Virus record (IMG/VR): IMGVR_UViG_3300022689_000470
Span: 1-24,439 of that record
From: a virus
Reading direction: 5' to 3' (one strand)
Length of the DNA: 24,439 bases
Below, one piece after another: positions 1 through 24,439 of the stretch (position 1 is the first letter of the stretch; the number at the start of each line of letters is the position of its first letter). The notes beneath the pieces are model-generated. The model saw only the letters and a list, made by a program, of their open reading frames with translations, made no database searches and was not told where the DNA came from. The position numbers were made by a program, and so were the translations under genes.

Positions 1-963
1 TCATAAACTCCATCCGTGTTGCTGTAGTCGTTCCGACAGGTCGTCGCCGGCGAGGTGCACGTAATGCGTCACCATGCTCTGTGACCTCCACCCGCCGTGC
101 GCCTGCACTTTCAGCAGGTCTTTCGTCAGCGCATAAAGCCATGTCGCGCCGGTATGCCGGAGCGCATGCACGCTGAACTTGCTGATGCCGGCGCGCCGGC
201 AAATGCGCGTCAGGTTGTTGTTGATCGGCGTGTGATCGCTCCAGAGCGCGCCTTTGCTGCTGGTCAGCAGCCGCCCGTTGCGCCTCAGGATCGGCTCGGC
301 GCGGGACAGAACGTCGATGCCGCGCGTAAAGCCGGTCTTGCTGATGGCGCCGGGAATGACGATGCGGCGCGCGCCCGCGACGTGCTCGTCTGTGATTTGC
401 AGCGCCTCGCCGATGCGCATCGCCGAGCCCGCCAGCAGCAGCATGACGCGCTGCATCGGCTCGGGGGCCTCGCCAAGCGCCCGCTCGAACTCTTCCGGCG
501 TCAGCCAGCGCGGCGGCTTTTCCGGCACGGCGATGCGCTTCCAGGGCCGCGCGGGGCACCACCCCTCGGCGGCGGCGGCGTTGTAGACCGCGATGAACGG
601 CCCGATGAACTGGCGGTTCAGCGTGCTGGGTTGCGCGCCGGGATAGGCCGCGCGCGCCGCCGCGACCAGATCGCCTTGCGTGATCTGGTTCAGCTTATGG
701 CTTTCAAACGCACGCAAAACCGGGATCATGAAGCGCTCCTCTCCCCCGGCGCGCAAGTAGAGGTCGGCGGCCTCTTCGAAGGTCCGTGCGCGCTCTCGTC
801 CAAGGACGGCTTCTTCGAAGATCCGGCGCTCGATCGTCTCCCGGATGGCCTCTGCTTCGCGGCGGTCAGCCGTTCCCGCAGAGACATAGACTTCGACGCC
901 GTGATGCGTGCCGCGGATATAGAGGTTTTTGACGCCCTTTCGGGCGATGACGGCAAGGGGCAT
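1..963 (-). CDS. int: Tyrosine site-specific integrase (prophage)
   Basis: A 320-residue phage-type tyrosine recombinase that would integrate and, with a directionality factor, excise the prophage. The N-terminal part (about residues 1-60, RKGVKNLYIRGT then GTADRREAEAIRE) resembles the arm-binding start of phage integrases. The catalytic domain carries the expected residues: R183 in MRIGEAL, K209 in SKTG, H266 and R269 in HALRH, H289 in AHGGW and nucleophile Y301 in HYVHL. The stop codon is the first three bases of the window, so an att site would lie to the left, outside it. It is the last gene of the leftward operon and its 5' end is overlapped by the excisionase-like frame. The set of catalytic residues looks complete, so the enzyme is probably active. 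Confidence 0.95.
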   Translation of the reverse strand: MPLAVIARKGVKNLYIRGTHHGVEVYVSAGTADRREAEAIRETIERRIFEEAVLGRERARTFEEAADLYLRAGGEERFMIPVLRAFESHKLNQITQGDLVAAARAAYPGAQPSTLNRQFIGPFIAVYNAAAAEGWCPARPWKRIAVPEKPPRWLTPEEFERALGEAPEPMQRVMLLLAGSAMRIGEALQITDEHVAGARRIVIPGAISKTGFTRGIDVLSRAEPILRRNGRLLTSSKGALWSDHTPINNNLTRICRRAGISKFSVHALRHTGATWLYALTKDLLKVQAHGGWRSQSMVTHYVHLAGDDLSERLQQHGWSL

Positions 964-1121
964 GGCGTGAGGATTTCAATGAGGGCCTGGAACTGCTTCT
1001 CCGTCACCCTACGGCTCTGCCCGACCCGCACGCAAAGGGCGTGTTCGTCCAGCAGCCGGCGCGTTTTGCGCAAGCCGATCTGAAGGCGCTCGGCCACTTC
1101 GCGGTCAGTGAGAAGTTTCAT
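726..1121 (-). CDS. Excisionase-like small HTH protein overlapping int
   Basis: The first 50 or so residues (MKLLTDREVAERLQIGLRKT, then an LLDEH turn and RVGQSRRV) form a MerR/Xis-type winged helix-turn-helix, as in phage excisionases and directionality factors. The start at 1121 is preferred over an in-frame ATG at 1166 because the HTH begins there. The gene overlaps the end of the upstream gene by 17 bases. After about residue 53 the frame continues as a Ser/Arg-rich tail that overlaps the first 238 bases of int in another frame. I recall similar Ser/Arg-rich tails overlapping int in related phages, but the far C-terminus may be unimportant. Role as Xis is inferred from the HTH and from adjacency to int. 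Confidence 0.7.
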   Translation of the reverse strand: MKLLTDREVAERLQIGLRKTRRLLDEHALCVRVGQSRRVTEKQFQALIEILTPCPLPSSPERASKTSISAARITASKSMSLRERLTAAKQRPSGRRSSAGSSKKPSLDESAHGPSKRPPTSTCAPGERSAS

Positions 1122-1356
1122 CGCGCGCCGGGGGTCTTGGGGGGCCGAACACGTCGCTGTCGTCATAGACCGGGCTCATCTGCGCGGCAGGCGTCAGGCA
1201 CGGCCCCTCGATCCGCTCAAACGCCCAGGCCGGATTGGCGTCCGTCAGCGCGCCGGTCACGATCTCGACCAGCGCCTCTCTCAAACCCTCGCGAATCTCG
1301 ATCTCTTCACCCGACCAGAACCGCAACCCGCCAAGCGTGTAGAGGGCTTCACTCAT
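1105..1356 (-). CDS. Truncated class II aminoacyl-tRNA-synthetase-like protein
   Basis: An 83-residue protein whose residues 9-70 resemble the motif 1 region of class II synthetases such as ThrRS/ProRS: GLRFWSGEEIEIREGL, a long helix, then FERIEGP. I recall phage-encoded 'amino acid--tRNA ligase-related' proteins with this start that run past 200 residues with an ETT segment and a motif-2 WQAGKSFRRE segment. Here those parts are missing and the protein stops after a Pro-rich tail, with the excisionase-like gene starting 17 bases before its end. Neither other minus-strand frame downstream continues the homology, so this looks like a deletion rather than a simple frameshift. The ATG overlaps the stop of the upstream regulator by one base, so translation is probably coupled. 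It cannot be a complete synthetase. Family assignment rests on memory of the motif pattern. Confidence 0.6.
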   Translation of the reverse strand: MSEALYTLGGLRFWSGEEIEIREGLREALVEIVTGALTDANPAWAFERIEGPCLTPAAQMSPVYDDSDVFGPPRPPARDETSH

Positions 1357-1772
1357 CACCCTCTCCCGTCTGATCGAAGCGCGGGAAGCGCCCCGCCGTG
1401 CGCGGACGCGCAGGGCGTCGAACCGGCCTGCAGGTTGATCAACGCTGTGAAGTGCGCGCGCACGTGGGGCGGCAGTACAGCCCATGCGGGCGCCAGCTCA
1501 AGCAGGCCCGCCGGCGCGTCGAGCACGGCTTCGGAGTGTCCGCCTTCCCCCGCCAGGACTGCGACGCTGACGCCAAGCGCCGCGGCAAGCTCGCTCGCGC
1601 GCGCAAGCGACATGCCGTTCGCCCCGCACTCGTATTTCTGAACCTGTTGAAACCGCGTTCCGACAACGTCGGCGAGCTGCTGCTGCGTCATCCCTGCGAG
1701 CCGCCGCAAGCGGCGCAGCCGCCGGCCCGCGGCCTCGTTAAACCTCACGTGCGCTTGCGATTGTTTCGCCAC
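1356..1772 (-). CDS. XRE/Cro-C1-type transcriptional regulator
   Basis: A 138-residue protein with an HTH_XRE domain at about residues 14-70: RRLRRLAGMTQQQLADVVG, then FQQVQKYECGANGMS and ASELAAALGV. The FQQVQKYE recognition-helix pattern is typical of alphaproteobacterial Cro/C1-type regulators. GTG at 1772 is chosen because AGGAG sits 7 bases upstream and the HTH follows closely; a longer upstream extension is Arg-rich shadow sequence. There is no S24 peptidase domain; the C-terminal half is hydrophobic and unassigned. It is the fifth gene of the leftward operon, downstream of recT, and its stop overlaps the next start. It is a second regulator besides the CI-like protein at 5852-6184 and could modulate xis/int or host genes (inference). 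Confidence 0.85.
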   Translation of the reverse strand: MAKQSQAHVRFNEAAGRRLRRLRRLAGMTQQQLADVVGTRFQQVQKYECGANGMSLARASELAAALGVSVAVLAGEGGHSEAVLDAPAGLLELAPAWAVLPPHVRAHFTALINLQAGSTPCASAHGGALPALRSDGRG

Positions 1773-1782
1773 GTCGTTTCTC

Positions 1783-2127
1783 CTATCCGATCCGTTGAGC
1801 GCCGCGGGCGCTGGCCTGCTCGCTGCGCCAGGCGTCAATGATCGCGATGGCGCCGGTGCGCGTCGCGCGGTGGTATTCGACCCGCCCGCGGGCTTCGGCC
1901 TCCTCCTCGACCGCCTCGATGTGGTCGCAGTGAGCCCGCGCCCAGTCTTCTTTCGCCGGGTTGCTGGTGCAGGCCGCCGGCGCGCGGCGGCGCAATTCGG
2001 ACAGCACCCGCTTGGTCTTCGCCTCCGCGCGGACCAGATCCGCCGCGGCCGAGGCCGCCTTCTTCGCCTCGTCCTCGCCAATCGCCGCCAGCGCGGCTTC
2101 GACCATATCGTCCGTCACGAGGCTCAT
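1783..2127 (-). CDS. Small hypothetical protein downstream of recT
   Basis: A 114-residue Ala/Glu-rich, probably helical protein; I do not recognise its family. About residues 15-45 (EDEAKKAASAAADLVRAEAK) could form an amphipathic helix or coiled coil, and an acidic stretch EAVEEEAEARGRVEYHRA follows near residues 71-88. The ATG overlaps the recT stop as ATGA, so it is translationally coupled to recT, and it ends 10 bases before the XRE regulator. Small helical proteins in this position of phage recombination operons are common but uncharacterised; a role accessory to recombination is only inferred from position. Confidence 0.7.
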   Translation of the reverse strand: MSLVTDDMVEAALAAIGEDEAKKAASAAADLVRAEAKTKRVLSELRRRAPAACTSNPAKEDWARAHCDHIEAVEEEAEARGRVEYHRATRTGAIAIIDAWRSEQASARGAQRIG

Positions 2128-3020
2128 GGCGCAGCCTCCGCGAGCTCGGCGTCACGCAGCGCCTGTTCCCGCGCCTCCATCGCCTGCTTGACCTCCAGCG
2201 CGTCGCCTTCGTTCTCGATCCAGAACTGCTTCAGCGACTCCCGGTTCGTCCGCCGGAACCAGTCCAGCTTGGCGCTGCCGGGGCAGTCCCGGATAAAGGC
2301 CATGAGCTTGTCGGCGACCTCGCCCGGCGGCCACGCCTCAAGCGGGTGCTGCGGGTCCAGCAGGAAGGTCAGCGCGCGCCCTCCGGCCCGCTTGGCGCGG
2401 GCGTTCGCCTCTTCATGCGCCAGCGCCTCGGCCGCAGTCTCGAACGTCGTCTGCGCGACCTCCTCGGGCGCGTAAAGATCGTTGAACGCATCCGGCCAGC
2501 CCTTGCGCAACGCCTGCCGCTCGGCCGCGATGGCGATCATGTGGCGCGGCATGTCGGCCCATTTGCTGCCAGCCGATTTCTTGCCGGCGGCCTCGTCGAA
2601 GGCCCACTCTTCGGTGACGGGCGCGAACTCGGTCCAGAACGCCACGCCGGGAACGCGGAACCAGCGCCCGGCGCGCAGCTTGTTGACGTGCACCGTGCAT
2701 TTGACGATCCCGTCCGGGTTTGTCGGCGACTTCAGCGCCTCATCGATCTCGTATTCCGGCGGATGCTCGTCCGGCGCATAGGTGTCGTGCCGCTCGGCGA
2801 TCGCGCGCAGCCCGTCAATGCCGACGACCAGCGCCACCCGGCGCTTCTCACGGCTCTTGGCGCTGAACACGATCGGGCTCGCTTGCCCGCGGAACGGGTC
2901 CAGCGCGTTGCGCTTGCACAGCTCCACGAACATTTCGAACTCATCCGGCGTCAGATCGTTGGCGATCGTGCGCTTGATCAGGGCGATCTGGGCGGGGGAA
3001 TATTGCGTCAGGGCGTTCAT
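2124..3020 (-). CDS. recT: RecT/Bet-family single-strand annealing protein
   Basis: A 298-residue phage recombinase of the RecT/lambda Bet family, which pairs complementary single strands during phage recombination. Diagnostic parts are the N-terminal LTPDEFEMFVELCKRNALDPF, then VALVVGIDGLRAIAERHDTY, KCTVHVNK, FWTEFAPVT, and the WADMPRHMIAIAAERQALRK helix near residues 155-175. AGGAG lies 6 bases upstream of the ATG. It follows the Gp157-like gene by 9 bases and overlaps the next gene by four. No classical partner exonuclease (lambda Exo or RecE type) is visible in the left operon; the only nuclease recognised in the window is the VRR-NUC protein at 7213-7668. Confidence 0.93.
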   Translation of the reverse strand: MNALTQYSPAQIALIKRTIANDLTPDEFEMFVELCKRNALDPFRGQASPIVFSAKSREKRRVALVVGIDGLRAIAERHDTYAPDEHPPEYEIDEALKSPTNPDGIVKCTVHVNKLRAGRWFRVPGVAFWTEFAPVTEEWAFDEAAGKKSAGSKWADMPRHMIAIAAERQALRKGWPDAFNDLYAPEEVAQTTFETAAEALAHEEANARAKRAGGRALTFLLDPQHPLEAWPPGEVADKLMAFIRDCPGSAKLDWFRRTNRESLKQFWIENEGDALEVKQAMEAREQALRDAELAEAAP

Positions 3021-3029
3021 CGCCGTCTC

Positions 3030-3569
3030 CTATCGGCGCCGGACGCTGAGCGTCGGCGCGGCGTTGTCCAAGGTCGCGCCGGGGACGGCTTCGCCTTCCG
3101 CCAGCGCCTTGGTGAGCGCCGCCCGGTCGAGCGCGCGTTTCGTCGCGAAAAAGCGGGCGGGAATGTCGTGTTCATCCGCCACGTTGAGCGCCGGGCGCCG
3201 ATCCGCCAGCGTCAGCGTCGCGCTCGGCAGCCGCAGCGTGCGGATTTCCGCCACGCTCATCGCCTGCTCGATCACCGCGCGCCGCGCCTCCAGACGCTTT
3301 TTCGTCCGCGCCTCCCGGCGCTTGAGATCGTCCAGGCGCGCACGGATCCCGTCCAGCATCAGCTGGTCTTCATCAATCTGATCGAGAACCCCTTCAACCG
3401 CCTCGGCGAACGAGGTCTCGCCCTCGATCACATCGCTCATGAAGCCTTCATCGTCCGCCGCCAGCGCGCCGAGCGATGCGCGCAGGCGCGCGACGGCTTC
3501 GGCTTCGCGCTGCACGTCGGGCTGACGCTCGGGCTTGCGCGTCGTTTCGGCGTCATCAGCAGTCATCAT
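3030..3569 (-). CDS. Gp157-family (Siphovirus Gp157) protein
   Basis: A 179-residue protein matching the Siphovirus Gp157 family pattern: FAEAVEGVLDQIDEDQLML at about residues 54-72, a charged helical segment RLDDLKRREARTKKRLEARR, then RTLRLPSATLTLADRRPAL, followed by a C-terminal DIPARFF...LDRAALTKAL segment. Family members occur beside recT and ssDNA-binding genes in many siphophages; the biochemical role is not settled. Two tandem ATGs occur (3567-3569 and 3564-3566). GGAG is 3 bases from the first and 6 from the second, so the second may be the real start. The ATG overlaps the TGA of an open frame coming from upstream (3566-3757). Confidence 0.85.
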   Translation of the reverse strand: MMTADDAETTRKPERQPDVQREAEAVARLRASLGALAADDEGFMSDVIEGETSFAEAVEGVLDQIDEDQLMLDGIRARLDDLKRREARTKKRLEARRAVIEQAMSVAEIRTLRLPSATLTLADRRPALNVADEHDIPARFFATKRALDRAALTKALAEGEAVPGATLDNAAPTLSVRRR

Positions 3570-3757
3570 GCTCTCCGAAAAGGCCGTCCGGGCGGGGCGG
3601 GAGGGGACGAGGGGGCCCCGCCCGGACGATCACGCGCGGCTGGAAGGGGGCGCCGCGCGGATCGGGTCAGAGCTTGCTCGGCGAAAGGATCGAACTCGCG
3701 GCTGATCCGGAACTCGTAGACGCCGGGCTCAAGGTCGAACTGCTCGTGCGGCTTGCC
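3566..3757 (-). pseudogene. Open frame without start codon, -1 to the upstream gene
   Basis: In the frame -1 to the gene at 3667-4191, a convincing protein-like stretch runs from about 3757: GKPHEQFDLEPGVYEFRISR then EFDPFAEQAL, then a Pro/Arg-rich tail. It ends in a TGA at 3568-3566 that overlaps the ATG of the Gp157-like gene. The frame is open from 3808, but I find no ATG, GTG, TTG or CTG in it. Over the same bases the annotated frame of the upstream gene encodes a Ser-rich, low-information tail. This suggests an indel relative to an ancestral gene (or genes), or a non-canonical frameshift. No canonical slippery heptamer is present in the overlap. Confidence 0.5.
3585..3628 (-). repeat. 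14-bp perfect inverted repeat with G-rich loop (possible attenuator)
   Basis: CGTCCGGGCGGGGC at 3585-3598 is the exact reverse complement of 3615-3628, with a 16-base loop. On the minus strand the stem is followed by GCC and TTTT, 7 bases before the GGAG of the Gp157-like gene, so it could act as a terminator or attenuator inside the leftward operon. The plus strand from 3590 to 3615 has G-runs of 3, 4, 3, 4 and 5 separated by 1, 1, 1 and 4 bases, which fits a G-quadruplex consensus. The T-run is short, so terminator function is uncertain. Confidence 0.5.
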
Positions 3758-4191
3758 TGCAGGACTTCCAGGTGCGCGCGGCCGATATCGGCGGCGAGCG
3801 CGAAATAATCATGACGGCCGGCGGCGCTGGCGGCGTTGCGCCGGCGGCGGGCTTCCGCCTCAGCGTCCTTGACCGCGCCGGACTCCGCCCGGCCGCAGCG
3901 CGCCGCGCCCTCGAACAGGTCGAAGACGATCGTGAACGCGCCCGTCTCGCCGTCGATCCCGCTGGTCTTTTCCAGATGACCGCAGAGATAATCGGCGATG
4001 CTTTCCGCGATGCAGAGCGTCGTGTGCTCGTCCAGGCCGAACTCGGCCAGCACGCCGCTCAGCGCCTTGACGCCGACCAGCGGGGCCTCGAGGGCGTCTG
4101 ACAGCCCGACGATCTGCGCGACCTCCGCGTCGGCGGCGCGAGCCTTCGCAAGCTCGTGCCGGTTCGCGGCTTCGATGGGGTCGTAGGGCAT
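3667..4191 (-). CDS. First gene of leftward operon, unknown, apparent 3' frameshift
   Basis: A 174-residue protein I do not recognise. It starts at the ATG at 4191, with AGGAG 7 bases upstream and the operator/promoter region just beyond. Residues 1-145 look like a normal soluble protein (ANRHELAKARAADAEVAQIV; LDEHTTLCIAESIADYLCGH; GAFTIVFDLFEGAARCG). From residue 146 it becomes a run of Ser/Thr (SRTSSSTLSPASTSSGSAAS), while the -1 frame of the same bases encodes a more protein-like segment, so the last 28 codons may be out of frame. It occupies the slot of lambda N, the first gene from PL, but it is not Arg-rich and I see no basis for calling it an antiterminator. Confidence 0.65.
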   Translation of the reverse strand: MPYDPIEAANRHELAKARAADAEVAQIVGLSDALEAPLVGVKALSGVLAEFGLDEHTTLCIAESIADYLCGHLEKTSGIDGETGAFTIVFDLFEGAARCGRAESGAVKDAEAEARRRRNAASAAGRHDYFALAADIGRAHLEVLQASRTSSSTLSPASTSSGSAASSILSPSKL

Positions 4192-4216
4192 GGCGTGTCT
4201 CCTCTGTGGTGAGGAG

Positions 4217-4245
4217 ACAGTACGCACTATGGGAACTCTCGTCAA
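4217..4245 (-). promoter_or_regulatory. Candidate leftward early promoter (PL-like)
   Basis: On the minus strand, TTGACG (4245-4240) is followed 17 bases later by TACTGT (4222-4217), upstream of the first gene of the leftward operon at 4191. The -35 is good and the -10 is weak, but the placement of operator OL1 exactly across the spacer and -10 supports it. Confidence 0.5.
4220..4236. promoter_or_regulatory. Left operator OL1 (17-bp immunity operator)
   Basis: GTACGCACTATGGGAAC fits the consensus GTNCSCRMTRWGSGWAC shared with four other sites, at 4254, 6185, 6253 and, degenerately, 6219. It fills most of the spacer of the candidate leftward promoter and overlaps its -10, so a bound repressor would block transcription of the recombination operon. 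The centre is 34 bp from OL2. Confidence 0.75.
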
Positions 4246-4253
4246 ACGAAAAA

Positions 4254-4270
4254 GTGCGCAATAAGGGAAC
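4254..4270. promoter_or_regulatory. Left operator OL2 (17-bp immunity operator)
   Basis: GTGCGCAATAAGGGAAC is a second copy of the 17-bp operator, 34 bp centre to centre from OL1 and just upstream of the PL-like -35. Over 18 bases starting at each GT, the two left sites match at 15. It is the less symmetrical of the two. Confidence 0.7.
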
Positions 4271-4289
4271 TTTTTTGCGCCGCCCCGAT

Positions 4290-4520
4290 TCAGACTTTGG
4301 GGAAGGGACTGTCGACGCCGAGCCGGCGGTCGAGATAGGCCACGATCGAGGCCGTCAGCCGTTCGGACTGATCGTTCATGTCCAGGATTGCGTGGCGGCC
4401 GGTCTTGTTGTTCACAAAAAGAACCGCGCCGGGCAGCGTGTGCGACGTCACGCCGACGTCGAGCGCCCACTTCATGTAACGCGCCAGCGTCGGATGGCCG
4501 CCGAACGGATAGGCGGGCAT
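4290..4520 (-). CDS. Small protein paired with HicB-like gene
   Basis: A 76-residue protein starting one base after the stop of the HicB-like gene, so the two form a tight pair. It is not a recognisable HicA: no short dsRNA-binding fold with the G-S-H-H pattern is seen. Visible features are an N-terminal GGHPTLARYMKWALDVGV, a central strand GAVLFVNNKTGRHAILDM, and a C-terminal helix ending AYLDRRLGVDSPFP. I recall similar small proteins with a C-terminal YDRRLG...SPFP next to HicB-like genes in alphaproteobacteria, but cannot name a family. As the last gene of the lysogeny cassette it ends just before the left operators. A toxin or effector role is inference from pairing only. Confidence 0.75.
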   Translation of the reverse strand: MPAYPFGGHPTLARYMKWALDVGVTSHTLPGAVLFVNNKTGRHAILDMNDQSERLTASIVAYLDRRLGVDSPFPKV

Positions 4521-4521
4521 G

Positions 4522-4818
4522 TCAGGCCGCGCAGAGCGCCATCTTGATGTCCGCGCCGCCCAGCTCTTCAGGCGCGTCCCAGTCTTCCGCCGGCGCGCCG
4601 CAGCTTTCAAACAGGTCGAAGAAGCGCTGCGGGGCCGGGCCGATCCCGGCGAAGGCCTCGCCGTGGATCCTGCGCGTATAGTCGGCCTCCCGCACGAGCG
4701 TGCGGTCGAAGCGCTCGCGCAGGTCATGGGCGGTCTGCGCCTGGGCGGCGATATCATGCTCCAGGCACTGAGCGATCCAGGCCGGGCCTTCCCGATAAAC
4801 GACGATACGCAGTTCCAT
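4522..4818 (-). CDS. HicB-like antitoxin-family protein
   Basis: A 98-residue protein whose N-terminus (MELRIVVYREGPAWIAQCLE, then HDIAAQAQT) matches the partial RNase H-like fold of HicB-type antitoxins: a strand, the W-A-Q-C-L-E strand, and the D-I-A-A-Q segment followed by a helix. The C-terminal part (PQRFFDLFESC, then EDWDAPEELGG) replaces the DNA-binding tail of standard HicB and is unassigned. GAGGAAA lies 7 bases before the ATG, and a candidate promoter sits at 4843-4871. HicB is normally the antitoxin of a HicA ribonuclease; here the downstream partner is not HicA-like, so this may be an orphan HicB or a variant pair. Confidence 0.7.
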   Translation of the reverse strand: MELRIVVYREGPAWIAQCLEHDIAAQAQTAHDLRERFDRTLVREADYTRRIHGEAFAGIGPAPQRFFDLFESCGAPAEDWDAPEELGGADIKMALCAA

Positions 4819-4842
4819 GGCTCTTTCCTCGTGCGGCCGGCG

Positions 4843-4871
4843 GACATAGCGCCCGGCAGCCTGATCGGCAA
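4843..4871 (-). promoter_or_regulatory. Candidate promoter of the HicB-like pair
   Basis: On the minus strand, TTGCCG (4871-4866) and TATGTC (4848-4843) are separated by 17 bases and lie 25 bases upstream of the ATG at 4818. It would let the HicB-like pair be transcribed independently of the repressor and lipoprotein genes. This is a consensus match only. Confidence 0.4.
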
Positions 4872-4926
4872 GTCTTAAGCCTTCCTCATTAACACGGGGA
4901 TGAGCCGGCGCGTCAAATCCCGCGCG

Positions 4927-5265
4927 TCAGGCGTCGCAATTGGCGCTGACGGCGCGCTCCAGCGCGCTGCGTTCGCCCTTGGCCTGGGCCAGCTCGCCCT
5001 CCGCGTTCGCGCCGAAAACCGAGCCCAGAGGCAAAAGCACCAAGAACACCGAGGCCGCATCGGCCGTCGCCGCATTGTTCTGCCGGCGCGTCAAGGCGGT
5101 CTCCCGCTCGCGCGCCTCGGCGAGGCGCTGGCGCGTTTCCTCGCAACTGAGGTGGTTGAACTCCGCCGCGCTGACGGAGACCGGTGCGACCGAGGCCGCG
5201 CGCGGCGCGCAGGCGGTCATGGCAAGCGCGGCGGCTGACAGGGCGATGATTGCCGGACGGTGCAT
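4927..5265 (-). CDS. Small lipoprotein in the immunity region
   Basis: A 112-residue protein with a lipoprotein signal peptide: a positive start MHRP, hydrophobic IIALSAAALAM and a lipobox ending TAC (Cys19). No Asp follows the Cys, so outer-membrane sorting is expected. The mature part has CEETRQRLAEARERETALTR, a hydrophobic stretch VFLVLLPLGSVFGA around residues 73-86, and a charged segment ending with a second Cys near the C-terminus (SANCDA). This resembles small alphaproteobacterial lipoproteins of unknown function. AGGAG lies 7 bases upstream, and the start is only two bases from the stop of the preceding lipoprotein gene. Expression from the prophage (lysogenic conversion or exclusion) is inferred from position. 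Confidence 0.8.
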   Translation of the reverse strand: MHRPAIIALSAAALAMTACAPRAASVAPVSVSAAEFNHLSCEETRQRLAEARERETALTRRQNNAATADAASVFLVLLPLGSVFGANAEGELAQAKGERSALERAVSANCDA

Positions 5266-5267
5266 GA

Positions 5268-5774
5268 TTACTCTCCTATCGCGAGCAGGTCAGCAAGCAC
5301 AGACCCGGTTCGGGCGTGCTCGGGGTCATAAGGCAAGTGATATGCTTCCATCTCCGCGCGAACGGCCGCGCGGGCGTGATTAGGGGTAAATTTATCGCCG
5401 AACGCCGCCCAGCTGTTTCGGTAGACCAGAAACGTGTCGCGGCCGCCGTTCGCGGCCAGCCCGTCCGCTCCGAACGCCAACCAGCCGACCGTCCCGTCAT
5501 AGTCGTAGCCGCCCGCAACGATGCCCACGATCGGGATCATTGAAAGCGCATTGCTGGAACTGGTTATGCGATGCCACGTCCAAACCGTCTCGCCCCCACC
5601 GTTCGTGGAGACCATGTCGGGCTGGCCGAGCGCCTCATAAGCGCCTTGACGATCCGTGCGCTGATCGAGCAGCGCTTGGATCGCAAGCGGATCCTCGATC
5701 GCCGCCGGGCCGTGATGCCCTGTGCAGCCCGCCAGAGCCAAAGCCGCAACAGCAGATATGACAGCCGCTTTCAT
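5268..5774 (-). CDS. BamE/SmpA-like lipoprotein in the immunity region
   Basis: A 168-residue lipoprotein: signal MKAAVISAVAALALAGC with an ideal LAGC lipobox (Cys17) and no Asp at +2. Residues 36-70 (LLDQRTDRQGAYEALGQPDM then GETVWTWHRI) follow the SmpA/BamE-like repeat in which a short helix precedes the LG-P-D turn and a W-x-W/Y strand. A glycine/aliphatic segment SMIPIVGIVAGG follows at about 78-89, then a soluble C-terminal domain. It directly follows the CI-like repressor on the same strand (77 bases apart) and is coupled to the next lipoprotein. Bacterial BamE acts in the outer-membrane BAM complex. A phage copy here could alter the surface or block superinfection, which is inference. 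Confidence 0.8.
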   Translation of the reverse strand: MKAAVISAVAALALAGCTGHHGPAAIEDPLAIQALLDQRTDRQGAYEALGQPDMVSTNGGGETVWTWHRITSSSNALSMIPIVGIVAGGYDYDGTVGWLAFGADGLAANGGRDTFLVYRNSWAAFGDKFTPNHARAAVRAEMEAYHLPYDPEHARTGSVLADLLAIGE

Positions 5775-5851
5775 GATTCCGCCCGTATCGCGTGCGGCGC
5801 TTTATCGCCGTCGTCGATACAACGGAAAGGCGCAGGCGAACCCGTCGCGGG

Positions 5852-6184
5852 TCAGCCCGCTTTTTTGTCGTCCTGATCGCCCGCCCGCGCGCGCACGAGC
5901 GTGTGGATGCTGGCTTGCTCGTCGCGCGTCATGTGGCTCCAGAAGCGAATGACATCGGCAAGCTGCGGATCCTTATCGGCCGCGCCGGGCGGCTGAAATA
6001 ATTGCGCCACCTCGATTTCGAGCGCCTGGGCGGCCCCCTCCAGCACGTCGGCGTTATAGCGGCGCTTTCCCAGCTCCCACTCCGACACCCGGCTTTTCGT
6101 CGCGCCGAGCTGCGCGCCCAGCTCCTCAAGCGTCAGGCCCCGATGCTTGCGCCATTCACGCAGATAAAACCGTGTGTTCGCCAT
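5852..6184 (-). CDS. CI-like repressor, HTH only (no autocleavage domain)
   Basis: A 110-residue protein with an N-terminal HTH_XRE (YLREWRKHRGLTLEELGAQL, then TKSRVSEWELGKRRYNADVL, and AAQALEIEVAQLF) and a short C-terminal region VIRFWSHMTRDEQASIHTLV that may dimerise. It sits divergent to a Cro-like gene across an operator cluster, the classic place of the prophage repressor. No S24/LexA-type Ser-Lys peptidase domain is present, so induction should not follow RecA-stimulated self-cleavage. ATG at 6184 begins immediately next to operator OR3 (6185-6201), and I see no Shine-Dalgarno there. A bound repressor could therefore control its own gene. Confidence 0.85.
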   Translation of the reverse strand: MANTRFYLREWRKHRGLTLEELGAQLGATKSRVSEWELGKRRYNADVLEGAAQALEIEVAQLFQPPGAADKDPQLADVIRFWSHMTRDEQASIHTLVRARAGDQDDKKAG

Positions 6185-6201
6185 GTCCGCACTATGCGTA
6201 C
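6185..6201. promoter_or_regulatory. Right operator OR3 (17-bp immunity operator)
   Basis: GTCCGCACTATGCGTAC: arms GTCCGCA and TGCGTAC pair at six of seven positions around CTA. It directly abuts the start codon of the CI-like repressor, so it probably mediates autoregulation. The centre at 6193 is 34 bp from the middle site and 68 bp from OR1. Confidence 0.75.
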
Positions 6202-6218
6202 AGGCGGCGGAGCTGTCG

Positions 6219-6235
6219 TGACCCCTATAGGGCAC
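6219..6235. promoter_or_regulatory. Degenerate middle operator OR2
   Basis: TGACCCCTATAGGGCAC is centred at 6227, exactly midway between the two outer right operators, and contains the perfect palindrome CCCTATAGGG (6223-6232). It keeps the C-C-C / GGG-AC core but departs from the 17-bp consensus at the outer left GT. Its embedded TATAGG is a possible -10 on both strands. Confidence 0.45.
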
Positions 6236-6251
6236 AAAGCGCTTGCGTAAA
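6224..6251 (-). promoter_or_regulatory. Candidate repressor-maintenance promoter
   Basis: On the minus strand, TTTACG (6251-6246) and TATAGG (6229-6224) are 16 bases apart and would produce a short leader into the CI-like gene. The -10 lies inside the degenerate middle operator. This is a modest consensus match supported by position. Confidence 0.35.
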
Positions 6252-6252
6252 G

Positions 6253-6269
6253 GTTCCCGATGTGGGAAC
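6253..6269. promoter_or_regulatory. Right operator OR1 (17-bp immunity operator)
   Basis: GTTCCCGATGTGGGAAC has perfect 6-bp arms GTTCCC/GGGAAC around five bases and ends 9 bases before the ATG of the Cro-like gene. It is the most symmetrical of the five sites, so probably the strongest. Confidence 0.75.
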
Positions 6270-6278
6270 TCTTGTCGC

Positions 6279-6497
6279 ATGGCAATCGAACAGCTTCGCA
6301 AAACCGGTCTCACTCAGTCAGCGCTGGCCGCGCGGGTCGGGCTGTCGAAGACGTATCTCAGCACCTTGCTGAATACGCCCTCCCGCACGCCGTCGCTGCG
6401 GGTCGCGATCGCGATCGAAGACGCCACGGACGGGCTGATCCCGGCGCGCTGGTGGATCGAGCGCGGCGAGACCGAGCGCGAGGAGGCCGGCGCATGA
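6279..6497 (+). CDS. Cro-like small HTH regulator
   Basis: A 72-residue DNA-binding protein: MAIEQLRKTGLTQSALAARV, then GLSKTYLSTLLNT, an extended arm, VAIAIEDATDG and LIPARWW. This is the compact XRE/Cro pattern, and the LIPARWW end is common in YdaS/Cro-like phage regulators. ATG at 6279 is chosen; an upstream in-frame TTG at 6243 would put the OR1 operator inside the coding region. There is no clear Shine-Dalgarno before 6279. It is transcribed rightward, divergent from the CI-like gene, and heads the early-right region. Expected role: lytic switch regulator competing for the same operators. Confidence 0.8.
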   Translation: MAIEQLRKTGLTQSALAARVGLSKTYLSTLLNTPSRTPSLRVAIAIEDATDGLIPARWWIERGETEREEAGA

Positions 6498-6502
6498 GCG
6501 GG

Positions 6503-6703
6503 CTAGTCGAGCGGCACGATTTCGGCCGGGTCTTCGTCCAGCAGCGCCAGGATGCATTCCGCCATGCAGAGCGCGTCCTGACGCGTGACCACGACCCGGC
6601 GATGGGCGCCGCCCTCCAGATCCGCGGCGATCAACAGATTGCCGCCCTTGGTAAGCCGCACCCGAATCTCCACCGCAAAACCCGCCACCTCTTCGCCGAA
6701 CAT
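6503..6703 (-). CDS. Small hypothetical protein, antisense within the early-right region
   Basis: A 66-residue protein starting at the ATG at 6703, with GGGAGGG 5 bases upstream; a longer version from 6763 lacks such a site. Residues 9-40 alternate as strands (AVEIRVRLTKGGNLLIAADL; HRRVVVTRQDA), followed by a Cys-containing helix ALCMAECILALLDEDP. I do not recognise the family. It lies on the minus strand between cro (ends 6497) and the plus-strand gene at 6849, convergent with cro. Its transcript, if not terminated, would run antisense through cro into the right operators. Confidence 0.7.
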   Translation of the reverse strand: MFGEEVAGFAVEIRVRLTKGGNLLIAADLEGGAHRRVVVTRQDALCMAECILALLDEDPAEIVPLD

Positions 6704-6848
6704 CACCGCCCTCCCTCGCGTCATGGGGGAATAAACAGCGGGCGCGAGGAAAACCTGTCGCATGTGAGTCCGTTAACCATCTGGTTTTGAAGCGATTTTC
6801 AACCCGGGCGTGCAGCACAGGCGCGCCGCAACCCGAAGGATCAAAATA

Positions 6849-7124
6849 ATGACAGCCACGAGCGAATACCTGAGCCGCCTGACCCGGAACCCGCTTTTTG
6901 ACGCGGTCCAGCTGACGATACAAGGCGACGCGCCGGCGGACCCGGACGCGCTGCGCGAGATCGCTGCGGCCTTGACGACGCAAGCCCGCGCTGAGGAGGC
7001 GGTTAAGGAGAGCGCGGGCCTGGACGAGGCGGCGATCCGCAGTCTGGTGCGCGATGAAATCGCCGACGCCTTCCTGAAGGCGCTGGTCATGTTGGCGCTC
7101 TCGACCGAGCTCGAGGCCCTCTGA
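6849..7124 (+). CDS. Small acidic hypothetical protein
   Basis: A 91-residue acidic, probably all-helical protein with no family I recognise. It contains FDAVQLTIQGDAPADPDALR and, near residues 50-85, LDEAAIRSLVRDEIADAFLK, then ALVMLALSTELEAL, which resembles a small dimerisation helix. ATG at 6849 has AAGGA 9 bases upstream. It is transcribed divergently from the gene at 6503-6703. The intervening 145 bases hold a small palindrome AACCATCTGGTT (6775-6786) but no promoter I can support. It precedes the replication operon. Confidence 0.65.
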   Translation: MTATSEYLSRLTRNPLFDAVQLTIQGDAPADPDALREIAAALTTQARAEEAVKESAGLDEAAIRSLVRDEIADAFLKALVMLALSTELEAL

Positions 7125-7212
7125 CATTTCACCATCCGTTGCGGAGCCGAAAAACGGCTTAAACGCAGTTATACCGATTCGCCTTACAATGTAAAGACAA
7201 AAGGAGGGGGCC

Positions 7213-7668
7213 ATGTCTGAGCGCCTGACCCCGGCCCAGCTGCACCGGGTGCGGCCCCGCCCGCGCAAGCCGCGCCGGAAGCCCTTGCGCCGCGAGGCGG
7301 TGTTGCAGGAGCAGGTCATTCGCTGGCTCGACAGCCATCTCGTCGAAGGCGAGGTGGTTCATATCCGCAATGAAAGCCGCGCCAAGCTGGACTGCGTGAA
7401 AGGCAAGGCGGCGGGGATCAACAAGGGCGCGCCGGATCTGCTGGTGTTCCTCCCGCACGGCCGCACGGTGATGATCGAGCTGAAAGCGCCTAAGGGGCCG
7501 AACGGGGAAAAGCCCGGCTATCAAAGCCCGGCGCAGAAAGACTTTCAGGCGCGCGCCGAGGCGCTGGGCTTTGCTTACACCGTATGCCGCAGCGTCGAAG
7601 AGGCGCGCACCGCGCTGGAGGCCGCCGGCGCCGCGCTTTTGCCCGAGCTGAAGAGGGCGGCGGCTTGA
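7213..7668 (+). CDS. VRR-NUC domain nuclease
   Basis: A 151-residue protein with a PD-(D/E)XK nuclease core of the VRR-NUC type: an N-terminal helix EAVLQEQVIRWLDSHL, then NKGAPDLLVFLP (PD near residues 76-77), MIELKAP (E-x-K near 89-91), and SPAQKDFQARAEALGFAYTV followed by CRSVEEA. Phage VRR-NUC proteins act as structure-specific or Holliday-junction-type endonucleases. The basic N-terminus (VRPRPRKPRRKPLRR) probably binds DNA. A strong AGGAGG precedes the ATG. It begins the rightward replication operon, overlapping the next small gene by four bases, and is the only nuclease I recognise that could work with RecT. Confidence 0.9.
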   Translation: MSERLTPAQLHRVRPRPRKPRRKPLRREAVLQEQVIRWLDSHLVEGEVVHIRNESRAKLDCVKGKAAGINKGAPDLLVFLPHGRTVMIELKAPKGPNGEKPGYQSPAQKDFQARAEALGFAYTVCRSVEEARTALEAAGAALLPELKRAAA

Positions 7669-7835
7669 GCTATCCCGCTTTTCCGTTCGGCGCCCGCTCG
7701 CTGCCCAGCCTGCGCCAGCGCGGCATGATCGAAGAGATGCACGCCGCCGGGCGCACGATCGCAGAGATCGCCCGCCTGACCGGGCTTCCGCGCGATTTGG
7801 TCGCGTCCGTCCTGACCGGCGGGGTTGTGCGATGA
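7665..7835 (+). CDS. Small HTH-like protein (TTG start)
   Basis: A 56-residue protein starting at TTG 7665, which overlaps the VRR-NUC stop as TTGA; GAGGGCGG lies just upstream. Residues 28-50 (GRTIAEIARLTGLPRDLVAS) look like a helix-turn-helix, related in pattern to the N-terminal HTH-like segment of the next protein. It overlaps the next gene by four bases (ATGA), so it lies inside a chain of coupled genes. Function is unknown, possibly DNA binding at the phage origin. Confidence 0.65.
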   Translation: MSYPAFPFGARSLPSLRQRGMIEEMHAAGRTIAEIARLTGLPRDLVASVLTGGVVR

Positions 7836-8272
7836 CCGGCGCCCCGCTCGATGAAACCGCCGCGCGCCGTCGCGCGCAGGAGCTTTTGACCTACGCCGTT
7901 TCGGCTGAAGACGTGGCGGAGCGCACCGGGCTTTCCCTGAGCGCCGTCCTGGCGATGCGGGGCGATTTGCGGGAGCCGGAGCCGGAGCCTGAACCGCCGC
8001 GCCCGCGCTCGCCCATGACGCGCGTGATGCGCATCAAGCAGGAGGTTGCGGACAAGCACGGGCTGGCGATCCGCGAGATGATCGGCCCGTGCCGCAAGCG
8101 GCCTCTGGTATACGCCCGTTTTGAACTGATGGCGCGCCTGCGCCAGGAAACGCGGCTGTCTCTGCATGCTATCGGCCGGCACTGCGGCGGGCGCGATCAT
8201 TCCACGGTCGTTCACGGGATTAAGCGCCACCTGGACAGGCTTGAGCGCGAAGCCCGGGGGCGCGCGCCGTGA
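7832..8272 (+). CDS. DnaA domain IV-like origin-binding protein
   Basis: A 146-residue protein whose C-terminal half (about residues 66-135) matches the DNA-binding domain IV of DnaA: EVADKHGLAIREMIGPCRKR, ARFELMARLRQETRLSLHAI and the signature GGRDHSTVVHG at 119-129. The AAA+ ATPase domain of DnaA is absent. Residues 21-44 (EDVAERTGLSLSAVLAMRG) form a second HTH-like element, joined by a PEPEPEPP linker (about 49-58). It is coupled to the preceding small HTH gene by ATGA and to the DnaB-like helicase by GTGA. It could recognise DnaA-box-like sites and recruit the phage helicase, or compete with host DnaA. Confidence 0.88.
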   Translation: MTGAPLDETAARRRAQELLTYAVSAEDVAERTGLSLSAVLAMRGDLREPEPEPEPPRPRSPMTRVMRIKQEVADKHGLAIREMIGPCRKRPLVYARFELMARLRQETRLSLHAIGRHCGGRDHSTVVHGIKRHLDRLEREARGRAP

Positions 8273-9624
8273 CGACGCTGCACAATCTTGAAGCCGAGCA
8301 GGCGCTGCTGGGCGCGCTGATGGATCAGCCCGAGAGCTTTGAGGCCGTCGCCGACCGGCTGGCGGCGGAGAGCTTTTACGATCCGGTGCACGGGCGCATT
8401 TACGAGGCCATCAAGGCGCGCGTCGAGGCGGCGGCTTTAGGCGATGCGGTCGGCGTGTTTCAGCGCCTGGGCGATGACGCCGGGCTGGCGGAGCTGGGCG
8501 GGGCGGAATATCTCGGCAAGCTGCAGCTGGACGCGCCCTCGGCGGTCACCGCGCCGGCTTACTGCGATCTGGTCACTGAGGCCGCGCAGCGCCGCAAGCT
8601 CAAGGCTCTGGCCCAGACCCTGACCGAAGAAGCGGAAGCCGCCGAGGTCACGCCGCAGGCCGCCCAGGAGCGCGCGGAGGCCGCGCTGGCGGCTTCGGCC
8701 GGGACAAGCGCCGAGCGGCGCGTCATGACGGCGTCCTTTGCTCTGGATGCGGCGTTGAAAAGCCGCGATGCGGGCATGGCGACCGGCTGGGCGGATCTCG
8801 ATCGCGCCTTTCTCGGCTGGCGCAAGGGCCGGCTTTACATCGCCGCCGGGCGGCCCGGCATGGGCAAAAGCCTTTTCGGCGCGCATGCGGCGTTGAACGT
8901 GGCGCGCGCGGGCGGGCCGGTCGCGTTCGTCTCGCTGGAGATGAGCGCGGAGGAGGTCGCGCTGCGGCTGGCCGGGGCCGTCTCCGGTCTTGCGTACTCC
9001 GAGATCGAGCGCGGCGTGCGCGATGAAGCGATGGCGCGCGCCGTCAGCGCGGCGCAGGAGACGCTGCACGATCTGCCTTATACGATTTTGGACATGCCCG
9101 GCGCGGGCGTCGGCGCGATCCGCGCGCGGCTGCGCCGGCTGGACCGGGAAAGCGTGCGCGCGCGCGGGCGCGGGCTCGCGCTGGTCGTGATCGATTATAT
9201 GGGCCTGATGGGCAGCGAGAGCCGCGCCCAGGCCTCGATCTATGAACAAGCCACGGAAAAGTCGAACGGGCTGAAACACATGGCCCGCGCGCTGGACCTG
9301 CCCGTGTTGTGCCTTTCGCAATTAAACCGGCAGGTCGAACAGCGCTCGGACAAGCGCCCGATGCTGGCGGATTTGCGCGACAGCGGCGCGGTGGAGCAGG
9401 ACGCCGACGCCGTCTTCGGCCTGTTTCGCGACGCCTATTACGCGGCCCAGGAGCCGGCGCGGGAGGATGCGGCGGAGGAGCTGGCGCGCATCGATCGCGC
9501 CGGCCGCCGCGAGCTGGACCTGATCATCCTCAAGCAACGCCACGGCCGAACCGGCGCGGTGCGGTTGTTCTGCGATCCGGCGACCGGCCGCATCGCGAGC
9601 TATGACGAAAGGAGCGCGGCATGA
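8269..9624 (+). CDS. dnaB: Replicative DNA helicase, DnaB-like
   Basis: A 451-residue hexameric RecA-fold helicase for phage DNA unwinding. The N-terminal domain (LEAEQALLGALMDQPESFEA onward) is DnaB-like. The C-terminal domain has Walker A GRPGMGKS at 194-201, the FVSLEMSAEEV segment, Walker B VVIDYMGLM from 306, LSQLNR at 349-354 and DLRDSGAVEQDAD at 368-380. The start is GTG at 8269, overlapping the previous stop. All key motifs are intact. It lies between the DnaA-like protein and a replisome-organiser-like gene, a common phage replication arrangement. Confidence 0.95.
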   Translation: MTTLHNLEAEQALLGALMDQPESFEAVADRLAAESFYDPVHGRIYEAIKARVEAAALGDAVGVFQRLGDDAGLAELGGAEYLGKLQLDAPSAVTAPAYCDLVTEAAQRRKLKALAQTLTEEAEAAEVTPQAAQERAEAALAASAGTSAERRVMTASFALDAALKSRDAGMATGWADLDRAFLGWRKGRLYIAAGRPGMGKSLFGAHAALNVARAGGPVAFVSLEMSAEEVALRLAGAVSGLAYSEIERGVRDEAMARAVSAAQETLHDLPYTILDMPGAGVGAIRARLRRLDRESVRARGRGLALVVIDYMGLMGSESRAQASIYEQATEKSNGLKHMARALDLPVLCLSQLNRQVEQRSDKRPMLADLRDSGAVEQDADAVFGLFRDAYYAAQEPAREDAAEELARIDRAGRRELDLIILKQRHGRTGAVRLFCDPATGRIASYDERSAA

Positions 9625-10583
9625 GCGCGTCTGATCCCTGGATGAAGTTCTATCCGGCCGATTGGCGATCCGATCCGAAGCTGCGGCTGGTCTCCATGGC
9701 CGCGCGCGGATTGTGGATGGAGATGCTGTGCATCATGCACGAGGCCCCGGTGCGCGGCGAGCTGGTCGTCGGCGGCGTCGCGCTGGATGCGGCGCGGCTC
9801 GCGCGGATGGTCGGCGAGCCCGTCTCGGACGCCTCGGAATGGCTCGCAGAACTTCAGTGCGCGGAGGTTTTTTCGACCCGGAAAAACGGCGTGATTTACA
9901 GCCGCCGGATGGAAAGAGACGAGAATCGCCGGAGAAAAATGCGAGAAAACGGCAAGAAAGGGGGCAATCCAAGCCTTTGTAAATCAACGAAAAACACGGG
10001 GTTGGATAACCAAGGGGATAAGCCTAAAGAAGCTAGATACCAGAAACTAGATAAAGAGATATATTCTTCTGACGCTGAGGATAGGTCGCAAAACGATCCT
10101 CCGCCGTCCAAAATCAATCCCCCGCCAGGCCTGGATCCGTCTCCACCGCCGGAGCCGCCGGACGTCGGTGCGAACACCGAGGCGTTCCGGCTGGCCTGGG
10201 CGGCGTTTCCGCCGACCGCCCGAAGTTGCGGCGAGGCGGCGGGCATGATGGCGTTCAGCCGGGCGCTGCGGGCGGCGAACGGCGAGGCCGGGCTGGTGGC
10301 CAAGGGCCTGCGGGCCTACGCCGCTTCGGTTGACGATCCCAAATTCGTCAAGCGCTTTGACCGGGCCTGCGGTGACGGGCTGTGGCGGGAATGGGCGCCC
10401 AAGCCGGCGTTGGCGATCGACGAGCGGTTATGGCGCGCCGCGGTGACGGCCTGGCAGGTCAACCCGTCAGCCTGGCGCGAGCCGGTTTACGGCCCGCCGC
10501 CGGATCGGGACGGGACGCGCTGCCCACCCCAAATCCTGCGGCAGCTGGGCCTGACGCCGCCGCCGATCCGGAGGGCGTCATGA
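9621..10583 (+). CDS. Replisome-organiser-like protein (DUF1376-type N-terminus)
   Basis: A 320-residue protein. The N-terminal domain (DPWMKFYPADWRSDPKLRLV then SMAARGLWMEMLCIMHEA) matches the pattern of DUF1376/phage replication initiator-like winged-helix domains. A basic, Asn/Lys-rich linker follows at about 103-150, then a Pro-rich stretch (PPPSKINPPPGLDPSPPP), and a C-terminal domain with FRLAWAAFPPTARSCGEAAG and WREWAPKPAL. The linker is encoded by strikingly AT-rich DNA (9940-10090), unlike its neighbours. It overlaps the helicase stop by four bases. Probable role: origin binding or helicase loading, as for lambda O/P-like organisers (inference). Confidence 0.75.
   Translation: MSASDPWMKFYPADWRSDPKLRLVSMAARGLWMEMLCIMHEAPVRGELVVGGVALDAARLARMVGEPVSDASEWLAELQCAEVFSTRKNGVIYSRRMERDENRRRKMRENGKKGGNPSLCKSTKNTGLDNQGDKPKEARYQKLDKEIYSSDAEDRSQNDPPPSKINPPPGLDPSPPPEPPDVGANTEAFRLAWAAFPPTARSCGEAAGMMAFSRALRAANGEAGLVAKGLRAYAASVDDPKFVKRFDRACGDGLWREWAPKPALAIDERLWRAAVTAWQVNPSAWREPVYGPPPDRDGTRCPPQILRQLGLTPPPIRRAS
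9940..10090. other. AT-rich island inside the replisome-organiser gene (candidate origin)
   Basis: Visibly AT-rich DNA in an otherwise very GC-rich genome, holding the direct repeat CTAGATA (10033-10039 and 10047-10053, 14 bp apart) and several more GATA words. Many lambdoid phages place their origin inside the organiser gene, so this may be the DNA-unwinding element. An imported linker is an alternative. Confidence 0.4.
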
Positions 10584-10840
10584 CCTACGAGGATTTGCAC
10601 GCCCGCTGGACCGTCGAGGGCCAGCCCGCCCAGACCCAGGGCGAGCTGCTGGCCGCGGCGCGGGAGGCCGGGCTGGAGGGCGCGGAGCTGCAGAAGCTGT
10701 TCGCCGACCTGAGAGCGAGCTGGAGCGCGGCGGCGCGTGGCAAGACGCTGGAGGGATATTGGCGCGCCCGCCGCCGCGGCGTGAAGGGCGCGGGCCGGCG
10801 CTACGGCGTCCCCATGGCGGACGTGGACACGGCGGGGTGA
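10580..10840 (+). CDS. Small hypothetical protein of the replication operon
   Basis: An 86-residue protein coupled to the organiser-like gene by an ATGA overlap. It starts MTYEDLHARWTVEGQPAQTQ and continues with two helical stretches (ELLAAAREAGLEGAELQKLF; DLRASWSAAARGK) and a basic tail WRARRRGVKGAGRRYGV. I do not recognise the family. The strong basic patch at residues 62-75 suggests nucleic-acid binding. It is followed after one base by the next gene's ribosome-binding region. Confidence 0.65.
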   Translation: MTYEDLHARWTVEGQPAQTQGELLAAAREAGLEGAELQKLFADLRASWSAAARGKTLEGYWRARRRGVKGAGRRYGVPMADVDTAG

Positions 10841-10844
10841 GGTG

Positions 10845-11429
10845 ATGAGCGTCAAGCAAACATTCATTGCGCCGGCGGGGCATCCGTGCCCGCGCACCGG
10901 CGCGCATCCGATGAGCGCAGGGCGGCGCGAACCGAACGGGCGGCGTGCGCGGGCTGATCTCCCGGAGACCGGCGGGCCGACGCCGGAATTGCTGGACCGG
11001 CTGCGCGAGCGCGGGCCGACCCAAATGATTTCGCGCTATCGGGCCTACACCCCGCCGGGCTGGACAGCGCCGGTGATCCCGAACGACGACGCGGCGATGG
11101 GCTTTGAAGCGCTGCGCAAGCTGCGCCTGCGCCTGGGCGTGGCGGAGGCCCGCTGCCCGACGCTGATCGGCCGGTTGATGGGCGGGACGTTCGCCGCGGC
11201 TCCGGTGAACGAGGTGGACCGCCCCGAGGCGTTGCGCCGTCTGCGCGCCGCCGCCGCCGAGCTGGGACCGGCGGCCTATGATGCGGCGGCGAGCGTGTGC
11301 GATGACCGCCCGGTCGCGGATGTCGGCCTGGTGCGCGAGGCCTCCGAAACGCTGGCGCGGTTATTCGTCCGGCCGGGTCCGAAAAAATTTCGCGACCGGG
11401 TTGACGGCTCCGTCGACGCAGGCCAATGA
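10845..11429 (+). CDS. Hypothetical protein at the end of the replication operon
   Basis: A 194-residue protein of unknown family. GTG (10842) and ATG (10845) are both possible starts; GAGG lies close upstream and the ATG is preferred. The N-terminal 60 residues are basic and Pro/Gly-rich, with a single Cys (PAGHPCPRTGAHP). The middle has SRYRAYTPPGWTAP and IPNDDAAMGFEALRKLRLRL. The C-terminal half is helical with ASVCDDRPV, ending LFVRPGPKKFRDRVDGS. Its place between replication and late genes is where lambdoid phages carry a late regulator, but I see no motif that proves this. Confidence 0.6.
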   Translation: MSVKQTFIAPAGHPCPRTGAHPMSAGRREPNGRRARADLPETGGPTPELLDRLRERGPTQMISRYRAYTPPGWTAPVIPNDDAAMGFEALRKLRLRLGVAEARCPTLIGRLMGGTFAAAPVNEVDRPEALRRLRAAAAELGPAAYDAAASVCDDRPVADVGLVREASETLARLFVRPGPKKFRDRVDGSVDAGQ

Positions 11430-11521
11430 TGTCACAAATTCAGACTCGCGATGATGCGCCTTGCGCCTCCCGCGTTGACGTTCCTGTCCGTGACACGGTG
11501 AATTTGGCTCCATGCCGTAGC

Positions 11522-11540
11522 CCGGCCGCTCAGCGGCCGG
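11522..11540. repeat. Perfect 9-bp inverted repeat
   Basis: CCGGCCGCT, one C, then AGCGGCCGG: a perfect palindrome with a single central base. It lies upstream of the DUF3310-like remnant and has no following T-run, so it is not an intrinsic terminator. It could be a protein-binding site or mark a recombination joint. Confidence 0.6.
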
Positions 11541-11586
11541 AGCGCCATGCGGGGGAAGGATGGAGTCCCCGCCGGACAGGCCCTGA

Positions 11587-11757
11587 CGACCACCCCGCCG
11601 GTTTCGCCGCGCGGGGGAGAAGGGCTGCGAGATCGAGGATCTGCGCAAGGCCCGCTGGTATATCGGCCGCGAGATCGAAGGACTGAGCCGATGGCACGCG
11701 AAGCGTTTGGAAACCGCGGCGGCCTGCACGGCCATGCCGAGGCCTTCGGAAATCTGA
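11587..11757 (+). pseudogene. 5'-truncated DUF3310 (SaV-like) remnant
   Basis: The frame open from 11587 to the TGA at 11755-11757 encodes RRAGEKGCEIEDLRKARWYI followed by GREIEGLSRW. This matches the end of DUF3310 phage proteins, which carry a YVxRAGxKG turn, then EDLxKARWYxxREIE. There is no ATG, GTG or TTG before the conserved part, and the N-terminal half is not found upstream in any frame, so this is a 5'-deleted remnant rather than a gene. DUF3310 proteins are common small phage early proteins of unclear function. Confidence 0.6.
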
Positions 11758-11915
11758 TCGAGACGTTTCAGGACGTCTGATTCGCAAAGCCGTCCTGACG
11801 GGCGGCTGACCCCGTTCCGGCCCTCCGCCGACAACACCGGAAAGCTGAGAGCCTTTGACCCTGTGCGCGGGCATGGGCCGGACCCCTATTGTTTACATGT
11901 CCCAAGGAGGAACTC

Positions 11916-12278
11916 ATGGGAGCTTTGACCACGGCCGGCAAGAACGCCGGGCTGGATGCGCTCGCCGCCGCGACGACGCTTTACATGGCGCCGTTCAACG
12001 GCGATCCGACTTCGGGCGGATCCGAAGTTTCCAGCTCGTTCACCGAGGGCCGCCAGCTTGTCGAGTTCGACGTCGCGACCGGCGGGCTGCTGAGCAACAC
12101 CAATGACGAGACCTGGACGGCGACCGCCGGCGTGACGGTGACGCATATCGCGCTTTATGACGCGGATACGGCGGGCACTTTGCTGGGATCGCACGAGCTG
12201 GCGGACAGCGCCGTGATGGTGGCCATCGATACGCTGGACTTCCCGGCCGGCAACGTCAACATTGTGCTGACGGACTAA
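11916..12278 (+). CDS. Small virion/tail-fibre-type protein
   Basis: A 120-residue protein starting at an ATG with an excellent AGGAGG upstream. The pattern MGALTTAGKNAGLDALAAAT, LYMAPFNGDPTSGGSEVSS, then LSNTNDETWTATAGVTVTHI and ALYDADTAGTLLG matches the short phage proteins often annotated as tail-fibre or baseplate proteins, with an 'LHTADPG...NEV...TVTHxGLW' plan. It is Thr/Ala-rich and probably beta-structured. It is the first gene of the accessory block, 7 bases before the tail-fibre-like gene. Structural role is likely; exact location in the virion is unknown. Confidence 0.6.
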   Translation: MGALTTAGKNAGLDALAAATTLYMAPFNGDPTSGGSEVSSSFTEGRQLVEFDVATGGLLSNTNDETWTATAGVTVTHIALYDADTAGTLLGSHELADSAVMVAIDTLDFPAGNVNIVLTD

Positions 12279-12285
12279 GCCCGTC

Positions 12286-13227
12286 ATGGCGCTCGCCGGG
12301 CTGCGCGGTCTTCACGGCCTTAGCTCGCTTGGCGGGCCGCAAAACGGGGCGGTGGAGCGCGCGCCGCGCGGGCGCCTGCGCGTCTCCTTTGAGGCCGCGG
12401 CGTCTGTCACGGCCACGCCTGTGGTGCATCACGTGCGCTCGGCCTCGTTTGAGGCCGCGGCGGCGCTGACGGCTGAGCGGGCCTCTGATGGAATAGACGC
12501 GGACGCGCAGGCGGTCATCGATGCGATGAGCCCGACGCCGGATGCGGCCCGGCAAGGCGTGATCGATGATCTGGTGACGGACCTGAAGGGCTTCGGTCTG
12601 TGGTCGAAGATCGACGTGCTGGCGCTGTTGGCGTGCCACGCCGCGGGCAATGAGGTGATCAACTGGGTTTCGCCCGGCACGAACGATCTGGATCCGATCA
12701 ACAGCCCGGCCTTTACGGTGGACGGCGGCGTCGTCGGCGGCGGGAACGGGCATTACAATTCGATCAGAGAGGACGAGGCGTTTCCCGGCCCCGCGGGCGC
12801 GATGGCGATCTGGAGCTTTACCCAGGGCGCGGAGACGCACGGCGGCGCCTGCGGCGGCAACAGCACGCTGATCGCCCCGCGCCGGCAGCAAAGCGGCAAT
12901 GCGTTCGTTCACCGTGTGATCGCTAACCCGACCATCAACGCGGGCGTGCAATCCGACGGCCGCGGGTTGTGGATGTCTTCGCACACAAGCTCCGGCGTTT
13001 GCCAGGGCTATCGCAACGGCGTGGCGCAGGGCGCGTCGAGCACGACCTATGTGGCGGGGAGCACGTTCCGCCTGGCCGTTGGCGCGCGCCGGATCAACGA
13101 GACGATTTACCCCGCCGAAACCCAGCTCGGCCTGTTCATGGTCTCGAGCGACGGGTTCACGGCGCAGGAGGCGGCGGACTTTTACACCGCCGTCAATACT
13201 TACATGACCGCGATCGGCGCGGTCTGA
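12286..13227 (+). CDS. Tail-fibre-like structural protein (lectin-fold type)
   Basis: A 313-residue protein. After a basic start it has a short internal repeat (SFEAAASVTA at about 34 and SFEAAAALTA at about 54), then DADAQAVIDAMSPTPDAARQ, ALLACHAAGNEVINWVSPGT and DPINSPAFTVDGGVVGGGNG. It continues with concanavalin/LamG-like strands and ends SSDGFTAQEAADFYTAVNTY. The 'INW.SPGT...NSP.FT.D.G' plan is typical of phage receptor-binding or fibre proteins. There is no strong Shine-Dalgarno, so translation may be coupled to the preceding gene. A fibre-like gene here, before terminase rather than after the tail genes, is unusual. Confidence 0.65.
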   Translation: MALAGLRGLHGLSSLGGPQNGAVERAPRGRLRVSFEAAASVTATPVVHHVRSASFEAAAALTAERASDGIDADAQAVIDAMSPTPDAARQGVIDDLVTDLKGFGLWSKIDVLALLACHAAGNEVINWVSPGTNDLDPINSPAFTVDGGVVGGGNGHYNSIREDEAFPGPAGAMAIWSFTQGAETHGGACGGNSTLIAPRRQQSGNAFVHRVIANPTINAGVQSDGRGLWMSSHTSSGVCQGYRNGVAQGASSTTYVAGSTFRLAVGARRINETIYPAETQLGLFMVSSDGFTAQEAADFYTAVNTYMTAIGAV

Positions 13228-13244
13228 TCTGAGGGAGAGGTCCC

Positions 13245-13574
13245 ATGCCTATGTTTTCTGCGCCCTACACGGTGATGTTGCTGAGCCCGCTGCAAAACAA
13301 CACGTTGAGCGAGCAGGAATGGGACGGCGCGCGCATGGAGGGCCAGCCGATTCCGACGGGGAGCACCTATACGGAGCCGGGAGACAGCGTGCCGCTCAAT
13401 CAGCAGGCGCTGGATCAGGGTTATACGCATTACTTGCCGCTGGCGAATCTGGCCAACCCCAATTTCACGCCGTGGCGCGCCTGGATGGAAGCCCTGCCGC
13501 AGGCCGGGATCGACACCTATCTCGAGGCCCCGGTCGCTCCCCTGCCGCTTCCGGCCGAGCCGACCCCGGCCTAA
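13245..13574 (+). CDS. Hypothetical protein after the fibre-like gene
   Basis: A 109-residue protein with a good GAGGGAGAGG ribosome-binding region. It begins MPMFSAPYTVMLLSPLQNNT, contains TGSTYTEPGDSVPLNQQALD and HYLPLANLANPNFTPWRAWM, and ends in a Pro/Ala tail. I do not recognise a family. It follows the fibre-like gene by 17 bases and is directly followed by an intrinsic terminator, so it may be a fibre chaperone or accessory protein (inference from position). Confidence 0.65.
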   Translation: MPMFSAPYTVMLLSPLQNNTLSEQEWDGARMEGQPIPTGSTYTEPGDSVPLNQQALDQGYTHYLPLANLANPNFTPWRAWMEALPQAGIDTYLEAPVAPLPLPAEPTPA

Positions 13575-13592
13575 TCGCAACACATGACCTTG

Positions 13593-13622
13593 CGGCCCGG
13601 CCTCACACGCCGGGCCGTTTTT
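13593..13622 (+). terminator. Intrinsic terminator
   Basis: CGGCCCGGC (13593-13601), 7-base loop, GCCGGGCCG (13609-13617), then TTTTT (13618-13622): a 9-bp perfect GC stem with a T-run. It ends the fibre-like transcription unit, yet the GGAGG of the next gene starts only 3 bases after the T-run, so that gene needs read-through, its own promoter, or antitermination. Confidence 0.85.
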
Positions 13623-13635
13623 CTCGGAGGCGGCG

Positions 13636-13968
13636 ATGGCGAAAGCGAAGATCGTACAATGGCGCGCCGTCGGCCTGCCGGCGCGGGACAGCATGATTAT
13701 CCCTCAGGCCTCGGTCGCCGGACCGCTGGCCGTCGACACGCTCGACACGGCCGGGACAGACTCTGTCGCTCTGAACGACGACGCTGTCGTGGTCGAGGTT
13801 TTCGCGCTGGACGATCCCTTGTCCTACCGGGTCGGCGCCGAAGCGCAGCCGGCGGGCGATATTGATCTGTCAAACACGGTCCCGGTCCTATCGAGCAGCC
13901 GCGCCGAGTTGATCCCGGCCGGCCTGGCCGGCTCCCTAAAGATTACGATCGTCGCCGGCGTCGATTAA
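13636..13968 (+). CDS. Hypothetical, probable virion-associated protein
   Basis: A 110-residue protein starting with GGAGG 7 bases upstream. It opens MAKAKIVQWRAVGLPARDSM and continues as mostly beta-type sequence (LNDDAVVVEVFALDDPLSYR; SLKITIVAGVD at the end). I do not recognise the family. It lies directly behind an intrinsic terminator and overlaps the next gene by one base (TAATG). The acidic, strand-rich make-up would suit a structural protein, but this is a guess. Confidence 0.65.
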   Translation: MAKAKIVQWRAVGLPARDSMIIPQASVAGPLAVDTLDTAGTDSVALNDDAVVVEVFALDDPLSYRVGAEAQPAGDIDLSNTVPVLSSSRAELIPAGLAGSLKITIVAGVD

Positions 13969-14165
13969 TGAACTGCCGCGCTTGTCGACACTGGAGCCCC
14001 GCAAAGGGCCCGAGCGGGGTCTGCGTGCTGCGTGGCGCGGTCACGCGGGCCACGGACGGATGCGGGCTTTACGAGGCCGAAGGGGAGGAGCAGGCCCGCA
14101 AGCCTGAGGCGCCCCAGCGGGTGAAGCGAAAGACCCGCCCGGCCGCAGCGCGCCGCACGCGATGA
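13968..14165 (+). CDS. Small four-cysteine protein (possible zinc ribbon)
   Basis: A 65-residue protein with four Cys in the first half: C3 and C6 (CRACRHWSP), C19 (GVCVLRG) and C32 (TDGCGLYE), followed by a basic tail KRKTRPAAARRTR. The CxxCxxW...C...C plan suggests a small metal-binding module as in several phage and bacterial mini-proteins. The start overlaps the previous stop as TAATG, and its end overlaps the next start as ATGA, so it is translated within a coupled trio. Function unknown. Confidence 0.6.
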   Translation: MNCRACRHWSPAKGPSGVCVLRGAVTRATDGCGLYEAEGEEQARKPEAPQRVKRKTRPAAARRTR

Positions 14166-14923
14166 TCAGGCTGGACGTCCGTTCGGATATCAAAGACTTC
14201 CGGAAGCAGCTGACCAGCCTGCAGAAGCAACAGCTGCCGTTCGCCGTTTCCCTCGCTGTCAATCGCACGGCTGAGGCGGTGAAGGAGCAAAACGTCGTAA
14301 ACATGAAGCGGGTGTTTGATCGCCCGACACGGTTCACTCTTAACGCTCAGGCGATCCGCCGCGGGAACAAGCGCGCCCCTGAGGCCGAGCTGTTCTTTCG
14401 CGACTTCGCCCCGAAGGGCACGCCCGCGGGCAAGTATCTCATCCCACAGGTCGAGGGCGGCTATAGGCGGGCCAAGCGTCATGAGGTCGCGCTTCGGCGC
14501 ATAGGCGTTCTGCGGGACGATGAATACACAGCCCCCGCACCCGGCGCGCGCCTCAACGCCTTCGGAAATATCCCGGCCAGCCGGTACACCGCCATCCTCG
14601 CTCAGCTGCAAGCCTTCGGAGAGCAGGGTTATCTCGCCAATGAGACAGCCAGAAGCCGAGCGCGCAATCGCGGGAGAGCCCGATACTTCACCCCTCAGTT
14701 CGGAAGCAGGCTGCCCAGAGGCGTGTGGGAGCGAACAACCCGCGGAACGATCAAGCCCGTCCTCTGGTTCATCAAGGCTCCGCGTTACCAGAGGCGGTTC
14801 CGGTTCCAGGATCTCTCATCCTATGAAGCGCGCCGGCGCTTTCCTCGCATTATGCGCAAGGCCATGGAGTACGCGGTGAAGACCGCAACGAAGAAACCCA
14901 GGCGGCTTAGGCGGGCAAGGTGA
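14162..14923 (+). CDS. Minor-tail-protein-like (GpZ-like) gene with different codon use
   Basis: A 253-residue basic protein. The N-terminal plan (DIKDFRKQLTSLQKQQLPFA, then VSLAVNRTAEAVKEQ and RVFDRPTRFTLNAQAIR) resembles phage minor tail or tail-completion proteins of the lambda Z type. The middle has GTPAGKYLIPQVEGGYRRAK, and the C-terminus is rich in Arg and Lys. Arg is often encoded by AGA/AGG, which its neighbours mostly avoid in favour of CGC/CGG, suggesting a separate origin. It sits before the terminase genes, not near the tail genes, again suggesting an inserted module. A stretch of 142 bases with an inverted repeat separates it from terminase. Confidence 0.55.
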   Translation: MIRLDVRSDIKDFRKQLTSLQKQQLPFAVSLAVNRTAEAVKEQNVVNMKRVFDRPTRFTLNAQAIRRGNKRAPEAELFFRDFAPKGTPAGKYLIPQVEGGYRRAKRHEVALRRIGVLRDDEYTAPAPGARLNAFGNIPASRYTAILAQLQAFGEQGYLANETARSRARNRGRARYFTPQFGSRLPRGVWERTTRGTIKPVLWFIKAPRYQRRFRFQDLSSYEARRRFPRIMRKAMEYAVKTATKKPRRLRRAR

Positions 14924-15017
14924 GCGGGGAGCGCCGACCAGTCCTGACGGGCCACCCCTATCGCGGGTCCTTCCAGAGGGGGCGGGGTGTGGGTAATTCG
15001 ATCCCCGATACATATCT

Positions 15018-15040
15018 AGCCATAAGGTTTCTATATGGCT
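15018..15040. repeat. Inverted repeat in AT-rich patch upstream of terminase
   Basis: AGCCATA (15018-15024) and TATGGCT (15034-15040) are perfect 7-bp arms around a 9-base spacer, in an unusually AT-rich patch just before the terminase small-subunit gene. It could be an operator at a late promoter, or part of the packaging (cos) site where terminase binds. No T-run follows. I cannot tell these options apart from sequence alone. Confidence 0.45.
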
Positions 15041-15065
15041 CGCCGCCTCCGTATTAGCCGGATCA

Positions 15066-15623
15066 ATGACTAAGAAGCGGCGGGGCCGGGACGTCGGCCG
15101 CAAAGAGGCCGCAGAGATCTTCGGCGTCGACCAAAAGACCATTGACCGTTGGAAGGAGCGCGGTTGCCCGGTTTTCGGCGTAACCGAGAACGGACGGGGA
15201 ACGCTTTACAACACGGCGGCCATGGCGGACTGGCGCGTCGAGGTGGCGCGCGAGGAGGCGACGCCGTCCGCTTCGCTGGAAGATTTCGAGACGTCACGAG
15301 CGCGAAAGATGGCGGCCGAGGCGGACATGGCGGAGATCGAGCGGGACAGGCAACGCGGCGACTTGGTGCCGCTGGACGCGGTCATGGCGGCGACGCGTCA
15401 CGACTACAGCGTAGTGCGGTCACGTCTCACGGCTTTGCCGGGCTCCTTGGCGGCGTCCATAGACCCCGATCGCGCCGTCGAAATCGAACCGATCATCTCG
15501 GATGGTGTGAATGACATCTTGCGCGAGCTACGAGATGACGCCGAGCGCTATGGCGGTTCTGGCGACGATACGCAGGGTGAGGGCGGAGACGCTGAAGCCG
15601 GTCCCGCGGCTCAGCCTGATTGA
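15066..15623 (+). CDS. Terminase small subunit, Nu1-like
   Basis: A 185-residue DNA-packaging protein. The N-terminus (GRDVGRKEAAEIFGVDQKTI then DRWKERGCPVFG) is the winged helix-turn-helix of lambda Nu1-type small terminases, which bind the cos site. A helical middle (SRARKMAAEADMAEIERDRQ; GDLVPLDAVMAATR) and acidic C-terminus (GGSGDDTQGEGGDAEAG) follow, the latter probably contacting the large subunit. It overlaps the large-subunit gene at its 3' end. Start at the ATG 15066; no strong Shine-Dalgarno is seen. Confidence 0.9.
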   Translation: MTKKRRGRDVGRKEAAEIFGVDQKTIDRWKERGCPVFGVTENGRGTLYNTAAMADWRVEVAREEATPSASLEDFETSRARKMAAEADMAEIERDRQRGDLVPLDAVMAATRHDYSVVRSRLTALPGSLAASIDPDRAVEIEPIISDGVNDILRELRDDAERYGGSGDDTQGEGGDAEAGPAAQPD

Positions 15624-17490
15624 GTGGGCGGACGAGCACAGGCGTCTCTCGCGCCGCGCCGCTTCGACGCCGGGGCGCTGGCGCACGGCCGCGCGGCCGA
15701 TGAGTCTGGGGCCGACCCATGCGGTCACTGATCCACGGATCAGAACAATCACGTGCATGGCCCCGACGCAGGAGTTCAAGACGGAGCTGATCCTGAACGC
15801 GGCGGCGTATTTCGTGCACCAGGACCCGGCGCCGGTCTTGATGATGCTGCCGACGGACAAGCTGGCGGAGTCATTCTCGAAAGACCGGCTGGAGCCGCTG
15901 ATTTACGAGACGCCGCTGCTTGAGGAGATCGCGCCGCCCCGCAAGTCGCGCTCGCCGGACGCGACGCTTTTGCGCAAGGCGTTCGAGACCGGCGCGGTGA
16001 TCGATCTGGTCGGCGCGAACAGCCCCACCGATCTGTCCAGCCGGCCCAAGCGAGTCGTGCTGGCCGACGAGGTGGACAAGTATCCGGCCTCGGCCGGGAA
16101 GGAAGGAGATCCGCTTCTGCTCGCGGAAAAGCGGCAATCGACCTTCTGGAATCGCAAGAGCATTCGAACGTGCTCGCCCACGGTCAAGGGCTTCTCCCGG
16201 ATCGGCCGGGAGTATGCCGAGAGCGATCAGCGAAAGCTGTTCGTGCATTGCCCGCACTGCGGCGAGGGTCAGACGCTCACCTGGGATCAGGTGCACTGGG
16301 AAAAGGACGAAGACGGGACGCACCGGCCGGAGACGGCGGCTGTCTCCTGCAAGTGCTGCGGGGCGCTGTGGAGCGAGCGCGAGCGGCGAGACGCGGTGCG
16401 TGCTGTGGCGCAGGCGCGTGACTTCGGCTGGCGCCAGACCAAGCCGTTCAAGTGCTGCGGCGAGGATCACCGCCCGGCGACCTGGACGGGCGATGACGGC
16501 TGGGATGAGGAAGGGCGGGTTCAGTGTCCGCGCTGCGGGTCGAAACCGCACGGCGTCGAACATGCCGGCTTCAACGTCTCGAAGATCTACAGCGTCACCC
16601 AGCGGCTTGACGAGATGGTGACCGAGTTCCTGCGCGCGAAGGCGGATCCGCATCTGCTCCAGGTATGGGTGAACACGCAGCTTGCGGAGGAGTGGGAGGA
16701 GGGCGGCGCGCCGACCGATGACGCCGCGCTGATGCGTCGGCGCGAAGCCTACGCCCGCGGCGACCTGCCCGCCGGCGTGATTGTCCTGACGGCGGGCGTC
16801 GATGTGCAGGACGATCGCCTGGAATATGAGATTGTTGGCTGGGGCGCGGGCCGCGAAAGCTGGGGCGTCGAATACGGGCGGCTTTACGGGGACCCGGCGT
16901 CTGCAGAGCTTTGGGCGGGCTTGGACCGCGCGCTGCTGAGCGAGTTTCGGCGCGCAGACGGCCTTCCGCTTCGCTTGGCCTCGGCCTGCGTCGATTCCGG
17001 CGGTCATCACGCGCAAGCCGTTTTCGAGTTCACAGCCGAGCGCTGGAGCCGGCGGGTGTATGCGATCAAGGGTGACGGCGGCGCGGGAAAGCCGGTCTGG
17101 CCGCGCACGCCGAGCAAGAGCAAGACGGGCTACACGCTGTTCATAGTCGGCGCGAACGCCGCGACGGATCAGGTCTACAGCTATCTGAAGGTCGAAGAGC
17201 CGGGGCCGGGCTACAGCCATTTCCCGGCGGACTACGACGAAGTCTACTTCAAGCAGCTGGTGTCCGAGCGCCCGGTGACGCGCCGGGCGAACGGCGTGGA
17301 GCGGCGCGTTTACGAGAAACCGCCCGGCGTTCGTAACGAGGCGCTGGATTGCCGAAAGTATGCGCTCGCGGCCTTGATGAGCCTTGGGCCGGTGCTGCCC
17401 GCGCCCGGCGCGCCGGGCGCGTCCGCCGCGCCGCCGCGCGCGCCTAAGCCGAAGCCGAGCTGGATGAAGACGCGGAGGAGCTGGTTATGA
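15550..17490 (+). CDS. Terminase large subunit, GpA family
   Basis: A 646-residue packaging motor/nuclease of the lambda GpA family. From the chosen start, the N-terminus reads RRVRAETLKPVPRLSLIEWA. APTQEFKTE (71-79) is the Walker A-like loop and VVLADEVDKY (from 169) Walker B. Zinc-type Cys pairs are CPHC (234), CKCC (267), KCC (301) and CPRC (326). The nuclease domain begins TAGVDVQDD (414). In-frame ATGs at 15511 and 15535 would add 13 or 5 residues; 15550 fits family starts best, although 15511 has the only SD-like sequence. It overlaps both neighbours, the next gene by ATGA. The enzyme cuts concatemers and fills proheads with the Nu1-like partner. Confidence 0.93.
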   Translation: MAVLATIRRVRAETLKPVPRLSLIEWADEHRRLSRRAASTPGRWRTAARPMSLGPTHAVTDPRIRTITCMAPTQEFKTELILNAAAYFVHQDPAPVLMMLPTDKLAESFSKDRLEPLIYETPLLEEIAPPRKSRSPDATLLRKAFETGAVIDLVGANSPTDLSSRPKRVVLADEVDKYPASAGKEGDPLLLAEKRQSTFWNRKSIRTCSPTVKGFSRIGREYAESDQRKLFVHCPHCGEGQTLTWDQVHWEKDEDGTHRPETAAVSCKCCGALWSERERRDAVRAVAQARDFGWRQTKPFKCCGEDHRPATWTGDDGWDEEGRVQCPRCGSKPHGVEHAGFNVSKIYSVTQRLDEMVTEFLRAKADPHLLQVWVNTQLAEEWEEGGAPTDDAALMRRREAYARGDLPAGVIVLTAGVDVQDDRLEYEIVGWGAGRESWGVEYGRLYGDPASAELWAGLDRALLSEFRRADGLPLRLASACVDSGGHHAQAVFEFTAERWSRRVYAIKGDGGAGKPVWPRTPSKSKTGYTLFIVGANAATDQVYSYLKVEEPGPGYSHFPADYDEVYFKQLVSERPVTRRANGVERRVYEKPPGVRNEALDCRKYALAALMSLGPVLPAPGAPGASAAPPRAPKPKPSWMKTRRSWL

Positions 17491-17684
17491 GCCGCTACAC
17501 GCAGGCCCAGTACGATGCGCTTCGCGAGGCGGTCGCGCGCGGCGTGACCCGCGTCAGCTATAACGGCCAGACGGTCGAGTATCGCGACCTGGCCGAGATG
17601 AACCAGCTGCTGCTGCGGATGGAGTCCGATCTGGGGCTGTCCGAGCCGCGCGCGTCGCGCACGCGTTACGCGCGGGATTGCTGA
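17487..17684 (+). CDS. gpW-like head-to-tail joining protein
   Basis: A 65-residue protein: YTQAQYDALREAVARGVTRV, then SYNGQTVEYRDLAEM and NQLLLRMESDLG. This two-helix plus beta-hairpin plan (R/V-S-Y-N-G-Q-x-V-E-Y/F) matches lambda gpW-like head-tail connectors. It sits between terminase and portal as in lambda, coupled to the terminase stop by ATGA and followed by the portal after two bases. Its role is to close the portal end of the filled head and receive the tail. Confidence 0.85.
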   Translation: MSRYTQAQYDALREAVARGVTRVSYNGQTVEYRDLAEMNQLLLRMESDLGLSEPRASRTRYARDC

Positions 17685-17686
17685 CC

Positions 17687-19222
17687 GTGGCGGATCGCAG
17701 CTGGCTTGATCAGGCGATCGCTTTCGTCTCGCCGAAGGCGGCGGCGCAGCGCGCATCCTGGCGCAAGGCGCTGGACGCCGCGCACGGCCGGCGGAGCTAT
17801 GAGGCGGCGAAGAAAGGACGGCTCAGCGGCTGGACGGCGTCGGACGCCTCTGCGTCCGCGTTGGCGGAGGCCGCCGCCCCGAAGCTGCGGGCGCGATGCC
17901 GGGAGCTGGCGCGCAACGACGCTTACGCGGCGCGCGGGATCAGCGTCATCTGTGAAAGCGCGATCGGCGGCGCGGGCCTGACCCCGCAGCCCGACACGGG
18001 CGATGACGCGCTCGACACGCAAATTACGGAAGCCTTCAAGGCCTGGTGCGAGGAATGCGACGCGACCGGCGACAGCGACTTCTTCGGGGTCCAGGATCTG
18101 GCTTGCCGCACGATCGTGGAGGCCGGAGACGTGCTCATCCGGCGGCGGCTTCGCCGCTCGACGGACGGGCTGAGCGTGCCTTTGCAGGTCCAGCTTCTGG
18201 AGCCGGATCATCTGGACGCGGCGCTGACGCGCAACGGTGGAAACGATGTCGTCGGCGGGATTGAGCTTGATCAGCTCGACCGGCGCCAAGCCTATCATCT
18301 TTTCCGGGACCATCCCGGAGACAGCCGCTTGCGTGTGCGGGGCCGCACGCTGACGTCAACGCGCGTGCCTGCGAGCGAGATCGCGCACGCCTTCATCAAG
18401 GCGCGACCCGGTCAGCTTCTCGGCGTGCCATGGCTTTCACCGGTCATCCTTGATCTTGTGGATCTCAAGGATTTTGAAGAAGCGGCTCTGGTCCGCGCCA
18501 AGGTCGAGGCGTGCATCGGCCTTCTGGTCACGACGCCGGATGGCGGCGCCGGCCCGATCGCTCCCGCGGGATTCGTGACTGACGACGATGACGGGCGGGT
18601 GGAGACGCTTCATCCCGGCATGGTTGAATACCTGAAGCCGGGCGAGACGATCGAGTCGCTGAATCCGACGCCGACGAACGGCTATGACGCGTTCACACGC
18701 GCGCGTTTGCACAAGATCGCGACCGGCATCGGCATGCCCTACATGCTGCTGACCGGCGATGTCAGTCAGGCGAACTTCAGCTCGTACAAGGCCGGGCTGG
18801 TTCCGTTCAAGCAGATGATCCGCCGCTTTCAAAAGCGCGTCCTGTTACCGATGGTCTGCCGGCCCCTCTGGCGCTGGTTCATTGATGCGGCCGAGGCGGC
18901 CGGGCGGATTGATCGCGCCGAGTACGGCGTGCGCTGGACCCTGCCGGGATTTGAGAGCATCGACCGGCAAAAGGAGGCGCTGGGCGAGCTGCAGGAAATC
19001 CGCATGGGCAAAACCTCGCTGCAGGAGGTCATCCGCCAGGGCGGAGGCAGTTTTGACCGCGTCATGGCCGAGTGGGCCGCGTTCGCGGCGCATGTCGACG
19101 GAAAAGAACTCGTGTTCGACAGCGACCCGCGCCGGGTGACGCGCGCAGGCGTCGGACAGCCCAGCGACCCGAGAGCGCAGCGAGAAGACGGCGGCGAGGC
19201 GCCGCAGAGCGGAGGCGAGTAA
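17687..19222 (+). CDS. Portal protein, lambda family
   Basis: A 511-residue lambda-type portal, the dodecameric ring at the head vertex through which DNA passes. Family features: ARCRELARNDAYAARGISVI near the N-terminus, SDFFGVQDLACRTIVEAGDV, then QVQLLEPDHLD, HAFIKARPGQLLGVPWLSPV, and TGDVSQANFSSYKAG. Start is GTG at 17687; a TTG nine bases upstream is also possible. It ends with a Gly/Glu/Arg-rich tail and overlaps the next gene as TAATG. The core motifs look complete. Confidence 0.93.
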   Translation: MADRSWLDQAIAFVSPKAAAQRASWRKALDAAHGRRSYEAAKKGRLSGWTASDASASALAEAAAPKLRARCRELARNDAYAARGISVICESAIGGAGLTPQPDTGDDALDTQITEAFKAWCEECDATGDSDFFGVQDLACRTIVEAGDVLIRRRLRRSTDGLSVPLQVQLLEPDHLDAALTRNGGNDVVGGIELDQLDRRQAYHLFRDHPGDSRLRVRGRTLTSTRVPASEIAHAFIKARPGQLLGVPWLSPVILDLVDLKDFEEAALVRAKVEACIGLLVTTPDGGAGPIAPAGFVTDDDDGRVETLHPGMVEYLKPGETIESLNPTPTNGYDAFTRARLHKIATGIGMPYMLLTGDVSQANFSSYKAGLVPFKQMIRRFQKRVLLPMVCRPLWRWFIDAAEAAGRIDRAEYGVRWTLPGFESIDRQKEALGELQEIRMGKTSLQEVIRQGGGSFDRVMAEWAAFAAHVDGKELVFDSDPRRVTRAGVGQPSDPRAQREDGGEAPQSGGE

Positions 19223-21222
19223 TGCCCGAACCAGTGACGAAGACCGTCGAGCTGAAACGGCTCGGGCGGGCGGCGGAGGTGCGCGCGCAGACCGTCGATG
19301 AAGAGGCGCGCACGGTTGAGTTGGTCTGGTCGACCGGCGCGGGCGTCGAGCGCCGCATTCCGGGGATCGGCCGCGTGCTCGAAGTGCTCGAGATGGACGA
19401 GCGCAATATCCGTCTGGACCGCCTGCGCAACGGCGCGCCGCTTTTGAATACGCATTGGGATTTTGATCTGAGCGACGTTCTCGGCGTCGTCGAAGAGGCG
19501 TGGGTCGAGGACGGCGCCGGCATGGCGCGCGTCCGCTTCTCCGGCCGCGAACAAGTGGACGGCGTGTGGCGCGATGTCGCCGCCGGGATCATCCGCAATA
19601 TCAGCGTGGGCTACCGCGTCCACGCCATGGAGATCGAAGAGCGTGACGGGGAAATCCCGATCATGCGCGTGACCGACTGGGAGCCGCTTGAACTGAGCGC
19701 GGTTCCGGTTCCCGCCGACCCAGGCGCAGGGTTCCGGGCGGAGGATGATCAAGCCTATCCCTGCACGCTTAAGAGGGCTCCGACGCCCGATCAGTCCAAG
19801 GAGGATGATATGTCGGACGAAGAGAACGGCGTCGAGACCCGTGACGCCAAGCCGGACGCGAAACAGGACAAGCCCGCTTCGGCGCCTGAGCAGGTAATTG
19901 TCGATGAACGCAAGGCGCGGGATGCGGCCGAGGATGCGGTGAAGGCGGAGCGCGCGCGCGCCGCGGAGATCCGCAAGATCGGCTCCCGTCTCGCGGACAA
20001 GTTCGAGGGCTTCGACAAGGCGCTGATCGATCAAGCGATTGATGACGGCCGAACGGTCGAGCAGGCCCGCGCGGCGTTCCTCGACGCGCTGGCCGAAGCC
20101 GATAGCGGCGCGACGGTGAACAGCCGCGTGTCGGTCGGCCGCGATGAGCGGGAGACGAAGCGGCGTCTCATGGCGGACGCGCTCAGCGCGCGCGTGCGCA
20201 ACAAGGATCCCGAGGATGACGCCGCGCGCGAGTTCCGCGGCATGACGCTCGTGGATATGGCGCGCGAGTGCGTGGACATCCGCGGTGAACGCACGCGCGG
20301 CAAAACGCGCTCCGAGATCGTTCGCGAGGCGCTGTCTCGCGGCTATCATTCCACGAGCGACTTCCCGTTGATCCTCGCCAACGTGATGAACAAGACGCTG
20401 CGGGCGGCGTATGAGGCGGCGCCTCAGACGTTCCGGCCGATCGTGCGCGAGCGCACGGCGTCGGACTTTAAGCCGATCACCAATGTGCGCTTAGACGGCT
20501 CGATCTCGCTGGTCGCCAAGCCGGAAGGCGCGGAATACAAGTTCGCGACCATCGGCGAGCACAGCGAGGTGTATTCGCTGGCGACCTATGGCCGGGCGAT
20601 CTCGTTCACCCGCGAGATGATCATTAACGATGATCTGGCGGCGTTCGACCGGATCACCGGCAAGTTCGGCCAGGCGGCGGCGGATTTTGAGTCCGACACG
20701 GTCTGGGCTCTGCTGACCTCCAATCCGACGATGGGCGACAGCACGGCGTTGTTCCACGCCGATCACGGCAACCTCGCCTCGGCCGGCGCGATCACCATCG
20801 ACAATCTGGGCAAGGCCCGCACGCTGATGCGCAACCAGACCGACGGCGACACGCGGCTGAACATCGAGCCGGCGTTCCTCGCGGTTCCGGCGGAGCTTGA
20901 GACGGTCGCACGTCAGTACATGACGGCGTCGATCGTGCCGGAAACCTCGGCTAACGCGAACGTCTACGCTAATTCGATGGGCGTCATCATCGAGCCGCGC
21001 CTGGCCGAGACGACCGTCGGCGGCTCGGCGGATGATTGGTATTTGATCGCCAATCCGTCGCGGATCGACACCATCGAAATCGCTTATCTCGAGGGCGAGG
21101 CCGGGGTCCAGACCGAGCAAACCGAAGACTGGAACACCGACGGCGTGAAGCTGAAGGCCCGTCTTGTCTTCGCGGCGAAGGCGATGGACTGGCGCGGCTT
21201 CGTGAAAAACCCCGGCTCCTAA
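19222..21222 (+). CDS. Prohead protease / major capsid fusion protein
   Basis: A 666-residue fusion. Residues 1-170 are an HK97-type (ClpP-like) prohead protease: candidate catalytic His78 in LLNTHW and Ser128 in NISVGYRV, then LELSAVPVPADPGA. Residues about 197-345 form a charged scaffold-like region (DERKARDAAEDAVKAERARA). From about residue 375 comes an HK97-fold capsid of the Mu-like type: DFPLILANVMNKTLRAAYEA, GEHSEVYSLATYGRAISFTR, SDTVWALLTSNP and YLIANPSRIDTIEIAYLEGE. An internal ATG at codon 197 has a strong ribosome-binding site (see 19798-19812), so free scaffold-capsid chains are likely. It overlaps the portal stop by one base and is followed by a terminator. Confidence 0.92.
   Translation: MPEPVTKTVELKRLGRAAEVRAQTVDEEARTVELVWSTGAGVERRIPGIGRVLEVLEMDERNIRLDRLRNGAPLLNTHWDFDLSDVLGVVEEAWVEDGAGMARVRFSGREQVDGVWRDVAAGIIRNISVGYRVHAMEIEERDGEIPIMRVTDWEPLELSAVPVPADPGAGFRAEDDQAYPCTLKRAPTPDQSKEDDMSDEENGVETRDAKPDAKQDKPASAPEQVIVDERKARDAAEDAVKAERARAAEIRKIGSRLADKFEGFDKALIDQAIDDGRTVEQARAAFLDALAEADSGATVNSRVSVGRDERETKRRLMADALSARVRNKDPEDDAAREFRGMTLVDMARECVDIRGERTRGKTRSEIVREALSRGYHSTSDFPLILANVMNKTLRAAYEAAPQTFRPIVRERTASDFKPITNVRLDGSISLVAKPEGAEYKFATIGEHSEVYSLATYGRAISFTREMIINDDLAAFDRITGKFGQAAADFESDTVWALLTSNPTMGDSTALFHADHGNLASAGAITIDNLGKARTLMRNQTDGDTRLNIEPAFLAVPAELETVARQYMTASIVPETSANANVYANSMGVIIEPRLAETTVGGSADDWYLIANPSRIDTIEIAYLEGEAGVQTEQTEDWNTDGVKLKARLVFAAKAMDWRGFVKNPGS
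19798..19812 (+). promoter_or_regulatory. Internal ribosome-binding site and start within protease-capsid fusion
   Basis: AAGGAGG (19798-19804), 5-base spacer, ATG (19810-19812), in frame at codon 197 of the fusion gene, exactly between the protease and scaffold-capsid parts. It is one of the strongest Shine-Dalgarno sequences in the window and should give a separate capsid precursor of 470 residues. Confidence 0.75.
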
Positions 21223-21246
21223 GCCGGATTGACGCAATGACCTGAA

Positions 21247-21279
21247 GCAGGGCGGCCATCGGCCGCCCTGCTTTGTTTT
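21247..21279 (+). terminator. Intrinsic terminator after the capsid gene
   Basis: GCAGGGCGGCC (21247-21257), ATC loop, GGCCGCCCTGC (21261-21271), then TTTGTTTT: a perfect 11-bp stem. It lies between capsid and the DUF2190 cement gene, so it should lower transcription of downstream tail genes relative to capsid unless antiterminated. Confidence 0.9.
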
Positions 21280-21294
21280 GAAAGGACCATCATC

Positions 21295-21645
21295 ATGGCT
21301 ACGAACTTTAACCAGGAAGGCCGCTTTCTGGAGGTGACGGCGCCGGCGGCTGTGTCGGCGGGAGACTTGGTCAAGGTCGGCCAGATCTTCGGCGTGGCGC
21401 AAGGCGACGCGGACTCCGCCGCAACTGTCGTTATTGACACCGAGGGCGTTTACACGCTGCCCGTGGCGTCGGCGGCGGTCGTCGCGATCGGCGACGCGCT
21501 CTACTGGGATGTGGCGGACGGCGAGCTGAACAAAACGGCGTCGTCCAATCATTATGTCGGCGTCGCAATCACGGCGGCCGGCGCCGGCGTGACGGCCGCG
21601 CAAGTGCGGCTTAACGGCGCCTTCCCGGCTGCGGCGGGCGCGTAA
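21295..21645 (+). CDS. DUF2190 capsid cement/decoration protein
   Basis: A 116-residue protein with the DUF2190 plan: MATNFNQEGRFLEVTAPAAV, SAGDLVKVGQIFGVAQ, ALYWDVADGELNKTASSNHY and VGVAITAAGAG. Family members decorate or stabilise capsids and usually lie beside the capsid gene, as here. AAAGGA lies 9 bases upstream of the ATG. It is the first gene after the post-capsid terminator. It is Ala/Val/Gly-rich with no membrane segment. Confidence 0.88.
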   Translation: MATNFNQEGRFLEVTAPAAVSAGDLVKVGQIFGVAQGDADSAATVVIDTEGVYTLPVASAAVVAIGDALYWDVADGELNKTASSNHYVGVAITAAGAGVTAAQVRLNGAFPAAAGA

Positions 21646-21647
21646 TC

Positions 21648-21962
21648 GTGGCGGCGCCTGTGTTCGGCGGCATGGGCGCCGTCTTTCAGGACACGCTGGG
21701 AGAAGACACCGTCTACACGCCGCAGGGCGGCGAGCCGGTGTCTCTCCGCGGCGTGTTCCTTCGAGCCTTTGAGGCGATAGAGATCGAGGGCGGCGGGCCG
21801 GACGTGCAAAGCGCGTCGGTGCAGGTCGCCTATCCCAGCGACCAGGTCCCGGACGCTGCGATCGGCGATGAAGTGCAAGCGGACGGCCAGGCCTGGTCAG
21901 TCATCGCGGTGCAGCCGGACGGCGTCGCGATGACGCGGCTTTTTCTTCACCTGAAGGCCTGA
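21648..21962 (+). CDS. Head-tail joining protein, lambda FII-like
   Basis: A 104-residue protein starting at GTG 21648, two bases after the DUF2190 stop. FGGMGAVFQDTLGEDTVYTP, then VSLRGVFLRAFEAIEIEGGG, PSDQVPDAAIGDEVQADGQA and WSVIAVQPDGVAMTRLFL match the beta-barrel plan of FII-type head-tail connectors, which attach to gpW and form the tail-docking surface. Order and size agree with lambda. The next gene begins one base after its stop. Confidence 0.82.
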   Translation: MAAPVFGGMGAVFQDTLGEDTVYTPQGGEPVSLRGVFLRAFEAIEIEGGGPDVQSASVQVAYPSDQVPDAAIGDEVQADGQAWSVIAVQPDGVAMTRLFLHLKA

Positions 21963-21963
21963 C

Positions 21964-22404
21964 ATGCATCTGCGTCGGCAAATCCGCGCGCTCGTTCATG
22001 GGCGGCTGACAACGGAGCTGGCGGGCGTCTCGGTTTATCGGGACCGGCGCACGCCGGTTGATGAGAGCGATCTTCCGGTGGTCGCAATCGACATTCGCGG
22101 GGAAAGCGTCGAGCCGCTGCACATGGGCGCGCCGCGCGCCTATGCGCGCTCACTCACTATAGACGTGGCCGCTCAGGCGGCGGGCGGCGCGACGCCGGAT
22201 GATCTCGACGATCTGGTTGAGTTGATCGAACAGGCGCTCGCGCCGGGCGCCTGGTCCGATGCGCTCTTGTTTGATCTCCGGCTCACGGCGCTGTCAGAGA
22301 CGCTGAGCGCGGACGGCGAGCAGATCGTCGGCGCAACCACCCTGACATTCGAGGCGGAATACCACGCGGCCGAGGGCGATCCCTCGCAGCCGGTTCATAG
22401 ATAG
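21964..22404 (+). CDS. Tail terminator, lambda gpU-like
   Basis: A 146-residue protein: MHLRRQIRALVHGRLTTELA, then GVSVYRDRRTPVDESDLPVV, SLTIDVAAQAAGG, DLDDLVELIEQALAPGAWSD and ALSETLSADGEQIVGATTL. This is the minor tail U/tail-terminator plan, a ring that stops tail polymerisation at the length set by the tape measure. The position between FII-like and tail tube genes agrees. Length is close to gpU. Confidence 0.85.
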   Translation: MHLRRQIRALVHGRLTTELAGVSVYRDRRTPVDESDLPVVAIDIRGESVEPLHMGAPRAYARSLTIDVAAQAAGGATPDDLDDLVELIEQALAPGAWSDALLFDLRLTALSETLSADGEQIVGATTLTFEAEYHAAEGDPSQPVHR

Positions 22405-22413
22405 GAGGCCGAT

Positions 22414-22812
22414 ATGGCGAAATATCACGGCAAGGACGGCGTCGTGCAGGTCGGCGCGAACGCGGTCGCGAACGTCACGCAGTTCACCCTGACGGTCACG
22501 ACGGAAGTGGCGGACGCCTCTTCGATGGGCACGCAATGGCGCGAACACAAGGTCGGCCTCCCCGGCTGGTCCGGCTCGCTAACGTGTCAATGGGACCCTG
22601 ACGACACCAACGGGCAGGTCGCGCTGGCGATCGGGGCCGAGGTGGATTTGTCGCTTTTGCCCGAAGGTTCGGCGGCGGGCGCGGCGGATTACTCCGGGAC
22701 CGCGACCGTGACCAGTATCAGCTATAGCGCGTCGATGGACGCGATCGTCGAGGCGTCGATCGACTTTCAGGGCAACGGCGCGCTGACGACCGGCGTGGTG
22801 CCGACGCCGTGA
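22414..22812 (+). CDS. Major tail tube protein
   Basis: A 132-residue tail tube protein: AKYHGKDGVVQVGANAVANV, FTLTVTTEVADASSMGTQWR, LPGWSGSLTCQWDPDD and a final SISYSASMDAIVEASIDFQG. This is the beta-sandwich plan shared by siphophage tail tube proteins (Phage_TTP/lambda V type). No C-terminal Ig-like domain is present. AGGAGG precedes the ATG. The stop overlaps the next GTG start. It polymerises around the tape measure to form the flexible tail. Confidence 0.88.
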   Translation: MAKYHGKDGVVQVGANAVANVTQFTLTVTTEVADASSMGTQWREHKVGLPGWSGSLTCQWDPDDTNGQVALAIGAEVDLSLLPEGSAAGAADYSGTATVTSISYSASMDAIVEASIDFQGNGALTTGVVPTP

Positions 22813-23255
22813 CCGAGGAGGCGGCGCCTGCGGACAAGAAGGCGGCGAAGGAGATCGGCAAGGCGATCCTCTCGCGGATGCGGGCGGATCGTCACGGCAG
22901 CCTCGCGAAGATCGAGCTGCCCGCGGTCGGCGATGATGACGAGCCGCTGACGATCTACGCCAAGGCGATGACGATCCAGCAGCGCTCTAAGGTGCGTGAG
23001 CTGTCCGGCGGCTGCCCGCACATGCAGGCCGTTTACACGATCATCCTGCTCGCGCTCGACGAAAACGGCGAGAAGCTGTTCAGCCTTGGCGACGTCACCG
23101 CGATCAAGTCGGAGATGAATTACGACCTGATCGAGGCGCTGGCGATGATCCTGACCGCGCCGGAGACCTATCGCTCGCCCGAAGACGCAAAAAAAAACTT
23201 CGGGACGATCCTGAACTCCGCCTCCGCCTTGTTATGGCGGAACGCCTTGGGCTGA
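22809..23255 (+). CDS. Tail assembly chaperone (lambda G-like)
   Basis: A 148-residue protein starting at GTG 22809. It contains KIELPAVGDDDEPLTIYAKA, MTIQQRSKVRELSGG, QAVYTIILLALDENGEKLFS and IEALAMILTAPETY, matching the pre-tape-measure chaperone pattern. Near its end (23189-23198) is an A9C slippery run allowing a -1 shift into the downstream frame, giving a G-T type fusion of 185 residues. As in lambda, the short and long forms would hold the tape measure while the tail tube assembles. It overlaps the tail tube gene by four bases. Confidence 0.88.
   Translation: MTEEAAPADKKAAKEIGKAILSRMRADRHGSLAKIELPAVGDDDEPLTIYAKAMTIQQRSKVRELSGGCPHMQAVYTIILLALDENGEKLFSLGDVTAIKSEMNYDLIEALAMILTAPETYRSPEDAKKNFGTILNSASALLWRNALG
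23189..23198 (+). promoter_or_regulatory. -1 programmed ribosomal frameshift site
   Basis: Nine As then C. In the zero frame the codons are GCA AAA AAA AAC, so A-AAA-AAC (23192-23198) is a canonical X-XXY-YYZ slippery heptamer. The -1 frame is open from here through 23365. A 6-bp hairpin (TCCGCC 23223-23228 with GGCGGA 23236-23241) lies 24 bases downstream. Confidence 0.88.
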
Positions 23256-23365
23256 CGCTGGCCGAGTTTGACGCCCGCGTCAGCGTCGAGGAGCTTTGGC
23301 TGTGGTGGGCGCATCTCGAGCTGACGCATGAAGAGCGCGAGAAGGCGTTAAAGCAGGGGCGATAG
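23234..23365 (+). CDS. GT-type tail chaperone extension (lambda T-like)
   Basis: A 43-codon frame from ATG 23234, MAERLGLTLAEFDARVSVEE then LWLWWAHLELTHEEREKALK, matches the T-like domain of tail assembly chaperones (a 'L..fd.rvS..El..W' plan). It is -1 to the G-like gene and the frame is open back through the A9 run, so its main product should be the C-terminal part of a 185-residue G-T fusion. The in-frame GGCGGA is after, not before, the ATG and no good ribosome-binding site is seen, supporting frameshift-only expression. The tape measure starts 3 bases after its stop. Confidence 0.82.
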   Translation: MAERLGLTLAEFDARVSVEELWLWWAHLELTHEEREKALKQGR

Positions 23366-23368
23366 GTC

Positions 23369-24439
23369 ATGACTGATGCGCGCCTGCGATGGATCCTGAC
23401 CGCCCAAGACCGGACGCGCCCGGCCTGGCGCGGGCTTGAGAGCAACATGCAACGCACGCAGCGGGCCGTGTCCGGGCTGACCCGGTCTTTCGGCGCGCTG
23501 ATCGGCGTCGCAGGTATCGCCGGGCTTGGGGCTATCGTGCGCTCGTCCCTGGCGGCGGCGGAAGCTATCGACGACATGTCCAAGCGCGCCGGCGTGTCGG
23601 CGGAGTTTCTGCAGGAGATGCGGTTCGCCGCTTCGCAGGCGGGCGCCAATACGCGGGACTTCGATGATGCGATCTCCCGCCTGAACCGGCGCCTGGGTCT
23701 GTTCATGCAGAACGGCGGCGGCCCGGCGGCGGAGGCCTTCCGCACGCTCGGGATCGACAGCCGGATCGCCAGCGGCGAGCTGAATTCTGCGGAGGCGGTG
23801 TTTGAGGCTGCGGTGCAGTCGCTGGAGAACGTCGACAGCGCGGCGCGCCGCGCGGCCATCGCCTCGCAGCTGTTCGGCGAGGACAGCGGCCCGCGGTTGG
23901 CCTCGCTGCTGGGGCGGGGGCAAGAGGGTATTGAGGCGTTCCGGCGCGAGGCGCGCGAGCTGGGCGTGGTCATGGACCAGGAACTCGTCGCGCAGGGAGC
24001 GGCGGCTTCCGACGCGCTCGAGCGCATGCAAATGGCGCTCAGCACCGAACTCAACACGGCCGTTGCGGAGAATGCTGAAGACCTCGTCACGTTGGCTCAA
24101 GCGTTGGCTGCGGTCACCCGCTGGGCGATCGAGGCTTCCGCGGCCATGGCCCGCGCCGGCGCCGACATCGCCGACGGTCAGACATTTGATAACCAAATAC
24201 AAGGCGAGGCGGAGCGCCTGCGTCTTCTGCGCGCCCGGCTGGAGTCCGAACGTGAGCAGCTTCAGCTGTTCCCTGGCAGCGAGCGCGTCCTGGCCGACAT
24301 CGCCGAGGTGGAAGCGCAGATTCGCGTGTCTGAAAATCGGATGCAGCGGCTGCAGCAGGAGCTGTCGCGGCGACAGGCGGCCGCGCCGGCCGAGTCTGCG
24401 GACGCAGGCGGCGGGGGCGGCGGCGGCGGCGGGGGCGCA
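23369..24439 (+). CDS. Tail tape measure protein (partial, runs off the window)
   Basis: The frame from ATG 23369 stays open to the last base: 357 residues visible. It starts MTDARLRWILTAQDRTRPAW, followed by helices, a small hydrophobic segment SFGALIGVAGIAGLGAIV (about 48-65), then AIDDMSKRAGVSAEFLQEMR and FAASQAGANTRDFDDAISRL, standard for the N-terminus of siphophage tape measure proteins. A coiled coil (about 275-340: ERLRLLRARLESEREQLQLF) leads to a run of ten glycines at the edge, probably a linker. The protein sets tail length and is ejected with the DNA. The C-terminal part lies beyond the window. Confidence 0.85.
   Translation, partial: MTDARLRWILTAQDRTRPAWRGLESNMQRTQRAVSGLTRSFGALIGVAGIAGLGAIVRSSLAAAEAIDDMSKRAGVSAEFLQEMRFAASQAGANTRDFDDAISRLNRRLGLFMQNGGGPAAEAFRTLGIDSRIASGELNSAEAVFEAAVQSLENVDSAARRAAIASQLFGEDSGPRLASLLGRGQEGIEAFRREARELGVVMDQELVAQGAAASDALERMQMALSTELNTAVAENAEDLVTLAQALAAVTRWAIEASAAMARAGADIADGQTFDNQIQGEAERLRLLRARLESEREQLQLFPGSERVLADIAEVEAQIRVSENRMQRLQQELSRRQAAAPAESADAGGGGGGGGGGA

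Follow-up and report, generated by a model that had tools for sequence, protein, structure and literature searches.

Predicted lambda-type immunity switch of a temperate phage with operators spaced about 34 bp apart around the -35 box

The operators of the rhizobial phage 16-3 are of the ACAA/TTGT type. In phage lambda (NC_001416), we measured 24 bp between OR1 and OR2, 23 bp between OR2 and OR3, and 42 bp from the OR2 centre to the cI start. The controller protein C.Csp231I, which belongs to a restriction-modification system (PDB entries 3lfp and 4jcx), has operators 33 bp apart, a distance obtained by arithmetic from the 15-bp site and 18-bp spacer given in PMC4321490. According to that paper, removal of 6 bp stops the second dimer, spacer length mattered and spacer sequence did not, and no obvious cooperativity was reported between the sites. 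PMC4824078 describes the C.Csp231I promoter as leaderless, activated through OL and repressed through OR. In the open-licence PMC literature, no paper was found on a 34-bp operator spacing around the -35 box in phages of the kind described below.

We analysed a viral DNA of 24,439 nucleotides (IMG/VR record IMGVR_UViG_3300022689_000470), hereafter the window. An earlier note on this DNA had proposed four copies of a 17-bp immunity operator in two clusters, the left pair overlapping a TTGACG/TACTGT promoter and the right cluster lying between divergent CI-like and Cro-like genes. These claims were confirmed: the four 17-mers (4220-4236, 4254-4270, 6185-6201, and 6253-6269) match the consensus exactly, the centre-to-centre distances are 34 bp for the left pair and 68 bp for the right outer pair as claimed, both hexamers are present on the minus strand with a 17-bp spacer, and both divergent genes match an HTH model (PF01381). 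The second cluster, 4220-4270, lies upstream of the gene at 3667-4191 and the Gp157 and RecT genes. The locus probably acts as the immunity switch in a temperate phage of lambda type, built of operator/-35/operator blocks and served by a short C.Csp231I-like CI.

The consensus of the earlier note with up to three mismatches was not discriminating (16 matches in the window against a shuffle mean of 11.9). The looser pattern GTNCSCNNTNNGSGNAC gave four forward and no reverse matches in the window, all at the four sites, and none when read backwards. Two matrices built from other phages gave a fairer test. Matrix a comprised 29 sites from 10 other loci, without the window sites, and nine of these 10 loci had been found by a DNA pattern derived from the present finding. 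With this matrix the four sites and 6176-6192 took ranks 1 to 5 of 24,423 window positions, with scores of at least 11.2 followed by 6.46, and Markov sequences gave a mean of 0.465 positions at that level (maximum 3 in 200). Matrix b comprised nine sites taken from L082, L084, and L085, three loci retrieved purely through protein similarity; the same five positions again ranked 1 to 5 of 24,423, with a smaller margin (11.88, next 10.85) and a Markov mean of 1.0 (maximum 5 in 200). These results support the four 17-bp sites as predicted immunity operators in an OL/OR arrangement. The features of the locus are as follows.

2124..3020, minus strand: RecT single-strand annealing protein (PF03837, 1.1e-24)
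3030..3569, minus strand: Gp157/Gam-like protein (PF05565, 3.2e-17; phrog_253, 6.5e-18)
3667..4191, minus strand: leading gene of the PL unit, encoding 174 aa, no function assigned (ATG at 4191, GGAG upstream; a single weak match to a PHROG without assigned function, E 0.038; no match in the Pfam search)
4217..4222, minus strand: putative PL -10, TACTGT, 17-bp spacer from the -35 (weak sequence match, missed by the strict scan)
4220..4236, minus strand: predicted operator OL1, GTTCCCATAGTGCGTAC in the minus-strand reading, within the PL -35/-10 spacer (exact match; rank 3 with matrix a, 2 with matrix b)
4240..4245, minus strand: putative PL -35, TTGACG, between OL1 and OL2 (sequence match; relatives have a -35 in the same place)
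4254..4270, minus strand: predicted operator OL2, GTTCCCTTATTGCGCAC in the minus-strand reading, upstream of the PL -35 and 34 bp from OL1 (exact match; rank 5 with both matrices)
4290..5774, minus strand: block of four small cI-strand genes separating cI from OL, two lipoprotein-like (ORFs; position as rexAB in the lambda gene map)
5852..6184, minus strand: CI-like repressor, 110 aa, HTH and two C-terminal helices (PF01381, 5.7e-10; model pLDDT 88.9)
6176..6192, no strand assigned: possible additional site that overlaps both OR3 and the cI start codon (rank 1 with both matrices; three mismatches to the consensus of the earlier note)
6185..6201, minus strand: predicted operator OR3, GTACGCATAGTGCGGAC, immediately adjacent to the cI start codon, with the proposed PRM -10 inside it (exact match; rank 2 with matrix a, 3 with matrix b)
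6191..6196, minus strand: proposed PRM -10, CATAGT, separated by 17 bp from ACGACA and by 6 nt from the cI ATG, implying a leaderless mRNA (sequence and pattern)
6214..6219, minus strand: proposed PRM -35, ACGACA (pattern in cI upstream regions)
6219..6235, minus strand: predicted OR2 half-site, 34 bp from both OR1 and OR3; the OR1-proximal half GTGCCC is good and the distal one poor (best half-site at +34)
6243..6248, plus strand: putative PR -35, TTGCGT, between OR2 and OR1 (sequence match; -35 in the OR gap of relatives too)
6253..6269, plus strand: predicted operator OR1, GTTCCCGATGTGGGAAC (exact match; rank 4 with both matrices)
6267..6272, plus strand: tentative PR -10, AACTCT, 6 nt before the cro ATG (weak, sequence only)
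6279..6497, plus strand: Cro-like HTH protein, 72 aa (PF01381, 4.4e-8)

A strict promoter scan of 3000-7300 reported no promoters, including none of those proposed here, and was disregarded, as TACTGT falls outside its hexamer rule.

The middle site of the right cluster had been read in the earlier note as a degenerate palindrome centred at 6227. Its 34-bp position stood, whereas a full operator was rejected: 6218-6235 is an imperfect 18-bp palindrome that scored poorly as a 17-bp operator with both matrices (rank 1371 with matrix a and 1487 with matrix b). Instead, the GTGCCC half lies exactly 34 bp from OR1 and came top in a search of 30 half-site positions (7.3, next 1.5). OR would comprise two full sites and one half-site. 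When 20 related loci were searched in the same manner, the best half-site was found at +33 to +36 in 18 of them (expected 2.7), the exceptions being L087 and L148 at +44/45; the 20 loci of this and the helix analysis below contain near-duplicates (L098/L043 in the half-site analysis, L136/L149, and L151/L159). The distal half of OR2 runs into the likely PRM -35. A leaderless-PRM pattern, [AG]CGAC[AG]-17-N6-N5..9-ATG, was present in 9 of 87 cI upstream regions, compared with a mean of 1.6 and a maximum of 4 in random stretches.

The interval was examined in other phages by a consensus-free search for palindrome pairs at 84 loci with related repressors (48 clusters), in which a -35 meant at least a 5/6 match within the gap. 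At the strict setting, 10 of the 48 clusters had pairs spaced 32-36 bp with a -35 between them (Markov mean 0 in 20 sets; none in real far-downstream DNA); at the relaxed setting 15 did (Markov mean 0.35, maximum 2; one in far-downstream DNA), the other 33 clusters having no such pair. The pairs carry many different operator sequences. Pairs containing a -35 at other distances were found in seven clusters (Markov mean 1.55, maximum 4), and six clusters had 24-bp pairs whose gap contained no complete -35. One locus, L072, repeats the entire layout, with 34+34 bp at OR and 34 bp at OL; it was found through its OL pair, and its OR was independent of that. On these comparisons, the 34-bp step between predicted operators is real, recurs in phages with unrelated operator sequences, and is tied to promoter geometry, the -35 box sitting between two operators. 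The arrangement at the early promoters is operator/-35/operator, with a step about one helical turn longer than the 24 bp of lambda. The claim of a 34-bp interval with an unrelated operator accordingly held for the recurrence of the step across different operators, but a strictly constant 34 bp was rejected, since the interval is 32-36 bp among CI relatives and 30-31 bp or 26 bp in some GTTCGC phages.

Scanning of viral contigs with the 34-bp pattern gave five stretches, and neither L001 nor L004 among these had a repressor match nearby. The genome contigs gave 35 stretches: a strong HTH-model match lay near the pair in five (L062, L063, L071, L072, and L079), about 4.5 kb off in L061, and was weak in L065 (E 0.0079), with none in the other 28. 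Of 385 genomes belonging to the same class as the genome of L079, the latter was the sole one with a strict GTTCGC pair at 19-49 bp. GTTCCC arrays were rejected as operators of the same kind because they lie in large ORFs and no match passed in the repressor search near them; 15 of the 17 listed loci with a covering ORF have the array in an ORF of at least 335 aa, and several of these ORFs are alike to phage replication proteins (L001: PF04492).

The promoter alone might set the step, if one operator simply fits the -35/-10 spacer and the other lies just upstream of the -35, the dimers being independent and not touching. This explanation is a serious one, with somewhat less than an even chance of being right: the -35 occupies a constant position within the gaps of the listed pairs, the window CI is short with no S24 match, and C.Csp231I showed no obvious cooperativity in PMC4321490. 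However, lambda keeps the same operator-to-promoter relation at 24 bp, and therefore 34 bp is not forced by promoter geometry. Moreover, OR2 and OR3 are 34 bp apart in the window and in L072 though no PR -35 lies between them, and the C.Csp231I spacer acted through its length and not its sequence (PMC4321490).

The CI model has C-terminal helices at residues 73-84 and 87-109, and an S24 or lambda-type C-terminal domain was not detected among matches up to E 0.1. Among relatives with the spacing, S24 was found in L137 (E 5e-10) and weakly in L085 (19.0 bits, cut-off 23.3). The assignment of the L072 CI to the S24 type was not borne out, the domain search giving no match, and that of L085 (on the same contig as L003) was borne out weakly. 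The best PDB sequence match of the window CI was C.Csp231I (E 7.3e-4, residues 8-101), a weak match with other HTH proteins nearly equal; by fold, C.Csp231I came third (TM 0.51). No close relatives of the window CI, Cro, or RecT were retrieved in the viral and genome contigs, and a similarity search of the DNA of 3600-7600 against phages gave no result. Looping over 2 kb has little support as a prediction for this locus and no direct support, because the window CI lacks an S24 match and the distance between the starts of the left pair and of the CI match is 247 to 1,320 bp in the listed relatives.

Identity of the CI recognition helices and half-site similarity covaried over 20 loci (Spearman 0.463, 0/5000 permutations) and over 16 dereplicated loci (Spearman 0.441, 3/5000 permutations). 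This covariation argues against the palindromes being sites of Cro or another regulator with CI acting elsewhere, as do their positions flanking the early promoters and touching the cI start codon, which are expected under CI autoregulation. Such an explanation is improbable, although the Cro recognition helix (LSKTYLS) is similar to that of CI (ATKSRVS) and both proteins may bind. Selection by eye of a chance GC-rich palindrome family, for which the lack of a convincing excess with three mismatches and the single Markov sequences reaching five positions at the matrix b threshold might speak, is hardly credible given that the top five ranks with two matrices from other loci all fall inside the two clusters and that the layout recurs in L072, L079, Acetobacter phage phiAP1, and others.

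The preferred reading, a CI-controlled immunity switch, suggests the following mechanism. The PL block reads OL2, TTGACG, OL1 and the PR block reads OR2 half-site, TTGCGT, OR1, each with 34 bp between centres, and OR3 lies 34 bp beyond OR2, touching the cI start codon. A CI dimer on OL1 or OR1 would occupy the spacer between -35 and -10, and the block would be completed by another CI unit on the far side of the -35, keeping PL and PR off in the lysogen. OR2 would be a half-site because its distal half is given over to the -35 (ACGACA) of PRM, from which cI would be transcribed without a leader. CI at OR2, 43 bp from the cI start, would activate PRM, and CI or Cro at OR3 would switch it off. 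Selection might keep the step of about 34 bp through pairing of neighbouring dimers or polymerase access to the -35, while the operator sequence shifts with the recognition helix.

More tentatively, and with some doubt, we suggest that a second register of the lambda-type switch may be widespread, in which the dimers of a short CI have to sit about 34 bp apart (the lambda step plus one helical turn) around a free -35, a half-site OR2 is fused with the cI promoter -35, the operator sequence is free to follow the recognition helix, and the dimers pair without the lambda C-terminal domain, perhaps via the DNA bend proposed for C.Csp231I. Conservation of spacing while specificity varies would mean that switch geometry is separable from the recognition code. 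The locus set supplies matched recognition-helix/operator pairs for small HTH repressors and a test of whether repressors without the lambda C-terminal domain can act in pairs. For uncharacterised phages, operators might be predicted by looking downstream of a short CI for two like palindromes that flank a -35 and are spaced 32-36 bp.

Compared with lambda, the window has the same divergent cI/cro genes, another operator cluster at PL, the first operator lying within the -35/-10 spacer, cI-strand genes that separate cI from OL, and nearly the same distance from the OR2 centre to the cI start (43 against 42 bp). Its OR has two predicted full sites and one half-site, against three sites in lambda. 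The lambda OL/OR layout that the earlier note had seen reproduced is found in the cluster positions, the divergent genes, and the PL recombination genes, but the middle OR site is only half an operator. The window further differs in its 34-bp steps (lambda 24/23 at OR and 24/20 at OL), in a -35 lying free in a 17-bp gap whereas that of lambda overlaps operator 2, in two OL sites instead of three, in a CI of 110 aa without an S24 match, and in the operator sequence. Phage 16-3 is likewise an alphaproteobacterial phage, in which a single C repressor governs PL and PR, whereas the PR oligonucleotides printed in PMC3694467 lack the GTNCSC operator. C.Csp231I differs in its recognition sequence, CTAAG-N5-CTTAG, and in a single operator pair with no OL/OR cluster pair and no Cro, and no restriction-modification genes stand beside the window CI, the neighbours of which are phage genes. 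On the other hand, C.Csp231I is likewise a short HTH protein with two extra C-terminal helices (its H6 and H7); its half-sites flank a 5-bp centre, its two operators lie 33 bp from each other, and its gene is leaderless, with one site for activation and another for repression, the last being proposed for the window (PMC4824078 and PMC4321490). In phage phiAP1 (LC644972, L043), the half-site is TTCGC and the site at the cI start is 60 bp from OR1; as in the window, a short CI stands beside a divergent Cro-type gene, the left pair lies 34 bp apart around TTGACC, and OR1 is accompanied by a half-site at +34.

The early control region of this 24,439-base virus record (67% GC) lies between integrase, RecT and Gp157 genes in the left part and genes for DnaB helicase, gpA-type terminase, a lambda-family portal and capsid in the right part. 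Features of the window are as follows.

4220-4236, operator OL1
4254-4270, operator OL2
PL, minus strand: OL2, then TTGACG after eight bases and OL1 after three more; TACTGT lies 17 bp past the -35
4927-5265 and 5268-5774, cI strand: two lipoprotein-like genes between cI and OL
5852-6184, minus strand: CI-like gene
6176-6192, overlapping site beside OR3
6185-6201, operator OR3, touching the cI start codon
about 6227, half-site OR2
PR, plus strand: OR2, then TTGCGT after seven bases and OR1 after four more
6253-6269, operator OR1
6279-6497, plus strand: Cro-like gene
7832-8272: small protein whose C-terminal DNA-binding domain is of the DnaA type (PF08299, 4e-16), directly ahead of the DnaB helicase gene

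The centre-to-centre distance was 34 bp at every operator step. In lambda, measured from its own record, operator 1 likewise fills the -35/-10 spacer, and operator 2, centred 24 bp from operator 1, overlaps the -35; operator 2 of the window therefore lies 10 bp, about one helical turn, farther out.

The four good copies listed in the earlier note were borne out as exact matches at their stated positions. Its 17-bp consensus with three mismatches gave 16 matches against 11.9 expected, which has little meaning. When the window was scanned with a matrix of 29 sites from 10 other loci, the four operators and the overlapping site ranked 1-5 of 24,423 positions. Because a pattern derived from this same finding had led to nine of these 10 loci, the scan was repeated with nine sites taken from three loci identified solely by protein similarity. 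Those five positions again came first, by a smaller margin (11.88 versus 10.85 for the next), and Markov sequences contained a mean of 1.0 and a maximum of 5 positions at the threshold.

A repressor alignment yielded 80 viral loci, which together with four named phages gave 84 loci in 48 clusters (60% identity over 60 aa); these were scanned, consensus-free, for paired palindromes resembling each other. At the strict setting, pairs 33-35 bp apart with a -35 in the gap occurred in 10 clusters, with none in 20 Markov sets or in real DNA farther downstream. At the relaxed setting (32-36 bp), 15 clusters had such a pair and 33 had none (Markov mean 0.35, maximum 2; one far downstream). Pairs containing a -35 at other distances were found in seven clusters (Markov mean 1.55, maximum 4), and six clusters had 24-bp pairs whose gap lacked a complete -35. 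The half-sites varied widely, including GTTCGC, GTTCGG, GTTTGC, TTCGC, GTTACG, GTCACA, TTGGCA, TTTACG, ATGCAT and TAGCCA. The 34-bp interval, called constant in the earlier note, is the commonest value in this sample but not a law, since some pattern-found GTTCGC phages show 30-31 bp (L010, L018, L030, L035) and also 26 bp.

Palindromic repeat pairs 24 bp apart, lacking a complete -35 in the gap, were seen downstream of CI in loci L090, L091, L095, L140, L144, L123, L131 and L042. Upstream of CI in L136, L149, L150 and L155, ATGCAT-type sites overlap at 15/9/9 bp at OR, which differs from the 34-bp pair at their PL.

Two further loci, L062:7491-7541 and L071:1347-1397, carry operator, TTGACG and operator at 34 bp as in the window. 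Each stands ahead of an apparent toxin-antitoxin operon whose antitoxin is of the XRE type; the L062 toxin matched PF05016 (E 5.5e-5), and the L071 toxin candidate had no Pfam match. Arrays of GTTCCC-N5-GGGAAC palindromes were observed within long ORFs of L001, L006, L008, L009, L012, L013, L014, L017, L019, L021, L022, L029 and L031. Several of these ORFs resemble phage replication protein O (L001, PF04492), and the arrays may be origin repeats like those of lambda.

With OR1 positions chosen beforehand, the top-scoring half-site among 30 positions searched lay 33-36 bp from OR1 in 18 of 20 loci (2.7 expected; exceptions L087 and L148), a set that includes near-duplicates and some OR pairs already seen. 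The window's best half-site was at +34, and its distal half was poor. Shortly past it comes ACGACA, followed after 17 bases by CATAGT, which stands six bases ahead of the cI ATG. The arrangement [AG]CGAC[AG]-17-N6-N5..9-ATG occurred in 9 of 87 cI upstream regions (random stretches: mean 1.6, maximum 4), and one locus, L072, repeated the window layout completely.

Identity over nine recognition-helix residues of CI, with three insertion-bearing loci aligned by hand, correlated with half-site similarity (Spearman 0.463 in 20 loci, 0/5000 permutations; 0.441 in 16 dereplicated loci, 3/5000). Such covariation is what CI operators should show.

Most likely, CI on OL1/OL2 and OR1/OR2 would shut PL and PR, CI at OR2 would help the cI promoter, and OR3 would serve to shut it; here we infer binding, activation and any dimer pairing. 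Looping between OL and OR, also raised in the earlier note, was supported by nothing tested in this analysis. The switch itself is of a known kind. In the portions of the open-licence PMC literature consulted, we found no description of a register longer by one turn, of its return in phages with differing operators, or of an OR2 half-site linked with the -35 of cI.

The distance from OR2 to the cI start is 43 bp in the window and 42 bp in lambda, and the lipoprotein-like pair, candidates for expression in the lysogen, occupies the position of lambda's rexAB. In the domain search the window CI matched an HTH and gave no S24 match; its structure model (pLDDT 88.9) shows two further helices at the C-terminus. 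The restriction-modification controller C.Csp231I was the best of four PDB sequence matches (E 7e-4) and, when searched by fold, ranked third (E 5.9e-4, TM 0.51), behind ClgR. This possible kinship is a lead, because the fold is common. C.Csp231I is described as having two 15-bp sites separated by 18 bp, losing the second dimer on removal of 6 bp, and showing no obvious cooperativity, with a U-bend proposed (PMC4321490). Its gene is described as leaderless, with OL activating and OR repressing (PMC4824078). OR2 and OR3 of the window resemble this operator box.

Follow-up and report, generated by a model that had tools for sequence, protein, structure and literature searches.

How does a phage enclose a suitable number of maturation proteases in its prohead when protease and capsid are encoded as one protein, a fusion that would seemingly force one protease on every capsid subunit? 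The question is raised by the head operon of virus record IMGVR_UViG_3300022689_000470, a stretch of 24,439 bases that is referred to here as the window. Its 666-aa protease–scaffold–capsid open reading frame (ORF) lies 3′ of terminase, head–tail joining and portal genes and 5′ of a cement protein gene. A conserved internal start would be a simple answer, in that one gene would supply two co-assembled chains. A tyrosine integrase (Phage_integrase; 1–963, − strand) at its left edge, together with a DnaB-type helicase (8269–9624), gives the record the appearance of a temperate phage or of a fragment of a prophage. The features of the head region, all on the + strand, are as follows.

17678..19222, + strand: portal protein gene (lambda family), the stop TAA of which overlaps the fusion start (TAATG)
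19211..19215, + strand: GGAGG Shine–Dalgarno sequence of the first start, duplex energy −9.5 kcal/mol
19222..21222, + strand: protease–scaffold–capsid fusion ORF, 666 aa (NF045541, scaf_prot_MCP2)
19291..19737, + strand: prohead serine protease domain (Peptidase_S78), residues ~24–172
19744..19902, + strand: disordered linker, residues 175–227 (pLDDT <50 in the AlphaFold model), which holds the putative internal start
19798..19804, + strand: AAGGAGG internal Shine–Dalgarno sequence, kept in relatives
19810..19812, + strand: ATG codon 197, the putative internal start codon
19810..21222, + strand: probable second product, a 470-aa scaffold–capsid chain, suggested by family conservation
19906..20280, + strand: helical, scaffold-like (delta-domain-like) region, residues ~229–353 in the AlphaFold model; function putative
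20254..21210, + strand: HK97-fold capsid domain (Phage_capsid_4), residues 345–663
21295..21645, + strand: cement/decoration protein gene (Phage_cement_2)

Protease and scaffold–capsid share one frame, as the original prediction had stated. Pfam places Peptidase_S78 at residues 77–169 and Phage_capsid_4 at 345–663 of the ORF, with an N-terminal match to PF04586 (S78) of 26.4 bits (cut-off, 21) and a capsid match to PF25209 of 205 bits; the same domain search found no Clp domain in the protein. The match to NF045541 (‘prohead protease/major capsid protein fusion protein’) is full length, covering profile positions 1–633 of 634 at 720.2 bits (cut-off, 525; E = 2 × 10−216), and the domain order is that of NF045541 and of phrog_4523, which PHROGs labels ‘major head and protease protein’. 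All 42 members of sequence set A1 match NF045541. The score against NF045540 is 344 bits, under the cut-off of 475, and covers the C-terminal part only.

An AlphaFold model (mean pLDDT, 77), for which 32 relatives were aligned, has a folded protease ending at residue 172, close to the border of about 170 that had been predicted, followed by a low-confidence stretch, long helices and then the capsid part. The top Foldseek matches of the capsid part are HK97-fold capsids (HK97 included) and encapsulins; a PDB sequence search gave a weak capsid match only. Codon 197 falls midway along the disordered linker that separates the two folded parts, and in this model a start there would leave the helical, delta-domain-like region ahead of the capsid domain. 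The position and helicity of that region suggest a scaffold role.

The AAGGAGG motif and the ATG stand exactly where they had been predicted, 5 nt apart and with the ATG in the frame of the 666-aa ORF; translation from it would give 470 residues, also as predicted. The Shine–Dalgarno duplex at codon 197 is the strongest among the 81 internal in-frame ATGs of the window’s likely genes, at −11.4 kcal/mol compared with −8.0 kcal/mol for the runner-up, calculated with the usual 16S tail as the assumed anti-Shine–Dalgarno sequence. Selection is not evident from the window alone, because the K-E-D-D residues and GC-rich codon use write AAGGAG unaided, and 61% of synonymous-codon shuffles of the gene match or exceed the strength at codon 197. 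As the window gave no clear answer, the test was made on relatives.

Relatives were drawn from bacterial genomes, viral contigs and annotated phages, and their fusion ORFs were located with profiles made from the first relative set. Each ATG was scored by the energy of the duplex that the 16S tail forms with the 16 bases at −20 to −5. The main set comprised 36 non-redundant (<70% identity) S78-type fusions of the same capsid family, and the border window was defined as 165 to 95 codons ahead of the capsid domain. An ATG lies in this border window in 35 of the 36 fusions. Far from being absent in all relatives, an ATG with a Shine–Dalgarno duplex of ≤ −5 kcal/mol is found there in 33, against 17.5 ± 2.6 (maximum, 25) in 200 rounds of synonymous shuffling; the duplex is weak or absent in some relatives (L115, L168 and L082). 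When the genes are divided into 30-codon bins, the bin at −150 to −121 holds such a site in 25/36 fusions, the next bin in 9/36 and bins inside the capsid domain in 0–7 of 36.

Within the border window, duplexes of ≤ −5.5 kcal/mol precede 37 of 60 in-frame ATGs compared with 17 of 101 out-of-frame ATGs (P = 8 × 10−9), and their spacing to the ATG is mostly 3–7 nt. The Shine–Dalgarno core uses all three codon phases (16/11/8) and is encoded over different residues (K-E, Q-E-G, E-G-E, P-E-G and K-R-S), so that bases rather than one peptide have been kept, and the internal start is under selection at the nucleotide level. Proline is residue 2 after the border methionine in 11 of 36 fusions but after only 8 of 478 other methionines (P = 2 × 10−9), and proline frequency in the linker peaks at this position, as expected for true N termini. 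Relative to shuffles, the real sequences fold a little less strongly around the site (mean z = +0.68; 24/36), a minor effect. The sites persist among relatives of 24–57% identity and in several architectures.

The signal recurs in other sets of fusions. A held-out S78 set (80 loci, L302–L381; 18 after clustering at 75%), at least three loci of which (L302–L304) repeat contigs of the first viral-contig collection, has an ATG with a duplex of ≤ −5 kcal/mol within 5–75 codons past the protease in 18/18 cases (shuffles, 12.2 ± 1.7; maximum, 16). Two sets in which S78 is fused to a different capsid family, Phage_capsid PF05065, gave 13/17 (vB_EcoM-ep3/KA2-1-like; shuffles, 6.6 ± 1.8; maximum, 12) and 8/9 (Roseobacter CRP-811-like; shuffles, 5.1 ± 1.2; maximum, 7), each with a sharp peak confined to one 25-codon bin. 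Fusions of ClpP type in the capsid family of the window, for which Pfam CLP_protease was present in 5/5 sequences checked, also carry border starts, as the window’s fusion does: 25 of 31 have the site (shuffles, 17.0 ± 2.1; maximum, 22), and proline is residue 2 in 10/31 compared with 28/628 elsewhere (P = 2 × 10−6). Their signal is weaker than that of the S78 type, with codon phases skewed (22/6/1) and the strongest internal duplex frequently elsewhere within the protease.

In a maximum-likelihood tree computed from 77 capsid domains, S78-fused, ClpP-fused and split-gene forms are intermixed, which makes the protease–capsid joint a site of recurrent exchange. The best tree requires at least 14 changes among the three states, the direction of which it does not give, and well-supported branches alone force 8 for the S78-fused, 7 for the ClpP-fused and 3 for the split state. 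Separate protease and capsid genes occur in three lineages, with the capsid start shortly 3′ of the protease stop. Of 11 split loci inspected, 8 have both genes in the same frame (L004, L037, L039, L042, L043, L047, L105 and L174), with a short spacer and an in-frame stop (TAA, TAG or TGA) between them. Fusion and splitting are therefore small steps, and stop readthrough at these loci would yield the fusion. Judged from sequence, the candidate capsid start is kept whichever protease precedes it, with or without an intervening stop codon.

The split loci bear directly on one alternative, in which the internal start is left over from two once separate genes that were joined by loss of a stop, has no function, and only the fusion is made. 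In its favour, such loci exist, and most of those inspected have both genes in one frame; however, a relic Shine–Dalgarno sequence in a fast-changing linker would be expected to decay, whereas the sites persist at 24–57% identity across several architectures, in every codon phase and more often than in synonymous shuffles, and we regard the explanation as quite improbable. The motif might instead act on elongating ribosomes, as a pause for protease folding or in frameshifting, and not in initiation. Intragenic Shine–Dalgarno-like motifs can pause ribosomes or stimulate frameshifts, for example in dnaX, but the motif here is followed by a start codon at initiation spacing and by Met-Pro, and it favours in-frame ATGs, which makes a role in elongation very improbable.

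There is next to no probability, in our view, that the signal is a coding artefact in which Lys/Glu/Gly-rich disordered linkers write AGGAG and the methionine is accidental. The window’s own motif, which falls within the synonymous null, would fit such an origin; the family-wide excess over shuffles, the sharp positional peak, the preference for in-frame over out-of-frame ATGs and the Met-Pro enrichment argue against it. The same family evidence (Shine–Dalgarno excess, in-frame bias, codon phases, Met-Pro and replication) supports a nested, dual-product head gene well, and we consider it very likely that the ORF encodes both a long, protease-bearing chain and a 470-aa scaffold–capsid chain. 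Because the second start recurs in very distant fusion phages, one gene most likely makes two proteins, and the predicted pair of products from a single frame is well supported by conservation at the sequence level.

We infer that both proteins are produced here, at a ratio that may set the protease dose as originally proposed, and that they co-assemble and undergo cleavage. Translation of the head-operon mRNA would begin at 19222, overlapping the portal stop, to give the 666-aa chain and, from its independent AAGGAGG, at 19810 to give the 470-aa chain. As both chains would share scaffold and capsid parts, they should be able to co-assemble in one prohead, and co-assembly through these common parts would bring the protease in covalently attached, with the long chain as its tether. 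The protease would later cleave off scaffold and linker, and the shell would keep the mature capsid domains only. The flexible linker that holds the putative internal start is also where S78 and ClpP proteases have been exchanged in the course of evolution. A consensus scan, in which the promoters covered were of the sigma-70 type, found no internal sigma-70 promoter in 17500–21700. Downstream of the capsid stop and ahead of the cement gene, a near-perfect 14-pair hairpin and then a UUUGUUUU-like sequence (21244–21280, + strand; about −29 kcal/mol, z = −5.2), missing from the output of the consensus scan, looks like an intrinsic terminator or attenuator within the head operon.

The ratio of the two chains was predicted to be that of a rare fusion and an abundant capsid, and this part of the prediction is not borne out by Shine–Dalgarno strengths. 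In the window the first start has −9.5 kcal/mol compared with −11.4 kcal/mol for the internal one. Across 35 relatives, the best upstream candidate averages −7.3 and the internal site −7.8 kcal/mol (P = 0.33), the internal duplex being stronger in 18 and weaker in 17. At the annotated starts of 10 phages, the internal duplex exceeds the upstream one in 8 cases and roughly equals it in another, but the claim of a ratio was dropped because annotated starts may be wrong. From Shine–Dalgarno strengths one would not expect the short product to be in large excess; a rare fusion among abundant capsid chains is nonetheless plausible from prohead stoichiometry.

Nested scaffold starts in protease genes (lambda C/Nu3, Mu and PaMx73) and the fusion family itself are already known. 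In lambda, the protease gene C has an in-frame internal start that gives the C-terminal part alone (Nu3). The window shares with it a putative in-frame internal start with a Shine–Dalgarno sequence inside the protease gene, and the parallel originally drawn with lambda is apt as an analogy; however, lambda has a gene of its own for the capsid (E) and its nested product comprises nothing but scaffold, whereas the nested frame here runs through the capsid domain, so that scaffold and capsid together make up the shared C-terminal part. HK97 gp4/gp5 have an S78 protease and a helical delta domain ahead of the HK97-fold capsid, but there protease and scaffold–capsid are two separate genes, compared with one fused gene in the window. 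The ‘tripartite capsid gene’ of Gifsy-2, described by Effantin et al. in 2010, reportedly unites protease, a central, probable scaffold domain and capsid; the Gifsy-2/NF045540 type has a ClpP-like protease, whereas the window has S78.

Phage Mu I/Z and the protease–scaffold gene of PaMx73 have an in-frame internal start with a Shine–Dalgarno sequence inside the protease gene (Val177 in PaMx73; PMC4378225), with scaffold as the nested product and capsid separate, unlike the scaffold–capsid of the window. Fusions of protease, scaffold and capsid are described as a single gene in excerpts of reports on small actinobacteriophages (PMC7302621) and, for the same kind of fusion, on Rhodobacter RcC phages (PMC8601537), and these excerpts do not mention an internal start. 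Protease–capsid fusion is also known from Paracoccus prophages (PMC6536676). The description returned for NF045541 annotates a single fusion protein and does not include an internal start. We found no report of one in protease–major capsid fusions in the literature searched, which mostly left out subscription papers, the Gifsy-2 paper among them.

With a border start conserved across four or more protease–capsid fusion groups, fusion can be read as a protease-mixing device. We lean towards the view that tailed-phage protease–capsid fusions generally yield more than one product, that fusion mixes protease-bearing subunits into the shell, and that linker and start form the exchange joint for the unrelated S78 and ClpP proteases. 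This would offer a reason for protease types being swappable while the capsid retains its own expression, and database entries for these capsid proteins perhaps list a product other than the main shell subunit. The two-chain answer is directly testable in cultured phages (RcKemmy, Stenotrophomonas S1, MD8 and vB_EcoM-ep3-like phages).

Some loci depart from the common layout. At L021:2901–4953 a stop codon in the capsid domain interrupts the fusion frame, where two ORFs join at about 4164; this may reflect pseudogenization, faulty assembly or some other cause. Synechococcus phage S-CBS3 (L184, 1778–4285) has no strong border Shine–Dalgarno sequence among its best internal sites. In this phage and in Roseobacter phage CRP-811 (L180, 1799–4246), the protease domain is preceded by an extension of about 200 residues, which in CRP-811 gives a weak TUDOR-like Pfam match, so that both may have an additional module fused N-terminal to the protease.
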